From: Corallococcus soli
GTDB taxonomy: Bacteria; Myxococcota; Myxococcia; Myxococcales; Myxococcaceae
Reading direction: 5' to 3'
Assembly: GCF_014930455.1 (NCBI RefSeq)
Contig: NZ_JAAIYO010000003.1
Coordinates: forward strand, 186,001-250,000
DNA: 64,000 nt
The first letter of the stretch is position 1, and every line of letters begins with the position of its first letter. The position numbers were made by a program, and so were the translations under genes. Positions 1 through 64,000 of the stretch are shown here, piece by piece. A model generated the notes under the pieces. The model was not told where the DNA came from. It did no database searches and was given only the letters and a program-made list of their open reading frames with translations.

Positions 1-2
1 TC

Positions 3-3000
3 GCGCCAGAGCTCACCCTGGCGACCGCGCGGCGCCTGCCCCTCGTCATCCTGGTCGAGCGGGATGCAGCGCAAACCGCCAGCCTCGACCTCGTGGCGAA
101 CCTCACCGGGGTCCGCCGCATCCGGTCCACGGGGGAGACTGAAGCGGTCCGTGAGCTCGTGGAGGCGATGCGCACCCCCGAGGTGGTCATCTGTGAGATC
201 GACCGTGCCGGAGACGCGGTGGCTGAGCCCGAGCCCGTGGCGCTTGGAGCCTCGTGGCTCGCGGCCTTCCGGCAGGGCGTGCGGGGCAGTGGCCTTGGCT
301 CCGTCTTCCTGGCGGGGGATGGCAGGCTGAGCGCGGTGGCGGATGCGCTCTCCTCGGATGGCGTTTCGGTCCGGACCGTGCGGCATGATCAGAACCTGGG
401 GTTCGTCGCGGATGGCGCTTCACGCTCGTCGGCGCGGCCCGCCGCCATCATCCTCCCCGAGGAATGGGCGCTCTCGTCGGTGCTGTCGGGGGTGGGCGAG
501 GCCCATCTCGATCAGGTTTCCCTCGTGGTGCTCGTCGTGGCCGCCACGCCGCCCGGGCCCTGGCTCGGCACGCTGAAACACCTGTCCAAGTCGGCGACGG
601 TCGTGGCCTCGGTGGAGGACCTGGCGGGTGCCATCCAGGAGGCGGCCGAGCTCAGCCGTGCCGGCGCTCCAGGCCCGGTCTGCCTGGTCTGTCCCGCGAA
701 CCTCGCGGCGTCTTCGGCAGCCCAGCCCTCCCGTGCCCCGACGGTGCCATCGCTCGCCAGGGGGGCTCCCACGGACGCGGAGCTGGACGCCGTGGCGCAG
801 ATGTTCATTCGCTCGAAGCAGCCCGTGATCTTCGTAGGCCGTGGCGCGCGTGAGGGCGCCGCCGAGCTGGTGGAGCTGGCGCACCGGACGGGGGCTGTCG
901 TCGCGTCGACGCTGTCCGGCAAGGGCGTGTTCCCCGAAACGGATCCGCTGTGGTTGTGGGGCGGCTTCGGTCCCTTGTCCCCTCCGCCCATGAAGGCCAT
1001 CGCGGAGACGTGTGACGGGGCGCTCATCCTCGGCGCGCGGCTCAGTGAGCTGGGAAGCGCCCATTTCCGCGCCCGCTTCCCGGCGTATTGCTTTCATGTG
1101 GACATCGACCCGACGGTGCCGAACAAGGCGGCCTCCGCGATCGGTATCACCTCGGACGCCAGGGTCTTCCTCCAGGCTTTGCTGAAGCACCTCGACAGGC
1201 ATTACCGCGAATACCTTCCGCGCAGGGGGGAAGGCATTCTTGAACAGCTCCAGTCGGCCCGAGCCTGGGTGGACGCGGACGTCCGCGAGCGGAGCGAAGA
1301 GGGCAGGGGACTCGACCCCTATGAGCTCGTCCGCACGGTCCAGGCCGGGCTTCCGCCGGAGACGGTCTTCTGCGCGGATTCAGGCAATGGGACGATCCAC
1401 GCACTGGAGGCGCTGCGACTCACCGCGCCGGACCGTTTCCTCTGCCCCGCGGACTACAACAGCATGGGCTATTCGGTTCCGGCCGCGCTTGGTGCCGCGA
1501 GCACGCACCCGTCGGTGCCGGTGGTGTCCTTCGTCGGAGACGGCGCGTTCCTGATGACAGGGCTCAAGGCCCTGCTGGGAGAACCCGAAGCCCCGCCCAT
1601 CATGACCGTCGTGCTGCGCGACCGCCGTCTGGGGATGATTGGAGACATCCAGCGCGCGACGAACCGCCCGGAGGTCTGCACCCAGCTCTCTGAGTTCGAC
1701 CTCGGGGCCTTCAAGGACAGACTCCCGGGACTGCGCTTCGAATCGGTGTCCACGCCCGATGCGTTGGCCCGGAGCATCCAGGCCGCGCGGGTCGCATGGG
1801 AGGCAGGGCAGGGCACGCTCATCGAGTGCCTGATCAACCCCGAGACGAAGTCCTACTTCTTCCAGGGGGCGCTCACGTCGGCTGCGGTTCCCGTGCCCAG
1901 ACGGGTCCCCCGGTTGCCCGCGGTGGAGGGTCCTCCTGGAGACCTCTGGGCGGTCATCGAACGGGCGAAGGATCGCTTCGCGGAGCGGGTCGCGCTCCGC
2001 GACGGCGCCAGGCAGTACCGATACGCAGAAGTGCATGCCCGCGTGTCGCGGCTCGCGCAGTTCCTCCGGGAGCAGGGCGTGGGGCCGGGCCATGTCGTCG
2101 GGGTGATGCTGCGCAACCGGTCGGAGGTCGTCGAAGCGCACTTCGCCGCCGCGGGGCTCCGGGCGGTCGTGTTGAACATCAACGTCCGGCTCGCCGCGCC
2201 AGAGCTGAAGGACATTTTCAAGCAAGCCGGCGTGAAGTGGCTCATCGCCTCGACGGATTTCGCGCCGACCCTCTCCGAAACCCTCTCCATGGGAGAGCTG
2301 CGGCTGGGGGGCGTGCTCTGGGTGGCCCCTGGGCAGGAGGCTCGTGCGCTTCCCGAGCTGACGGACAGGTTCGGCACGACGCGCGACTACGAGGCAGCCC
2401 TCACCGCGTCAATGACCCCCTTCGTCCCGGAGACTGGCTCTGAGTTCGACGCGTTCCATCTGTATTACACCAGCGGCACGACAGGCTTCCCGAAGGCAGT
2501 CCGCCTCACCCATCGCCAGGTCTTCCATCACGCGGTCGCCACCGCGGAGGAGATGCACATCACCGGCGAGGATGTCTGGGGACACTTCTCGCCCATGTAT
2601 CATGTCGTGGATGCCTTCGCGATCTACGCCCTGACCTGGCTGGGCGGGCAGCATGTGGTGGTCTCGGATCCGGATCCGACCCACTTCCTGAGCCTGCTCG
2701 CGAGCGAGCGCATCACCTGCACGAACCTCGCGGCGGCGGCTGCGCACTTCCTCATCCACAGTCCGGACCTGGGGACGCACGACTTCAGCCGGCTGCGCAT
2801 CCTCTCCTGCGGCGGCTCCGCCCTGGATGCCGGCTCGGTGGAGCGCCTCATCCAGATCTTCGGCTGCGAGATCTTCATGTCGTACGGCATGACGGAGTGC
2901 TGTGGGAAGATCTCCATGTCTCTCCTGTCAGGCGAGCACCGCCAGCTCAGCCAGAGTGAGCAGTTCGAGCGCATTGCCACGTCGGGGCGTCCGTTCAAGC

Positions 3001-5216
3001 TCATGGACGTGCGGATCGTCGATGAGCATGGGGCGGACGTCGCGCGCGACAACGAGACGATGGGCGAGGTGTGGATCCGCGGGCTCACGGTCTTCAGCGG
3101 CTACTTCAATGACGACGCCGCGACCCGCGAGGCGTTCCAGGACGGCTGGTTCAAGACGGGAGACCTGGCGACGATCCGGCCGGACGGGTACCTGACGATC
3201 GCGGGCCGCAAGAAGGACATGATCATCTCCTATGGGGAGAACGTGTATCCGGGGGAGGTCGAACGGGCCCTGGGGCTCCACCCGGGGGTCCAGCAGGTGG
3301 CCGTCTACGGCATTGAACACCCGACGGCCGGAGAGGTCGTCAAGGCGGTCATCCGCCTCCGTGCGGGTCATTCACTGACGGCGCGCGAGGTCCTGGCGTT
3401 CTGCCGGGGGCAGCTGGCTGGCTACAAGGTGCCCGCGGAGGTGGAGTTCATTGATGAGATGCCCATGACCGGGACCTTCAAGGTGGACAAGCTCCGCCTC
3501 AAGCGTCGGGAGGCCCGGACGGCCGAGGCGCCCGCGCCCGGAGCGAAGGCTCCGATGGCTCGCGTGCGTCCCCGGACCGAGGTCGTCGAGCGGGTCCTGA
3601 AGATCGTCGAGGGCATCCGCGTGTCGGATGAGGGGCCGGTGTCCACCACGGCGACCCTCTGGAGCCTTGGGTTGGATTCCATCCTGTTCCTCACGCTGCT
3701 CCGGGAGCTTGAGAAGGAATTCCAGCTCAAGCTGGACCCGAACTTCCTGGTCCAGAACAACACCCTTGAGATGATCACCCGCGCGATTGCCCAGGCGCCG
3801 GTCGAATCCCAGACAGCCGTGCCGGTTTCCCACGAGGCTCCACCGCTGCTGAACGAAGCGCTCCTGTCTTCCTGGAGTGCGACCGTGGAGCGGCGGCTGG
3901 GTGGCTTCGAGTCGCTGGTCTATCAAGCCAACCGCCGGGGCCTGTTGCACATCAACCCCGTGGTGGACATGGAAGGCCCTGTCGACCCGGCGGTGATGCG
4001 CGAAGCCGCGGCGCTGTTGGAGAAGCGCCACCCCTATCTGCTGGCCACCATCGTCGAGAAGAAGAAGGGTGACTTCTTCCTGGAGTACAAGCCGGGCCGC
4101 CACCTGGAGGTCGTCTTCCTTGAGGAGTCCGGGACGGAGCCCCTGGAGCAGCTGGTGGCGCGTCACCTGCGGGACCCGGAGCAGAAGAAGATCCTGTTTC
4201 TCCGCGCGAAGGGTTCGCGCGAGGCCCATCAGGTCATCCCCATCTTCTGGCATTGCTACCTGGAGGTTCACGCCTTCTTGCGGCTGGTGCGGGAGCTGTT
4301 CGAGCTTCATGAGCAGCTGATCGCCGGGACGCCCGTGGACGTGAGGCCCCAGCCGCTCCCGGTGGCCCGGGAGGAGCTGTTCTCCCGGCTGCCGGGGATG
4401 GGGCTGGGTCCAACGGTCCAGCACCCGGATCCGGGCATCGCCAAGACGGGCCAGGAAGTCCTGTCGGCCCTGGAGATCTTCCGGGCGAACAAGTTCAAGG
4501 CGCCGTTCGGGGTCCAGAAGAAGCGGGACTCGGAGATCTCGGTGGCGGGTGCTTCCCGCTCGGTGGTGATGGGCAGGGAGGCGACCCGGCACATGCTGGG
4601 CGCCGTGGCGCGGCAGCAGAGTTCGCTGACGGGCGCCCTGTCCGCGGCGCTCTGCCTGGTCGCGCGGGAGCTGTTCTGCCCGGCGCCCAGGCCCCACCGG
4701 ATGATCCTCGTGGGCTCGTTCGACGCGCGACCGCTCCTGAACCTGCCGACGGAGACGCTGGGGTACTACGCCACGTACCCGAAGTTCCTGGTGGACGTCG
4801 GTCCCGCCACCGGCTTCTGGGACCTGGCGCGCCACTTCCACCGCGAGAATCAGGCCTACATCGACCAGCGGACCTACGCGGGGATGGACGCGGAGCACTT
4901 CAGCAAGCTGGCGGGCGGCTTCGGGGCGGTCGCGAAGCTGCTCTGGGTCCCCGGGATGTGGGAGCAGTTCACCGCGCCGGGGCGGGCCTTCATCGTCAAC
5001 CTGGGCGTGCTCGACTCAGGGCTCAGGCGGTTCAAGCTGCGCGGGGTGAAGGTGCTCCAGGACATCCCGGCGCTGGCCGTCTACACCTACGTCCTCGACG
5101 GGAGCCTCCACCTGCAGACGTGCTCCCAGCTGGCCCCCGAGGCCGCTGATCGCTTCGCGGGCCACATCGAGGCGCGCTTCAGCGGGATGACGGCCTCAGC
5201 GGCCGTCCAGGGGTAG
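3..5216 (+). CDS. ThDP enzyme / adenylation / carrier protein / condensation-like megasynthase (5' truncated)
   Basis: The frame is open to the left edge, so the true start lies outside the window; the GTG at 93 is only the first internal start-like codon. Domains in order: about 60 residues of an unidentified upstream region; an acetolactate-synthase-like ThDP enzyme (PYR-like part about nt 230-700, central part 770-1180, ThDP-binding part 1310-1850 with GDG at 1536-1544); an acyl-CoA-ligase/NRPS-type adenylation domain (about 1930-3520; TSGTTGFPK near 2469-2495, YGMTE, GWFKTGD, GRKKDMIISYGENVYPGEVE); a carrier protein with LGLDS, whose phosphopantetheine Ser is codon 3678-3680; and a C-terminal condensation/acyltransferase-like domain (about 3850-5190). 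The family logic is carboligation or decarboxylation of a 2-oxo acid, acyl activation, tethering and transfer, as in natural-product assembly. The product is unknown. Several active-site motifs are atypical (see findings). No neighbouring biosynthetic gene follows downstream, so any cluster lies to the left. Confidence 0.85.
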   Translation, partial: APELTLATARRLPLVILVERDAAQTASLDLVANLTGVRRIRSTGETEAVRELVEAMRTPEVVICEIDRAGDAVAEPEPVALGASWLAAFRQGVRGSGLGSVFLAGDGRLSAVADALSSDGVSVRTVRHDQNLGFVADGASRSSARPAAIILPEEWALSSVLSGVGEAHLDQVSLVVLVVAATPPGPWLGTLKHLSKSATVVASVEDLAGAIQEAAELSRAGAPGPVCLVCPANLAASSAAQPSRAPTVPSLARGAPTDAELDAVAQMFIRSKQPVIFVGRGAREGAAELVELAHRTGAVVASTLSGKGVFPETDPLWLWGGFGPLSPPPMKAIAETCDGALILGARLSELGSAHFRARFPAYCFHVDIDPTVPNKAASAIGITSDARVFLQALLKHLDRHYREYLPRRGEGILEQLQSARAWVDADVRERSEEGRGLDPYELVRTVQAGLPPETVFCADSGNGTIHALEALRLTAPDRFLCPADYNSMGYSVPAALGAASTHPSVPVVSFVGDGAFLMTGLKALLGEPEAPPIMTVVLRDRRLGMIGDIQRATNRPEVCTQLSEFDLGAFKDRLPGLRFESVSTPDALARSIQAARVAWEAGQGTLIECLINPETKSYFFQGALTSAAVPVPRRVPRLPAVEGPPGDLWAVIERAKDRFAERVALRDGARQYRYAEVHARVSRLAQFLREQGVGPGHVVGVMLRNRSEVVEAHFAAAGLRAVVLNINVRLAAPELKDIFKQAGVKWLIASTDFAPTLSETLSMGELRLGGVLWVAPGQEARALPELTDRFGTTRDYEAALTASMTPFVPETGSEFDAFHLYYTSGTTGFPKAVRLTHRQVFHHAVATAEEMHITGEDVWGHFSPMYHVVDAFAIYALTWLGGQHVVVSDPDPTHFLSLLASERITCTNLAAAAAHFLIHSPDLGTHDFSRLRILSCGGSALDAGSVERLIQIFGCEIFMSYGMTECCGKISMSLLSGEHRQLSQSEQFERIATSGRPFKLMDVRIVDEHGADVARDNETMGEVWIRGLTVFSGYFNDDAATREAFQDGWFKTGDLATIRPDGYLTIAGRKKDMIISYGENVYPGEVERALGLHPGVQQVAVYGIEHPTAGEVVKAVIRLRAGHSLTAREVLAFCRGQLAGYKVPAEVEFIDEMPMTGTFKVDKLRLKRREARTAEAPAPGAKAPMARVRPRTEVVERVLKIVEGIRVSDEGPVSTTATLWSLGLDSILFLTLLRELEKEFQLKLDPNFLVQNNTLEMITRAIAQAPVESQTAVPVSHEAPPLLNEALLSSWSATVERRLGGFESLVYQANRRGLLHINPVVDMEGPVDPAVMREAAALLEKRHPYLLATIVEKKKGDFFLEYKPGRHLEVVFLEESGTEPLEQLVARHLRDPEQKKILFLRAKGSREAHQVIPIFWHCYLEVHAFLRLVRELFELHEQLIAGTPVDVRPQPLPVAREELFSRLPGMGLGPTVQHPDPGIAKTGQEVLSALEIFRANKFKAPFGVQKKRDSEISVAGASRSVVMGREATRHMLGAVARQQSSLTGALSAALCLVARELFCPAPRPHRMILVGSFDARPLLNLPTETLGYYATYPKFLVDVGPATGFWDLARHFHRENQAYIDQRTYAGMDAEHFSKLAGGFGAVAKLLWVPGMWEQFTAPGRAFIVNLGVLDSGLRRFKLRGVKVLQDIPALAVYTYVLDGSLHLQTCSQLAPEAADRFAGHIEARFSGMTASAAVQG

Positions 5217-5262
5217 GGGCGCGCCTGGGAGGGGCCCTCTGTCCGTTGGAGGGGGCCCCAAA

Positions 5263-5301
5263 CGAAAAACCCCGGAATCACTTGGGAAAGTGACTCCGGG
5301 G
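5263..5301 (-). terminator. Rho-independent terminator of the tRNA gene
   Basis: Reading the minus strand, a stem with 14-base arms and one mismatch (5270-5301, GGGA loop on the plus strand) is followed by five Ts (5265-5269). It lies directly downstream of the tRNA. A second GC-rich hairpin at 5231-5259 might serve the plus-strand megasynthase gene, but it lacks a T-run on the plus strand. Confidence 0.8.
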
Positions 5302-5307
5302 GCTTGA

Positions 5308-5381
5308 TGGCCAGGGTCAGACTTGAACTGACTACCTGCGGATTATGAGACCGCCGCTCTAACCAGGTGAGCTACCTGGCC
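5308..5381 (-). tRNA. tRNA with anticodon CAT (elongator tRNA-Met, or tRNA-Ile2)
   Basis: The reverse strand folds into a full cloverleaf. The acceptor GGCCAGG pairs with CCTGGCC, there is a D arm with GCTC/GAGC, the anticodon loop is CTCATAA (CAT), and the T arm contains GTTCAAGTC. It is 74 nt including the discriminator A, and CCA is not encoded. The CTCATAA loop occurs in both elongator tRNA-Met and the lysidine-modified tRNA-Ile2, so the isotype is not certain. It has its own promoter-like sequence upstream and a terminator downstream. Confidence 0.92.
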
Positions 5382-5396
5382 GTGAAGCCCCGCCCG

Positions 5397-5424
5397 TATA
5401 TCGAGCGGAGCGCGGCGCCGCAAG
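5397..5424 (-). promoter_or_regulatory. Candidate sigma-70-type promoter of the tRNA gene
   Basis: On the minus strand, CTTGCG (5424-5419) and GATATA (5402-5397) are separated by 16 bases and end about 15 bases before the mature tRNA 5' end. Position and AT-richness fit a tRNA promoter. The -35 match is weak. Confidence 0.45.
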
Positions 5425-5563
5425 CACTTCGAAAGGGGGTCCACCCCGTCCAGGCCCAGGGGAGTGCCCGCCATGCCGTCCCCCGAGGGAGCCGCCCGGG
5501 ACGTGAGCGGGGGGGCGGGCACCCGCCGAGGGGCGGCGCGGAGGGCGCGTCCCCTGAAGCAGG

Positions 5564-7558
5564 TCAGTGGCGGACCCCGGTGGGCTTGCCGTTCAGGAAC
5601 GTCTCAATCACCGGGATCTTGCTGATCTGCGTCGGGTCTCCCCCCTTGGCCGGGTCGTAGTCGAGTGGGTTGGCGCCCAGCAGGACGAAGTCCGCCACCT
5701 TGCCCGGCTCGATGGTGCCCAGCCACGCATCGAGTTCGTGCTGACGGGCGGGCTCCACGGTGATGGCGCGCAGCGCCTCTTCGACGGTCGCCGCATGCTC
5801 GGGCCCTAGCTCGTAGCTCTTCGTGAAGTCGGGATAGGCCCACGTGCGCCGCGTGACGGCCTGCTCCACGAACCAGAGGGGGCGGGGGGGCGTCACCATC
5901 GAGTCGCTGTGGAACGAGAACGGGATCTCATTCTGGCGATCAAACGCCACCGGGTCGATGTTGCGTGCGGCCTCTTCACCCAACATCTTCATGAAGGCGT
6001 CACCCCAATACGCCACATGGCCGATGAGATGTGTCACCCGCACGTCCAGGGCCGGCACCTTCGTCCCGTCCCGGACAAAAGTGCCCTTTCGCATCTGGCT
6101 GATCTCCTGGGAGACGGTCTGCTCACCCACCGTGTTGTGGATGAGCAGCGCCCGGTGCGGGTTGACCTTCTGCGCCTGGAGCTTCGCGAACGCAGCGACG
6201 GCCCACCGGTTTGCTTCGTTTCCGTTTGCGTGCAACTGGAAGCGCCAGGAAGAAGTCTCCCAGAGCGGGCTCAACGCATCGACGATGGCCTGCGCGTCCT
6301 TGAAGTCCGCCTGGCCCTGCCCCTTACCCGCGCAGTGGCCTGGATCGAGGTACGCATAGGGAGCCCCGAGCAGCGCGGTGCAGCCCTGCGTCGAGCCATC
6401 CACCCAGAGTTTGATGCCACCTGCGCCCAGCCACTTCGGCAGCTTGCACCCAGGCTCCTTGCTGGGATCGCAAGCCGGCCCGGTCGGCTGGATGTTCGCC
6501 TGGGTCGCGGCGTCATGGGTCACGACGCCCGTGATTCGCAGCGGGAAGTCCTGCCGCTCCGCGAGGAACTTCATCGCCTGGATCTGCGACACGCTCGACA
6601 GTCCGCCATCCGCGAGGGTCGTGAGTCCGGCTGCGCGCATCTCTTGAAGGGTCAGCTGGATGTCCTTCTCATGGGTATTGAAAAGCCGGAGCGGGTTCTG
6701 TTGCTCCAGTCCCAAAGGCAGACTCTTTTCCATGGCCAGCAGGAACGGCGCGAACGCGGCCATCTCTTCAAGCAGTCCGGTGTATCCGTCATCGTCCGTG
6801 ACCCAGGTCCCGCCCTCGCTCTTGATGGACGCGGCGAGAGCGTCACACTTCGCCTTGTCCGAGCAGACGGCGTCAAAGGCCTTCTTGTTCACGTAGGCCA
6901 GGTGGCCAGACTGGTCCAGGATGAGCACCGGACGGTCCTTGCTCACACAGGCATCAAGAAAGTACTTCGGCTGCTTCATGAAGGAATCAGGCCCACCCGC
7001 ACCGCACCCTCCAGGGATGAATTGCTGCCGCGACGGATCCAGGTTCATGCCCAGGACGAATTCGTTGCTCTGCCCCTTGGTGGGAGGGGGAACCTGCATC
7101 GACGCGAGCGCGCCCAGCAGATCCGCGCGGGCTTCGCAGTCCGTGGCGGTGCCCTTGTAGGGTGGAGGCAGGCAGGGTGCCAGATTGTTCTTCCCGAGGA
7201 TGCTCTGGGTCAGCGTCGGCAGCAGGTGCATGTGCGGGTCAATGAAGCCCGGCATCAGCACCTGCTCTGGACTCAGGCGGACGAGCTCCACTCCGGAGCC
7301 AAGATCCGCCATCACGTCCTTCTCGGTTCCCACCTTCAAGATGTGGCCGAGCCCGTTCACGGAGACGGCTTCGGCGATCGTCATCCTGTCATCCATGGTG
7401 ACGATCTTGCCGACGAAGACCGTGGTGCCAGCCCCACCCGCACCGGCAACTCCCGTCGTCGCGCACGACGCCAGCAGTGCGGCAGTCGCGACGAGCCCGA
7501 AGGCACGTGGAAGGGCGTGACAGGGGCTCCGCGAATCTTGGTGCGGGTTGCGGTGCAT
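5564..7558 (-). CDS. Exported amidohydrolase (YtcJ-like, amidohydrolase family 3), lipoprotein
   Basis: Predicted metal-dependent hydrolase of 664 aa. The longest frame begins at 7600, but the ATG at 7558 is chosen because AAAGGAG lies just upstream. The N-terminus is a lipoprotein signal with lipobox LASC (Cys about 32). The mature part has the amidohydrolase signature DPHMH after a beta-sandwich segment (VFVGKIVTMDD), a later conserved GGIKLWVDGSTQG segment, a metal-site His in LHANGNE, and a C-terminal PGKVADFVLLGANPL return to the sandwich domain. Family members hydrolyse amide or ester bonds of small molecules, and the substrate cannot be inferred. It would act at the cell envelope. It is separated from the T6SS tail by 131 bp holding repeats and its own hairpin, so it is probably an independent unit. 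Confidence 0.88.
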   Translation of the reverse strand: MHRNPHQDSRSPCHALPRAFGLVATAALLASCATTGVAGAGGAGTTVFVGKIVTMDDRMTIAEAVSVNGLGHILKVGTEKDVMADLGSGVELVRLSPEQVLMPGFIDPHMHLLPTLTQSILGKNNLAPCLPPPYKGTATDCEARADLLGALASMQVPPPTKGQSNEFVLGMNLDPSRQQFIPGGCGAGGPDSFMKQPKYFLDACVSKDRPVLILDQSGHLAYVNKKAFDAVCSDKAKCDALAASIKSEGGTWVTDDDGYTGLLEEMAAFAPFLLAMEKSLPLGLEQQNPLRLFNTHEKDIQLTLQEMRAAGLTTLADGGLSSVSQIQAMKFLAERQDFPLRITGVVTHDAATQANIQPTGPACDPSKEPGCKLPKWLGAGGIKLWVDGSTQGCTALLGAPYAYLDPGHCAGKGQGQADFKDAQAIVDALSPLWETSSWRFQLHANGNEANRWAVAAFAKLQAQKVNPHRALLIHNTVGEQTVSQEISQMRKGTFVRDGTKVPALDVRVTHLIGHVAYWGDAFMKMLGEEAARNIDPVAFDRQNEIPFSFHSDSMVTPPRPLWFVEQAVTRRTWAYPDFTKSYELGPEHAATVEEALRAITVEPARQHELDAWLGTIEPGKVADFVLLGANPLDYDPAKGGDPTQISKIPVIETFLNGKPTGVRH

Positions 7559-7560
7559 AT

Positions 7561-7577
7561 GGCTCCTTTGGGGAGCC
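7561..7577 (-). promoter_or_regulatory. Hairpin overlapping the ribosome binding site of the amidohydrolase
   Basis: On the minus strand GGCTCC (7577-7572) can pair with GGAGCC (7566-7561). The right arm contains the GGAG of the Shine-Dalgarno sequence, two bases before the ATG. Pairing would hide the ribosome binding site. A regulatory role is inference. Confidence 0.45.
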
Positions 7578-7641
7578 GTTCCTATATCAATGGCTTGCAC
7601 CGGGAGGGCTGGAGGCCGGTGTTCAATCGTTGTGTTTTCAA

Positions 7642-7674
7642 TGGCACGTCAAGGGTTTGTTCTGGTGTGTCAAG
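7642..7674. repeat. Direct repeat TGG-N3-GTCAAG, two copies 21 bp apart
   Basis: TGGCACGTCAAG (7642-7653) and TGGTGTGTCAAG (7663-7674) share 9 of 12 bases and start 21 bp apart, about two helical turns. They lie 84-116 bp upstream of the amidohydrolase start. On the minus strand each copy includes CTTGAC, so they could be operator sites or -35-like elements. Confidence 0.4.
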
Positions 7675-7689
7675 AACAGGGCTGACGTG

Positions 7690-8724
7690 TCAGCGGTCTT
7701 CATCCCGCTGCGTCCGGCCCGCCGTGATGCGCAGGCTGCGCACGTCGTGGAGTCCATCCCGCAGCACCACATGCCCCCGCCAGGTCAGCAGCACTTGGTC
7801 CTCGTCCATGTCCAGGATGACGGTGTCCAGGCGCAGCTCGGGCCGGATGTCCTCGCCGCCCGTCTGCTCCACCAGCACGGTCGGCGCGGCCTGCCCGGGG
7901 AGGTCGAAAGACAGCCGACCCTTCGCGGACGCTCCGGCGATGACGATGGGCTCATCGCCTCTCAAGTAGCCCGGAGCGATGAGGTCCGGAGCGCCCGCGT
8001 TGAAGAAGCGCCGGTCGAAGTCCCGGGGCAGCAGCGGCTTGCGGGTCTTGTTCCAGGCTTCGTCGTAGGTGCCCGCGTACCGTGCGCGCGGGTGCCAGTG
8101 GGGCGACGTGAAGCCGAACCCCGCGGGCCTGACCTGCTGGCCGAAGTCGCGCAGCGGATCCTCGGGGTCCTCCAGGTTGGGGAGCGCCAGCCCTTCCTCG
8201 AAGTGGCGCGGACTGGCGCGGAAGCCCGTGCCCACGGGGTTGCGTGGCTCGAAGGAGGGCTTCTGTGCATCCGTCCGGTCCCAGCCTCCGAAGGCGCGCT
8301 CCCAGGTGAGCGGAATCCTGTCGAAGGGCAGGGGCTTCGTCGCGGCCACGCGCCCCAGGCTCTTGAACCACGTTCGCTCACCCAGCACGCGCACCGCCTT
8401 CTTCAATGGACCCACCTGGAGCGCCACCAGCGTCTCCGTCGCGCCACTCCGGGGCGCATGCGCATGTCCGAGCAGCACCACGTCCGTGGCGGGCTTGATG
8501 AAGGCACCCTCGGATTCGTAGCGCTCGCTCGACTCCCCAGGCGTGCCCAGGGACTCGCCGCTCCATTTCACAGGCACCTGCTGCTGCGCGAGCCGCAGCC
8601 CCGTCCCGGTCAGCGAGTACGTGGCCTTGATGACCACCAGGAGCAGGGGACGCCCCTCTTCGTCCGCCAGCCCCATCAAGCCCTGGGCGAACGGCGTCTC
8701 ATTCTCGATGGCGGGGTGTCCCAT
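7690..8724 (-). CDS. DUF2169 domain protein, T6SS accessory
   Basis: The 344-aa product resembles DUF2169 proteins, with segments such as LLLVVIKATYSL, the PATDVVLLGHAHAP region, ERAFGGWD and EPRNPVGTGF. DUF2169 proteins are commonly encoded next to T6SS spike and effector genes and are thought to help load or fold effectors. The gene starts 12 bp after the preceding 228-aa gene and is the last gene of the T6SS-linked unit. No PAAR-like partner, which often accompanies it, is visible here. There is no signal peptide, so the protein is probably cytoplasmic. Confidence 0.8.
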   Translation of the reverse strand: MGHPAIENETPFAQGLMGLADEEGRPLLLVVIKATYSLTGTGLRLAQQQVPVKWSGESLGTPGESSERYESEGAFIKPATDVVLLGHAHAPRSGATETLVALQVGPLKKAVRVLGERTWFKSLGRVAATKPLPFDRIPLTWERAFGGWDRTDAQKPSFEPRNPVGTGFRASPRHFEEGLALPNLEDPEDPLRDFGQQVRPAGFGFTSPHWHPRARYAGTYDEAWNKTRKPLLPRDFDRRFFNAGAPDLIAPGYLRGDEPIVIAGASAKGRLSFDLPGQAAPTVLVEQTGGEDIRPELRLDTVILDMDEDQVLLTWRGHVVLRDGLHDVRSLRITAGRTQRDEDR

Positions 8725-8736
8725 GGCAGGAGGCTC

Positions 8737-9423
8737 TCACGGCTCCACGGTGAAGCCCTTGCGAAATGCCTGCACCGTGGGCGCAGGCCCAGGGCCCACC
8801 GTCACCGTGCCGGTGTCTCCCTCCAGCTCCGCGGCCGTCTGCTTTCCCTTCACGAAGCGCACGGTCGCGATGCGCCGGATGGCCTCGCGGCCGTTCTTCT
8901 CGCTCCGCCCCAGCTCCTTCAGCGCGTGCGCGGCGACGTTCAGCGCCAGCTCCAAGGCCCTCCGTCCCGGTTCGTCGTCCAGCCCCACCCAGTCCACCTC
9001 GAAGCGCAGCACCTGCCCGCCCAGCGCGCCCTCACTGGGCCAGAACTGCTCCGTGATGCCCTTGGCCAGCTGCTCCGCCAGCTTCTGCAGGTCCGACCGC
9101 GTGGGCAGGGGCCGCACCATGCCGGGCACCTGCGCCAGCTTGCCCGCGTCCGTCACCGTCACCGCCACCACCGACGCCAGGTCCACGTACGTCACCGACT
9201 CGGACCGAGACAGGCCCTCCTTCTTCAACGCCAGCAGCACCGCTTCCTTCGGGAGGAAGTCCAGCAGCTCGCCACTCACCTGATGGCCGTGCGTCAGGTG
9301 CAGGGTGAGGCCAATGGACGGCAACGCCTCACCCGTCCGCCCGCGCGCGACCAGCGAGGCCAACTGCTCCAGCAGCTTCTCGACCCGCCGTGCCACCAAC
9401 CGCTGCACGTCTTCCATGCGCAT
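8737..9423 (-). CDS. Unrecognised 228-aa protein in the T6SS accessory tail
   Basis: I do not recognise the family. The protein is soluble, with an N-terminal helical stretch (MEDVQRLVARRVEKLLEQLA), a beta-rich part with LTLHLTHGHQVSGELL resembling an Sm-like or small-barrel strand pattern, and a mixed C-terminal half. Two in-frame ATGs (9423 and 9417) compete; AGGAG upstream lies 3 or 9 bases away, which favours 9417. The gene sits between the immunity-like gene (17 bp gap) and the DUF2169 gene (12 bp gap), so it is almost certainly co-transcribed with them and may serve effector delivery. Confidence 0.75.
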   Translation of the reverse strand: MRMEDVQRLVARRVEKLLEQLASLVARGRTGEALPSIGLTLHLTHGHQVSGELLDFLPKEAVLLALKKEGLSRSESVTYVDLASVVAVTVTDAGKLAQVPGMVRPLPTRSDLQKLAEQLAKGITEQFWPSEGALGGQVLRFEVDWVGLDDEPGRRALELALNVAAHALKELGRSEKNGREAIRRIATVRFVKGKQTAAELEGDTGTVTVGPGPAPTVQAFRKGFTVEP

Positions 9424-9440
9424 GCGCTCCTGTCCGTGAC

Positions 9441-9941
9441 TCAGTGCGGGGACTTCACGGGGCCGTAGAGCTGTTCGTCCAGCTCTCGAATGGCTTCGTC
9501 CATCTCCTGCCGGGAACGCCTCTCCACGACATACAGGTTCAACAGGCGCAGGCAGTGCGGTTCACACCCTGCGGAGATCTCACTGTTGATCGTCAGGTGC
9601 TCGATCACTGGCCCCTGCTCCGCATCCCCCAGCACGTCCATCCAGGCGACGAAGGGGTGGTAGGTGCCGCCCTGCTCGGGAGGCGTGTCGTCCTCCGTGG
9701 GGGCGTATTGATTGATGATGACTCCCCGGGCGAGCTCCGGGCAGAACGTGCTGAAGATGAGCGAGCCGTCCCGGTCGGGCGGAGGCGCCATCCAGCCCAC
9801 CCAGACGTCCTGGGCCTGCCGGGTCACGGACTTGATGAGTTCGAGCCAGTACATCTGGGACATCAGGTACTGCTCGTCGTCCTCCCGGTAGCCGGTGAAG
9901 GGAAACTTCGGGTGTTTCTTGAGAGCGGTGAGGGCTTCCAT
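9441..9941 (-). CDS. Small soluble protein, candidate T6SS immunity protein
   Basis: A 166-aa protein starting at the ATG at 9941, 12 bases after the stop of the toxin-like remnant. The frame stays open back to 10748, but codon use and the neighbouring reading frame show that the upstream part is not coding in this frame. The protein is acidic with no signal or membrane segment (QYLMSQMYWLELIKS; STFCPELARGVIINQY; a C-terminal helix REELDEQL-like). I know no named family for it. Immunity function is inferred only from position: a small cytosolic protein directly after a toxin-like C-terminal fragment in a T6SS locus. Confidence 0.65.
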   Translation of the reverse strand: MEALTALKKHPKFPFTGYREDDEQYLMSQMYWLELIKSVTRQAQDVWVGWMAPPPDRDGSLIFSTFCPELARGVIINQYAPTEDDTPPEQGGTYHPFVAWMDVLGDAEQGPVIEHLTINSEISAGCEPHCLRLLNLYVVERRSRQEMDEAIRELDEQLYGPVKSPH

Positions 9942-9952
9942 GGGCAGCTCGG

Positions 9953-10417
9953 TCAGACGTTGAAGGCTTTTCCCGCGAGAACCTCGACGTCCATCCGGAT
10001 GCCTCCTCGCAGCGCGGGCTTGGGGAAGCTCATCTTCACGACGGCGGAAACCCCGGCGGGGGGCCGGGCCAGGACCCAGCGCGTGAGCTGGGCGAAGGCC
10101 GTGGCCCGCTCCTCCTTCTCCCGCTTCGTCAGCATCGCATAGACGGCCCCGGCCCAGGCCACCCCCTGGGCCGCCGGGGGCGGCAGGCACTGCATCCAGG
10201 GGACCGACTTCTCCAGCCCGCCGCCCTGCGCTTGAATGCGTCCCCGGTGGTCCTCGGGACACCTCGTCCGGGTCCGGGTATCCGTTTCGGCGAGGGTGCG
10301 GGGGAAGCTGCGTTCCGCCGCTTCGTTCGCCAGAAAGACGGTGGCCGCCGTGTTGCCCACCACGATGACACCGAAGGCAAGCCAGCCAGGGGGACCAAAA
10401 GCGAGCAGGGGCGCGGC
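9953..10417 (-). pseudogene. 3' remnant of a T6SS-effector-like (toxin) gene
   Basis: The frame ending at 9953 has strong third-position G/C and encodes a hydrophobic segment (AAPLLAFGPPGWLAFG then VIVVGNTAATVFL) followed by about 110 soluble residues with CPEDHRGRIQAQGG and a basic, Lys/Arg-rich helix, ending in DVEVLAGKAF. The frame is open to 10444 but has no ATG, GTG or TTG before the GTGs at 10366-10363, which fall inside the hydrophobic segment. This looks like the C-terminal end of a larger effector that lost its N-terminus. It abuts the vgrG fragment out of frame. A translated short form from 10363 (136 aa) cannot be excluded. Confidence 0.6.
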
Positions 10418-10514
10418 TGATCGCCTCCGTTCCGGAGAACCGGCTCACGACGAGGGTGTTCGCTCCGTGGGCGCCAACCTTCAGCGCATAGGCTGGTGCT
10501 TGCGTTCGTGCCAT
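10413..10514 (-). pseudogene. 5' remnant of a second vgrG gene
   Basis: From the ATG at 10514 (GGGGG 5' to it), 34 codons match the VgrG N-terminus in pattern: YALKVGAHGANTLVVSRF then SGTEAISR, compared with FDFQLG...[19 protein letters not shown] in the intact VgrG at 29389-31653. Similarity stops at Arg34, where the toxin-like sequence begins in another frame. A deletion that joined the start of vgrG to the end of an effector gene explains this best. The frame happens to stay open to 9441, so gene finders may report one chimeric gene of about 357 aa. Confidence 0.6.
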
Positions 10515-10629
10515 ACAGCCCCCCGCCCATTGCCTCGGGCGTTGATTCGAACCCGGGAGCCTGGACAGGGGCTCCCACTCCCTTCGCGGCGGGCCCTGGG
10601 GCCTTGCCGCGGAATCATCCCGATAGGAC

Positions 10630-11658
10630 TCAAGGCTTCGTGCCAGACGCGGTCTTCGGCGCGGCTTCCTTTGAAACGGACGGCGGGGTGCGGGGGAGCA
10701 CCTCCTGCTCCGGTAGCGGCTTCGCCCCGGCCAGGAGCTGCTGTTCAATCATCCGCACCCACAGCGAAGGCGCGCTGCCCTGGAGGACGTTGTCCTGCAC
10801 CGTCAGCTCCCGGTGGTCCTGCGCGCGGCGGTAGAGGCGCGGCGCCACGGCCGGCTGCTTCGGATCCGAGTCCGTCACCTGCACCTGCTCCTGCACGGTG
10901 ATTCCGTCGGACTTGAACGACACCGTCGAGGCCAGCTCGAACGTGCGGCGCAGGCCACTGGGCAGCGTGAAGGACATGGCCCGGCTGAGCGGGAACCACG
11001 CGGCGCCCAGGCAGGCCTTGTCCTTGCTGGACACCGCCTCCCCGAAGAAGCGGTGGCTTCGCATCGGCATGATGCGCATCGCGCGCCGGCACACCTGCTC
11101 CTCCGACGCATCGGTGGTGCAGGCGTCGCCCTCCGCCACCAGCACCTCCGTGCCCGCCACGCGCTCCATCCGTAGATCCGCGCGCAGCGGCAGCGCTCGC
11201 AGCGTGCCCAGGGCCTCCACGGAGAAGCCGGTCTCCGTCGTCACCACCCTCGCGACGGGGCCTACGCCCTCTCCGTTGGTGTAGCGGCGCGTGATGACCC
11301 AGACGAGCCGCTCACGGGCCTGGGTCGTCACCATCACCAGGTCCTCCTCCGTCAGCTTCTCCGCCGGAGGGAGCGGCTCGGAGGGCGGGCCCGCCTCACG
11401 GCATTCGTCCTGCACCGGATCCTGCCAGACGACCGGCGCGCCCGAGCAGTCCACCGCGGGCCTGGGCACCACGTTGCGCTCGGCATCGTAGCCGTGCAGC
11501 AGCAGCGCGAACCACACGTCCGGCGCGGGCGCGGAGCGCACGTTGAAATCCGCGTCCCGCTGACAGAGCCGGGTGGCGGGCTTCGCGGTGGCGCAGCCTG
11601 TCAGCGCCAGCGCGACACCCGCGAGCATCACCAGTCGTTTCATCATGGAGGTCGCCAT
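10630..11658 (-). CDS. T6SS-linked lipoprotein of unknown function
   Basis: A 342-aa predicted lipoprotein starting at the ATG at 11658 (alternatives 11646 and 11643). The signal segment MLAGVALALTGC has lipobox LTGC with Cys22. The mature protein contains paired cysteines (for example GDACTTDASEEQVC) and a C-terminal region rich in Pro and Lys. No family is recognised. The start lies 5 bases after the clpV stop, so translation is probably coupled and the product likely serves the T6SS at the envelope. It is the last clearly T6SS-operon gene before the decayed effector cassette; a 115-bp gap follows. Confidence 0.8.
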   Translation of the reverse strand: MATSMMKRLVMLAGVALALTGCATAKPATRLCQRDADFNVRSAPAPDVWFALLLHGYDAERNVVPRPAVDCSGAPVVWQDPVQDECREAGPPSEPLPPAEKLTEEDLVMVTTQARERLVWVITRRYTNGEGVGPVARVVTTETGFSVEALGTLRALPLRADLRMERVAGTEVLVAEGDACTTDASEEQVCRRAMRIMPMRSHRFFGEAVSSKDKACLGAAWFPLSRAMSFTLPSGLRRTFELASTVSFKSDGITVQEQVQVTDSDPKQPAVAPRLYRRAQDHRELTVQDNVLQGSAPSLWVRMIEQQLLAGAKPLPEQEVLPRTPPSVSKEAAPKTASGTKP

Positions 11659-11663
11659 GGGGC

Positions 11664-14297
11664 TCAGGCTCCGGAGAACTGGAGCGACCAGTCTCCTTCG
11701 GCGGTCAGTGCGATGTGCAGGCGGGGCGGAACCGAGCCGCCCGCCAGCTTCTGCAACAGCTCCCGGGACAGCGCCGGCATCAGCGAGCCCTGGAGGATCT
11801 GCTCCAGGTTGCGGGCGCCCGTCTCGGACTCGGTGCAGCGGCGGGCAAGCTCGTCCAGCAGCTCCGGCGCCAGCGTCGTCTCCACGCCGTGCGCCGCGCG
11901 CACGCGGCCCACCAGCTTGTCGAGCTTCATCTCCGCGATCTGCCGCATCACGTCTCGCTGCACCGGGCCGAACGGGACGATGGTCATGCGCGCCAGCAGC
12001 GCCGGCTTGAAGTGCTGGCTCAGCGCCGGGCGGATCGCCGCCATCACCTGTTCGGACGTGGGCGTGGCGTCCCCGTCGAACATCCGCATCACGATGTCCG
12101 ACGCCAGGTTGCTCGTCAGGATGATGACCGTGTTGCGGAAGTCCACGGCGCGGCCCTCGCCGTCCGTCAGCATTCCCTTGTCGAACACCTGGTAGAAGAG
12201 GTTCATCACCTCCAGGTCGGCCTTCTCGCACTCGTCGAGCAGCACCACGGAGTAGGGTCGCTGGCGCACGGCCTCCGTCAGCAGGCCGCCCTCGCCATAG
12301 CCCACGTAGCCCGGCGGCGAACCGATGAGCCGCGACACGGTGTGCTTCTCCTGGAACTCGCTCATGTTGAGCGTCGTCATGAACCGCTCGCCGCCGTAGA
12401 GGCTGTCGGCCAGCGCCAGCGCCGTCTCCGTCTTGCCCACGCCGCTGGGCCCCACGAAGAGCACCACGCCAATGGGCGTGTCCGGGTTGCGGATGCCCGC
12501 CTGCGAGATGCGGATGATCTCCGCCACCTTGCGCACCGCCGCGTCCTGTCCCCGCACACGCGAGGCCAGCTTCGACTCCAGGCTCAGCACCGCTTCAATC
12601 AGGTCGCTGCGCATCTTGCCCACGGGCACGCCCGTCCAACTGGACACGACCCGCGCCACGATGTCCGCGTCCACGTCCGCGTGGACCAGGGGCTCCTCGC
12701 CGCGCACCCGGGCCAGCGCCAACGACGCCGCGTCCACCTCCTCCTTCAGCGCCTGCCGGTCCGCGTCCGGCGCCGACGTGGCGAGCGCCTTCCTCGCCGC
12801 GGACAGCCGCGCCACCCCCGCACGCTCCGTCTCCCAGCGCCCGTGCAGCGTGGCCAGTTGATCCCTCACCGCCCCCAGCCGGGCCTCCACCTGCTCCACC
12901 GCGTCCGCGTCTCCGGGATGGCCTTCCGACAGATCGCGACTGCGGGCATCACGCTCGCGCTCCAGGCCGGCGATCTGCTGCTCCAGGGCCACCAGCTCAT
13001 CGGGCCGCGTGGACTGTTCAATCTTCACGCGCGCCGCCGCCGTGTCCAGCAGGTCCACGGCCTTGTCCGGGAGCTGCCGGCCGGAGATGTACCGCTGCGA
13101 CAGCCGCACGGCGGCCGTGACGGCCTCGTCGCGGATGGTGACGCCGTGCGCGGCCTCGTAGGTCGCCCGGAGCCCCCGCAGCATCAGCTCCGCGTCCTCG
13201 ACGCCCGGCTCCTCCACCTTCACCGGCTGGAAGCGGCGCTCCAGCGCGGCGTCCTTCTCGAAGTACTTCTTGTATTCGCTCCAGGTGGTGGCCGCGAGCG
13301 TGCGCAGCTCGCCTCGCGCCAGCGCCGGCTTGAGCAGGTTCGCCGCGTCGCTGCCGCCCGCGGAGCCCCCCGCGCCGATGATGGTGTGCGCCTCGTCGAT
13401 GAAGAGCACGATGGGGGTGGGGGAGGCCTTCACCTCGGAGATGACCGCCTTGAGGCGGTTCTCGAACTCGCCCCGCACGCCCGCTCCGGCCTGCAACAGG
13501 CCCAGGTCCAGGCCCAGCAGCTCCACGTTCTTCAGCGCGTCGGGCACCTCACCCTGGACGATGGCCCACGCCAGGCCCTCCACCAGCGCCGTCTTCCCCA
13601 CGCCGGGTTCGCCCACCAGGATGGGGTTGTTCTTCCGGCGCCGCGACAGGATGTCCACCATCTGGCGGATCTCCCGGTGCCTGCCGAAGATGGGGTCGAT
13701 CTTCCCCTCGCGCACCCGGCCCGTGAACGACGTGGTGAAGCGCTTGAGGGATTCGTCCCCACGCCCCCCGGACTGCGCTGACGCGGAGGCGCCCGCGGGC
13801 GTGCCCTCCGGGGGCGCGGCCTCCACCGTCTCCGCGGACGGCCGCAGCACCACCTCCAGCGAGTCCATCAGCTCATCGCGCGAGATGGCGTCCAGCTCCG
13901 GGAAGAACTCCGCCGTGTAGCGGCTCCTCCGGGCGATGAACTGCGCGAACAGCACGCCGGAGCGCAGGCGCGTGGCGCCCTGTTCCACCGACGCCTGCAA
14001 CCACGCGTCCTCGATCCACTGGAAGAGCGTCTCGGAGAACACGGGCCGGCCCGGGGTGCCGGCGCGCATGCCCTGGAGGGCGCGGTCCACGCTGGCGGCC
14101 AGCTTGCGCCGGTCCACCTGGAAGTGGCTCAGGATGCGCGCGACGTCGGAGTCCTCCGCCTCCAGCAGCTGCGCGAGCAGGTGCTCGACGACGATTTCAT
14201 AGAAGCGTCCGGTGCTCGCACGGGCGACGGCCGCCTCCAGCAGACGGGTGGACGTGGGCGTCAGGCGACGGACGAGCGCCTTGGGATCGACACGAAT
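11664..14297 (-). CDS. clpV: T6SS AAA+ ATPase ClpV (TssH), ATT start codon
   Basis: ClpV disassembles contracted TssB/TssC sheaths so that subunits are reused. The product is about 877 aa. It has an N-terminal double-Clp-repeat domain, a first AAA+ module with Walker A GEPGVGKTAL and FIDEAHT, a coiled-coil middle domain (ERERDARSRDL region), a second AAA+ module with GPSGVGKTET and VLLDECEKAD, and the Clp C-terminal domain. The longest ATG/GTG/TTG frame starts at 14117, inside the N domain. The homologous N-terminus (RVDPKALVRRLTP...) continues to 14297, where an ATT codon lies 8 bases after GAGGAGG. No ATG, GTG or TTG occurs in this frame between 14117 and the upstream stop at 14397-14399. 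Confidence 0.93.
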   Translation of the reverse strand: MRVDPKALVRRLTPTSTRLLEAAVARASTGRFYEIVVEHLLAQLLEAEDSDVARILSHFQVDRRKLAASVDRALQGMRAGTPGRPVFSETLFQWIEDAWLQASVEQGATRLRSGVLFAQFIARRSRYTAEFFPELDAISRDELMDSLEVVLRPSAETVEAAPPEGTPAGASASAQSGGRGDESLKRFTTSFTGRVREGKIDPIFGRHREIRQMVDILSRRRKNNPILVGEPGVGKTALVEGLAWAIVQGEVPDALKNVELLGLDLGLLQAGAGVRGEFENRLKAVISEVKASPTPIVLFIDEAHTIIGAGGSAGGSDAANLLKPALARGELRTLAATTWSEYKKYFEKDAALERRFQPVKVEEPGVEDAELMLRGLRATYEAAHGVTIRDEAVTAAVRLSQRYISGRQLPDKAVDLLDTAAARVKIEQSTRPDELVALEQQIAGLERERDARSRDLSEGHPGDADAVEQVEARLGAVRDQLATLHGRWETERAGVARLSAARKALATSAPDADRQALKEEVDAASLALARVRGEEPLVHADVDADIVARVVSSWTGVPVGKMRSDLIEAVLSLESKLASRVRGQDAAVRKVAEIIRISQAGIRNPDTPIGVVLFVGPSGVGKTETALALADSLYGGERFMTTLNMSEFQEKHTVSRLIGSPPGYVGYGEGGLLTEAVRQRPYSVVLLDECEKADLEVMNLFYQVFDKGMLTDGEGRAVDFRNTVIILTSNLASDIVMRMFDGDATPTSEQVMAAIRPALSQHFKPALLARMTIVPFGPVQRDVMRQIAEMKLDKLVGRVRAAHGVETTLAPELLDELARRCTESETGARNLEQILQGSLMPALSRELLQKLAGGSVPPRLHIALTAEGDWSLQFSGA

Positions 14298-14379
14298 GGG
14301 AACACCCTCCTCGACGGCGTGAAAGGAATGTCCCGGTTCCCCGGGGGCCGTGAGCCCCGGAGCGCCGGTGGCGCGAAGC

Positions 14380-15426
14380 TCACGCGCCCGGAACGTTCAG
14401 CCGGTTCTGGTGGCCGTTGCCCAGCCAGGTGTCCCGGCCAAGCCGCGAGGCCTTGTGGTCGTACATGGACAGGAAGAAGGTCTGGCTGACGCTCTCCGTG
14501 AGCCCCAGCTCCAGTTCGTACTCCAGCGGATCCCGCAGGAAGAGCGCCATCACCTCGCGCACCATCGGCAACAGGTCGCCGTCCGGCAGCAGGCGCTTGT
14601 AGGCCCGCGGAGGCAGCGGCGCGATGGCGAGCTGCATCTTCCCGGTGCGATCAAACGCCTTGCCCCCCAGCAGCATGTCGCGGCCCAGCTGGTTGAACGA
14701 ATGCCCCAGCCGCGCCCGCGCGTCGATGTCCACCCAGCGCCCCACGAACTGGCGCACCGTGACGGTGGCCCCCTCCAGGTCGCCCCCCAGCGCCTCCTGG
14801 AGCGCGACCTCCAGCTTCTCCGCGGTGCGCACCTGACTGGCCAGCAGCGGGACGATGCGCAGGAGCCGTGAGATGGGCAGCTTGCTGTCGGCGTGCTGCT
14901 CGTAGGTGTCGAACCCCGCCAGCGCGAGCAGCCGCCGGGACCACTGGTCCGTGAAGCCCGTGTTGGATTCGCTGGTGACGCGGTAGCGCGTCTCCAGCCG
15001 GTAGAGCAGCGACAGCAGCCGGTGGTGGAAGAGGTCCAGGAACTCGCGCCGCACGGCGTGGTCCGGATCCTCCTGCGCCACCTCCTCCGCCAGGTACATG
15101 GGCAGCGGGCTGACCGTGCCGGTGAGCCCCAGGAAGCGCGTGGCGACCTCGAAGAGCGGCCTGCGGGCGTGCGCGTCCTCGGCGCGCACCGGCACCTCGC
15201 GCAGCGTGACGCTGCTCACGTCGCCGGAGGAGAAGCCCAGCGACGGGTCGTGCCGGAAGCGGATCATCTCCTCGCTCACCGGCCCCACGTCGCCCACCCG
15301 CACGGCGCCCTCCGTCAGCCGCTCCAGGTAGGCCACGAGCGGAAAGAACCCCAGCCGGGGCGCCGCCTCCTCCAGCTCGCGGCTGGCCGCTACGAGATGC
15401 GCTGGGAGCCGTTCCTCGGGCGCCAC
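14380..15426 (-). CDS. tssG: T6SS baseplate protein TssG
   Basis: TssG joins TssF, TssK and TssE to form the baseplate wedge. The 348-aa product shows the family pattern: an N-terminal LGFFPLVAYLERL, then RFRHDPSLGF, SLLYRLETRYRV and the QLGRDMLLGGKAFDR region that precedes the C-terminus. The start is the GTG at 15426, with GGAG six bases upstream, overlapping the end of tssF by 37 bp in a different frame. The same frame stays open to 16593, but that part is antiphase to tssF and is not coding. Length is normal for the family. Confidence 0.93.
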   Translation of the reverse strand: MAPEERLPAHLVAASRELEEAAPRLGFFPLVAYLERLTEGAVRVGDVGPVSEEMIRFRHDPSLGFSSGDVSSVTLREVPVRAEDAHARRPLFEVATRFLGLTGTVSPLPMYLAEEVAQEDPDHAVRREFLDLFHHRLLSLLYRLETRYRVTSESNTGFTDQWSRRLLALAGFDTYEQHADSKLPISRLLRIVPLLASQVRTAEKLEVALQEALGGDLEGATVTVRQFVGRWVDIDARARLGHSFNQLGRDMLLGGKAFDRTGKMQLAIAPLPPRAYKRLLPDGDLLPMVREVMALFLRDPLEYELELGLTESVSQTFFLSMYDHKASRLGRDTWLGNGHQNRLNVPGA

Positions 15427-17144
15427 GAGAACTCCGTTTGAGAAGGGTGGAGGCGGACGTTCAGTTCGCTGAACGAGTTGATGGTCACGTTCGAGGCCAG
15501 CAGCTCGTCCAGGATGGAGCCGAAGAGGAAGGCGTCTCCCACGCCCTGGAAGTTCTTCTCGTCCACGTCGATGACGGTGAGGCTGCCGCGCAGGGGCGCG
15601 CCCTCCAGGAAGCGCGTCACCGGCTTCGCGTTCAGCGCCTGCACCGCATCCACGCGCTGCCGGCTGGCGCGCGAGGCCAGGTTGTCCGCCAGCGCCTGGA
15701 AGTTGTAGAGGTCCAACAGCCGCCGCAGCGCCGCCGCGTCCGACAGCGAGCGCTGGTTGACGGCCAGGTGCGACAGCAGCCGCCAGTGCAGCTCCGAACC
15801 CAGCGGCGCCCGCGCGGGCCGGCTCAGCGGGGCGATGTTCTTGAACTTCGCCTGCGTGGGCGACGCCGACGTGGACACCGTGAGGTCGCCCACCTGGAGC
15901 CGCGACGGCAGCGAGCGGTTGGTGCACGTCAGGTCGATGGAGAGCACCTCCTCCGACCCCAGCAGCGGCGCCACGTCGCGCGGCGTCTCCAGCGTGAGGT
16001 ACGTGTCGATGCCGTCGTCGATGGGCGAGTGCACCCGCCGCACGCGGAAGAAGGACGTCTCCGCGCCCTCGCCCCGGGTGTGCTCGAAGTCGAAGAAGGG
16101 ATGGTACGCGCGGCGCTCGTTGCGCCCGGCCTGCATGCCCGTCACCGCGTCCACCGAATAGATCTCCGAGTGCTGCGGCGGCAGGTCCGAGGCCCGCAGC
16201 AGGTGCTCGCGGTCCAGCGCGTGGTGGAGGATGGGGTCGGCCGGCACCTGGAACAGGTTGATGACCGGCGCGCAGTGCAGGCGGAACATCTCCCGGGTGA
16301 TGCGCGCGTCCATGGGCGGCGGCCGCTCCAGCTCGAAGGCGATCTCGAACCGGTCCTCCGTGATGGAGGAGGCGGCGACGTCCAGGCCCCGCACGTCGAA
16401 GAAGAGGAACTTCTCCGGCAGCGTGAAGTACTCTTGGAGGAGCCGGTAGCCCTCCGTGGCCCGGGGCCAGGGCAGCAGCCTGAAGTCGCGGTCGAAGCCC
16501 GTGGCGCGCACCGCGTCCGGCGGCAGGCGCAGGCCCGGCCCGCTGTCGGAGGCCCCGCGCACGCGCACGGCCTTGCAGTAGCGCAGCAGCCACAGCAGCA
16601 CGAGCGAGCTGGCGGACAGCTCCCCGTGGATGAAGAGGCGCACGCCGGCGGCGCGGAATACCTCCGCGCGGCCCTGCTCGTGCGTCTGGAAGAACAGGCG
16701 CAGCACCGGCGACGTCAGGGATGAGCGATCCAGCATCGCGTCCTGGAGCGTCAAGGGCAGCAGGTCCACGTCGGACGTGGTGCGGAAGACGCAGGAGGTG
16801 CCGTCGAGCGGCTGGGAGGCCACCTCCGCGCCCGCGGGCAGGCGCGAGCGCCCGCGCAGGGCCCGCACCTGCGGCGTGAACTCCACGATGGTGGTGGCGG
16901 GCAGGGGCCGCAGGTAGTGGGGCAGCAGCAGCTCCGTGAGGCCGTGCACCATCTCCGGGACGTTGTCGTCCACGCGCTCGCGGATGCGGGCGGTGAGGAA
17001 GGCGAAGCCCTCCAGCAGGCGCTCCACGTCCGGGTCCGCGCCGCGCTCCACCAGCAGGCCCGCGACGCTGGGGTTGGCCAGCCCGAAGGCGCGGCCCATC
17101 TCCCGCAGGTACGTCAACTCACTCAGGTAGTACTTGCTGAACAT
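15390..17144 (-). CDS. tssF: T6SS baseplate protein TssF
   Basis: TssF (584 aa, VasA/ImpG family) is the main structural subunit of the baseplate wedge. The N-terminus MFSKYYLSELTYLREMGRAF and the following DPDVERLLEGFAFL are diagnostic, as is ELLLPHYLRPLPATTIVEF. The rest shows the usual central beta-rich region and a C-terminal RPRNG-like end. It starts 37 bp after tssE and overlaps tssG. No unusual residues were noticed. Confidence 0.95.
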   Translation of the reverse strand: MFSKYYLSELTYLREMGRAFGLANPSVAGLLVERGADPDVERLLEGFAFLTARIRERVDDNVPEMVHGLTELLLPHYLRPLPATTIVEFTPQVRALRGRSRLPAGAEVASQPLDGTSCVFRTTSDVDLLPLTLQDAMLDRSSLTSPVLRLFFQTHEQGRAEVFRAAGVRLFIHGELSASSLVLLWLLRYCKAVRVRGASDSGPGLRLPPDAVRATGFDRDFRLLPWPRATEGYRLLQEYFTLPEKFLFFDVRGLDVAASSITEDRFEIAFELERPPPMDARITREMFRLHCAPVINLFQVPADPILHHALDREHLLRASDLPPQHSEIYSVDAVTGMQAGRNERRAYHPFFDFEHTRGEGAETSFFRVRRVHSPIDDGIDTYLTLETPRDVAPLLGSEEVLSIDLTCTNRSLPSRLQVGDLTVSTSASPTQAKFKNIAPLSRPARAPLGSELHWRLLSHLAVNQRSLSDAAALRRLLDLYNFQALADNLASRASRQRVDAVQALNAKPVTRFLEGAPLRGSLTVIDVDEKNFQGVGDAFLFGSILDELLASNVTINSFSELNVRLHPSQTEFSWRPRNGSQRIS

Positions 17145-17181
17145 CCCCGTCCCCCGTCTCTTCGTGCGCCCCGGAACCCGC

Positions 17182-17577
17182 TCACCACAGGTCCACCTTG
17201 CCGCCCGGATGGATGTGCGTATGGAACCGCAGGGCGCCGCGCTGGCCCCGCCAGGACAGCTGCGCGCTGATGTCGAACATCAGGGCCGTGGGGTCGTCCT
17301 CGTTGGGCTGGTGGGTCACCACCACGCTCTTCAGGCGCGGCTCGAACTCCTGGATGGCCGCGCGGATGGACTGCTGCATCCTCGGGATGGCGGACGGGTA
17401 CATGTGCACGACGTCGTTGAAGTCGAGGATGCCGAAGTTCGGCGCCGCGGCGGATTCACCCCGACGCGTGTTGAGCAGCACGCGCAGGTGCGCGGCCACC
17501 GACTCGACGATGTCCCCCTGGGACACCAGCGAGCCCTGACCGGCCGCGATGCGCGAAAGCAGTCCTCGTTCAGCCAT
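17182..17577 (-). CDS. tssE: T6SS baseplate protein TssE (gp25-like)
   Basis: TssE (131 aa) is the gp25-like baseplate subunit that starts sheath polymerisation. It shows SVAAHLRVLLNTRRGES, PNFGILDFNDV and an IQEFEPRLKSVVV segment typical of the lysozyme-like gp25 fold. It follows hcp after a 72-bp gap that holds a strong hairpin and precedes tssF by 37 bp. Confidence 0.92.
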   Translation of the reverse strand: MAERGLLSRIAAGQGSLVSQGDIVESVAAHLRVLLNTRRGESAAAPNFGILDFNDVVHMYPSAIPRMQQSIRAAIQEFEPRLKSVVVTHQPNEDDPTALMFDISAQLSWRGQRGALRFHTHIHPGGKVDLW

Positions 17578-17607
17578 GGGGGCGCGGGGGCGGGGCGTGG
17601 ACGCGAA

Positions 17608-17633
17608 GCGCCCTTCCCATGCTGGAAGGGCGC
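17608..17633 (-). promoter_or_regulatory. Strong hairpin between hcp and tssE
   Basis: Perfect 10-base arms (GCGCCCTTCC and its complement) with a six-base loop lie in the hcp-tssE gap. There is no T-run after it on the minus strand, so it is not a classical terminator. It may protect or attenuate the mRNA so that hcp is made in excess of tssE. That role is inference. Confidence 0.5.
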
Positions 17634-17649
17634 CCCGCGAACAGTGCGA

Positions 17650-18141
17650 CTAGCGCTGCGTCGCCCAGGAGTCCTCGTGCGTCACGCCACCATTCGTGTA
17701 CGTCCAGTTGATGGTGTGGAACACGAAGGTGACCTCCTCCAGGGGCGGCTCGGTGGAGGTGGCGGGGATGATGGTGTTGGGCACCGTCTGCTTGATGCTG
17801 CCGATGCGGCCCTGGGCGAAGCCCACCGTGTAGAACTGCTCGGTGGTGCCGTCACCCGTGGGGTTGGGGCGGAAGAACTTCAGCACGCCTTCCACCACCT
17901 GGTTCTCCGCGAGCGCCTTCATGAGCAGCGGCGAGCTCTTGTCGATGCGCTTGCGGATGAGCAGGGGCGGGTACTGGCGGCGCCCCGTGGCCAGGCCGGA
18001 GCCCGCCTCGCGGGCCGTGATGACCTCCTGCTCGTAGTAGACGCACTCGATGGAGCCCTCGCGACCGAGGCTCGTCTGGGTGCTCTCGCCCTTGATCTCG
18101 CTGCCGTTCGCCTTCAGGTACAGGTGTACTGTCTCAGCCAT
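17650..18141 (-). CDS. hcp: T6SS tube protein Hcp (TssD)
   Basis: Hcp (163 aa) forms the hexameric inner tube that is expelled with the spike and can carry effectors. The N-terminal VHLYLKANGSEIKGES, the SIECVYYEQEV strand and the C-terminal FVFHTINWTYTNGG are family hallmarks. The start has GAGGTG seven bases upstream. It is flanked by the widest gaps in the operon (129 bp to tssC and 72 bp to tssE), so it may have extra promoter or processing signals for high expression. Confidence 0.95.
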   Translation of the reverse strand: MAETVHLYLKANGSEIKGESTQTSLGREGSIECVYYEQEVITAREAGSGLATGRRQYPPLLIRKRIDKSSPLLMKALAENQVVEGVLKFFRPNPTGDGTTEQFYTVGFAQGRIGSIKQTVPNTIIPATSTEPPLEEVTFVFHTINWTYTNGGVTHEDSWATQR

Positions 18142-18270
18142 TTTCGGCCACCTCGTGCGCGGCTGACGGCCCGCGCGTTGGACCCGGCCCGCGGGAGGGC
18201 GGATCGGGTGTGATGGAGCCCCCCGACTGCTTGGGCGTTACGACAGGCGCAGCTCAGATGCGAGAGGGGC

Positions 18271-19761
18271 TCACTCCTTGTCGAGCTTTCCAACCAAAGA
18301 CAGCGTGAAGGACACGCCCATGTATTTGAAATGCGGGCGCACCTGCAGGTTGCAGCGGTACCAGCCGGGCTGGCCCTCCACGTCCTCCACCGTCACGCGC
18401 GCGGCGCGCAGCGGGCGGCGCGAGCGCACCGCGGGGGCCGGGTCATCCATGTCCGCGATGTACTGGCTCATCCACTGGTTGAGTTCGCGCTCCAGGTCCG
18501 CGCGCTCCTTCCAGCTGCCAATCTGTTCGCGCTGGAGCACCTTCACGTAGTGCGCAAGCCGCGTCATGATGAACATGTAGGGCAGCTGCGTGCCCAGCCG
18601 GTAGTTCGTCTCCGCCGCCTTGGCCTCCGGCGAGGAACCGAAGAACTTGGGCTTCTGCGTGGAGTTGGCGGAGAAGAACGCCGCGTTGTCCGCGTCCTTG
18701 CGGAACACCAGGCCGATGAAGCCCTCCTCGGAGAGCTCGAACTCGCGGCGCTCCGTGAGCATGATCTCCGTGGGGATCTTCGTCTGGATCTCCCCCATGG
18801 CCTCGTACTGGTGCAGGGGCAGGGTCTCCACCGCGCCGCCGGACTGCGGCCCGATGATGTTCGGGCTCCAGCGGAACTTGCCGAACGAGTCCGTCACGCG
18901 CGTGGCGAACGCCGTGGAGGCGTAGCCCCACAGGTAGCGGTCATGGTGGCCCACGACGTCCTCGGTGAAGTTGAACGCCTTCACCGGCACCGTCTTCTCC
19001 CCGTAGGGCAGCCGCAGCAGGAAGCGCGGCAGGCACAGGCCCACGTAGCGCGCGTCCTCGCTCTCCCGGAACGAGTGCCAGCGTGCGTACTGGGGTCCTT
19101 CGAAGAAGGACTTGAGGTCCTTGAGGTTCGGCAGGTTGAGGAAGCTCTCCTCGCCGAAGAACTCAGGGCTGGCGTTGGCGATGAACGGCGCGTGCGCCAT
19201 GGCCGCCACGGACGCGCACTTGCGCAGCAGGTCCACGTCCTGCGGGCCGGGCCCGAAGTCGTAGTTGCCCGTGATGAGGCCGTAGGGCTTGCCGCCGAAG
19301 ACGCCGTACTCGTTGGAGTAGGCGATGCGGTACAGGCCCGACTTCACGACCTCCGGCGCGTCGTCGAAGTCCTTGAGCAGGTCCGCCTTGGAGACGTTGA
19401 GCATCTCCACGCGGGTGTTCTCGCGGAAGTCCACGCGGTCCACCAGGAAGCGCAGGGACCGCCACGACGACTCCAGCGTCTGGAACTGCTTGTCGTGGAG
19501 GATCTCATTGACCTGCGCGCTCATGCGCTGGTCGATCTCCGCGATCATCGCGTCCACGAGCGCCTTGTCGATGCGCTCCTCGCCGCGATCCGGCGCCAGC
19601 ATCTCCGTGATGAAGGCCTGCACGCCCTTGCGGGCGATGTCATAGCCCTCGTCGCGGGGCTTGAGCTTCGCCTCGGAGAGGATTTCGTCGAGCAACGAGT
19701 TGGAGCCGAGAGCGATCGCGGCTTCCGCGGCGGGGTTCGGGGTCTGGGTTTGCGTGCTCAT
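18271..19761 (-). CDS. tssC: T6SS sheath large subunit TssC (VipB)
   Basis: TssC (496 aa) pairs with TssB to build the contractile sheath. Typical segments are FQTLESSWRSLRFLVD, VFGGKPYGLITGNYDF and FLRLPYG. The C-terminal RSRRPLRAARVTVEDVEG is followed by HFKYMGVSFTLSLVGKLDKE. It follows tssB by 18 bp. Length and ends are normal for the family. Confidence 0.96.
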   Translation of the reverse strand: MSTQTQTPNPAAEAAIALGSNSLLDEILSEAKLKPRDEGYDIARKGVQAFITEMLAPDRGEERIDKALVDAMIAEIDQRMSAQVNEILHDKQFQTLESSWRSLRFLVDRVDFRENTRVEMLNVSKADLLKDFDDAPEVVKSGLYRIAYSNEYGVFGGKPYGLITGNYDFGPGPQDVDLLRKCASVAAMAHAPFIANASPEFFGEESFLNLPNLKDLKSFFEGPQYARWHSFRESEDARYVGLCLPRFLLRLPYGEKTVPVKAFNFTEDVVGHHDRYLWGYASTAFATRVTDSFGKFRWSPNIIGPQSGGAVETLPLHQYEAMGEIQTKIPTEIMLTERREFELSEEGFIGLVFRKDADNAAFFSANSTQKPKFFGSSPEAKAAETNYRLGTQLPYMFIMTRLAHYVKVLQREQIGSWKERADLERELNQWMSQYIADMDDPAPAVRSRRPLRAARVTVEDVEGQPGWYRCNLQVRPHFKYMGVSFTLSLVGKLDKE

Positions 19762-19779
19762 GTTCGCGCTCGTTTCGGA

Positions 19780-20298
19780 TTACTTGGTCGGGGCGGCGGC
19801 TGCGGCGATGTCTTCGGGCTTGAGGCCCAGCTCCTCGATGAGCTTCTTGCGGCCCTCCTCATCGTTGAGCATGGACTGCAGCTTCTTGCGGAAGGCGGGC
19901 AGGTTGCCCAGGGGCCCCTTGAGCGCGTTGAGGGCGCTGCGCAGCTCCAGGAGCTTCTTGAGCTCCGGCACCTGGTTGACCACGCTTTCGGGCGCGAAGT
20001 CAGACAGGCTCTTGAACTGGAGCGTGACGGCCATGGTCGCGCCCGGCTCGTTGGAGAGCTTGTCCGCCGCGGAGAGCGTGACGCGCAGGTCCTGCTGGGC
20101 CATCACCTCGTTGAAGTTGCTCTTGTCGACGTTGATGGGCGCCCGCTGCTCCAGCGGACGGTCATCCTCGCGGCCGGTGAAGTCTCCCATCACGAGAGTC
20201 TTCAGCGGCAGTTCCACCTGCTCCTGCGCATTGCCGGTGGCGGGCTTGTAGACGATGTTGACGCGTTCGGTCGGGGCGACGGAGTTTTCCTTGCTCAT
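19780..20298 (-). CDS. tssB: T6SS sheath small subunit TssB (VipA)
   Basis: TssB (172 aa) is the small sheath protein and provides the contact recognised by ClpV. It shows RVNIVYKPATG, PLKTLVMGDFTGRED, DKSNFNEVMAQQDL and the C-terminal PAFRKKLQSMLNDEEGR. It lies between tssA (27 bp gap) and tssC (18 bp gap). Confidence 0.96.
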   Translation of the reverse strand: MSKENSVAPTERVNIVYKPATGNAQEQVELPLKTLVMGDFTGREDDRPLEQRAPINVDKSNFNEVMAQQDLRVTLSAADKLSNEPGATMAVTLQFKSLSDFAPESVVNQVPELKKLLELRSALNALKGPLGNLPAFRKKLQSMLNDEEGRKKLIEELGLKPEDIAAAAAPTK

Positions 20299-20325
20299 CT
20301 TCGGCTTTCTCCTGGGGTGAAACGG

Positions 20326-22020
20326 TTAGGACGCGGTCGTGTCCGGTGGGGACTCCGCAGTCGCTTCCAGTCGTTCGACGCGCACGCGCAACGCTGCCGG
20401 TGCATCGAGTTGCGCGAGGCGACGATAACGAAGCTGTGAATCCATTTCCAGACGCCCCGTGAAATTTGTCTGGGCAAGGGCGCAGGTCAGGAATCCTTCC
20501 AGGCACGCGGCCGCGAGCGTGGGTTCCCACGCATCCAGTTGCCGCGCGCTGCACTCCTCATCGAGCCAGCCATAGAGCGTTCGCGCGAGTAAGAGATTGC
20601 CGGAATTGGCACACATGCGTGCCAGGGAAAGGCGCGCGACGAAGCGGGCCCGTCCCGTCGTCGCCGCGTTCACCGCGGTCTGGAGCCGCTGGAGGGCCTC
20701 CTCCGGCTTGCCGGCTTCGAAGAGGACGCGCGCCTCTTCCTCCAGGCCCGCGACCGCGCCTGGGGCGGGCGGTGTCTCGGATTGGAGCGGTGGAATGAAG
20801 ACGCGTTGGGCGGGTGGGGCGCTGACGCCGCTCCCGGGGGCGGGCACGACCCGGGACAGCACCTCTGTCTGGAGCCACTGCTTCGTCGCGGCATCCGTCA
20901 GGGGCGTGCCGTCCGACGCCACGAGCTCCATCACGCCGGGCATCCTGCGCAGGAGCGCCGCCAGCTCCAGCACCAGCGCTTCGCGCGCGCCAGCGTGGGT
21001 GGGGCCCAGGCCCGCCAGCGCGTTGGCGACCTGGCGCTGCAACTCCAGCGCGAAGCGGTGCTGCACCAGCGCCGACTCGGCCTCCTCCAGCAGCTCCGCC
21101 CACCGGGCATGGGTGGCCATGCGCTCCAGCCGCTCACGCAGCGCGGGAGGGAAGGGGGGCAGCGACGTGCGCGCGTTGGCGCCCGGCGCGGGCGGTTGCG
21201 ACAGGTGCAGCCACAGGCCGGTGCGGAGCATCCGGTAGGCGAGCGGATCCGCCGTGTTCGCGCGGCGGACCAGCCCCGCGGCGCTGACGAGCGAGCCGCC
21301 GACGTTGCGCAGGAAGTCCGTCGCGGCCTCGGGGCTCGTCAGCTCCGCGGACGGCGTTGGCAGGGAGAGGGACGCGGGCGCCTGCGCGACGGTGGCCGGC
21401 GGCTGCGCGGCGGCGGGCTGCGCGGGCGCGGCGGGCGCCTGCGCGGGTTCGGGCGTCTGGAGCGAGGCGCGCAGCCGCATCACCCCTTCGAGCAGCGGGC
21501 CGAAGGCGGGGCCCTGGCCCTCGAATCGGGCGCGCGACAGCTCCGCGAGCCGCGCGGCCGCTTCGGAGAGCTGGCCCAGGAGGTCCGCGTCGGCCGGGGT
21601 CACCTTCACCGACGGGAGCACGCGGCCCATGCGCTCCACGAACCAGGTCACCGCGTTCGCCCGGCCGCGCAGGCGCTTCGCGTCCGGGAAGAGGGTGGGC
21701 CAGTACTGGTCGGTGACCTCCGCCAGCACCACCATGCCGGTGAGGGCGCCGGAGAGGCCCTCCGTCATGTACATCCCGTAGGCCAGGTAGGACGCAAGCC
21801 ACAGGTCCTTGGTGGTGTGCTGGAGCAGTTGTCCGGAGCCCCGCACGACCCCGGCCCAGTCCACCGCGTCGCTGGCGGGGGACTCGAGCTTCGCGACCTC
21901 CGTGGAGACGGCCTCGTAGGCCGGGTCGTGCTTCGCCTGCACGCCGGAGGGCTTGTCCTGGGAGATGGGCTCCAGCCAGGGACGGGTGCGCGCGCGAAGG
22001 AGTTCGGTGGAGGCGGACAT
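20326..22020 (-). CDS. tssA: T6SS assembly protein TssA
   Basis: TssA (564 aa) primes and caps tube-sheath polymerisation. The N-terminal ImpA domain is clear (LEPISQDKPSG, LWLASYLAYGMYMTEGLSG, YWPTLFPDAKRLRGRANAV). A Pro/Ala-rich linker (about residues 195-240) follows, then a helical C-terminal region with LFEAGKPEEALQRLQTAV and WLDEECSARQLDAWEPTLAA. The long C-terminus is the VasJ/TssA-long type. It starts 6 bp after tagF. Confidence 0.92.
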   Translation of the reverse strand: MSASTELLRARTRPWLEPISQDKPSGVQAKHDPAYEAVSTEVAKLESPASDAVDWAGVVRGSGQLLQHTTKDLWLASYLAYGMYMTEGLSGALTGMVVLAEVTDQYWPTLFPDAKRLRGRANAVTWFVERMGRVLPSVKVTPADADLLGQLSEAAARLAELSRARFEGQGPAFGPLLEGVMRLRASLQTPEPAQAPAAPAQPAAAQPPATVAQAPASLSLPTPSAELTSPEAATDFLRNVGGSLVSAAGLVRRANTADPLAYRMLRTGLWLHLSQPPAPGANARTSLPPFPPALRERLERMATHARWAELLEEAESALVQHRFALELQRQVANALAGLGPTHAGAREALVLELAALLRRMPGVMELVASDGTPLTDAATKQWLQTEVLSRVVPAPGSGVSAPPAQRVFIPPLQSETPPAPGAVAGLEEEARVLFEAGKPEEALQRLQTAVNAATTGRARFVARLSLARMCANSGNLLLARTLYGWLDEECSARQLDAWEPTLAAACLEGFLTCALAQTNFTGRLEMDSQLRYRRLAQLDAPAALRVRVERLEATAESPPDTTAS

Positions 22021-22026
22021 GGCGGA

Positions 22027-22971
22027 TCAGACCTTCGGCGTCACGGCGCGCAGGAGCTGTTCAATGGGGCTGGAGGACGCGTCGAGCACCTGGCGCTGCG
22101 CCGGGCTCAGGGCCCGCTTCGCGCTGGCGAGCGCGGCGGGGCGCTGGGTCCTGAGCGGCCACAGCTGCGCGCTCGCGAGGTCGGGCTGGGCGACATAGAG
22201 CAGGAGCGCGGGCGAGGGCGCGCCCAGGCACAGGAGCAGGCGGGGCCGGTCTCCTTCGGACCAGAGGAAGCCCGGCGACGTGGTGGGCCAGCGCAGCAGC
22301 CGGGACGCCAGCTCCAGCCAGGCCACCGGCCCCATGCGCCCGTCCAGCGGGCAGTCCAGCACCACCTGGGCCAGCGCCTGTTCGCGGTGGTGCTCGCCCT
22401 TGCAGGCGGTGAGGAAGGTGTGCAGCGCGTAGTAGCGGCCTTCAGGCGACGCGTCCGCGCACACGGGCTGGAGCAGCTCCGCGCAGGAGTGCTCGGAGAG
22501 GACGCTGCCGCGCAGCCGCTCCGCCAGCTTGAAGTCGACGGGACGCGGCAGGTGCAGCAGGGCCGCCCGCTCCAGCAGCTCCGGGATGCCGAGCCGGGGG
22601 GCATCCTGGACCAGCTCGGTGCCCGCCCGGAGGAAGGACGCGTAGGCCTCCGGCAGCAGGGCGTACCGGTCCGCCAGCTCCGCCGCGGGCAGCTCCGTGA
22701 AGACGGCCAGGGGGAAGCCCCGGCCCACGCTGTCCGCGCTCGCGGTGACCACGCCCACCAGCGCGGTCGTCAGCCCTGGCGCGGTGAACACGAAGCGGTG
22801 CGGCGTCGCGGGCAGCTCCGCCCGCGCGCGCTGCACGCGCGCCATGCCCTCCTCCAGCCAGCGGTGGAGCTGCTGGGCCAGGGGGCTGGCCGTGTTGTGC
22901 CGGACGAACTCCGCGTGCCGCGGCGTCTTGCCGAGCAGGCCGATCCGGTGTGCGGGAGGGACCACCCTCAT
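22027..22971 (-). CDS. tagF: T6SS-associated protein TagF
   Basis: TagF (314 aa) is a repressor or regulator of T6SS activity in other bacteria. The TagF domain is recognised by GLLGKTPRHAEFVRHN, the RFVFTAPG segment, GVVTASADSVGRGFPLAVF and a later LWSEGDRP. The start ATG at 22971 overlaps the tssM stop (TGATG), which indicates coupling. In Pseudomonas, TagF works beside the PpkA/PppA/Fha phosphorylation pathway; no such genes lie in this operon. No PP2C fusion is present. Confidence 0.88.
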   Translation of the reverse strand: MRVVPPAHRIGLLGKTPRHAEFVRHNTASPLAQQLHRWLEEGMARVQRARAELPATPHRFVFTAPGLTTALVGVVTASADSVGRGFPLAVFTELPAAELADRYALLPEAYASFLRAGTELVQDAPRLGIPELLERAALLHLPRPVDFKLAERLRGSVLSEHSCAELLQPVCADASPEGRYYALHTFLTACKGEHHREQALAQVVLDCPLDGRMGPVAWLELASRLLRWPTTSPGFLWSEGDRPRLLLCLGAPSPALLLYVAQPDLASAQLWPLRTQRPAALASAKRALSPAQRQVLDASSSPIEQLLRAVTPKV

Positions 22972-25900
22972 CAGGGAGGCCCGTCCTGTGCCACGAGGTG
23001 CTTGCCGCTGCCGCAGTTCGTGTCGCCGCGCGCGATGCCCCGGGGCGGCTGGAGGCCGGGGTCCCGGAAGATCTGCATCAGCTTGCCCTTGTTGCCGGAC
23101 AGGCCGAAGAACGGGTTGCTGGTGCGCTCCGGGCGGATGTCGATGGAGATGAGCGCGCCCTTCATGTCCTCGATCTCCCAGATGGCCGTGAAGTAGCGGC
23201 CGTCCGCGCTGGGCTCGATGCGCTTCACGCGCTCCAGCAGGCGGAACAGGCCCCACTCCCCGGGCTCGTCGATGTCGCCCGTGGCCCCGGAGGCGTGCTC
23301 CACGTGGATGTGCGCGCCCAGCTTTCCGGCCGCGCCCGGCCACGTCATCGGCTTCCACACCGTGTCCGGTCCGTTGCGGTACGTCTCATCCGTGCCGTCG
23401 AGCGTGAAGGAGACGGCGGAGATCTCCGAGGCGGCGTTGTCCGCGGACGTGCCGGCGCGGATGCGCACCTGGAAGCGCACCAGGGGATCCACGGAGTCGC
23501 CCACGAAGAGGGTGCTGGCCAGCGCGCTGCTCTTCTCCAGGAACGTCAGCATCTCCGGCCGGTAGTTGGAGGCGCTCTGCGGCACCATGAACTCCCACTT
23601 GCGGCCCTTGGGCGCCACGTCCTCCAGCAGCTGCTCCTTGTAGAACTTGCGGATGGTGCCGCCCTCCGGCCGCAGGTACTCCGCGATCTCCGGCAGCGGC
23701 GCCTCCAGCAGCGACGTGGCGACGAACGGGTAGCGCCCCGCCATGAGCTGCTCGTAGGGCGTGACGATCTGCTCGCACCACAGGCCGCTCTTGCCCTGGG
23801 CCACGCCGGTGGTGATGGTGATGTCCACGTTGCGCAGCGGCGGCATCAACAGCCGCTCCAGGATGGACGCGGCCCCCTCCTGCTGACGGACGAGCGCCTC
23901 CACCATCAGCTTCGTGGACTTGATCTTGTCGAGCGCCAGGCGCGACTCGGCGGGCTTCTCCTTCACCGCGAGCAGCGTGGCCTGCACCACCATGAGGTGG
24001 TCCTCGTAGAACTGGAGCGCCGTCTGCTTCTCCTGGACGTCGTCCGTGCTGTTCAGCGCCGTGACGAAGCGGATGAGGGGGGCGAAGGAGGCCTCCACGT
24101 CGCGTGGCCGCAGCTCCTCTCCGCCGTTGGTGGCGCGCGCGTCGATGAGCCTGGGCGGAGCCTTCTTCTCCGCGTCCTCCTTCGACGCGAACAGCTTCTC
24201 CATCAGCCCCGGCTCCTCCTTCTCCTTGGAGCCCCGGGCCTTCTTCTCCAACTGCACGTTGTGCACGACGGACTGGAAGAGGCGGCCATACGCGGACGGC
24301 TTGCCGCGCAGCAGGCTGTCGATGAGCTCCTGCGTCTGGTCCAGGTTGTTGGGCTCCTGGACGCGGATGGAGAGCAGGAAGTCGGACCACTCCTGGATGT
24401 ACGTCTCGAAGTAGTCCGTGCGCAGCTGGGCGCGCGTGGCCTTCTCGTCCTCCGCCGAGTCCCGGTCCAGCACCCACGTCTGCCGGTTCTCGAAGGCGCT
24501 GGCCAGCCGGGGGCTCACCACGTTCTCCCAGGCGTTCTTCGTGAAGGCGCCGCGGATCTTCTTGCGCGTCTGGAAGGCGGGGACCGCGCCCACCAGCTCC
24601 TCCAGGTACACGTCGGGGTATTCGCGGCCGGCGTCGGCGATGATCTGCTCAAGCTCCAGCGTGGCCAGCGGCACGCGGTTGAGCGCCCGGCGGGCGGCGC
24701 GCACCACGCGGTCATCGCGCGGGAAGGCCAGGCGCTCCGGCTCCTCCGCGAGCATGCGGATGTACGTCGCGGCGTGGTGGCTGATGGTCTGCTCCAGGTC
24801 GACCTGGCCCGACGTGCCCTTCACGTTGGTCCAGTGCTCCACCATCTTGCGCACCAGCCACTCGCGGTGGGCCTCGTCGAGCTCCGGCTCACCCTGCGCG
24901 CGCGGCTGGGTGATGAGCAGGTACATCTTCAGGTCCTCGAAGTGCTTGCGGTAGTCCTCCGAGCTGGGCTTCCAGTCCAGCCGCGCCTGGTTCTGGGAGA
25001 AGAGCATCAGGCTCTGCTGGATGCGCTCGTACTGGAGCCCCAGCAGCACCCGGCGCAGCGACGCGTTGTAGAAGGACTGCGCGACGGGGAAGAGCTGGTC
25101 GCCCTTGTACATGCCGAAGCGCATCCACAGCGGGACGCCGTCCGTGCGGTGCGAGGTGAGCTCCTGGAGCTGCTTGCGCAGGGGCGTGAGGTCCTGCACC
25201 CGGCTGATGTCGTCCTTGCGGTCCGCGTTCACCACCGTGATGGCGTCCCGCACCTCCTGCGCCAGCTCCCGGTTCTTGAAGAAGGACAGCGTGGGCAGGC
25301 ACAGCACCAGCGCCGTCGCCGCGAAGGCCGCGCCCGCCAGCGCCAGCCGCCGCTTGCGCAGCCGCAGCTCCTCCGCGGAGCTGCGCACGGCGACCTTCTG
25401 GTCCAGGAACATCACCTTCGTGAAGACGTCCCAGAGGAAGTAGCTGCGGCCCTCCGCGGTGGTCTCCGCCTGGGGACGCCCGTTCGTCGTGCCGAACACG
25501 TCACCCGCGGAGGGCGCCACCAGCTCCACCGAGCGCACGTCCTGGGTGGCGCTGGTGAAGTACAGGCCGCGGAACACCGGCGTGTCCTGGAAGATGTTCT
25601 CCAGGAAGAGCGGCTGGACGAACTCCGACAGCGTCTTGCGGAGCGCGTCGAACTTCTGGGGGAACTGGTGGATGCGCTCGCGCGTCTCCTGCTGGCGCTC
25701 CTCGCCGATGCGCTTGATGGAGCGCTGCTCCAGCACCGCCGTCAGCTCGTCGAAGCGCTGCAGGAGCAGCTCCGTGGACGCCTCCTTCTGCGCGTCCATG
25801 GGGATGGTGAAGCCCCAGAGCTGTCCGCGCTCGGAGCGGGGCAGGTCGGAGAACATCTCCACGAAGCCTGGCAGCAGGTCGCACTTGGTGACCATCAGGT

Positions 25901-26627
25901 AGACGGGCACCAGCATGCGCAGCCGGGAGGTGATCTCATCCAGGCGCTCGCGGATGCCCTGGCCCAGCTCGCCCGCGGCCTGCGGGTCCATGGTGAGCAG
26001 CTCGTCGATGCTCACCGCCACGATGAGGCCGTTGATGGGCCGGCGCGGGCGGTGCTTGATGAGCGTGTCCAGGAACGCGAGCCACTCCGGGCGTTCGTCC
26101 TCGCTGGCGACGTAGCGGCCCGCCGTGTCGAGGATGACGGCCTCGTTGGTCAGCCACCAGTCGCAGTTGCGCGTGCCGCCCACGCCGCGAACGCCGCCGC
26201 CCTTGCTGGAGGACAGGTAGGGGAACTTCAGCCCGGAGTTGCGCAGCGCCGTGCTCTTGCCGGCGCCCGGCGGGCCCACGATGAGGTACCAGGGCAGCAC
26301 CGCCAGCGCGTCCTTGCCGCCGCGCGACAGCTTGGAGGTCTTGAGCGCCTCCACCGCCTTGGTGAACTCCGCCTGCATCGCCTTGATCTCCGGCTGGAGA
26401 TCCGGCCGCACCGTCTTGAGCTCCTCGGCGGCCTGCTGCTGGAGGGCGCCCTCCAGGTTCCGGGCCGCCTTCCGGGCCCGGATGCGCTTGATGAGCCAGG
26501 TGCCGCCCAGCACCAGCAGCGTCACGCCCGCCACGGCGATGGCGACCCAGAGGGGCGGAAGGTGCAGCTTGAGGATGGCGGCCCCGCCCAGCCCCAGCAG
26601 CGCCAGGAAGAAGAGGAGGTAGGCCAT
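22971..26627 (-). CDS. tssM: T6SS membrane-complex ATPase-like protein TssM (IcmF)
   Basis: TssM (about 1218 aa) spans the inner membrane and, with TssL and TssJ, forms the trans-envelope channel. Two N-terminal membrane segments (about residues 3-45) precede a cytoplasmic domain with Walker A GPPGAGKSTALRNSG and IVAVSIDELL. A third membrane segment (about 435-455, LALAGAAFAATALVLCLP) leads to the large periplasmic IcmF-related and C-terminal domains. The ATG at 26627 overlaps the tssL stop (TGATG); the GTG at 26630 is an alternative one codon earlier. Confidence 0.95.
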   Translation of the reverse strand: MAYLLFFLALLGLGGAAILKLHLPPLWVAIAVAGVTLLVLGGTWLIKRIRARKAARNLEGALQQQAAEELKTVRPDLQPEIKAMQAEFTKAVEALKTSKLSRGGKDALAVLPWYLIVGPPGAGKSTALRNSGLKFPYLSSSKGGGVRGVGGTRNCDWWLTNEAVILDTAGRYVASEDERPEWLAFLDTLIKHRPRRPINGLIVAVSIDELLTMDPQAAGELGQGIRERLDEITSRLRMLVPVYLMVTKCDLLPGFVEMFSDLPRSERGQLWGFTIPMDAQKEASTELLLQRFDELTAVLEQRSIKRIGEERQQETRERIHQFPQKFDALRKTLSEFVQPLFLENIFQDTPVFRGLYFTSATQDVRSVELVAPSAGDVFGTTNGRPQAETTAEGRSYFLWDVFTKVMFLDQKVAVRSSAEELRLRKRRLALAGAAFAATALVLCLPTLSFFKNRELAQEVRDAITVVNADRKDDISRVQDLTPLRKQLQELTSHRTDGVPLWMRFGMYKGDQLFPVAQSFYNASLRRVLLGLQYERIQQSLMLFSQNQARLDWKPSSEDYRKHFEDLKMYLLITQPRAQGEPELDEAHREWLVRKMVEHWTNVKGTSGQVDLEQTISHHAATYIRMLAEEPERLAFPRDDRVVRAARRALNRVPLATLELEQIIADAGREYPDVYLEELVGAVPAFQTRKKIRGAFTKNAWENVVSPRLASAFENRQTWVLDRDSAEDEKATRAQLRTDYFETYIQEWSDFLLSIRVQEPNNLDQTQELIDSLLRGKPSAYGRLFQSVVHNVQLEKKARGSKEKEEPGLMEKLFASKEDAEKKAPPRLIDARATNGGEELRPRDVEASFAPLIRFVTALNSTDDVQEKQTALQFYEDHLMVVQATLLAVKEKPAESRLALDKIKSTKLMVEALVRQQEGAASILERLLMPPLRNVDITITTGVAQGKSGLWCEQIVTPYEQLMAGRYPFVATSLLEAPLPEIAEYLRPEGGTIRKFYKEQLLEDVAPKGRKWEFMVPQSASNYRPEMLTFLEKSSALASTLFVGDSVDPLVRFQVRIRAGTSADNAASEISAVSFTLDGTDETYRNGPDTVWKPMTWPGAAGKLGAHIHVEHASGATGDIDEPGEWGLFRLLERVKRIEPSADGRYFTAIWEIEDMKGALISIDIRPERTSNPFFGLSGNKGKLMQIFRDPGLQPPRGIARGDTNCGSGKHLVAQDGPP

Positions 26628-27325
26628 CACGGGGCGGCGCCTCCGTTGGCGTTCTTGGCCACGTGCAGCTCGATGTCCTTCATGAGCATCTTCAGCGTGT
26701 TGTCGAGGCTGAAGAGCAGCCCGCCGTACATGAGCAGCGCGGCCACCAGCGCCCCCGCGGCGATGGACACGATGGAGGCCTTCTTGCGCGCGGAGAACAG
26801 CGCCTCCGTGGGGCGCTCGCCGTGGGGCGACAGCACGTCGAAGTCGAACGGACGCGCGCGCTGGAGGTCCTTCTGCACGGTGTCGATGAGCGTCATCAGC
26901 TCCAGCTCGCCGCCGCGGATGCGGTAGCGACCCTGGAAGCCGAAGAGCATGCAGAGGTAGTAGACGCGCAGGACGTCCGCGCGGTGCGGATCCTTGCGCA
27001 CGCTGTGCAGCCGGCTGAAGAAGCCGTCACCGGCGACGTTCTCGTTGAAGTAGTGCAGCTGGAGCAGGTGGCTCATCCAGAACTGGCGGTACGGCTCCGG
27101 CTTGCCCAGCACCACTTCGTCCAGGAGCGCGACGAGCGCGTAGGCCATGTCCTGGGCGTCCTGGTGGCTGAAGCCCAGCACGGCGGAGCGGCGCAGCAGT
27201 TCGTCCACGACCCCTCGAAGCTGGAAGTGCAGCTTCTCCGGCGGAGCCACCGAGGCAGCGTCCGAGCGTCGGAGCTGGATGGCGGCGTCGAGGCAATCCT
27301 TGGTGGCTTCGTTGACTCGGTCCAT
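26627..27325 (-). CDS. tssL: T6SS membrane-complex protein TssL (DotU)
   Basis: TssL (232 aa) links the membrane complex to the baseplate. The DotU domain is shown by AYALVALLDEVVL, QLHYFNENVAGDGFF and LRVYYLCMLFGFQGRYR. One C-terminal membrane helix (about 186-208, VSIAAGALVAALLMYGG) anchors it, with a short periplasmic tail and no peptidoglycan-binding extension. It starts 49 bp after tssK and overlaps tssM. Confidence 0.95.
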   Translation of the reverse strand: MDRVNEATKDCLDAAIQLRRSDAASVAPPEKLHFQLRGVVDELLRRSAVLGFSHQDAQDMAYALVALLDEVVLGKPEPYRQFWMSHLLQLHYFNENVAGDGFFSRLHSVRKDPHRADVLRVYYLCMLFGFQGRYRIRGGELELMTLIDTVQKDLQRARPFDFDVLSPHGERPTEALFSARKKASIVSIAAGALVAALLMYGGLLFSLDNTLKMLMKDIELHVAKNANGGAAP

Positions 27326-27374
27326 GGGAGGGCGGCCGTGCCGGGGCGCTCAGGGAGCACCCGGCCGAAAGGGG

Positions 27375-28742
27375 CTAGCGGTTGGAGGTGGGGACGGCGA
27401 GCAGTTCGACGCTGGTGGTGCCCACGTCGAAGGGCTGCGGCAGGTAGAGCGCGAGCGTCCGGTCGCGCAGGGCGTTCTTCCAGTAGCCGTCCTGCAGGGC
27501 GAGCGTGAAGTAGACGACCCCCGGCCGCACCGGCACCTCCGGCGGCGGGCGGTACGTCACCTCCAGCGGCACGCCCGGGGCGGCGGCCTGCACCAGGCCC
27601 TGGATGTCGCCCCAGCTGGCCATCTTGGACAGCTTCGGGAGCTGCTCGGCGACCACCTTCTCCGGCAGGTCGCTGCGGATGGTGAGCAGGAACTGGCCGC
27701 ACCGCTCCAGCCGCTCGTCCTCCAGCTTCCCGCGGAAGAGCCGGTCCGCTCCGGCCTCCATCGACACGGTGAGGCACTGCTCCAGCGCCACCGCGTGCAT
27801 CAGCTGCCCGATGCGCCGGAACAGTTCCTCGAACGTGGCGCGCAGGTTGATGAACTGGAAGGCGGGCAGGGTGGACGGGTCCGCGTTCACCGCGAACGTG
27901 CACAGCTGCCCGGCGAACTGGCTGAGCAGCAGGTACAGCGACTGGGGCCGCAGGTTGCCCGCGTCCAGCGCGTGCTGCACGACGGGGATGACGCCGTTGA
28001 GGGCGTTGAGCTCCAGGAACAGCGTCACGTCCGACGCGGTGAACTCCAGCGCGGACGCGTCCCGGTGCCGGCGGCGCGAGGACAGCTGCCGCTGCTTGGA
28101 CACCAGCAGCCGCAAGAGCGTGCGCAGCTCGCTCGTGATGGACGAGGACGCGTCGATGCGCAGGCACGGCGGGATGTACGACGGGACGAGCGACAGGTTG
28201 CCGGCCTTGTCCCGTTCCAGCTCCGCGATCTTGATGGCCTCGTAGTCGTCCCGCTGCTCCGTGCCGAACAGCAGCCGCACGTTGCGCTGGCCGAAGGACA
28301 CCGGGACGATGGAGGTGGACGACGTGAGGTCGCTGATGGGGCGGCTGGACGGGGTGTAGCGCGGGCTGCCGCCCACCTTGTCCGTGCCGCCGTAGCTCTC
28401 CACGCCGCTGCGCTCGCGCGGCACGCCGATGAAGACGTCCAGCACGCGCTGGGCCGGCGGGAAGGCCCCGTCCGCGGGGCGCGCGGCGGGTGCCTCCGGA
28501 TCACCGCTCTGGAGCGACACGGGCAGGCCGTCCGGGAGGATGCCGGTGAAGCTGGCGAGCTGGACCTGGCCGGCGCGCAGCGACTCCATGTCGAACGCCA
28601 GGGACACCACGCCCCACGGGTACGGCTCCAGCGAGCCCAGCCGCGTGTCCAGCAGGGCCTCGTGGTAGATGTCCAGCTGCTGGAGGTGGTGGGGGCTCAT
28701 GAACATGCCCTCCGACCACACGACGCGTTGGGGCGACTTCAT
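27375..28742 (-). CDS. tssK: T6SS baseplate protein TssK
   Basis: TssK (455 aa) connects the baseplate wedges to TssL/TssM. The start VVWSEGMFMSPHHLQQ is the family signature, and SLAFDMESLRAGQVQL and EQCLTVSMEAG are consistent with it. Its ATG overlaps the tssJ stop by four bases (ATGA), which indicates coupling. Confidence 0.95.
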   Translation of the reverse strand: MKSPQRVVWSEGMFMSPHHLQQLDIYHEALLDTRLGSLEPYPWGVVSLAFDMESLRAGQVQLASFTGILPDGLPVSLQSGDPEAPAARPADGAFPPAQRVLDVFIGVPRERSGVESYGGTDKVGGSPRYTPSSRPISDLTSSTSIVPVSFGQRNVRLLFGTEQRDDYEAIKIAELERDKAGNLSLVPSYIPPCLRIDASSSITSELRTLLRLLVSKQRQLSSRRRHRDASALEFTASDVTLFLELNALNGVIPVVQHALDAGNLRPQSLYLLLSQFAGQLCTFAVNADPSTLPAFQFINLRATFEELFRRIGQLMHAVALEQCLTVSMEAGADRLFRGKLEDERLERCGQFLLTIRSDLPEKVVAEQLPKLSKMASWGDIQGLVQAAAPGVPLEVTYRPPPEVPVRPGVVYFTLALQDGYWKNALRDRTLALYLPQPFDVGTTSVELLAVPTSNR

Positions 28743-29368
28743 GCACCGCTCCGGGGCTCCGGCGTCACACCGGGGGATGGCTGCTGCGAGGACTCCGGCA
28801 CCCAGGAGGAGACGGGCGGCTGGAGCATGAGATCGATCTGGTAGCCCTGCAGGCGGTAGCGCAGCTCCTGGTCGCCCCGCTTGGGCGCCCCCAGGTCACC
28901 GCCCGCCGGACGCTCCACGCACTGCTCCGCCGGCACGGGCGGCAGCACCGCCACCGTGCGCCACGAGTAGCCGAGCGGCTGGCGGAAGTGGCCCATGGTC
29001 AGCACGAAGTGGGCCTTGGGGTCGCGCTGCAGCCAGCGCTGGTTCGTCTGGCCCGGCGCGACGACGAACTCCGCGGACTGGAGCAGGTCCTCCTTGAGGA
29101 GCTCCTCCGCGCGGCCCCACAGGTCGCGGAAGCTGGCGCGCTCCAGCCGGGCGCTGTCCTTGAGCTGGATGACCCGCACCACCGTGGGCAATGAGCGCCC
29201 CCGGGGATCGGGGTTGACCTGTTCGGACACGTTCAGCACGACGTGGAAGGGAGGCGGTGTCTCGCATTGCTGCGCCACGCGCTTCACGCACCCCGTGGCC
29301 GTCAGGGAGGCCACGAGGCAGACGAGGAGCGGCACGGCGCGCGTGAGGGAATCCTGGATGCGCATCAT
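28739..29368 (-). CDS. tssJ: T6SS outer-membrane lipoprotein TssJ
   Basis: TssJ (209 aa) anchors TssM to the outer membrane. The signal peptide ends in lipobox TATGC with Cys27. The mature domain shows FHVVLNVSEQVNPDPRGRSL, VVRVIQLKDSARLERASF and a two-sheet beta-sandwich pattern. A Pro/Ser-rich tail extends beyond the usual length. Two ATGs in tandem (29368 and 29365) are equally possible starts. It follows vgrG by 20 bp. Confidence 0.93.
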   Translation of the reverse strand: MMRIQDSLTRAVPLLVCLVASLTATGCVKRVAQQCETPPPFHVVLNVSEQVNPDPRGRSLPTVVRVIQLKDSARLERASFRDLWGRAEELLKEDLLQSAEFVVAPGQTNQRWLQRDPKAHFVLTMGHFRQPLGYSWRTVAVLPPVPAEQCVERPAGGDLGAPKRGDQELRYRLQGYQIDLMLQPPVSSWVPESSQQPSPGVTPEPRSGA

Positions 29369-29388
29369 TGTCTGGCAGGCAAAGCGGC

Positions 29389-31653
29389 CTAGTTCTCGGA
29401 GATCTTCGAACCCTTGATGATGACGTCACCGCTGGCGGTGACTTCGATCTTCGCGCCCTTGATGACCACGTCCCCGTTCTTCTTCACCTGGAGCGTGGCG
29501 GACCCGACCTTCAAGGTGAACTGCTCCTGGGCCACCAGGGCAATCTCCTTGGCGGAGAGCGTGTAGGCATCCTTGACGGCGTGATTGAGCTTCCCCCCCA
29601 CGCTCAACAACAGATCCTTTTCCACCTTGAGTGTGCGTGACTTCTGCACCTCTTCAGACAGGTCGCCACCGACCTGGAGGCTGCGTGAGCCTTTGACGGT
29701 TTCGGATTTCCTGGCGCCAACGACTTCCACCTTGGCGCCGCCGACCTGTTCGGATTTGAGGCCGCCCACCAGCTCGTTGAAGGCCGCGCCCACGGTGACG
29801 GCGAGCGCGCCGCCCACATTGAGCATCTTTCCCAGGCCCACCGTCTCCGCGGAGGCCAGGGCGACCGACACGCTCTGGTTTCCGCTCACCTGCACGGACT
29901 GGTCGCCCGTCACGGCCTCCGTGTGATTGCCCATCACGGCGGTGGAGCGGTTGCCCGTCACCGCGAGCGACTGGTTGCCGCCGATGACGGAGTCGTCGTT
30001 CTTCTTCACCTCCAGCGACTGGTTGCCTTCGATGGTGCGGCTGCGGTCCTTCTTGACGAGGAGCGTCTCATTGCCGCCCACCAGCTGGGTCTTGTCGTTC
30101 TCGACGACGATGTTCAGGTCCTTCTGGGCGTGGAGGTAGACCTCCTCGGAGCCCGCCGCGTCCTCGAACCGCAGCTCGTTGAAGCCGTCGCCTCCGGGGC
30201 TGGAGCTGGAGCGCAGCGTGCTCTTCGTCTTCTCCGCGGGCAGGTCGATGGGAGGCGGGTTCTGCCCGTTGTAGACGCTGCCGGTGATGATGGGCCGGTC
30301 CGGGTCCCCCTCCAGGAACTCGACGACGACCTCCTGGCCGATGCGCGGCAGGTACAGGGCGCCCCAGCCGGGGCCCGCCCACGCCTGGCTCACGCGGATC
30401 CAACAGGAGCTCTTGTCGTCGCCCTTGCCCTCGCGGTCCCAGTGGAACTGGACCTTGATGCGGCCGTGCGGGTCGGTGTGGATCTCCTCGCCGGAGGGGC
30501 CCACGACGATGGCCGTCTGCGCGCCCGGGATGACGGGGCGGGGCGTGCTCCGCGGCGGCCGGAAGGGCACCGTGGCCGGCTGGCAGAGGAATTCGTTGAG
30601 GTAGCCCTCCTTCGTGCCCAGCGAGGCCTGCTCCGCCACCAGCGCTTCCTGCTGGTGGCCGGTGTGGCGCACGGACAGGGGCAGGTACTTGCGGTTCAGG
30701 GCGGTGTCCGGGTGCTCCGCCAGCTCGAAGGTGTGGCCCGCGCAGATGCGCCGGCTGTAGCTGGCGCCGGACACGGTCTCCACGCGGGCGCGCAGCTCCT
30801 CCAGGCGGATCTTCGCGAGCGCCTTGCCCGCGCCGGGCTCGTCGTAGAGGCCGGGGTAGTCGTAGATCTCCAGCGCGGACTCGCCGTCGTCCGCGGTGGT
30901 GGTCGCGCCCAGGTCCTGCGCGGGGCGGGTGAAGTTGAAGTCCCGCATCGCCACGGCGCCGGGCTGGACCTCCAGCTTCGCGCTGAGCGAGTGGACGAAC
31001 TCCTTGGGCGCCACCATCCGCGACCGCTCCCGGAAGACGAGCCGGGGCTCGCCCATCATGTCCGGATTGGCCGACGCGGCGTCGCCGAGCACCATCGTGT
31101 GCGCGTCCTCGCCGTGCTCGAAGAGGTAGAAGATGCCCTCCTCCTCCAGGAGCCGGGAGACGAAGTCGAGGTCGGATTCGCGGTACTGCACGCAGTAGTC
31201 GCGCTTGCGGTACGCGCTGGAGAGCGCCAGGCGGTGCTCCACCTGTCCCTGTTCGAGCACCTTGTGCACGATCTGCGGGACGGTCAGCTCCTGGAAGATG
31301 CGGCTGCGGCGGGTGTGCCGGAGCGTCCACAGCCGGGGCACCACCGTCACCCGGTAGCGGCGGCGCTGGGGGCCGGTGCCTTCGTCCCGGCGGTCGGTGC
31401 GGGCGACGACGCCATGGAAGAAGCGGGCGGTGCCATCCCCCAGCTGCACGGTGAGCCGCGCGTCCTTTCCGAGGAGGGCCGTCTCGTCCAGCTCCACGTC
31501 TGGCTTCGGCGTCAGCTCGACTTCGACGGAGTAGGGCTGGGAGACGGTCTCATCCGCTTCGAACCCCAGCACGGTGAGGTCGTCGGCCGTGTGCGGCCCC
31601 AGCTGGAAGTCGAACTCTGTCTGGTTCGCCAGCAGCGCAGCATTCGCGATCAT
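29389..31653 (-). CDS. vgrG: T6SS spike protein VgrG (TssI)
   Basis: VgrG (754 aa) trimerises to form the spike tip. It has the gp27-like part ([18 protein letters not shown] at the start), the gp5/OB part with [13 protein letters not shown] and [14 protein letters not shown], and a long C-terminal beta-helix of short repeats (such as [12 protein letters not shown] and VTGNRSTAV) ending at [12 protein letters not shown]. There is no extra C-terminal effector domain. The ATG at 31653 with GGAGAGAC is preferred over the GTG at 31695. It is the first gene of the T6SS unit. Confidence 0.95.
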
Positions 31654-31694
31654 CGTCTCTCCCGCGCCACGGAAGCCCCCAGGGTCACCAGACA

Positions 31695-31711
31695 CCTGCT
31701 TTGAAAGCAGG
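31695..31711. promoter_or_regulatory. Inverted repeat CCTGCTTT-N-AAAGCAGG upstream of vgrG
   Basis: Perfect 8-base arms around a single base, 42-58 bp upstream of the vgrG start in the vgrG/ompA-like divergent region. It is a good candidate operator for the T6SS unit. The regulator is unknown. Confidence 0.5.
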
Positions 31712-31745
31712 GGTGATCGCCTGACAAATTAGAAACACGCGAGGC

Positions 31746-31775
31746 CCCGGGTCCGCAAGTGCTTGCGGGCACGGG
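31746..31775. promoter_or_regulatory. Imperfect 14-base-arm inverted repeat in the divergent region
   Basis: CCCGGGTCCGCAAG (31746-31759) and CTTGCGGGCACGGG (31762-31775) pair at 12 of 14 positions around a 2-base centre; the inner CCGCAAG/CTTGCGG is perfect. It lies between vgrG and the OmpA-like gene and could control either one. No T-run follows on either strand, so a terminator is unlikely. Confidence 0.45.
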
Positions 31776-31906
31776 GAAGCATTTCTTCACGAAGGGTCCG
31801 AGTCGTTTTGGGTTCTGGTATGGTGTTGCGCGAGGGCGGGGGGCCATGGATCGCGCAGCGACATGGATTCGGGCGGCCCACGCCATCAATACCCTCCGGG
31901 AGAGCG

Positions 31907-33745
31907 ATGAAACGAAGGATGCTCCTGTGCCGGCTGCAAGTGCTGTCGCTCGTCCTGGCCACCGCCACCGCCGCGGCTCAGTCGCCCTTGCCCGGCATCG
32001 AGCTGGAGAGGCTGGAGCTGAACCCTGGCGCGGAGGGTTCACTCGTCGTGAGTCTGGGACAGCTTCTGCCGTCGGGCCATTATCGCGCCACCGTGGCCAT
32101 GCAGTACGCACACGACCCCCTGCTGTTTGAAAGGGATGGCGAGGCTTTCAAGATTGTCGGGAGTCGCGCGACCACGCACCTGGCTGTAGCGTATTCCGTT
32201 ACAAGTTGGTTGCAGTTCGGCGTGCAGCTTCCGGTGGTTGCCTTCCAGAGCGGCTCGGACCTGAGCGGGGAGAACATCACGCGGCCGGCGAGCTTCGCGC
32301 TGGGCACGCCCGCGGCCAGCGCCCGCGTGGGGATCCTCACGCAAGACAATGAAGGGGGCGTGGATCTGGCGTTGGAGATGGGGGTGGGGCTGCCCGTCGG
32401 CAGCAAGGAGGGGCTCACGCGGGATGGTGCGTTGAGGCTGGCGCCCCGGCTGATGGTGGGGCGGCACTTCGGCTTCCTGCGCGGAGGATTGGAGGTCGGC
32501 TTCCTGAGTCGGCCGCAGCAGGCGCTGACCCAGCGGCCGGGCATCCTGGTGGACGAGGTGGGCAACGAGCTGCGCATTGGCGCGGCGCTCGCGACGACCG
32601 GACGGCGGCTGCGCTGGGAGTTGAACGTCCGGGGCATGGTGCCGCTGACGAACCAGCCCGGGGCGGTGGAGCTGCTGCCCGGCGCGCGCTACCTGGTGAA
32701 GCCGACCTTCGAGCTGTTCGCGCTGGCGGGCATGGGCGTGGGCAGCGCGCCGGGGACGCCGCTCTTCCGGTTGATGGTGGGTGGGGCCTTTGGCGACGTG
32801 ACGCCCGAGCGCGGGCCGGGCGAGTCCTCGGTGAACTGCGAGCCGGGCCTGCCGCACACGATTGAAGAGTGCCCCGACATGGACGAGGACCACGACGGGG
32901 TGCGCAACGGCGTGGACCGGTGTCCGCAGGTGCCCGGCACGCTGGAGCGCAACGGCTGCGAGAAGATGGACACGGACTCCGACGGCCTGGAGGACGCGCT
33001 GGACATGTGTCCCGTGGAGCCGGGGCCGGCCTCCAGCCAGGGCTGCCCGCTGCGCGACACGGACAAGGACGGCACGGAGGACGACTCGGACACCTGCCCG
33101 AACGAAGCAGGGCCGCCGGACAACCAGGGCTGCCCGGTGCGTGACGCGGACAAGGACGGGCTCGACAACGACAAGGACGCCTGCCCGAACGAGGCGGGCC
33201 CCCTGGAGCGCGACGGCTGCCCGGAGACGGACACGGACAAGGACGGCGTGCCGAACCGCATCGACAGCTGCGCCAACGAGGCGGGGGCGTACGACAACCT
33301 GGGCTGCCCGCAGCACATCTACCCGCTGGTGGTGCTCCACGCGACGCGGCTGGAGATGCGGGGGAAGATCTACTTCGAGCCCGCGCAGACGCGCGTCAAC
33401 GCGCGCTCCAACCCGGTGCTCGACTGGGTGGCGCAGGTCATCCTGGAGCACCCGGAGTTCCCGCTGATCGCGGTGGGGGCGCATACCGACGACCGGGGCC
33501 TGCCGGAGGCGAACCGCCAGTTGTCGCAGGGGCGGGCGGCGGCGGTGCGCCAGTACCTCATCAGCAAGAAGGTCCCGCCCGAGCGGCTCGCCGCGTACGG
33601 CTACGGCCAGGATCGCCCCATTGACAGCAACCTGACCTCCGTCGGCCGGGAGAACAACCGCCGCGTGGAGTTCCTGATCGTCGACCCGCAGGCGGAGAAG
33701 CCAGCGGGTCCCCGGCGCGAGCCGGGCTCCGGAGAGACCCGATGA
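31907..33745 (+). CDS. OmpA-family outer-membrane protein with thrombospondin type 3 repeats
   Basis: A 612-aa predicted outer-membrane protein. The ATG at 31907 with GGGAG just upstream starts a clean signal peptide (VLSLVLATATAAAQ); the longer frame from 31763 has no signal peptide. The N-terminal 300 residues look like a beta-barrel. Five acidic Ca-binding-type repeats (DTDKDGTEDDSDTCP and similar, nt 32872-33310) form a rigid linker. The C-terminal OmpA domain (about 33316-33700) has GAHTDDRGLPEANRQLSQGR and RRVEFLI and would bind peptidoglycan. Its last codons overlap the start of the next gene (ATGA), so the two products probably work together at the surface. Confidence 0.9.
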   Translation: MKRRMLLCRLQVLSLVLATATAAAQSPLPGIELERLELNPGAEGSLVVSLGQLLPSGHYRATVAMQYAHDPLLFERDGEAFKIVGSRATTHLAVAYSVTSWLQFGVQLPVVAFQSGSDLSGENITRPASFALGTPAASARVGILTQDNEGGVDLALEMGVGLPVGSKEGLTRDGALRLAPRLMVGRHFGFLRGGLEVGFLSRPQQALTQRPGILVDEVGNELRIGAALATTGRRLRWELNVRGMVPLTNQPGAVELLPGARYLVKPTFELFALAGMGVGSAPGTPLFRLMVGGAFGDVTPERGPGESSVNCEPGLPHTIEECPDMDEDHDGVRNGVDRCPQVPGTLERNGCEKMDTDSDGLEDALDMCPVEPGPASSQGCPLRDTDKDGTEDDSDTCPNEAGPPDNQGCPVRDADKDGLDNDKDACPNEAGPLERDGCPETDTDKDGVPNRIDSCANEAGAYDNLGCPQHIYPLVVLHATRLEMRGKIYFEPAQTRVNARSNPVLDWVAQVILEHPEFPLIAVGAHTDDRGLPEANRQLSQGRAAAVRQYLISKKVPPERLAAYGYGQDRPIDSNLTSVGRENNRRVEFLIVDPQAEKPAGPRREPGSGETR

Positions 33746-36700
33746 TGAAGCCCTCGTTGGTCAAGGCATTGGTGGCGGGCGCGGTCCTGGTGGGAACCGT
33801 CGTGCTCGCCGCTTCGGACCTGTTCTACCTGGGGGATGGCGGCAGCCACTACACGGCGCGGGGCCCGGACACCGTCATCAATGACTATGCGCGGGTGACG
33901 GAGTCGGTCGCCGCCGGCGCATCCCGGATTCCAGTGGGCTCCGCCGAGGGCTTCGCGGGTGGCGATCTGGTGCTGGTGCTCCAGACGCAGGGCATTGATT
34001 CCTCGATGCAGGGGCCCGACCCCACGTCCATCGATCTCTCCGGGGGGCCCGTGGGGACCTGGGAGCTGGCCCGGGTCGTCCGTGTCCTCTCCGGTTCGCG
34101 AGCGGAGCTGGTGGTCGGCGCACCGCTGGTCCATTCGTATGCGGGGGCGGTCACGCAGGTGGTCCGCGTCCCGGAGTACGAGAACGTCCTCATCCCCAGG
34201 GGGACGAGCCTCGTGGCGCGGGAGTGGGATGGCCACACGGGCGGTGTCCTGGCGTTCCTGGCGCAGGGAACGGTGACGAACAACGGGTTGATCGACGCGA
34301 GCGGCAGGGGCTTCCGTGGGGGCGTGTTCACACCAGGGCGCGCCAGCTTGACGGAGTGCACCGACCTGGAGCGGTCAGCGCTGGGAGCTGGGCCCTGGCA
34401 GGGCGAAGGGGTGGATCCCCTCCGCCATGGCGACTTCGACCTGGGCTGGATTCCTTCCGCCAACGGGGGCGGTGGCGGGGTGTGCCGGCAGTCCGGCGGC
34501 GGTGGTGGTGGTCATGGGGGCATGGGCGGGCGAGGAGGTCCTTCGGCGTTCGGGCAGGCAGGTGGCCTGGGAGGAAGTGTCGTGCTGACGCCACCCCTGC
34601 TCTCGGAGCGGTTGTTGCCGGGTGGCGGAGGCGGGAGCGGCACACACGAGGGCGGGCAGGGTGGCGGCATCATCTTCATCCGTGGTCGGGAACTGACCGG
34701 GACCGGCGACATCCTCGCGACGGGCCGTGCGGCGGGGGCAAGCAGTGGCCCTGCGGGCAGTGGTGGTGGCGCGGGTGGAACCATCGTCGCAAGGTTCACG
34801 GGGACGGCGAAGTGCAGCTCGGTGGATGCGAGCGGCGGCGCGGGTGGCACCGCGGGCGGGACGCAGGCGGGACCTGGCGGTGGTGGCGGCGGTGGGCGCG
34901 TGTTCTTCCAGGCCGGGTCCCTGGTCGGGTGTTCGGCGCTCGTTGAACCCGGGGCCCCGGGAACCCTTCCTGACGGGCGGGACTCACGCGGCGCCGAGGC
35001 AGGTGGCGCGGGCCTTCAGCAGTTCGTCCAAGGTGCCCTCCCTGAAATGGAGGCGGCGGACGACGCGGAGAAGGCGCGAGTGTCCTCGGTCGATGAAGAC
35101 CTTGATCTCGGCGATGCGGGTGATGAGGACGCGGGGGCGGCGGATGCAGGGGCGGAAGATGCAGGCGCGACGGACGGGGGCCCTGAGGATGCAGGCGCGA
35201 CGGACGCGGGTGCGGAGGATGCGGGTGCCTCGGATGCAGGCCCTGCGGACGCAGGCGTGACGGATGCGGGTGCGGAGGACGCAGGCGCGACCGACGCGGG
35301 TGTGGAGGATGCGGGTCTCAGTGATGCAGGCCCTGCGGACGCAGGTACGACGGATGCGGGTCTCGGCGATGCGGGTTCCAGCGATGCAGGCCCTGCGGAT
35401 GCCGGTGCGACGGATGCGGGTCTCGGCGATGCGGGTTCCAGCGATGCAGGCCTTGCGGATGCCGGTGCGACGGATGCGGGTTCCAGCGATGCAGGCCTTG
35501 CGGACGCCGGTGCGACGGATGCGGGTTCCAGCGATGCAGGTCTTGCGGACGCCGGTGCAACGGACGCCGGTGCAACGGACGCAGGCCCTGCGGACGCCGG
35601 TGCAACGGATGCGGGTTCCAGCGATGCAGGCCTTGCGGACGCCGGTGCTATCGACGCCGGCCCTGTGGGCCCTGTGGATGCGGGATCCATTGATGCAGGG
35701 TTTCCAAGCAAGCCCACGGTGGTCGCACCGGTCCACGGGGCGCTCTTGAACATGGCGACCCCGACGTTCTCAGGCCGCGCGGATGCCGGAGTCCTGGTCA
35801 CCCTCTACATCAACGACGATCCAGAGGTGACGAACGTCGGCGTGGACGCGGGCTCCTGGTCATACGTGCCCACCGTGGCTCTCCGGGAGGGCCTGAACTG
35901 GGTCCGGGTCAAGTCGAAGAATGCCGCAGGGAATGAGAGCCCGTTCTCCAACACCAATGTCTTCACGGTGGATACAGCGGCTCCATCGGTGCCCACCATC
36001 AGCGTGCCCGATGCGGGGGCGTTCGTCCGCTCCAGCTCCCTGTTCTTCCGGGGCACCGCGGATCCGGACACCACGGTGTCATTGCTCTTCGATGGGGCGG
36101 ATGCGGGGACCGCGCTGGCCAGCAGGACGGGAAACACCTGGAGCTTCGCGGAGCCGGTGCCCTCCCTCACCGAGGGACCCCACACACTCAAGGCGCGAGC
36201 CACGGATCCCGCTGGCAATCGTACTGACTCTGTTGCCCGGGCGTTCACGGTGGACGACACGCCGCCGGACACGAACCTCACCGCGACGCCAAGCACGCCC
36301 CTGACCAACAACCCGACGATGCTCTTCGCCTTCACCTCGGAGGCGGGCGCGAGCTTCGAATGCCGGGTCGATCAAGGGAACTTCACCCCCTGCGTTTCGA
36401 CCCAGAGCCTGAATTTCGACGGGGGGACCCACAGGTTCGAAGTGCGTGCGAAGGACAGGGCGGGCAACGTCGATCCCAGCTCCGCGCTCCACGCCTGGGA
36501 GACGGACCTGTCCAATCCAGCCGCGCCCGAGCTGACGTCACCGGACGCCGGCGCCTATCTGTCCGACACCCAAGTCGTCATCGCGGGGACGGCCGAGGCG
36601 GGAAGTGCGGTGACGGTGGTCGTGGGGGGCGTTTCCAGGGGGACGGTGGACGCGAATGCAGTGGGCCAGTGGGCGCTTCCTCTCACGCTGACTGCTGGCA

Positions 36701-39357
36701 CCTACAACGCCCAGGCCACCGCGAAGGACAAGGCAGGGAATGGGAGTCCCCCATCCACCAGCCGCTCGTTCACCGTGGACGTCACCGCGCCCGACACGAG
36801 AATCGATCAAGGACCCCAGTCCAATGAGTACTCCTCTGCCTCCTCCTTTCCGTTCGCCTTCAGCTTCGTCGGGACGACAGGGGAGACGGGGACCTTCGAG
36901 TGCAGCCTGGACAGCGCTGGATTCGCTCCCTGCACGAGCCCCCAGACGGTGAATGTCGGGATCTTTCCCATTGGTGAAGGGCCGCACATCGTCCGCGTCC
37001 GCGCCGTGGACCGTGCACGGAACCCTGATGCCACACCGGCCCTGGTGAACTGGACCGTGGATCGCGTGGAACCCAATACGGTGATCACCCTGTTCCCGGC
37101 GAAGTTGACGAACCTGCCGACGTTCGTCTTCGGCTTCAGCTCCAATGAGGACGTGACGGAGTACCAGTGCATCGTCGATGGTCCTGACCCCGTCGATTCA
37201 CCGTTCATCGCCAACTGCAACAATGGTTCGTATCCCGTCAACGTCTTGGATGGTCCGCACACGCTGTGGGTCCGAGCACGGGACAAGGCGAGGAACGTTG
37301 ATCGAACCGCGGCCTCCTACTCATGGCGGGTGGACGGGACGCGCCCCTCGAAGCCCGTCCTGACGAGCCCGTTGGCGGGGACCCATGTCAGGACGACCCT
37401 GCCCATCATCAAGGGAAGCACGGAAGCTGGTGCGCAGGTGCGTGTGTTCGCGGGCACCACCCAGGTGGGCTCGACGACGGCCGATGCTCAGGGTGACTGG
37501 AGCGTGGGCCCTTCGGTAGAGCTGTCGCAGGGGGAGCAGAAGATCACGGCTGACGCGAGGGACGAGGCGACGAATCCCAGCGAGCCGTCCGATGAACTCA
37601 AGTTCACCGTGGACTCGATCGCCCCGGACACGCAGTTGACCAAGAACCCGCCGCCGCTGGACAAGTCCAATCAGGCGACGTTCGAGTTCAGCTCCCCCGA
37701 TCCGACCGCGATCTTCGATTGCCGTCTCGATCAGGAGGATTTCGTTCTGGATTGCAGCTCGCCCTACACCTTGACCGTCGGAGACGGGGCGCACGTTTTC
37801 ACGGTGCGTGCCAGGGACGAGGCAGGCAATGAAGATCAGACTCCCAAGATCTTCGCATGGACCGCGGACGGCGCTCCGCCATCAGTGACCATCACGTCCA
37901 AGCCCTCCCAACGGACCAACGAGAGGGTGGCGAAGTTCACCTTTGAGTCGACGGCGGCCAAGGCGACCTTCCCTTGCCAGCTCGATACACTCCCGCCCGT
38001 CGCAGACTGTGGTGCGAACTACACGTCCGCGCTGCTGGATGCTGGAGAGCACACGCTCGTCGTGCGTGCCAGGAGCCTCGCGGGGAACGAGTCCCTTCCC
38101 GCGAGCTGGACCTGGGTCATCGACACCAACCTCCCCGATACCCTCATCACGTCCGCGCCGCCGACCCCGACCAAGGAGCGCAAGTTCCTTTTTGATTACA
38201 AGTCAAACAGGCCGGAGGGAGAGGTCGTCTATTTCAAGTGCAGCCTCGACCGGGCGCCCGAAGTGGGATGTGACGAGCGCCCCTTCCTCGTGGAGGTCAT
38301 CTCGGATGGTGAGCACAGGCTGGAGGTCACGGCAGAAGATGCACTGGGGAACAGGGATTCTGATCCCGCCGTGCATGTCTGGACCGTGGACACGCGAAGC
38401 CCGGACACCATCCTCCTGGAGGAGCCGAAGTACCCCGGGAAGCTGGTGAACACCTCCCGGTGGCCGTTCGGCTTCAGGTCCACGGAGGTCGGAGGACGCT
38501 TCGAGTGCCGCCTGGATCTCGCCCTGCCGCTGGGGTGCGTCAGTCCCTTCGAACTCGACTTCAGCGATGGGTCCCACGTCCTCGAAATCCGGGCCATCGA
38601 CGCGGCGGGGAACGAGGACGAAAGTCCCGTGTCCTATTCATGGGTGGTGGACACGAAGGCGCCACCGGTCCCGGCACTGACGGCGCCAGCGGCGGACGCA
38701 CTGGTTTCGACAGCCACTCCACTCCTGGAAGGCACGGGTGAGCCCGGAAGCACGGTGCAGATCTCCGTGGACGGACCCTCGGTTGGCACGGTGGTCGTGA
38801 ATGATGCGGGACGCTGGAGCTACTCACCGACACAGCCCCTGCGGGATGGGGCGCATTCCATCGTGGTCCGAGCGCAAGATCCCGCGGGCAATTCGAGCGG
38901 CTCTTCCGAGGCCTTCGTCCTCTCGGTGGACACGCAGGCTCCCGATACCGCCATCGTCTCAGGACCGGAGGAGCGCGTTCGGAAGACCTCGGCGACCTTC
39001 CAGTTCTCGTCACCGGAAGAGGGCGCGACCTTCGAGTGCAGCTTGAACAACGTGGAGTTCTCGCCTTGCGACGCCTCGATTTCGTTCGAGGTGATCGAAG
39101 GTGCCCACTCCCTCAAGGTGCGGGCCAGGGACCGGGCGGGCAACGTGGACACCTCTCCTGAGACCCGCTCCTGGCGCGTCTCCCTGGGCTCCGACACGCG
39201 GACCCTGGGCGGTGGCCTGAGCTGTTCCTCCTCGGGTGGGGGCGCCCCCTTCGGAATGCTGGCGGCACTCCTGGGCCTGGCGCTGAAGGCGGGACGGCGA
39301 CGTCCCACGCGGACCCAGACGCCCGCGGATGGGGGCGCTGGGCCGCGCCGTACCTGA
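33742..39357 (+). CDS. Giant repeat-rich surface protein with Ig-like repeats and MYXO-CTERM-like tail
   Basis: An 1871-aa predicted surface protein or adhesin. In order: a signal segment (ALVAGAVLVGTVVLAAS); an N-terminal domain; a Gly-rich stretch (about nt 34460-34910); a pentapeptide tract xxDAG (35113-35703); then about 13 Ig-like repeats of two kinds (35704-39170). Eight are of the type APDT...F.FSS....FEC.LD...C....L.DG.H...VRA.D.AGN and carry a Cys pair, and five are of the type P..PTLTSP...V....P...GTAEAG. The tail (39195-39310) has GGGLSCSSSGGG, a hydrophobic stretch and an Arg cluster, as in MYXO-CTERM sorting signals. It is translationally coupled to the OmpA-like gene. Roles in adhesion or cell contact are inference. 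Confidence 0.85.
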   Translation: MMKPSLVKALVAGAVLVGTVVLAASDLFYLGDGGSHYTARGPDTVINDYARVTESVAAGASRIPVGSAEGFAGGDLVLVLQTQGIDSSMQGPDPTSIDLSGGPVGTWELARVVRVLSGSRAELVVGAPLVHSYAGAVTQVVRVPEYENVLIPRGTSLVAREWDGHTGGVLAFLAQGTVTNNGLIDASGRGFRGGVFTPGRASLTECTDLERSALGAGPWQGEGVDPLRHGDFDLGWIPSANGGGGGVCRQSGGGGGGHGGMGGRGGPSAFGQAGGLGGSVVLTPPLLSERLLPGGGGGSGTHEGGQGGGIIFIRGRELTGTGDILATGRAAGASSGPAGSGGGAGGTIVARFTGTAKCSSVDASGGAGGTAGGTQAGPGGGGGGGRVFFQAGSLVGCSALVEPGAPGTLPDGRDSRGAEAGGAGLQQFVQGALPEMEAADDAEKARVSSVDEDLDLGDAGDEDAGAADAGAEDAGATDGGPEDAGATDAGAEDAGASDAGPADAGVTDAGAEDAGATDAGVEDAGLSDAGPADAGTTDAGLGDAGSSDAGPADAGATDAGLGDAGSSDAGLADAGATDAGSSDAGLADAGATDAGSSDAGLADAGATDAGATDAGPADAGATDAGSSDAGLADAGAIDAGPVGPVDAGSIDAGFPSKPTVVAPVHGALLNMATPTFSGRADAGVLVTLYINDDPEVTNVGVDAGSWSYVPTVALREGLNWVRVKSKNAAGNESPFSNTNVFTVDTAAPSVPTISVPDAGAFVRSSSLFFRGTADPDTTVSLLFDGADAGTALASRTGNTWSFAEPVPSLTEGPHTLKARATDPAGNRTDSVARAFTVDDTPPDTNLTATPSTPLTNNPTMLFAFTSEAGASFECRVDQGNFTPCVSTQSLNFDGGTHRFEVRAKDRAGNVDPSSALHAWETDLSNPAAPELTSPDAGAYLSDTQVVIAGTAEAGSAVTVVVGGVSRGTVDANAVGQWALPLTLTAGTYNAQATAKDKAGNGSPPSTSRSFTVDVTAPDTRIDQGPQSNEYSSASSFPFAFSFVGTTGETGTFECSLDSAGFAPCTSPQTVNVGIFPIGEGPHIVRVRAVDRARNPDATPALVNWTVDRVEPNTVITLFPAKLTNLPTFVFGFSSNEDVTEYQCIVDGPDPVDSPFIANCNNGSYPVNVLDGPHTLWVRARDKARNVDRTAASYSWRVDGTRPSKPVLTSPLAGTHVRTTLPIIKGSTEAGAQVRVFAGTTQVGSTTADAQGDWSVGPSVELSQGEQKITADARDEATNPSEPSDELKFTVDSIAPDTQLTKNPPPLDKSNQATFEFSSPDPTAIFDCRLDQEDFVLDCSSPYTLTVGDGAHVFTVRARDEAGNEDQTPKIFAWTADGAPPSVTITSKPSQRTNERVAKFTFESTAAKATFPCQLDTLPPVADCGANYTSALLDAGEHTLVVRARSLAGNESLPASWTWVIDTNLPDTLITSAPPTPTKERKFLFDYKSNRPEGEVVYFKCSLDRAPEVGCDERPFLVEVISDGEHRLEVTAEDALGNRDSDPAVHVWTVDTRSPDTILLEEPKYPGKLVNTSRWPFGFRSTEVGGRFECRLDLALPLGCVSPFELDFSDGSHVLEIRAIDAAGNEDESPVSYSWVVDTKAPPVPALTAPAADALVSTATPLLEGTGEPGSTVQISVDGPSVGTVVVNDAGRWSYSPTQPLRDGAHSIVVRAQDPAGNSSGSSEAFVLSVDTQAPDTAIVSGPEERVRKTSATFQFSSPEEGATFECSLNNVEFSPCDASISFEVIEGAHSLKVRARDRAGNVDTSPETRSWRVSLGSDTRTLGGGLSCSSSGGGAPFGMLAALLGLALKAGRRRPTRTQTPADGGAGPRRT
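35113..35703 (+). repeat. 15-bp tandem repeat coding for the xxDAG pentapeptide, about 38 copies
   Basis: The units follow GAT/GAC-GC(A/G/C)-GG(x)-NNN-NNN and vary mainly at the two x positions (AT, SS, LA, PA, AE and so on). A 45-bp higher-order unit (ATDAG-SSDAG-LADAG) recurs in the 3' half. Because the unit is a multiple of three, copy-number change keeps the frame. The tract lies inside the giant surface protein and separates its Gly-rich and Ig-like regions. Confidence 0.9.
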
Positions 39358-39372
39358 TGCGCTGGGGGCAGG

Positions 39373-39768
39373 CTACCGGCCGAACTTCACTTCCTTGGCG
39401 TGGATCTCATCCGCCTCGATCCAGTCCGCGTGAATCTCCTTGGCGTAGATGATGTCGGCGGAGACGGTGCGGGTCTTCAGCTCGGAGCCGCCCCAGTTCT
39501 CACGGCGAGGCCCGCCTCGGATGATGCGGCCCACCCGGCCGTCCCGTGCCTTGACCTCCTTGGCGTAGATGATTCGCGCGGACACCCGGCTCGCGTGAAT
39601 CTCCTTCACCTCGATGACCTCCCGCCGTGAAGGAGGAGGGGATGGGCGAGGGGGAGGCGGCCGCTGCCCTGGCGGCGGGCGCGGGGCCTGCTGGAGGAAG
39701 TCCTGCATGTGCAGGTGACAGCCTGCCGCCACCAGCATGAGTCCCAGGAGGAGCGTGGGCTGCCGCAT
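39373..39768 (-). CDS. Small lipoprotein with [IV]-x-A-x-x pentapeptide periodicity
   Basis: A 131-aa lipoprotein with lipobox AAGC (Cys17), a Pro-rich linker (about residues 28-48) and two blocks in which every fifth residue is Ile or Val and Ala follows two later: IHASR-VSARI-IYAKE-VKARD and VSADI-IYAKE-IHADW-IEADE, continued by IHAKE-VKFGR. This periodicity suggests a quadrilateral or left-handed beta-helix, but it differs from the classical A(D/N)LXX pentapeptide. I do not recognise a named family. The ATG overlaps the stop of the upstream lipoprotein (TGATG), so the two are coupled. Confidence 0.78.
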   Translation of the reverse strand: MRQPTLLLGLMLVAAGCHLHMQDFLQQAPRPPPGQRPPPPRPSPPPSRREVIEVKEIHASRVSARIIYAKEVKARDGRVGRIIRGGPRRENWGGSELKTRTVSADIIYAKEIHADWIEADEIHAKEVKFGR

Positions 39769-40550
39769 CAGGGAATCCCAGTGTTGTCCACGAGCACCGC
39801 GTTGGAGCTGGGCACCGTGGCCTGACCGGCCGTGAAGCGGTTGCGCAGCAGCGTCACCCCGTTGCCGGTGATGGTGGCGCTGGCGATGTCCGAGAAGGCG
39901 GCGGAGAAGGTGTTGGCGTTGCTGGTCAGCCGACCCGTCACCTTCACGCCCCGCATCCGGTTGCCGCCGCCGAGCACCGTCACGTTGCCCTCGATGACCG
40001 ACAGCGGGCCCCGCGTCGGGGACCAGGCGCCGAAGATGAGCACGCCCTCCGCGCGCAGCTCCAGGTTGCCAGGGTAGGTGCCTTCCTTCAGCAGGACGAT
40101 GGTGTCATCGGATGCCGCGGCCTCGGCGATGCTCTCCCCGGGCTCCACCTCCACGACCTCGCCGCCCAGGGGGTAGCGCACCGGCGGGAACAGCGGTTGC
40201 ACCGTGCCGTCCCGGTACGCCAGCACCACGTCGTACAGCTCCTTCTCCCGCACCACCTGGAAGGAGTAGGTGCCCGGGTCGAAGTCCAGCGTCACCGTGC
40301 CGGTCGGCAGGTCCTCCACCAGGGCCATCCCGGTGGAGTCCGTCGCCACGGTCAGGTCCTCGGCCTGGAACTCCACGCCCGAGCGCTCACCGCCCGTCGC
40401 CACCGAGGTGGTGGACCCCTGGTTGATGACCGGGTTGACCAACACCACCGCGCTCGTCACCTCACCGAAGCGCCCCGGTGAAGCAGGCGGGTCCTCGCCA
40501 CAGCCCACCAGCGATAGAGCCACCGCGACCGCAATCCAACGTCGAATCAT
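39768..40550 (-). CDS. Lipoprotein with C-terminal parallel beta-helix-like region
   Basis: A 260-aa lipoprotein with lipobox LVGC (Cys17). The start has GGAGG nine bases upstream. A middle domain (VEFQAEDLTVATDSTG; GTVTLDFDPGTYSFQV) looks like a carboxypeptidase-regulatory or transthyretin-like beta-sandwich. The C-terminal half (ESIAEAAASDDTIVLLKEG, then VIEGNVTVLGGGNRMRGVKV and ATITGNGVTLLRNRF) has the short beta rungs of a right-handed parallel beta-helix, as in pectate-lyase-like surface proteins. No catalytic motif is seen. It is the first gene of the pair with 39373-39768. Confidence 0.8.
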   Translation of the reverse strand: MIRRWIAVAVALSLVGCGEDPPASPGRFGEVTSAVVLVNPVINQGSTTSVATGGERSGVEFQAEDLTVATDSTGMALVEDLPTGTVTLDFDPGTYSFQVVREKELYDVVLAYRDGTVQPLFPPVRYPLGGEVVEVEPGESIAEAAASDDTIVLLKEGTYPGNLELRAEGVLIFGAWSPTRGPLSVIEGNVTVLGGGNRMRGVKVTGRLTSNANTFSAAFSDIASATITGNGVTLLRNRFTAGQATVPSSNAVLVDNTGIP

Positions 40551-41099
40551 GGATGAAGCCTCCGCAAACCTGACTGCCAGACCGCGCCAGCGGCCACAGC
40601 CCCGGTTGACTTTTCACGCCGCCGCCCTGGGTGCCTACAGGAAGGGGCAATCATTCCAGCCGGGCGGTCTTCACCCCTGCCTGGGCTCCTCACGAAGCGG
40701 AGGGGCTTGGGGCGCAGGCTCTGGAGACTCCACAGGCACACAGCCCGCCCGTCCTGCCGCACGGGACGTCGTGAAGCAGCCGGCCTCCCTTGCGCACGGT
40801 CCATGGATTTGTCCGCGAATGCCGGTGGGGGAGGCTTGGGCTGGAAGCCCCTTCCGGGGAGGAGGTGTCCAAATCTGCCCGACAGTCGGACAGGTTTCCC
40901 AAGGCGATGCCCGGCACGTCCCTCCGCTCGGCTCCTCTGGCCAGGGTCGCCAGGGTTGAAACCCAGGGCGGATAAAACCTGGGCGCGCCCGCCGTCCGGT
41001 TCCACGGGAAGGGCTTGTGCATGGGGGAGGCGTGCCCCACGCGCGCCACGGTGTCCTGGGCGGTGGGCGCGATCGGGCAATGAATGCGTGGCGACCTGC
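40551..41099. other. 549-bp region without a supported gene
   Basis: It lies between the 3' end of the kinase gene and the 5' end of the lipoprotein pair, both on the minus strand, so it must hold the promoter of the lipoproteins. Open frames exist on both strands (for example minus 40690-41049) but have no ribosome binding site or recognisable product. Two small palindromes are present: CCGAC-A-GTCGG (40879-40889) and GGGTT-GA-AACCC (40953-40964). The segment may be a decayed or interspersed element. Confidence 0.5.
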
Positions 41100-42842
<1,743 letters not shown>

Positions 42843-42897
42843 GGGATGCGCACGATGACAGGCCCCGCGCGACGCAGGGCGGGGATGGGGGCGGCCC

Positions 42898-43948
<1,051 letters not shown>

Positions 43949-43977
<29 letters not shown>

Positions 43978-44650
43978 GCGCTGCCTCCCCGGACGTCGTG
44001 AGGACTCCCCGCGCCCCCAATTCCTCCACCAGCGCGGCGAGGAACAGGCTGGCCCCCACCAGCTCCAGCGCTTCCTCCACGTGGTCGATGAGCGCGTACA
44101 CGAGGTTGTCGTTGCCGTGCTGCTCCGTCCACCACCCCAGCGGCAGCTCGACGCCCAGCGCGCCGCCCACATAGAGCACGCCGGCCAGGATGAACTGCTT
44201 GCGGCGGCGTGGGGCCAGGCGGGCCAGGAAGGGCAGGAAGGCAAGTCCGACCAGCAACACGATGACCGCCCCCGGCACGACCCAGGTGAAGAAGAGCACG
44301 CCCCCCCATGAGAACAGGCCCCCGAGGTGCTCGTGAAGGCCCACGCTCTCGTCCATCGACAGGTACGCGAACGCCCCCATCAACGCCCACCAGTGCCGCC
44401 GCGCCGGGTCGCCTCCGAGCCCCGCCGCCCGGGCGATGCCCGCGAGCGCGAGCGCGCACGTCAGCAGCAGCCCGGAGGCGTACCAGGTGGGCAGGTTCCC
44501 CTCATGGCTCAGCGACAGGAAGGCGACGAGGGCCCCGGGGACCTGGCGGCCCGACGCGAAGTCCGCGACCTCCGCCCCGAGGCCCAGGGCCGTCAGGGCG
44601 CCCGCTGTCGCGAGCAACCCGCGGCGGAGTGGAGGGGGGGCAGGGAGCAT
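43949..44650 (-). CDS. Polytopic membrane protein of unknown function
   Basis: A 233-aa protein with about six hydrophobic segments and an acidic/His motif ([16 protein letters not shown]) in a loop. Another acidic segment, [16 protein letters not shown], lies near the C-terminus. No family is recognised. The start ATG at 44650 lacks a purine-rich ribosome binding site (the upstream sequence is C-rich), so a different start or a leaderless mRNA is possible. It overlaps the next membrane-protein gene. Confidence 0.75.
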
Positions 44651-44682
44651 GGGGAGGGGAGGAATTTCGACCAGGATGTGCT

Positions 44683-44693
44683 CGAATAATTCG
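44683..44693. promoter_or_regulatory. Small AT-rich palindrome CGAAT-A-ATTCG
   Basis: An 11-bp perfect palindrome in the 90-bp divergent region between the minus-strand membrane-protein gene and the plus-strand His-rich secreted-protein gene. It is AT-rich against a GC-rich background and could be an operator or part of a promoter. Confidence 0.35.
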
Positions 44694-44740
44694 GGTCGGG
44701 GTCCAGGGGAGGGAACGAGCGTCCCCAGGAGAGCGCCACC

Positions 44741-45457
44741 ATGTCACGACTGAATCTGGCCGGCCTGTCCGCCGTGCTGTTGCTCGTCACCGCCAGTGCG
44801 GCGGAGGCGAAGCAGTGGAAGCACGCGGGCATGCATCCTCGCACCGGTCAGCCCGCGGATGGTCTGTGCCACATCGAGACGACGCATGTTCACTCCGCCG
44901 CGCCGCTGTACGGCGACACGCTCTACCGCACGCGCGACGACGTCCACGTCTTCATCGGGGACCCGACGCCCTTCGGCTACGAGGGACCCCGGCACTCCTA
45001 TTACGGTCACCACCCGGTGGTCCTCAACGTGCTCCTGCGCATCGAGGTGGACGTGGACGTGGTGGAGTACTGCTACCACGACGGTCCGCACTACCACGCC
45101 TATGAGCCGCCGCCGCGCCAGACGTTCGTGGACAAGGAGGACGTCCACTACTACGCGGGCGAGTACCCCGAGGAGTACAAGCGGGAGAACCCGAGGCGGG
45201 GGCGCATCAACGCGGTCTATCGTCCCTGGGGTGCGCCGCGCCCGGCGGTGACGTTCGCCCCGCCGCCCCAGTACCGCGGCCCCATCATCCAGGTGGGCGT
45301 CAACGTCGACGTGAGGGTGGGGTCCCCGCGTCCGCCGCCTCCCCGCGAGGTGATCATCATCCGGGAGGACAATGATCGCGACCACGGCCATGGCCACGGT
45401 CATGGCCATGGGAAGCACAAGAAGCACAAGCACAAGAAGTTCAAGGGACGGGACTGA
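44741..45457 (+). CDS. Secreted protein with His/Lys-rich C-terminal tail
   Basis: A 238-aa exported protein. The start has AGGAG eight bases upstream, and the signal peptide ends at SAAEA. The mature part has many His and aromatic residues ([35 protein letters not shown]). The tail contains a [17 protein letters not shown]-type run, which suggests binding of divalent metal ions. No family is recognised. The next lipoprotein starts two bases after the stop, so the two are coupled. Confidence 0.8.
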
Positions 45458-45459
45458 CC

Positions 45460-45831
45460 ATGCGGCGCGCGCTGCTTCCCCTGATGGCCCTGCTGCTGGC
45501 GGGGTGCTCCCGCGATGTGGACGACATCCTCGATGCGTGGAAGGCGGAGGGTGAGACGCCCTCCGGCTTCACCGACGTCGGGGAGAAGTTGCCAGGTGGC
45601 AAGTGCAAGGCCGGCAAGGTGACCGGCCTGGACGCCACCCTGTGCTCCTTCGAAAACACGGCGAAGGCCCACCAGGCGGAGGAGTCCGCCTGGGCGCTCG
45701 TCGGGGACGCCGTGGGCTCCGCGGTGGTCTCCGGCAAGTGGGTGCTCGTCATCGCCGATCCCCGCAAGGAGGACCCCAGTGGCCGGCGCATCAACGCGCT
45801 GGTGAAGGTCTACCAGGACAAGACGCGGTAG
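45460..45831 (+). CDS. Small lipoprotein of unknown function
   Basis: A 123-aa lipoprotein with lipobox LAGC (Cys16). Two further cysteines (GGKCKAG and TLCSFEN) may form a disulphide. There is no known domain. It is coupled to the upstream His-rich secreted protein with a 2-base gap. Confidence 0.78.
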   Translation: MRRALLPLMALLLAGCSRDVDDILDAWKAEGETPSGFTDVGEKLPGGKCKAGKVTGLDATLCSFENTAKAHQAEESAWALVGDAVGSAVVSGKWVLVIADPRKEDPSGRRINALVKVYQDKTR

Positions 45832-45847
45832 GGCAGGCTCCGGGGCC

Positions 45848-46306
45848 ATGGCCCCTGTCACCTTCCGCCTCGCCACGGCCGCCGACCTGCCCGTCATCCT
45901 CGCGCTGCTCGCGGATGACGCCATCGCACGCTCGCGCACGGGCTACCTGGAGGAGCCCGTCCCCGCCGTGCGCGCCGCGTTCGAAGAGATCGCCGCGGAT
46001 CCGAACAACGAGCTCGTCGTGGGCGTGCGCGAGGGTGAGGTCATCGCCACGCTCCAGCTCACGTACATCCCGGGGCTGAGCCGGGGCGGCATGCGGCGCG
46101 CGCTGGTGGAGGCCGTGCGCGTGCGCTCGGACCTGCGGGGACAGCGCATTGGCGAGCTGTTGATGCAGGACGCGATGGCGCGCGCGCGGGCCCGGGGCTG
46201 CGGATTGATGCAGCTCACCACCGACAAGCGCCGCCTGGAGGCCCACCGCTTCTATGCGCGGCTGGGCTTCGAGGCGAGCCATGAGGGCATGAAGCGCCCG
46301 CTCTGA
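45848..46306 (+). CDS. GNAT-family N-acetyltransferase
   Basis: A 152-aa acetyl-CoA-dependent acetyltransferase. The GNAT core is shown by TFRLATAADLPVILALL at the N-terminus, the acetyl-CoA loop RGQRIGELLMQDAM, and the C-terminal AHRFYARLGFEASHEGMK. The substrate is unknown. It starts 16 bp after the lipoprotein gene with a weak ribosome binding site and converges on the VOC gene. Confidence 0.88.
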   Translation: MAPVTFRLATAADLPVILALLADDAIARSRTGYLEEPVPAVRAAFEEIAADPNNELVVGVREGEVIATLQLTYIPGLSRGGMRRALVEAVRVRSDLRGQRIGELLMQDAMARARARGCGLMQLTTDKRRLEAHRFYARLGFEASHEGMKRPL

Positions 46307-46327
46307 AGGGACGCGGGCGCGGGGGGA

Positions 46328-46726
46328 CTACTTGATGGCGGCGGGGTCCATCCAGAAGGTCTCCCACTGGTGCCCGTCGGGGTCCTCGAAGCTCCGCTGG
46401 TACATGAAGCCCTGGTCCATGCTCTTCAGCTCCTTGGCGCCCGCGGCCAGGGCCTTCTCCATCAGCGCGTCGACGGCGGCGCGGCTGTCCGCGGTGAGGG
46501 CGATGATGGTCTCCGTCACCTTCGTCGCGTCCGCGACCTCCTTGGTGGTGAAGGTCTTGAAGAAGTCCTTCACGAGCAACATCGCGTAGATGTCCTCGGA
46601 GATGATCATGCAGGTGGCGTTCGCGTCGGTGAACTGGGCGTTGAACGTGTAGCCCAGCTTCGTGAAGAAGCCGACCGCGCGGTCGAGCGACTGGACGGGC
46701 AGGTTGATGAAGATCTTGGTGGCCAT
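46328..46726 (-). CDS. VOC-family (glyoxalase/bleomycin-resistance-like) protein
   Basis: A 132-aa protein with the paired beta-alpha-beta-beta-beta fold: FINLPVQSLDRAVGFFTKLGY in the first half and SFEDPDGHQWETFWMDP at the end, typical of the lactoylglutathione-lyase-like family. Substrate and metal are unknown. The start at 46726 has GAAGGAGAC upstream. It is probably a single-gene unit. Confidence 0.88.
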   Translation of the reverse strand: MATKIFINLPVQSLDRAVGFFTKLGYTFNAQFTDANATCMIISEDIYAMLLVKDFFKTFTTKEVADATKVTETIIALTADSRAAVDALMEKALAAGAKELKSMDQGFMYQRSFEDPDGHQWETFWMDPAAIK

Positions 46727-46861
46727 GGTGCGTCTCCTTCGGAAGGAAGAGGTGGAGCGTCGCCTTCATCCACACGACGAACGTGTGCTCGCGGGATCGA
46801 CACGGCCTTTATTTTCCCGCCGCGCGTCGCCAACCCCCCGGAATCACGGCGTGCGTCCTGC

Positions 46862-48232
46862 TCAGAGCAGCTTGCCCGGGTTGAGGATGCCCAGCGGGTC
46901 GAGCGCCTGCTTGAGGGTGCGGTGCAGGTGAAGGGATTCCGAACCCAGCTGGGCGGGCAGGAAGCCCCGCTTGAGTGAACCCACACCGTGCTCGCCGGTG
47001 ATGGTGCCTCCCAGGTCCAGCGCCGCGTGCAGGATGTCGTCGAACGCCTGCTTCGCCCGCGTCATCGCGTCCAGGTCGTTCCGGTCGAAGACGACCGTGG
47101 GGTGCATGTTCCCGTCGCCCGCGTGACCGAAGGTGCCGATGCGCACCCCGCGCTGCGCCGCGATGTGCTCCACCGCCGCGAGCAGCTCCGGGATGCGGGA
47201 CAGGGGCACGCCCACGTCGTCCAGCAGCGTCGCCCCCTGCTGCTCCAGCGCCGGGTAGGCGAAGCGCCGCGCGCCCATGAGCAGCTCACCTTCGGCCTCG
47301 TCGGCGGTGTTCATCACGAAGGTGGCGCCGGCCCGCTCGCAGGCCGCCGCCATGACACCGACCTCCTCCTCGCCCTGCGCGCCGCCCGCGTCGGAGCGCG
47401 CGAGCAGCAGCGCCGCGGCCTCCACGTCCAGGCCCATGGGCTTCCAGGCTTCGACGGCGCGCACGGTGGTGCGGTCCATCAGCTCCAGCAGCGACGGGCG
47501 GGTCGTCCCCATGATGTCGCAGACGGCCTTGCCCGCGCCCACGAGCGTGGGGAACGCGGCCAGGAGCGTGGTCGCCTTGGGGGGCCGGGGGCGCAGCCGC
47601 AGCGTGGCCTCCGTGATGATGCCCAGCGTCCCTTCCGAGCCGACGAAGAGCCGCGTGAGATCATAGCCCGCCACGTTCTTCACCGTGCGTCCGCCGGTGC
47701 GCACGACGGAGCCGTCCGCCAGCACCACCTCCAGCCCCAGCACCGCGTCCCCCGTCACCCCGTACTTCACGCAGCACAGGCCGCCCGCGTTGGTCGCGAG
47801 GTTGCCGCCGATGGTGGAGAACTCCCAGCTCGCGGGATCCGGCGCGTACCAGAGCCCGTGCTCCGCCGCGGCGGCCTTCACCGCGGCGTTGAGCGCGCCG
47901 GGCTGGACGACGGCCAGCATGCCCCGCCGGTCCACCTCCAGGACCCGGTTCATCCGCAGGAGGGACAGGACGATGCACCCGTCGCTGGCGTTCGCGCCGC
48001 CCGACAGGCCGGAGCCCGCGCCCCGGGCCACCACCGGCACGCGGAGCGTCCTGGCCACGTCGAGCACGGCCCGGACCTCCGACGTCGTCGCGGGCCGCGC
48101 GAGCGCGCAAGGCATCCCCGCCGGTGCCCACTCCGCCTGGTCGTTCCGGTGCGCCTGGAGCACGTCCGGGTCGGTGACGAGCGACTCCGCCGACAACAGC
48201 CTCGACAGCGCCTGCACCACGTCGACCGTCAC
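46862..48232 (-). CDS. FAD-binding oxidase, glycolate-oxidase GlcD-like
   Basis: A 456-aa flavoprotein of the FAD_binding_4 / FAD-oxidase_C family that oxidises 2-hydroxy acids. Motifs: [15 protein letters not shown] and [20 protein letters not shown] (FAD binding), [20 protein letters not shown], and C-terminal [14 protein letters not shown] and [12 protein letters not shown]. The GTG start at 48232 has GAGGAGG upstream. Glycolate, lactate or 2-hydroxyglutarate are possible substrates. No GlcE/GlcF partners are adjacent. Confidence 0.9.
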
Positions 48233-48380
48233 GAAGGACCTCCTCGCTCCAGGGGCTGCACGCCGGGCAGGGCGCCCCGCTTCACGCGCACGCCCCCGTG
48301 CGCGCAGCTTGCCTCACGCCCCCGACTTCCGCTTCGGGTGGCCCCTGTCGTGCCCGGTCGGTGGCGTGGGCAGGGAGGGC

Positions 48381-49145
48381 TCACGCGCCCGTGTCCGGTG
48401 TCGCATCGCCCAGGACCTGCGCCAGGAAGGCCTGGAGCGCGGCCTCCGCGCGCCGGGCGGCGACGGGGTGGTGGAGGATGCCCGCCTGGGGGTTGTTCGC
48501 GCCCTCGAAGGTGAAGGCGTGCATCGCGTGGCCGTAGGCCTGGAGCTGCCAGTCCGCGCCGGCCTCGGTCAGCTCCCGGGCAATGGCCAGCACGGCGTCG
48601 GGCCGGGCGACGGGGTCCTCCCAGCCGTGCAGCAGCAGGACGCTCGCGGTGATGGGCGGCTGGGGCCCGAGCCCCGGCGGCTGGAGCACCCCGTGGATGC
48701 TCACGGCGCCCTTCAGTCCCTCCGGCGCGGCGCGCGCGAGGTCGAGCGCGCAGAGGCCTCCGAAGCAATAGCCGAGCACCGCGATGCGCTGGGGATCCAC
48801 CCGGGGATGGCGCCTGGCTGCCTCCAGGCCCGCGAGCATGCGGCGACGCAGGAGGGCGCGGTCCTCCATGAAGGGGGCCATGAGGCGCGAGTTGTCCCCC
48901 GCCACGTCGCCACGGACGCCCTTCCCATACACGTCGAGCGCGAAGCCGACATAGCCCCGCGCCGCGAAGCGTTCCGCGAGGGTGCGCATGATCGCGTTCT
49001 GGCCATCCCAGGCGTGGGCAATCAGGACGCAGGGCCGCCTGGCTTCGTGCGACGTTTCATGGGCGATGTAGCCTTCAAGGACGGTTCCTCCGTCGGTGTA
49101 GTCGAAGGCTTCGGCGTGGACACGGGGCGAGGTGGAGGACGACAT
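48381..49145 (-). CDS. Dienelactone hydrolase family protein
   Basis: A 254-aa alpha/beta hydrolase. The catalytic triad is visible: Cys in GYCFGGLCALD, Asp in LLHGWEDPVA and His in YGHAMHAFT. The oxyanion region follows LIAHAWDGQNA. The ATG at 49145 with GGAAGGG upstream is used; the longer frame from 49517 runs antisense to the response regulator. The reaction is probably hydrolysis of a lactone or ester in the cytoplasm. Confidence 0.88.
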   Translation of the reverse strand: MSSSTSPRVHAEAFDYTDGGTVLEGYIAHETSHEARRPCVLIAHAWDGQNAIMRTLAERFAARGYVGFALDVYGKGVRGDVAGDNSRLMAPFMEDRALLRRRMLAGLEAARRHPRVDPQRIAVLGYCFGGLCALDLARAAPEGLKGAVSIHGVLQPPGLGPQPPITASVLLLHGWEDPVARPDAVLAIARELTEAGADWQLQAYGHAMHAFTFEGANNPQAGILHHPVAARRAEAALQAFLAQVLGDATPDTGA

Positions 49146-49393
49146 CCGGGGCCCTTCCCAATGGGGTGGAGTCCGCACGCTGCACGCCTTCGCCCCCGCA
49201 GTCTGCGGTGAACTGGCGTGGCGGCGCCCGCGGTGCTCGGAAGCGGACGACGGGACGAGGGCGGGCCGGGCTGCTCGGGCGCTCCCATCCGTTGCGACCG
49301 CCGCCGGCCCATGCTGGCCCTCGCTCGTGGGGCCATGAAACACTCCGCGCGCCGTGGGCTTTCCATGGCGCGGTTCCGGAGAGGGTGCAGCGC

Positions 49394-50086
49394 ATGAGGC
49401 TCCTGCTCGTCGAGGACGAGGCGAAGATGGTGGCCCTGCTCCGGCGCGGACTGGAGGAGGAGGGGCACCGCCTTGACGTGTGCTCGCGCGGCGACGAGGC
49501 ACTGGCGCTGGGGACACCCGACGCCTACGAGGTCATCGTCCTGGACTGGTCCCTGCCGGACATGGAGGGCATGACGCTGCTCAAGGGCTGGCGGGAAGCG
49601 GGCGTGCGCACCCCGGTGCTGATGCTGACGGCGCGGGGGACGACGGCGGACAAGGTGCTGGGGCTGCGCTCGGGCGCGGACGACTACCTGGTGAAGCCCT
49701 TCGACTTCGAGGAGCTGCTGGCCCGGCTGGAGGTGCTCCGTCGCCGGAGCGAGGGCCGGGACGGCGACGTGCGCCTGGGCGAGCTGGTGCTGGAGCCGGG
49801 GCGCCGGGTGCTGCGGGTGGGGGCGCGCGAGGAGTCGCTCACCGCGCGCGAGTTCGCGCTCTTCAGCTCGCTGGCCCGTCACCCCGGCGAGGCGCAGGTG
49901 CGCGCGCGGTTGATGGACCAGACGTGGGGGCCGGACTTCAAGGGCAGCGCCAACGTGCTGGACGTGTACGTGGGCTACCTGCGCACGAAGCTGGAGCGCC
50001 TGGGGGCCGCGCACGTGACCCTGCGCTCCGTGCGGGGCGTGGGCTACAAGCTGATGGTGGCGCCCGCGGGAGGGTCCTCGGCGTGA
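49394..50086 (+). CDS. OmpR-family response regulator
   Basis: A 230-aa DNA-binding regulator. The receiver domain has acidic residues in LLVEDEAKM, the phospho-Asp in VIVLDWSLPDMEG, Thr in LMLTARG and Lys in DYLVKPFD. The C-terminal winged helix has LTAREFALFSSLARHPGE and LRSVRGVGYKL. The ATG at 49394 starts the receiver domain properly; the longer frame from 49166 does not. The stop overlaps the GTG of the sensor kinase. Confidence 0.95.
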   Translation: MRLLLVEDEAKMVALLRRGLEEEGHRLDVCSRGDEALALGTPDAYEVIVLDWSLPDMEGMTLLKGWREAGVRTPVLMLTARGTTADKVLGLRSGADDYLVKPFDFEELLARLEVLRRRSEGRDGDVRLGELVLEPGRRVLRVGAREESLTAREFALFSSLARHPGEAQVRARLMDQTWGPDFKGSANVLDVYVGYLRTKLERLGAAHVTLRSVRGVGYKLMVAPAGGSSA

Positions 50087-51474
50087 AGCTGACGCGCCGT
50101 CTGTGGTTGCACGGAGCGCTGGTGCCCGCGCTCGCCACGCTCTGCGCCCTGGTCGTGGCGGGGCAGTTGTTCCGCGTGGACCTGGAGCATGCGTTGGATC
50201 GCGCCCTGCTGGCCCAGGCGGCGGTGGAGAGCGTGAGCCTCTTCGATGGCCCGGGGCAGAAGGTGCACCTGCACATGGCCGTCTCACCGCTGGTGGAGCA
50301 GGTGCGCCCCTTCGCGCCGCAGGGCTACCTGTACCAGGCGGATGGGCAACTGGTGATGCGCTACCCGCCCGTCCCCGAAGGCGCGCCCGAGGAGCCTCCC
50401 CGGGTGCCCGACAGTCCGGACGGTGAGCCGGTCCTCGCCACCCAGGTGTCCGCCGACGGGAACCGCTGGCGCGAGGTGTTCGTGAACGTGCGCTCGCCGG
50501 ATGGGGAGCGGTACGGACTGCGGCTGCTGGCGTCGCTGGGGCAGGTGGACCACTCAGTGGCGTCGTACTTCCGGCTGGCGCTCTCCATGGCGGCGGTGAT
50601 GGGGCTGCTGCTGCTGGCCGTCCAGACCACCCTGGCGCGACGGATGGCGCGGCGGCTGGAGGCCATCACCCTGAACCTGGGACGGCTGCGCGAGGGCGAC
50701 CTGGCGGCGCCCCCGGAGGTGGATCCGGGGAAGGATGAGATCGGCCAGCTCAGCGCGGCGCTCGCGGAGGCCATGGCGCGGGTGCGGGGCGCGCGCGAGG
50801 CCCAGGAGCGGCTGGTCGCGGACACGGCGCACGAGCTGCGCACGCCGCTGGCGCTCATGCGCACCAGCATGGACCTGGCGCTGCGGCGCGAGCGCGGCGC
50901 GGACGAGCTGCGCGCTTCCCTCCGGGACGCGCGCGCGGAGGTGGACCGGCTGGCGGTGCTGGCGGACACGCTGCTGGACATGGCCAGCGCGGGGCGCGGC
51001 GCGTGGGACCGCAAGAAGGGGGACCTGGGATTGGTGTTGGCGCAGGCGGTGGAGGGCGCGCGCGCGGAAGCGGAGCGGCGGGGACTGCTCGTCCACCTGG
51101 AGGCCCCGGACCGGGCGGAGGCCTGGTTCGATGCGGGCAGCCTGCGACAGGCAGTGGACAACCTGCTGAGCAATGCCCTCAAGTTCTCGCCGGAGGGCGG
51201 GGAGATTGGCGTGCGGCTGACGTTGGACGGTGGGCGCTACCGGGTGGGCGTCGCGGACTCCGGCCCGGGCATCCCCGTCTCGGAGCGTGAGGCCGTGTTC
51301 GAGCCGTTCCACCGCGTGGCGGACGCGGAGTCGCGGCCCGGCGTGGGGCTGGGGCTGGCCATCGTCCGGGAGGTCGCGCGGCGCCATGGCGGCCGGGCCT
51401 ACGTGGACGCGGCGGTGGGGCAGGGCACCCAGGTGGTGCTGGAGCTTCCCTCCGCGCCGCGGGCGGAAGGCTGA
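50083..51474 (+). CDS. Sensor histidine kinase
   Basis: A 463-aa inner-membrane kinase paired with the upstream regulator. The GTG at 50083 overlaps the regulator stop (GTGA). There are two membrane helices (about residues 8-28 and 160-182) around a periplasmic domain of about 130 residues, then HAMP, the H-box in VADTAHELRTPLALM, the N-box DNLLSNALKFSPEGG, and G-boxes ADSGPGIP and GVGLGLAIV. The signal sensed is unknown. Confidence 0.95.
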   Translation: MKLTRRLWLHGALVPALATLCALVVAGQLFRVDLEHALDRALLAQAAVESVSLFDGPGQKVHLHMAVSPLVEQVRPFAPQGYLYQADGQLVMRYPPVPEGAPEEPPRVPDSPDGEPVLATQVSADGNRWREVFVNVRSPDGERYGLRLLASLGQVDHSVASYFRLALSMAAVMGLLLLAVQTTLARRMARRLEAITLNLGRLREGDLAAPPEVDPGKDEIGQLSAALAEAMARVRGAREAQERLVADTAHELRTPLALMRTSMDLALRRERGADELRASLRDARAEVDRLAVLADTLLDMASAGRGAWDRKKGDLGLVLAQAVEGARAEAERRGLLVHLEAPDRAEAWFDAGSLRQAVDNLLSNALKFSPEGGEIGVRLTLDGGRYRVGVADSGPGIPVSEREAVFEPFHRVADAESRPGVGLGLAIVREVARRHGGRAYVDAAVGQGTQVVLELPSAPRAEG

Positions 51475-51493
51475 GCGTCCCGTGAGCCAGGGG

Positions 51494-52900
51494 ATGTCTT
51501 CCGAACGCGTGAGCTTCTTCCAGACGCCTCCGTCGCCCGGAGTCCTGCCCGTGCGCCTGCCGAGCCCGTTCGCGCCAGGACCGCCGGGGCCGCTGGCCCG
51601 GAGCGCCGCGGAGGCCCTCCAGCAGCGGCTGCGCCGCGAGAGGTGGGAGGTGCTGGACGCGCCCGGGGGCGGGAAGATGTTCGGCGTGCTGGTCGTCGCG
51701 GCGCCGGACGGGCGGGTCGGCTACCTGAGCGCGTTCTCCGGGATGCTGGGCGGTGGCTGGAACGTGGAGGGCTTCGTGCCCCCGCTGTTCGACCCGGTCG
51801 CGCGCGATGCCTTCTGGCCGGCGGGAGAGGCGGAGCTGGGGGCGCTGACACACCGGTACGCGGAGCTGAGCCGGGAGGTGGAGCAGGCGCCTTCGCCCCT
51901 GCTCCACGAGGAGCTGGCGCGGATTGGACACCTGCGCGCCGAACGCTCCCGCGCCCTGTGGCGACAGATGGCGCGGAGCTATGTGATTCCAAACGCGCGG
52001 GGTGAGCGTCTGCCATTGGCGGAGCTGTTCGCGCCCAGGCCGCCGCCCGGAGGGGCAGGGGATTGCGCCGCGCCCAAGCTGCTGGCGGAGGCGTACCGCC
52101 AGCACCTGAGGCCGCTGGCGCTGGCGGAGTTCTGGTGGGGAGCGCCCCCGCTCGATGGTCGTCGCGAGTCCGGCGCCTATTATCCCGCGTGTGACAACAA
52201 ATGCGGCGTCGTCCTGCCGTACATGCTGCAAGGGCTGTCCGTGGAGCCCGCGCCCCGGACGGGCACCCTCATCGAAGACCCGCGCATCCTTCATGAGGAC
52301 CCGTGGCTCCTCGTGGTCGACAAGCCCGTGGGGCTGTCCACGCTGCCGGACCGCCACGCGCCCGAGCGCGACTCGGTGCTCGTCCGGCTCCAGTCGCGCT
52401 TCCCGGCGCTGTCCAGCTCCGACGTCCTCCAGGACCTGGAGCGCGAAGTCTCCGGTCTCCTCCTGGTGGCCAGGGACGAGGCGACCCGGGCCGCGCTCCT
52501 GCGCCAGTTCGCGCGTCGCGAGGCGGAGCACCGCCAGGTCTCCTGGGTCGAAGGCGTCGTGGCGGAAGCCTCCGGCGTCATCGAGCTGCCCCTGCGCGGG
52601 ACGTCCCATGCCCCGCTGGAGGACTGCGTCGACCGGGTCCACGGCAAGCGCGCGGTGACGGCGTGGACGGTGCTGGAGCGCGACGGAGGCAGGACCCGGG
52701 TGGCGTGGGTTCCCGTGACCCGGCATCCCTTCCAGACGCGCATCCATGCCGCGCACCGTCTGGGATTGGGAGCGCCCGTGGTCGGGGATGCCCGCTTCGG
52801 TCAGGGAGCCGCGCGGTTGATGCTCCACGCGGAGGCGCTTGCCTTCACCCATCCCCAGACGGGCGCGCGTCTGGAGTTCACCGCCCCCGCTCCCTTCTGA
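51494..52900 (+). CDS. RluA-family pseudouridine-synthase-like protein with altered catalytic motif
   Basis: A 468-aa protein of the long RluA type. The N-terminal half contains the LAEFWWG and GAYYPACDNKC segments typical of this group. The C-terminal catalytic fold starts at EDPWLLVVDKPVGLSTLP. The usual HRLDxxTSG motif reads QDLEREVSG, so the catalytic Asp is replaced by Glu (codon 52439-52441), and the later GRxHQxR motif reads RHPFQTR. Activity is therefore doubtful. The ATG at 51494 is chosen (AGGGG upstream); the GTG at 51482 is possible. It follows the histidine kinase by 19 bp and may be co-transcribed. Confidence 0.85.
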   Translation: MSSERVSFFQTPPSPGVLPVRLPSPFAPGPPGPLARSAAEALQQRLRRERWEVLDAPGGGKMFGVLVVAAPDGRVGYLSAFSGMLGGGWNVEGFVPPLFDPVARDAFWPAGEAELGALTHRYAELSREVEQAPSPLLHEELARIGHLRAERSRALWRQMARSYVIPNARGERLPLAELFAPRPPPGGAGDCAAPKLLAEAYRQHLRPLALAEFWWGAPPLDGRRESGAYYPACDNKCGVVLPYMLQGLSVEPAPRTGTLIEDPRILHEDPWLLVVDKPVGLSTLPDRHAPERDSVLVRLQSRFPALSSSDVLQDLEREVSGLLLVARDEATRAALLRQFARREAEHRQVSWVEGVVAEASGVIELPLRGTSHAPLEDCVDRVHGKRAVTAWTVLERDGGRTRVAWVPVTRHPFQTRIHAAHRLGLGAPVVGDARFGQGAARLMLHAEALAFTHPQTGARLEFTAPAPF

Positions 52901-53017
52901 CGTGGAGGCCCGCGCCGCTCGGAAAATTTGATCATCCCGGAGGCCCATGGGAACGAAGGCGCGGGAAGGGCGCGGAGGCCCTCTCCAATGCCAGACACCC
53001 CGCTTGAGAGGGATGAC

Positions 53018-53557
53018 ATGCCGCACGCTCGTGAAGACCGACGCCCCCCGTCCTGGATGCCGGGCCTGTTGCTGGCCGCCACGACCCTGACCGCGTGTGG
53101 ACAGGACGCGGTCGGGCGCCGCTATGAGGGCCGCTACGCGATGGCCCTCCAGGTCGACTCCGGACCGCATCAGGACGAGGGACCGCTGGACGTCGCCCTC
53201 GATGTCTACATCGAAGGTCAGGCCACCCTCACCCAGAACAAGCTCCGGTGCACGTTGGCCGCCCGCTACGTCCCGGACGTCCGCGCCCCTGGGGCGGATG
53301 GGAGGGAGGTGGAATACGAGGAACTGCGGGACGTGCAGCCGGACCAGACCCAGGTGTGCCCCGCGCCCGAGGCGCTGGGAGAGAACCGATGGTTGGAGTT
53401 CCGGTTCGGCAGGGGCCGCATCGAGAACCGCCGCCTGTCGCTCTCCTACTCAGGAGATGTGTGGCAGGGCACGTCCGCCGACCTCGCCGACGCCCGGGGC
53501 ACCCGGCTGGGCACCTTCGCCTACGCCTTCGAGGGCGGTGAAGTGGCCGTGCCCTGA
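53018..53557 (+). CDS. Lipoprotein of unknown function
   Basis: A 179-aa lipoprotein with lipobox LTAC (Cys27). The ATG at 53018 with GAGAGGG upstream is chosen because it leaves a normal signal peptide; the frame is open from 52928. The mature part is beta-rich (RYEGRYAMALQVDSG; DVALDVYIEGQATLTQNK; LRCTL with a partner Cys in QVCPAPE) and may form a single beta-sandwich or barrel. No family is recognised. Confidence 0.75.
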   Translation: MPHAREDRRPPSWMPGLLLAATTLTACGQDAVGRRYEGRYAMALQVDSGPHQDEGPLDVALDVYIEGQATLTQNKLRCTLAARYVPDVRAPGADGREVEYEELRDVQPDQTQVCPAPEALGENRWLEFRFGRGRIENRRLSLSYSGDVWQGTSADLADARGTRLGTFAYAFEGGEVAVP

Positions 53558-53742
53558 GGCCGCCTGCCCGCATGACGGCACGTCCACCGCGCGACACCTT
53601 TCGTCGTGATGTCGTTGGCCGTCTACTTCCCGCGTCCCGGTGGGCGTCGGATGCCATGCACAGGCCCTCAGCCCTCCTCTTGGGCGATTGCACGAGACCC
53701 GGGATGCGCGCGATATCCGGGACTTCGTGACGTGGGGGGGCC

Positions 53743-54360
53743 GTGCGCTATCTCGACTCTGGAACGGAAGCCTGGTGGCCCCTCGCGGGCGACGCCGAAC
53801 GTCACGCGTTGGATCACCCGTGGCCCTCACCCGGGCAGGGCAGCGTGCGCTTCGTCATCGACGATGGCTTCTTCCGCCTGGAGCACGACGCCCGGCTGGA
53901 GCTCTACCGTGACCTGTCGGAGAAGATGCTCGCCGTCTTCCGCGAGCTCACGCCGCCGGGCGGCTGGCTGTACGCGTTGGATCCGCACCACCCCTGCTAC
54001 CGCTTCCACCCGCACGTCCCCTTCGAGGTGGGCGCGACGCTCCAGGAGGTGACGGGCCTCTACACGCGCGAGCACATGGAGCTGGTGGAGCGGGGCATCC
54101 ACCCGCCGTCCTTCAACGCGCGCTGGGCCATGGACGTCCACCCCGCAGGGGACCCGGAGCACCTCTTCGCGCCGCCGGACTTCCACTTCGTCTTCGCCGC
54201 GCGCTACCGCGTGGGCAACTTCGACGGCCTGGAGGCGCCGGGCCGGGGGCCCATCGAGACGGAGACCTACGAGCTGCTGGGACCGCGCCTCATCGCCGCG
54301 GTGGACCGCGCTCCGCCGGAGCTGTTCCGGCGGGCCCGCAGGATGACGTCCGACGAGTGA
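53743..54360 (+). CDS. DUF2716-like protein
   Basis: A 205-aa cytoplasmic protein starting at a GTG. It contains YALDPHHPCYRFHPHVPFE, which closely resembles the core of DUF2716, with a following FHFVFAARYRVGNFDG strand and a C-terminal PIETETYELLGP. Function is unknown. It converges on the tautomerase-like gene. Confidence 0.75.
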   Translation: MRYLDSGTEAWWPLAGDAERHALDHPWPSPGQGSVRFVIDDGFFRLEHDARLELYRDLSEKMLAVFRELTPPGGWLYALDPHHPCYRFHPHVPFEVGATLQEVTGLYTREHMELVERGIHPPSFNARWAMDVHPAGDPEHLFAPPDFHFVFAARYRVGNFDGLEAPGRGPIETETYELLGPRLIAAVDRAPPELFRRARRMTSDE

Positions 54361-54372
54361 CGCGGCGTCCGT

Positions 54373-54564
54373 TCAGGCCGGACGCGGCGTGCGCGAGGGG
54401 GGCGCGCCCTCGTAGTAGAGGCTGGCGTGCCCCTCGCCGTAGACGACCAGCACCCGGTCGTTCTGCTCCAGGAGACCCGACGTCTTCTGGGTGACCTTGC
54501 GAACCAGGGCGTCGAGCTGCGCCGGACCTGCTTTGCTCCCGGCCCGGACCGTGACGACAGGCAT
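54373..54564 (-). CDS. 4-oxalocrotonate tautomerase-like protein
   Basis: A 63-aa protein beginning MPVVTVRAG, so the catalytic N-terminal proline would be exposed after Met removal. The pattern QLDALVRKVTQ, then DRVLVVYGE and YYEGAPP, fits the 4-OT family (usually about 62 aa). The ATG at 54564 is chosen over 54582 because only it places Pro at position 2; AGGA lies about seven bases upstream. The substrate is unknown. Confidence 0.75.
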   Translation of the reverse strand: MPVVTVRAGSKAGPAQLDALVRKVTQKTSGLLEQNDRVLVVYGEGHASLYYEGAPPSRTPRPA

Positions 54565-54668
54565 GCGGTGTCCTGCTCCCAATGACCTCTCCCGCGACGA
54601 ACGCCGGCGGGGGCCGACGCCTCACCCGTCCGGAGGGTCCTGCGTGTCATAGCGAACGGAACACTTCG

Positions 54669-54709
54669 TTGACAAGTGCGTGCCGCCATGGGGGATAGAG
54701 ACCCCCATG
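54669..54709 (+). promoter_or_regulatory. Candidate promoter and hairpin at the start of the outer-membrane-like gene
   Basis: TTGACA (54669-54674) is a perfect -35 hexamer. A weak GATAGA (54694-54699) lies 19 bases on, which would place transcription start at or near the ATG at 54707. A perfect hairpin, CATGGGGG-N7-CCCCCATG (54687-54709), covers the start codon and there is no purine-rich ribosome binding site besides its own arm. Confidence 0.4.
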
Positions 54710-55312
54710 CTCCGCCACATCCGTGCCTTGCTGGTCGTTTCGCTTGCCCTGGCTTCCACCGCGCACGCGCAGTCGCGCAAGCCGCAGGAGCTGTACCACC
54801 AGTCCCCCACGCCGGCGTGGCTGCCGCGAGGCGTCTTCCTGGGCACGCAGCTGAGCAACGGCGCCGTCACCCCGCGCCTGCACCTGCAGTGGCAGTTCAC
54901 CTTCTTCCAGGAGCGCAAGGACGCGTGGGCCGTCATCCTGGAGGGCGGGGTGGGGTGGGCTGCGTCCCTGCCCGACACGGCCGTGGAGGGCTACATCCTG
55001 CCGGTGAACTCCTACTACGAGCACCTGGCCCACGTGGGCGTCGCCTACCGCAACCACCTGCCGGGGATGGCGCACTGGGGCTTCCAGGTGTCGTCCGGCC
55101 CCGTCTTCTACGGCTCCCACTTCGGCACCCAGCCCCCGGACCGGCGCGTCGCCGGCTCCGTCCAGGGCCGCGTCCAGATTGGCTACCAGTTGAACGACGT
55201 GGGCCTGGGGCTCGCGGTGGGGTACGCGGAGCCGTTCGGACTCAAGAACCGCAGCTTCGCGCGCAACTTCGTGGGTGGCGTGAGCCTCGGATTTTTCGCG
55301 GATTGGCGGTAG
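54707..55312 (+). CDS. Predicted outer-membrane beta-barrel protein
   Basis: A 201-aa exported protein. The signal peptide is LLVVSLALASTAHAQ. The mature part alternates hydrophobic and polar residues with many aromatic ends (LHLQWQFTFF; WGFQVSSGPVFYG; VQIGYQL; VSLGFFADW), as in small porin-like barrels. The C-terminus DWR is short of the usual terminal Phe. No named family is recognised. Confidence 0.72.
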   Translation: MLRHIRALLVVSLALASTAHAQSRKPQELYHQSPTPAWLPRGVFLGTQLSNGAVTPRLHLQWQFTFFQERKDAWAVILEGGVGWAASLPDTAVEGYILPVNSYYEHLAHVGVAYRNHLPGMAHWGFQVSSGPVFYGSHFGTQPPDRRVAGSVQGRVQIGYQLNDVGLGLAVGYAEPFGLKNRSFARNFVGGVSLGFFADWR

Positions 55313-55384
55313 AGGCGCGGTACACTGGCGGAGTGAGAGCGGAACGGCCCCCGGGTGTGGGGCCCGTGCGCCGCGTCCCCCGTC

Positions 55385-55897
55385 ATGGCTGAGCTGCTCA
55401 ATGCCCACGTCACGCGCTACCTGCGCAACCGCGACGAGTTCGAGCGGGGCCTTCCCCCGGGCCTCCTCGTCTTCATGCCCGCGCTCGGCGCGGTCCCTCC
55501 GGCGGAGCTGGAGGACTACCCGTTGCGGACGGTGACCAACGCCGGGCCGCCGACGCTCGGCCAGGACGAGCCCGTCGTCTTCCCCCTGCTCAAGTCCCAG
55601 GGCAACGCCTTCGGCCGGGGCATCACCGTGGGGCGCACGGGCAACAACGACGTCGTGCTCGATGACGGCAGTGTGTCCCGATTTCACGCGTGGTTTACAC
55701 GGGACGCGGGGGAAGCAGGGTTCCTGCTGACGGATGCGGGCTCGAAGAACGGCTCGTACGTGGTGGGGGAGCGGCTGTTGGCCCGTAAACCGACGCCGGT
55801 GGGGGACGGGATGCGGCTGCGCTTCGGGCAGGTGGAGGTCAGCTTCTACACGGCCGGGGGTTTCGTCCGCCTGTTGGCGAAGCGCCTGCAGTCCTGA
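55385..55897 (+). CDS. FHA-domain protein
   Basis: A 170-aa cytoplasmic protein that would bind phosphothreonine. The FHA domain (about residues 75-150) is complete: GITVGRTGNNDVVLDD, SVSRFHAWF and TDAGSKNGSYVVG. The N-terminal region is unique. The ATG at 55385 is chosen because it gives a normal start (MAELLNAHV); the GTG at 55355 is an alternative and neither has a clear ribosome binding site. The PP2C gene follows 57 bp later, so this is likely a phospho-signalling pair. Confidence 0.9.
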   Translation: MAELLNAHVTRYLRNRDEFERGLPPGLLVFMPALGAVPPAELEDYPLRTVTNAGPPTLGQDEPVVFPLLKSQGNAFGRGITVGRTGNNDVVLDDGSVSRFHAWFTRDAGEAGFLLTDAGSKNGSYVVGERLLARKPTPVGDGMRLRFGQVEVSFYTAGGFVRLLAKRLQS

Positions 55898-55954
55898 AGC
55901 CTTGCCACGTCTTCGGCGGCCTGCGTAACGTGCGAAGTCACCCAACAGGCACGG

Positions 55955-57247
55955 ATGGGAGCGTTCGCGGTGGCCTTGACCACAGAAGCCTTCGGGCTGA
56001 CCGATGTAGGCCGGAAACGGCAGCACAACGAAGACGCGATGATGGTGGACGCGTCGCTCGGCCTGTTCATGGTCGCCGATGGCATGGGCGGACACGCCGC
56101 GGGTGAGGTCGCCAGCGCGCGGGCCACGGAGGTCGTCAAGCAGCACATCGCGGCCAACCGGCACCTGCTGAAGGACCTGGCCAACAACCCCACGGCGGAC
56201 AGCCGCTCCGCGGCGGCGGCGCTGGTGGAAGTGGCCGTGCAGCGGGCGTGCGCGGACATCTACCGCGCGGCCATGACGGACGCGTCCAAGCGCGGCATGG
56301 GCACGACGTTCGTGTGCCTGGCGGTGGGCGGCAACAAGGGCGTCATCGGCCACGTGGGCGACAGCCGGGTGTACCTGGTGCGCCACAGCCAGTGCCACCG
56401 GCTCACCGAGGACCACACGCTGGTCGCCGCGCAGCTGAAGGCCGGCACCATCACGAAGGAGCAGGCCGCGACGTCGCAGTACCGCAACGTCATCACCCGG
56501 GCGGTGGGCATCCAGGAGTCGGTCCAGGTCGACACGCTCATCGTGGACCTGATGCCCGGCGACGTGTTCCTGCTCTGCTCGGACGGCCTGCACGGCTACA
56601 TGGAGGATGAGGAGCTCCTCCCGCTGGTGGCGAACCTCCAGCCCGGCGACATGCCGCGCAAGCTGGTGGAGCTGGCCAACGAGCGCGGCGGCAAGGACAA
56701 CATCACCGCGGTGGTGGTGAAGGTCGCCGGCGACAGCGCGGCCCTGGCCAGCGAGGAGACGAGCGAGGCGCAGTCGCGCATGGAGGCGCTGCGGAAGATC
56801 CCCCTCTTCCGCCACCTCACGTACAAGGAGCAGACGGCGGTGCTGTCCATCGCCACCACGCGAACCTACCCGGCGGGTCGGGAGATCGTCGTGGAGGGGC
56901 AGCCGGGCGAGGAGCTCTTCGTCGTCATCCGGGGCCGGGTGGCCATCGAGAAGAACGGCGTGGAGATCGCGGAGCTGCGCTCGGGCGGCCACTTCGGGGA
57001 GATGGGCCTCATCGACAATGCGCCCCGCTCCGCCACGGTGCGCGCCACGGAGCCCACGCGGACCATGGTGATCGCCCGCTCGGACCTGATGGGGCTGATG
57101 AAGCGCGAGGCCATCCTCGCGGTGAAGATGCTCTGGAGCTTCGTGCAGGTGCTGAGCGACCGGCTGCGCGCGACCAACTCCGAGTTGAGCGAGGCGCGGC
57201 AGGAGCTGGCCGTGGCGCAGGCCATCCAGCCGTTCGCGGAGGACTGA
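55955..57247 (+). CDS. PP2C-family protein phosphatase fused to a cyclic-nucleotide-binding domain
   Basis: A 430-aa protein. The N-terminal PP2C domain (about residues 10-255) keeps the metal-binding residues: HNEDA, VADGMGGHAAGE, GHVGDSRVYLV, CSDGLHG and GGKDNITAVVV. The C-terminal domain (about 280-400) has a cyclic-nucleotide fold with GEELFVVIRGRV and the phosphate cassette FGEMGLIDNAPRSATV, including the Arg that binds the phosphate. It would dephosphorylate Ser/Thr proteins under nucleotide control. The GTG at 55970, with GGGAG about eight bases before it, may be the real start. Confidence 0.93.
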   Translation: MGAFAVALTTEAFGLTDVGRKRQHNEDAMMVDASLGLFMVADGMGGHAAGEVASARATEVVKQHIAANRHLLKDLANNPTADSRSAAAALVEVAVQRACADIYRAAMTDASKRGMGTTFVCLAVGGNKGVIGHVGDSRVYLVRHSQCHRLTEDHTLVAAQLKAGTITKEQAATSQYRNVITRAVGIQESVQVDTLIVDLMPGDVFLLCSDGLHGYMEDEELLPLVANLQPGDMPRKLVELANERGGKDNITAVVVKVAGDSAALASEETSEAQSRMEALRKIPLFRHLTYKEQTAVLSIATTRTYPAGREIVVEGQPGEELFVVIRGRVAIEKNGVEIAELRSGGHFGEMGLIDNAPRSATVRATEPTRTMVIARSDLMGLMKREAILAVKMLWSFVQVLSDRLRATNSELSEARQELAVAQAIQPFAED

Positions 57248-57358
57248 CGCGGGAACGCTTCCGGGGCCCCGGACGTCCTGGACAGGACGCTCCGGAATTT
57301 CCCGGGGGAAACCGTCGTTGGGGGGCCGGCCGTGGGGTAGGTTCCCGGCCGCGTACGC

Positions 57359-60343
57359 ATGCGCAAATGGGTCTTCATCGGGGTGGCCGCCGCGCTGGTG
57401 GCCCTCGCTGCCATGGTGCTGGGACCCCGGTGGGGGGCTCCCGCCGCGCGCCCCGTGTCACCGGTCTCCGCCAGCTCGATGCGCCAGGGCCTGCCTGCCT
57501 TCAAGGCGGTGACGGTGTCGTCGGGCGCGCAGGAGGGGCTGACGCTCACCGGGCGGGTGCTGGACGGCGGCGGCAGGCCGGTGGCGGACGCGGAGGTGTC
57601 GCTCGCGGCGTCGGCGGAGCGGACGGTGGCGGACGTGCGGTGCGACGAGTGTGGACTGGCGCTGCTGGCCTGCACCGCGCATGAGACGGCGCTGCACACG
57701 CGGGCCTTCTTCGAACAGCAGCAGGGCTTCCTCACGCCGCGCGCCACGGTGCGCTCGGATGCGCAGGGCAAGTTCCGCTTCGATCACCTGGCGGGCGTGT
57801 CCTTCTCCGTGTGGGCGCGCGCGCCGGGGCTGGGCGTGGCGCTCAAGAACCGGGCGGCGCCGGGTGAAGCGGTGGACCTGTACCTGCCTGCCCTACGGAG
57901 CATCTCGGGCACGGTGGTGGACGACGCGGGCCAGCCGAAGCCCGGGGCGCGCGTGCGCGCGGTGTCGCGCAAGGTGCCGCTGCCCTTCGAGGTGGTGGCG
58001 GGCGCGGGCGGGGCGTTCTCGCTGACGGGCCTGGGCGAGGGGCCCTTCTACGTGCTCGCGGACGCGGAGGGCTTCCAGCCCGCGGTGGCGCAGCAGGTGG
58101 AGGCGGACTCGCAGCCGCTGCGCCTGAAGCTGACGCCGTCACGCACCCTGGAGGTGCGTGTCACGCGCGATGGCGCCCCCGCCGCGGCGACGGTGCGGCT
58201 GAGGGGGGACCACCTGACGCGCGAGGCGCACACGGAGGCGCAGGGCGGGCCGGTGCGCTTCAACGGCCTGTATCCGGATGAGGTGGTGGTGACGGCGGAG
58301 GCGCCGGGCTTCGGCTCCGCGCCCCGGACGCTCACGCTGTCCCAGCGGGTGACGCAGGTGACGCTGGAGCTGGAGGTCGCCGGCCGGCTGCTCGTCACGG
58401 TGGTGGACGAAGAGGGCCAGCCGGTGCCGAACCCGCAGCTGCTGCTGCGCACGGTGGCGGGCGACCTCATCCGCCGCGACGCGGTGCCCACCGGGGCGCT
58501 CGCGGAGCTGGGGCCGCTGGCGCCGGGCGAGTACGTGCTGGAGGGCCAGGCGGAGGGCTTCACCACGGCGCAGCTCCCCGCGCGGGTGGCCGCCGGGGAG
58601 ACGGCGCTGGAGCTGGAGCTGGCGAAGGCGACGCTCATCACCGGGCAGGTCATCGACGAGTACGGCCGGCCCGCCTCGAACGTGTCCATCCTCATCCAAC
58701 CCACGGGGGAGACGACGAACGCGGGCGACGACGGCCGCTTCTCCGCGCAGGTGCCCATGCCGGGCCTCTACACGCTGCACGCGCACCACTCCGAGTGGGG
58801 CGGCGGCAGCGTGCAGGCGACGGCGCCCGCGACGGACGTGACGCTGTCGCTGGAGGCGAAGGCGGGCGCGGACGTGACGGTGTCCAGCGCGGGCCGGCGG
58901 GTGGAGGGCGCGGACGTGGTGATGTGGGCGGATCCGGAGAACATCTTCCGCAGCGACCGGCCGTCCGGGCCGGACGGGGTGGTGCCCATGCGCGGGCTGC
59001 CGCCGGGCACGTACACGCTGGTGGCGTCGCATCCGGAGTACCTGTCGTCGGGGCCCACGGCGGTGACGGTGCAGGATGGCGCCACGCAGCAGGTGGCGGT
59101 GGAGCTGGAGCCGGGCGCGACGCTGTCGGGCGACGTGGTGGACGAACAGGGCCAGCCGGTGGTGGGCGCCAGCCTGAGCGTGATGCCGCGCATGGCGGAG
59201 CCGGTGCAGACGGACTCGGGCGGGCGCTTCGAGTTCCGGGCGCTGCGGCCGGAGCGCACCTTCCTGCTGGACGCGCGCCACGCGGGCTACGAGTCCCTGG
59301 AGCGCACGCAGGGCAAGCCGGGCGGCCCTCCGGTGCAGGTGAAGATGCGCAAGCGCACGACGTTCCGGGGCCGGGTGATGGACGACCAGGGCCAGCCGGT
59401 GCGCCGCTTCCGCGTGGACGAGCACGACGTGAACAGCCCGGATGGCCGCTTCGAGCTGCCGCTGTCCACGGCGGGCGACCGGCTCATCGTCGCGGTGGAC
59501 GCGGCGGGCTACGAGCCCCAGGTGGTGGACCGCCCGTCGAAGACGACGGACATGGGCGACGTGGTGTTGACGAAGGCGCCGTCGGTGTCCGGCCGGGTGC
59601 AGGACGCGGCGGGCGGCGCGGTGGCGGACGCGGTGGTGACGTGCGACGTGTGTGATGGGTCCGTGCTGTCCGGGCCGGACGGCAGCTTCACGCTGGCCAG
59701 CCCCCCGTTCGTGCCGCGCTTCACGGTGTCCGCGCGCAAGGGCAAGGTGAGCGGCACGCAGGAGGTGCCGCGCGGGAGCACGACGCCGGTGCAGCTGACG
59801 CTCAAGCCCGCGACGCGGCTGACGGGCCGGGTGTACCTGGCGGACGGCCGGCCCGCGGCGGGCTCGCAGGTGGAGGGGCTCAACGCGGATCGCAGCGAGA
59901 CGGTGTCGCTCATCACCGGCGCGGATGGCCGCTACAGCACGGAGCTGTCGCCGGGCAACTACCGCTTCGTGGTGGGCAGCGGACGCGGCGGCGCGGGTGA
60001 GCCCGCGGTGGTGGTGCAGGTGGCGGGCGCGGACATGACGCTGGACCTGGGGCCGGTGCCGGGCACCGCGTCGCTGACGGTGCTGCTGCAGCCGGAGCGG
60101 GGCAAGGCGCTGTGGGTGGTGCCGGGCGACGTGGGACAGGTGGGCAACCCGCCGGTGGAGCTGCTGCGCTCGCGCTACGCCCAGCTCGTCTACCAGCCGA
60201 TGCGCGAGCGGGTGGTGGTGCAGGGCCTGTCGCCGGGCCGGTACACGCTGGTGTGGGGCTTCTTCCACGCGGAGATGCCGGGGGCGGGCCCCCTGGTGCG
60301 CACGGTGGACGTGCCCTCCCAGGGCGAGGTGTCCCTGCGGTAG
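57359..60343 (+). CDS. Giant protein of carboxypeptidase-regulatory-like repeats
   Basis: A 994-aa protein with an N-terminal signal anchor (WVFIGVAAALVALAAMVLG). The rest is about ten repeated beta-sandwich modules of the type LTGRVLDGGGRPVADAEV, ISGTVVDDAGQPKPGARV, LSGDVVDEQGQPVVGASL and FRGRVMDDQGQPVRRF, as found in the regulatory domain of carboxypeptidases and other surface proteins. No enzymatic domain is visible. A pair of cysteines occurs early (CDECGLALLACT) and a further pair later (CDVC). Likely extracytoplasmic, with a structural or binding role. It starts 111 bp after the PP2C gene. Confidence 0.88.
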   Translation: MRKWVFIGVAAALVALAAMVLGPRWGAPAARPVSPVSASSMRQGLPAFKAVTVSSGAQEGLTLTGRVLDGGGRPVADAEVSLAASAERTVADVRCDECGLALLACTAHETALHTRAFFEQQQGFLTPRATVRSDAQGKFRFDHLAGVSFSVWARAPGLGVALKNRAAPGEAVDLYLPALRSISGTVVDDAGQPKPGARVRAVSRKVPLPFEVVAGAGGAFSLTGLGEGPFYVLADAEGFQPAVAQQVEADSQPLRLKLTPSRTLEVRVTRDGAPAAATVRLRGDHLTREAHTEAQGGPVRFNGLYPDEVVVTAEAPGFGSAPRTLTLSQRVTQVTLELEVAGRLLVTVVDEEGQPVPNPQLLLRTVAGDLIRRDAVPTGALAELGPLAPGEYVLEGQAEGFTTAQLPARVAAGETALELELAKATLITGQVIDEYGRPASNVSILIQPTGETTNAGDDGRFSAQVPMPGLYTLHAHHSEWGGGSVQATAPATDVTLSLEAKAGADVTVSSAGRRVEGADVVMWADPENIFRSDRPSGPDGVVPMRGLPPGTYTLVASHPEYLSSGPTAVTVQDGATQQVAVELEPGATLSGDVVDEQGQPVVGASLSVMPRMAEPVQTDSGGRFEFRALRPERTFLLDARHAGYESLERTQGKPGGPPVQVKMRKRTTFRGRVMDDQGQPVRRFRVDEHDVNSPDGRFELPLSTAGDRLIVAVDAAGYEPQVVDRPSKTTDMGDVVLTKAPSVSGRVQDAAGGAVADAVVTCDVCDGSVLSGPDGSFTLASPPFVPRFTVSARKGKVSGTQEVPRGSTTPVQLTLKPATRLTGRVYLADGRPAAGSQVEGLNADRSETVSLITGADGRYSTELSPGNYRFVVGSGRGGAGEPAVVVQVAGADMTLDLGPVPGTASLTVLLQPERGKALWVVPGDVGQVGNPPVELLRSRYAQLVYQPMRERVVVQGLSPGRYTLVWGFFHAEMPGAGPLVRTVDVPSQGEVSLR

Positions 60344-60383
60344 TCGTGTTGCGACGGGGCGCCCCGGCGCGTAATGAAGCCGC

Positions 60384-61601
60384 ATGGACGCATCGGCATT
60401 GAAGGGCCGCCGGATCATCGTCGGCGTGGGCGGCGGCATCGCGGCGTACAAGGCCTGTGAGCTGGTGCGGGAGCTGGGCCGCGCGGGCGCGGAGGTGCGG
60501 GTGGCCATGACGGAGGCCGCGCGCCAGTTCGTCACCCCGCTCACCTTCCAGGCGCTGTGCGGGCACTCGGTGCTGACGGACTACTTCGACCCGGCGCAGG
60601 AGGGGAACTTCGGCCACCTGGACCTCGCCCGCTGGGGGGAGGCGTTCGTGGTGGCGCCCGCGACGGCGGACCTGCTGGCGAAGCTCCGCGTGGGCCTGGG
60701 CGGGGACGCGGTGACGACGTCGCTGCTGGCCTTCAAGGGCCCCGTGGTGCTGGCGCCTGCGATGAACGTGGCCATGTGGGAGAACGCGCGGACGCAGCAG
60801 AACGTGGCGTCGCTGCTGGCGGAGCCGCGCTTCACCAGCGTGGGGCCGGGCGCGGGGATGCTGGCGTGCGGCGACGTGGGCGCGGGAAGGTTGGCGGACG
60901 TGGGCGCCATCGTGTCAGCGGTAGCAGCGCGGCTGGGCGGCGGTCCGCTGAAGGGCAGGACGGTGCTGGTGACGGCGGGCCCCACGCGTGAGTTCCTGGA
61001 TCCGGTGCGGTTCATCTCCAATCCGTCCACGGGGAAGATGGGCATGGCGCTGGCGCACGAGGCGCGGGCGCTGGGCGCGAGCGTGACGGTGGTGCTGGGG
61101 CCGGTGGGCCCGGTGGACCGCGCGGGCCTGGAGGTGGTGGACGTGGTGAGCGCGGAGGACATGGCGCGCGAGGTGCTGTCGCGCGTGGAGTCCGCGGATG
61201 CGTTCATCGCCACGGCGGCGGTGAGCGACTGGCGTCCGGAGGCGCGGGCCCCGCAGAAGGTGAAGAAGGGCGACAGCCCGGAGTCCCTGCGCCTGGTGCG
61301 CACGCCGGACGTGTTGCTGGAGGCGTCGCGCAAGGTGGCGGGCAGGGCGAAGCGCCCGGTGCTGGTGGGCTTCGCGGCGGAGACGGAGCGGGTGGTGGAG
61401 CACGCGCGCGAGAAGCTGGAGCGCAAGGGCCTGGACGCCATCGTCGCCAACGACGTCACCGCCGCGGGGGCGGGGTTCGGCGCGGACACGAACCGCGTGA
61501 CGGTCATCTCCCGCACCGGGCCGGACCGCGTGCTGGAGGGCAGCAAGCGCGCGGTGGCGGCGGAGCTCCTGTCGCTGCTGCTCGTGGCGCCGCTCGGCTG
61601 A
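60384..61601 (+). CDS. coaBC: Bifunctional phosphopantothenoylcysteine decarboxylase / phosphopantothenate-cysteine ligase
   Basis: CoaBC (405 aa) makes 4'-phosphopantetheine for coenzyme A. The CoaC flavin-binding domain has GVGGGIAAYKACEL, catalytic His in NFGHLDLARW, PAMNVAMWEN and the Cys loop GMLACGDVGAGR. The CoaB domain has VTAGPTREFLDPVRFISN, STGKMG, AAVSDWRP with KVKK, and VGFAAETE. The length is normal. It follows the repeat-protein gene by 40 bp but is functionally unrelated. Confidence 0.97.
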   Translation: MDASALKGRRIIVGVGGGIAAYKACELVRELGRAGAEVRVAMTEAARQFVTPLTFQALCGHSVLTDYFDPAQEGNFGHLDLARWGEAFVVAPATADLLAKLRVGLGGDAVTTSLLAFKGPVVLAPAMNVAMWENARTQQNVASLLAEPRFTSVGPGAGMLACGDVGAGRLADVGAIVSAVAARLGGGPLKGRTVLVTAGPTREFLDPVRFISNPSTGKMGMALAHEARALGASVTVVLGPVGPVDRAGLEVVDVVSAEDMAREVLSRVESADAFIATAAVSDWRPEARAPQKVKKGDSPESLRLVRTPDVLLEASRKVAGRAKRPVLVGFAAETERVVEHAREKLERKGLDAIVANDVTAAGAGFGADTNRVTVISRTGPDRVLEGSKRAVAAELLSLLLVAPLG

Positions 61602-61623
61602 GCGGCGCTGCGGGGCGCGGGCG

Positions 61624-62346
61624 TCACTTCGTCGGCAGCTCGACTTCGCGCCCCTGCTGGAGGTCGAGCAGGCCGGTGGTGGTGGTGCCTCCGCAGTGCT
61701 GGCGGATCTTCCCGCCAATCTGCTCGACCAGCCGCAGCAGCTCCTCCGTCTTCACGGCGGCGGAGGGCGCTTCCGCGAACAGGATGATGTCGCGCGAGGT
61801 CGTCTCCACCTTCGCGAAGTCACAGTCCCGGAAGTTCCACCGGCGGGTGAGGACGCGCGCGTCGTCCGCGTAGACGACCTCGCCGGGGCTGGTGGGTTCG
61901 GGCTCCGGGCTGCCGATGCCGGTGAAGGACTCGTTGCCCGGTGACAGGCGCAGGCGCAGGTCGCCCTGGAGGCGGCCGAGGTCATAGCCACCGACGGGCA
62001 GGAGGAAGAAGAGCTCCTGCAGCAGGTAGGCGTTGACGGCCCGGCTGATCCACGGGAGCGGGTGGCCATTCACCACGCGGCGCAGCAGCGCTTCCGCGCT
62101 GGGGCGAAACTTCTTCGGGTTGACGCCGAAGCGCTGGTAGGCGTCCTGCCAGGCGAGGATTCGTGTGTCCGCCGCCAGTGCGGCGAGGTCGGGGATCCGG
62201 GCGCGGAAATCCGACTCAGCAGCACGGATTTCAGCCTCCAGCCCTTCTGGTGGGTTGCCCGTGTTGTCCATTCCGCGCACCGCCACGAAGCTGATGCGGA
62301 GCTCGGGAAAACGCTGGGCCATGTCCTCGGAAACACTCAGTTGCAT
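61624..62346 (-). CDS. B3/B4 tRNA-binding-domain protein (PheT-like fragment fold)
   Basis: A 240-aa stand-alone B3/B4 domain, the fold found in the beta subunit of phenylalanyl-tRNA synthetase. Recognised by ILAWQDAYQRFGVNPKKFRPS, ALLRRVVNG, PWISRAVNAYLL, and VYADDARVLTRRWNFRDCD. Such proteins may bind or edit aminoacyl-tRNA or modify amino acids; the role is not settled. It converges on coaBC (22 bp) and diverges from the desaturase. Confidence 0.88.
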   Translation of the reverse strand: MQLSVSEDMAQRFPELRISFVAVRGMDNTGNPPEGLEAEIRAAESDFRARIPDLAALAADTRILAWQDAYQRFGVNPKKFRPSAEALLRRVVNGHPLPWISRAVNAYLLQELFFLLPVGGYDLGRLQGDLRLRLSPGNESFTGIGSPEPEPTSPGEVVYADDARVLTRRWNFRDCDFAKVETTSRDIILFAEAPSAAVKTEELLRLVEQIGGKIRQHCGGTTTTGLLDLQQGREVELPTK

Positions 62347-62462
62347 GGGCTTCTCCTGAAAAAGGGCTGCTGCGTATCACCTCCGCACGCCCGACGGCCA
62401 GGGTTGGCCTGCGGCGCATCAATGCCAGACGTCATCGGTTGCATGGCTCCGGTGATGTCAGA

Positions 62463-62489
62463 GGTCATTGTTACGGTGGCTCAATGACC
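62463..62489. promoter_or_regulatory. Perfect inverted repeat GGTCATTG-N11-CAATGACC
   Basis: Two perfect 8-base arms with an 11-base spacer in the divergent region between the B3/B4 gene and the desaturase. It contains the T-N11-A arrangement typical of LysR-type regulator boxes. No lysR gene is in the window. It lies 117 bp upstream of the B3/B4 start (minus) and 126 bp upstream of the desaturase start. Confidence 0.55.
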
Positions 62490-62523
62490 AGATAGTGCCC
62501 GCGCCCTTTCCAATCCGTGGGTT

Positions 62524-62612
62524 TTGTTTTTTTCAAAGCCCCTGTTGGACGGGGGCGAGGGCCATGGGGGCCGGCCTCGCCTTGTCGTTCCGGCAGGAAT
62601 TGTTTTTTTCAA
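62524..62612. repeat. Two copies of TTG-T7-CAA upstream of the desaturase
   Basis: TTGTTTTTTTCAA occurs at 62524-62536 and 62600-62612, starts 76 bp apart. Each copy is a short dyad (TTG...CAA) around a T-run, which stands out in this GC-rich genome. The second ends three bases before the desaturase ATG. They could be regulator sites or bent DNA. Confidence 0.5.
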
Positions 62613-62614
62613 TC

Positions 62615-63631
62615 ATGACGACCGAACCGCGCCAGTCAGAAGGGATAGCGCCGAGCCCGGGGCTTGTCATGCCCAGGGGCAAGGAGGTCCGTGAGCTGCG
62701 GGAGTACCTCGTGGCGCAGGGGCAGGAGGAGCAGCTCACCGGGTTGGGTGTGCCGCGGCCTGCCCGCGCAATCCTGGAGGTCCTTGAAACGTGGGCGCTC
62801 ATCCTGGGCGCCTGGGTTTTGTGTGTACATGTTTCATGGTTCCTGCTCCCCGTGGCCCTGGTGCTGGTGGGGTCGCGCCAGCGTGCGTTGGGGAACCGGT
62901 TGCACGATGCGGCCCATGGAAACATGTTGAAGGGAAGGGTGCTGAATCAGCGGGTCGCGGCGCTGATGTGTGGCCTTCCGCTGTTCGAGGACTTCGAGAC
63001 GTATCGCAATGCGCACCTGAGACATCACGCGTATCTGGGGCACGCGGAGAAGGACCCCGACTACCTGTCGGTGCCCGAGGCCCCGGCGGGACGCGCGCAC
63101 AGCGCCTGGAGCCTCTACGTCTTCTTCGTGACGGACGTGAAGCTCTGGCGGGACTCCGTCCTGGCGACGCTGCTCCGGGCGCCGGTGGCGCACCGGTGGC
63201 GGGTGCTGGCGTGGTGGACGGGGGTGCTGGGCGCGCTCGGGTTGCTGGCCGGCGCGGGCGCGGCCCTGTCCTTCGCGGGGCTGTGGCTGCTGTCCAAGAT
63301 GACCGCGTACCACCTCATCAAGATCTTCGCGGAGATCTCCGACCACATCGGGCTCAGGCCCGGGACGGTGCTCGGCTACACGCGCAACCACCCCAGCAAC
63401 TGGGTGTCGTTCTTCCTGCATCCGCACCACGACAACTACCACGTCACGCATCACCTCTTTCCCCGCATCCCGCTGGCGAACCTGCCGCGGATGCACCAGC
63501 TCCTGCTGCCCGTGTCGCAGTACGCACAGGCGCACCACTGTGAGCGCTACTTCCGCGGGCCGCGCTCGCTGGTGAAGAGCTGGCTCCACTTCCAGACCGA
63601 GCGCGCGCCGCTCGATGCCGAGCCTTCGTGA
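62615..63631 (+). CDS. Membrane fatty acid desaturase
   Basis: A 338-aa integral-membrane diiron desaturase. The three His boxes are present: HDAAHG, HLRHHAYLGH and HPHHDNYHVTHHLFPRIP. Four hydrophobic segments (for example TWALILGAWVLCVHVSWFLL and LGALGLLAGAGAALSFAGLWLL) anchor it. The ATG at 62615 is chosen; the frame from 62468 is unlikely to be translated because of its AT-rich, repeat-containing leader, and the ATG at 62669 is an alternative. It would introduce a double bond into fatty acyl chains or act on a related lipid. Its stop overlaps the ATG of the next gene. Confidence 0.9.
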   Translation: MTTEPRQSEGIAPSPGLVMPRGKEVRELREYLVAQGQEEQLTGLGVPRPARAILEVLETWALILGAWVLCVHVSWFLLPVALVLVGSRQRALGNRLHDAAHGNMLKGRVLNQRVAALMCGLPLFEDFETYRNAHLRHHAYLGHAEKDPDYLSVPEAPAGRAHSAWSLYVFFVTDVKLWRDSVLATLLRAPVAHRWRVLAWWTGVLGALGLLAGAGAALSFAGLWLLSKMTAYHLIKIFAEISDHIGLRPGTVLGYTRNHPSNWVSFFLHPHHDNYHVTHHLFPRIPLANLPRMHQLLLPVSQYAQAHHCERYFRGPRSLVKSWLHFQTERAPLDAEPS

Positions 63632-64000
63632 TGCCCTCCACCTTGTTGGACACGCAGCGGTTGATCGCCACCGGCGCCCTGGCCCCCCTGTGGGAGGGGC
63701 TCCAGGCGGCCCGCCCGTACGGGCCCAGCCAGCAGTGGGTGCTGGACAGCCCGTACCTGCGCCCCACGGCGCTCGGGGGGCTGTCGCTCGGTTCGCTGGA
63801 GGAGCCGGTGCGGACGGGCTCCCTCTTCACGCACCGCTCGCTGTCGCTCAACCGGCTGCTCTTCAACGCCTACGAGCAGAACAACCTCTACCTGCCGGTG
63901 TCGGCCTTCACGGAGGCGGAGCACCGGGCGTTCCACGACTTCTACGAGCCGGGCTTCGTGGCGGCGAACGCGATGCTCCGTCCGGCGCTGGAGCGCACCT
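63631..64000 (+). CDS. Unidentified gene coupled to the desaturase (3' truncated)
   Basis: The ATG at 63631 overlaps the desaturase stop (TGATG), and the frame stays open to the window edge, giving 123 codons (MPSTLLDTQRLIATGALAPL..., later LNRLLFNAYEQNNLYLP). Codon use matches the neighbours. I do not recognise a family. Coupling suggests a role with the desaturase, such as lipid modification. Confidence 0.7.
   Translation, partial: MPSTLLDTQRLIATGALAPLWEGLQAARPYGPSQQWVLDSPYLRPTALGGLSLGSLEEPVRTGSLFTHRSLSLNRLLFNAYEQNNLYLPVSAFTEAEHRAFHDFYEPGFVAANAMLRPALERT

What the first reader, a model, noticed from the sequence alone, without database searches (positions are those of the whole stretch)
3..5216. 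ThDP enzyme fused to adenylation, carrier and condensation-like domains
One open frame joins an acetolactate-synthase-type module to a complete acyl-activating module, a phosphopantetheine carrier with LGLDS, and a condensation/acyltransferase-like domain. ThDP carboligases are usually separate proteins, so a cis-acting chain release or chain initiation by C-C ligation is possible. The gene begins outside the window, so more domains may exist.
Basis: partly seen in the sequence, partly recalled or inferred. Interest (0 to 1): 0.7.

Follow-up and report, generated by a model that had tools for sequence, protein, structure and literature searches.

The report
Thiamine enzyme fused to assembly line
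In a few soil myxobacteria one 2,000-residue protein joins a doubled vitamin-B1-dependent carbon-bond-forming enzyme, with one of its two active sites apparently decayed, to parts that activate, carry and transfer an acid, at the end of a fatty-acid-like assembly operon; its product is unknown.

Summary
The frame at window 3-5216 is the last 87% of one gene of 2,005 codons that starts 802 bases left of the window, in a Corallococcus genome.

The missing start holds a second ThDP copy, so the ThDP part is tandem: PYR1-PP1-PYR2-M-PP2. The catalytic Glu is only in PYR1 and GDG only in PP2; PYR2 (Asp for Glu) and PP1 (no GDG) are decayed in all four orthologues and change faster (significant only against G107). 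I read it as two fused subunits with one surviving site. An acyl-activating domain, a Ser carrier and a PapA/condensation-like acyltransferase follow.

The fusion is intact in 4 of 195 Myxococcota genomes, each time ending a PUFA-synthase-like operon; 9 of 13 genomes with operon gene g3 lack it.

[quoted passage not shown] This chemistry is inferred. Nine searches of open-licence papers showed no such architecture.

The parts
3..5216 (+). Part inside the window of the fused gene (called g8 here); full gene is G000:C3:185199-191216, residues 1-2005 from the ATG; residue n begins at window 3n-804
   Evidence: same frame in G013, G005, G107. PYR1 (residues about 15-185, catalytic E63) lies wholly left of the window
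3..212 (+). Right-hand part of PP1 (residues about 200-338; begins left of the window): degenerate pyrophosphate domain; TDA(E/D), where GDG is expected, lies just left of the window
   Evidence: no Pfam match above cut-off, best E 0.08; profile aligns to the PP columns of standalone relatives, P 3.5e-4, probability 37%; PP1+PYR2 model aligned over both domains with DXPS 9hn8_A, Z 14.8, rmsd 10.7, 261 aligned
231..713 (+). PYR2 (residues 345-505): degenerate pyrimidine domain, RHDQ (window 381-392) where relatives have (D/H)EQ
   Evidence: TPP_enzyme_N 44.5 bits, cut-off 26.8; hhalign 98.5%, E 3.4e-15; VIA Z 14.2-15.5 in the 50 rows shown, mostly rmsd about 3 over about 150 residues
762..1202 (+). 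M, central TPP domain (residues 522-668)
   Evidence: TPP_enzyme_M 91.3 bits, cut-off 30.4
1266..1877 (+). PP2 (residues 690-893): GDG at 1536-1544; Asp808 at 1620-1622 at the place of the usual Asn
   Evidence: TPP_enzyme_C 65.7 bits, cut-off 21.9; motifs in four orthologues
1959..3518 (+). Acyl-activating (AMP-binding) domain with its C-terminal subdomain (residues 921-1440)
   Evidence: PF00501 242.4 bits, PF13193 68.5 bits; best solved relatives are acyl-CoA synthetases
3582..3800 (+). Carrier domain (residues 1462-1534), LGLDS, Ser1494 at 3678-3680
   Evidence: PF00550 36.5 bits, cut-off 20.8
3804..5213 (+). C-terminal PapA5/condensation-like acyltransferase (residues 1536-2005); WHCY(L/M)EV in place of HHxxxDG, His1685 at 4251-4253
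   Evidence: NCBIfam PapA5 E 7.5e-7 (28.4 bits, cut-off 396), PapA_C 20.8 bits under the cut-off of 30, Condensation 9.8 under 30.6; alignment with four standalone relatives

Best explanation
Shown by sequence: one polypeptide holds two fused copies of a ThDP subunit, PYR1-PP1 and PYR2-M-PP2 (PP1 recognised only weakly), followed by acyl-activating, carrier and acyltransferase-like domains, encoded last in a PUFA-synthase-like operon. Inferred with fair support: the two copies pair as the two subunits of an ordinary ThDP dimer do, so that PYR1 (Glu63) and PP2 (GDG, Mg2+/diphosphate) make one working site, while PYR2 and PP1 make the decayed one. [quoted passage not shown] this acid, prone to lose CO2, is adenylated by the next domain, held as a thioester on Ser1494, and passed by the C-terminal domain to a hydroxyl or amine of the chain made by the upstream KS/KR/DH genes. 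The fusion would serve to catch an unstable acid at once.
For: Two TPP_enzyme_N domains above cut-off. E63 in PYR1 and GDG in PP2, neither in PYR2 or PP1, in 4 of 4 orthologues. dN/dS of PYR1+M+PP2 against PP1+PYR2: 0.154 v 0.324 (own-G107, 0 of 2000 permutations as large), 0.141 v 0.318 (G005-G107, 1 of 2000). PYR1 and M-PP2 each group with the same standalone enzymes G051/G165/G042 (support 87/92 and 96/98). AlphaFold2 folds PP1 and PYR2 as separate alpha/beta domains, PYR2 matching PYR domains at Z 14-15. Closest solved ThDP chain by sequence: BbmA 2.8e-43; CsmA, 1e-31, is the last of the 10 sequences listed; [quoted passage not shown] Domain order make-activate-carry-transfer; gene order conserved in G107, 77% identical.
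Against: No biochemistry, no known product. Acetolactate synthase chains (from 2.8e-36) score better than CsmA and not far below BbmA, so the reaction is not fixed by similarity. PP2 has Asp where Asn is usual (as in the closest standalone relatives). The rate difference is not significant for own-G013 (181 of 2000) and own-G005 (135 of 2000). PP1 is recognised only weakly by profile (37%). The carrier and C-terminal domain also change fast (dN/dS up to 0.435 and 0.311), so speed alone does not mark decay. The C-terminal domain has lost the classical HHxxxDG except its second His.
Confidence: 0.35

Rival explanations
1. One reading: the acyl-activating domain loads an acid on the carrier, and the ThDP carbanion (from pyruvate or another 2-oxo acid) attacks the carrier thioester, releasing or starting the chain by C-C ligation.
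For: ThDP and carrier in one chain; gene sits last in a chain-building operon.
Against: After such a ligation nothing would remain on the carrier for the C-terminal acyltransferase; CybE, a homologue of CsmA, joins two 2-oxo acids (passage). No ThDP enzyme acting on a carrier thioester was met in the passages read; NzsH couples indolepyruvate with pyruvate.
Confidence: 0.2
2. [quoted passage not shown]
For: Comparable activities, as separate proteins CybE, CybC and CybF, build furanolides (passages of PMC12395478); acyl-activating domain closest to fatty acyl- and feruloyl-CoA synthetases.
Against: The family of CybF was not stated in the passages and not compared here; no furanolide from these strains was met in the passages.
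Confidence: 0.2
3. The ThDP part only decarboxylates or oxidises a 2-oxo acid and does no ligation; the rest is an independent acyl-transfer module.
For: The three closest standalone relatives lie by genes that do not suggest a ligation; a decarboxylase model scores in the same range as the acetolactate synthase models (147.9 against 161.6 bits).
Against: Would give no reason for fusion to an acid-activating domain; closest solved chains are carboligases.
Confidence: 0.12
4. The whole ThDP part is a decayed scaffold without catalysis.
For: Two of four cofactor half-sites are lost, and PP2 has Asp for the usual Asn.
Against: The other two half-sites are kept in 4 of 4 orthologues and PYR1, M and PP2 have dN/dS 0.09-0.18 in the four pairs.
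Confidence: 0.06
5. Assembly error or frameshift joining separate genes.
For: None found.
Against: Same frame in four assemblies; no separate copy of the tandem part or of the C-terminal domain at similar identity in 195 genomes.
Confidence: 0.01

Closest known systems
CsmA / BbmA / CybE, ThDP alpha-hydroxy-beta-keto acid synthases (furanolide pathway; NzsH/CqsB3 of carbazoles make such an acid too)
   Same: BbmA is the closest solved ThDP chain by sequence; same PYR-M-PP plan; CybE works beside an acyl-CoA synthetase in a natural product pathway (passages of PMC12395478, PMC7466098)
   Different: BbmA and CsmA are chains of 584 and 552 residues; here tandem, one site decayed, fused to activating, carrier and acyltransferase domains; reaction untested here
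[quoted passage not shown]
   Same: Two unequal ThDP subunits in one natural product enzyme, one with low homology to CsmA
   Different: The passages do not say whether they are one chain; no activating, carrier or acyltransferase domain mentioned; catalyses an indole ring expansion; no sequence compared here
Acetohydroxyacid (acetolactate) synthase
   Same: Fold and superfamily; VIA Z 36.8 to 7tzz over 523 residues, rmsd 14.6
   Different: Far below the acetolactate synthase cut-off; no QW after GM(V/I), as recalled for that enzyme (GMIGDIQ here)
PUFA-type FAS/PKS joined to NRPS parts, as in zeamine (PMC3547906, passages only)
   Same: PfaA-like genes beside activating and condensation parts
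   Different: Zeamine has a PfaD gene and reductases, and 'thiamine' does not occur in that paper's text; here no separate enoyl reductase domain was seen in the genes scanned and the carriers of g2 have Thr
PapA5 / condensation-domain acyltransferases
   Same: Weak profile match and retained His
   Different: HHxxxDG replaced by WHCY(L/M)EV; below Pfam and NCBIfam cut-offs

Membership tests
ThDP decarboxylase-type enzymes (PYR-M-PP) | PYR, M and PP domains | tested here: met
   Pfam above cut-off: TPP_enzyme_N twice, M, C
ThDP decarboxylase-type enzymes (PYR-M-PP) | Catalytic Glu in PYR (stated in PMC2831816, passage) | tested here: met
   E63 in PYR1, 4 of 4 orthologues; PYR2 has Asp
ThDP decarboxylase-type enzymes (PYR-M-PP) | GDX25-30N in PP (same passage) | tested here: inconclusive
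   PP2 has GDG and, 27 residues after its Asp, Asp808 in place of Asn, as have the closest standalone relatives; PP1 has no GDG
Biosynthetic acetolactate synthase (TIGR00118) | Score above the curated cut-off | tested here: not met
   161.6 bits for residues 341-900, 225.2 for the whole protein, against 538.35
Alpha-hydroxy-beta-keto acid synthases (CsmA/BbmA/CybE) | Sequence relatedness | tested here: inconclusive
   BbmA is the best solved ThDP match, but acetolactate synthases follow and rank above CsmA
Alpha-hydroxy-beta-keto acid synthases (CsmA/BbmA/CybE) | Coupling of two 2-oxo acids with retention of one carboxylate | not testable with these tools
   needs an assay
NRPS-like module | Activating domain followed by Ser carrier | tested here: met
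   PF00501, PF13193, PF00550 above cut-off; LGLDS
NRPS condensation domain | PF00668 above cut-off and HHxxxDG | tested here: not met
   9.8 bits against 30.6; WHCY(L/M)EV
PapA5-type acyltransferase | PF16911 / NCBIfam PapA5 above cut-off | tested here: not met
   20.8 against 30; 28.4 against 396
PUFA synthase PfaA (TIGR02813), for the operon's g1 | Score above the curated cut-off | tested here: not met
   708.7 bits against 1010.1: PUFA-synthase-like, not PfaA

The most novel reading that the evidence does not exclude
A ThDP enzyme in which a subunit duplication was fused and then lost one of its two active sites, hard-wired in cis to adenylation, carrier and acyltransferase domains, so that one protein makes an unstable alpha-hydroxy-beta-keto acid, captures it as a carrier thioester and hands it to a PUFA-like chain: a self-supplying acyl donor module, a kind of assembly-line unit not met in the papers searched.
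Probability: 0.3. Interest if true: 0.8.

Novelty: new variant of a known kind. Interest (0 to 1): 0.6.

Why it matters
Carbon-carbon ligation by ThDP enzymes is normally done by free-standing dimers or tetramers (recalled). A ThDP domain inside a carrier-protein machine would add a C-C bond-forming step, and a way of catching labile keto acids, to assembly-line chemistry. The fused, half-decayed dimer would also be a natural single-site version of an enzyme class whose two sites are long debated to work in alternation (recalled, not looked up): it makes the question whether one site alone suffices directly testable. Two of the four hosts are named strains, so the product can be looked for.

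Tried and rejected
Rejected: artefact (same frame in four assemblies). Rejected: plain acetolactate synthase fusion (scores far below cut-off). Rejected as a reading: that the 340 residues between PYR1 and M are a novel insert; they are a PP-like and a PYR domain, although MAFFT placed standalone enzymes across that gap. My own first recollection that NzsH uses a carrier-bound acceptor was wrong; the review says indolepyruvate plus pyruvate.

Led nowhere: nine literature searches that bore on the fusion or its relatives gave no description of it; most of the listed papers were unrelated, only open-licence papers are held, and I looked into passages of six papers only. The tenth search was on Thr carriers and gave nothing direct. 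PigD-type enzymes were not compared for want of a sequence. Plasmid records: with residues 1-900, 1,240 of 72,556 match, none at 60% identity or more, and one record has a place covering at least 80% of the query; it was not among the 15 and 60 rows shown, so I did not see it. With residues 1-534, which hold PYR1-PP1-PYR2, 553 of 72,556 match and none covers 80%; the 20 rows shown match PYR1 only. The genome-contig scan used two exact 8-residue patterns from close relatives, so it cannot exclude distant ones. Other phyla could not be searched as whole genomes. AlphaFold coordinates were not in the box, so no distances. Neighbours of the standalone relatives were uninformative.

Flaws in my own runs: the G043 row was out of frame (12 stops) and was ignored; three of 11 template rows (L005, L078, L079) were wrong frames, so its hhalign numbers are replaced. 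In the trees the PYR stretch of the own-genome row (ownALS) was cut by guess and was flagged as a long branch. Gene calls come from a simple GC-position caller of mine; it missed g6 in G005 and G107 (found in G107 by tblastn).

Full report
WHAT IS THERE. The window is G000:C3:186001-250000 of a 9.44 Mb genome in 68 contigs. Close copies of the gene lie in Corallococcus terminator CA054A and C. sicarius CA040B; these contigs have the lengths of those of G013 and G005, which the genome search puts in the window's genus, so I take the host to be a Corallococcus. The frame 3-5216 is real and continues leftwards: the gene runs from C3:185199 (ATG; GTG 12 bases earlier) to 191216, 2,005 codons from the ATG, 802 bases of it left of the window.

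ANATOMY. Pfam on the full protein gives TPP_enzyme_N (two stretches), TPP_enzyme_M, TPP_enzyme_C, AMP-binding, AMP-binding_C, PP-binding, and a sub-threshold PapA_C. Scanned in pieces, residues 1-194 and 341-520 are both TPP_enzyme_N (80.4 and 44.5 bits, cut-off 26.8), residues 521-900 M and C, and residues 195-340 match nothing convincing (best E 0.08). That gap is a degenerate PP domain by three weak to middling lines: its four-sequence profile aligns to the PP columns of 11 ThDP enzymes (P 3.5e-4, probability 37%; the other four domains 98.5-99.9%); AlphaFold2 gives it much the strand-helix order of PP2 (my reading); and the PP1-PYR2 model, made from four sequences only (pLDDT 74.1, pTM 0.71), aligns over residues 16-318 with the DXP synthase chain 9hn8_A (Z 14.8, 261 aligned, rmsd 10.7), in which PP precedes PYR (recalled). 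PYR2 is secure (Z 14.2-15.5 in the rows shown; hhalign 98.5%). So the ThDP part is PYR1-PP1-PYR2-M-PP2: two fused subunits, the first without M.

ONE WORKING SITE. In ThDP dimers the PYR domain of one subunit meets the PP domain of the other (general knowledge). The catalytic Glu is in PYR1 (NEASAA) and not in PYR2 (HDQ); the GDG is in PP2 and not in PP1 (TDAE/TDAD); 4 of 4 orthologues agree. If the fused copies pair as subunits, one site is intact and the other has lost both halves. Rates of change fit in part: dN/dS for PYR1, M, PP2 is 0.165, 0.129, 0.158 and for PP1, PYR2 0.341, 0.309 (own-G107). Pooled, the difference is larger than in all of 2000 permutations for own-G107 and in 1999 of 2000 for G005-G107, but not significant for own-G013 (181 of 2000 as large) and own-G005 (135 of 2000). 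The carrier and the C-terminal domain are about as fast as PP1 and PYR2 (0.322 and 0.288 for own-G107), so speed alone does not show decay. PP1 and PYR2 are still under purifying selection, so they have a role, presumably structural. In trees PYR1, and M-PP2, each fall with the standalone enzymes of G051, G165 and G042 (support 87/92 and 96/98), while PYR2 sits alone on a long branch. The model of the whole ThDP part has pLDDT 74.0 and pTM 0.49; it matches acetohydroxyacid synthase chains with Z 36.8 but rmsd 14.6, that is, the same parts placed differently, which a fused dimer would give but a poor model would too. The pairing was not measured.

THE REST OF THE PROTEIN. The acyl-activating domain is closest to a fatty acyl- and a feruloyl-CoA synthetase among solved chains (6.2e-67, 7.3e-67) and keeps motifs recalled for the family (YTSGTTG; the late Lys in TGTFKVDK). 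The carrier has LGLDS. The C-terminal 470 residues match PapA5 at E 7.5e-7, under the curated cut-offs; aligned with four standalone relatives, HHxxxDG is WHCY(L/M)EV, so the second His (1685) stays, in 8 of 8 rows, and Asp is Glu.

NEIGHBOURHOOD. Upstream on the same strand: KS-KS-AT (g1), tandem carriers and KR (g2), C45 Ntn acyltransferase with DH (g3), KS-KS (g4), KS-KS-DH (g5), 4'-phosphopantetheinyl transferase (g6), DH (g7), then this gene 57 bases on, with an acyltransferase gene (PF00698) divergent at the far end. g1 scores 708.7 bits on PfaA, under its cut-off of 1010.1: PUFA-synthase-like. No separate enoyl reductase domain was seen in these genes.

DISTRIBUTION. The C-terminal domain gives the same 4 at 75-100%; 16 more genomes of the 195 match weakly, at most 31% identity over parts. 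The operon gene g3 is present at 66-100% identity over nearly its length in 13 of 195 genomes; 4 of these 13 have the fusion. I read operon stretches from 5 of the 9 others (G129, G108 nearly whole; G126, G109, G140 in part): related genes, no g8. In G107 g1-g8 and the AT gene are in the same order; in G013 and G005 g3-g5, g7 and g8 were read in order. So the gene looks like an add-on to an older operon. Three of 16 Corallococcus genomes have it. In the 84,980-species collection a scan with two exact 8-residue patterns found only the two named Corallococcus records. Outside the phylum I could test only plasmid records, where none of 72,556 covers 80% of PYR1-PP1-PYR2, and the PDB.

WHAT IT DOES. 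The nearest solved ThDP sequence is BbmA (2.8e-43); CsmA (1e-31) is the last of ten listed, with acetolactate synthases between (from 2.8e-36). PDB titles call both 'ThDP-dependent HKA synthase'; I read HKA as alpha-hydroxy-beta-keto acid. [quoted passage not shown] Such a product has a free carboxylate, just what the next domain activates, and beta-keto acids lose CO2 easily, a reason to fuse. Hence my reading: make, activate, carry, transfer. The furanolide pathway uses comparable activities as three proteins, with an O-acylation by the third, so a convergent variant is a serious rival.

NOVELTY. Each domain is known. A two-subunit ThDP natural product enzyme is in print (ZigE, PMC13307353, passages), though the passages do not tell whether it is one chain. 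I found no ThDP domain fused to activating, carrier and acyltransferase domains in the nine searches that bore on it, which cover open-licence papers only. I rate it a new variant of a known kind.

LIMITS. Papers were seen as search listings and passages only, none in full. Statements on ThDP dimers, DXP synthase domain order, the acetolactate synthase QW motif and half-site alternation are recalled. All chemistry is inference.

Noticed in passing
L010:6089-9778 (G000:C3:171089-174778), left of the window: The tandem carrier domains of g2 have Thr where the phosphopantetheinylated Ser is expected (DLGIDTVKQVE). Of 25 loci cut around the best matches in Myxococcota, 21 show Thr motifs (one of them a Pro as well) and no Ser, and 4 only Ser (the sample leans to Thr, as the query has it). 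The Ser carrier of the fused gene is then the only Ser carrier seen in this operon; whether Thr carriers are modified is unknown to me.
   Followed up: partly
window 11664-20298 and L072:7247-13680: The operon lies some kilobases from type VI secretion genes in this genome (TssF, Hcp, VipB, a ClpB/ClpV-like ATPase, minus strand) and in G129 (VasE, DotU, IcmF a few genes after the operon); not seen among the few flanking genes scanned in G107 and G108. Chance or link was not tested.
   Followed up: partly
L010:9756-11867: A C45-family Ntn acyltransferase fused to a PKS dehydratase domain (g3); 13 of 195 Myxococcota genomes have it at 66% identity or more.
   Followed up: no
L045:6518-10000 (G107): In G107 a modular PKS gene (KS-AT-DH, runs off the stretch) lies next to the divergent AT gene of the operon.
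   Followed up: no
L010:1912-6099: The first KS of g1 has Tyr where the active-site Cys is expected (DAGYASSL) but keeps other KS motifs; the second has ACASSL.
   Followed up: no
L028:16414-17775 (C. sicarius): An AHH-nuclease domain protein lies shortly after the fused gene.
   Followed up: no
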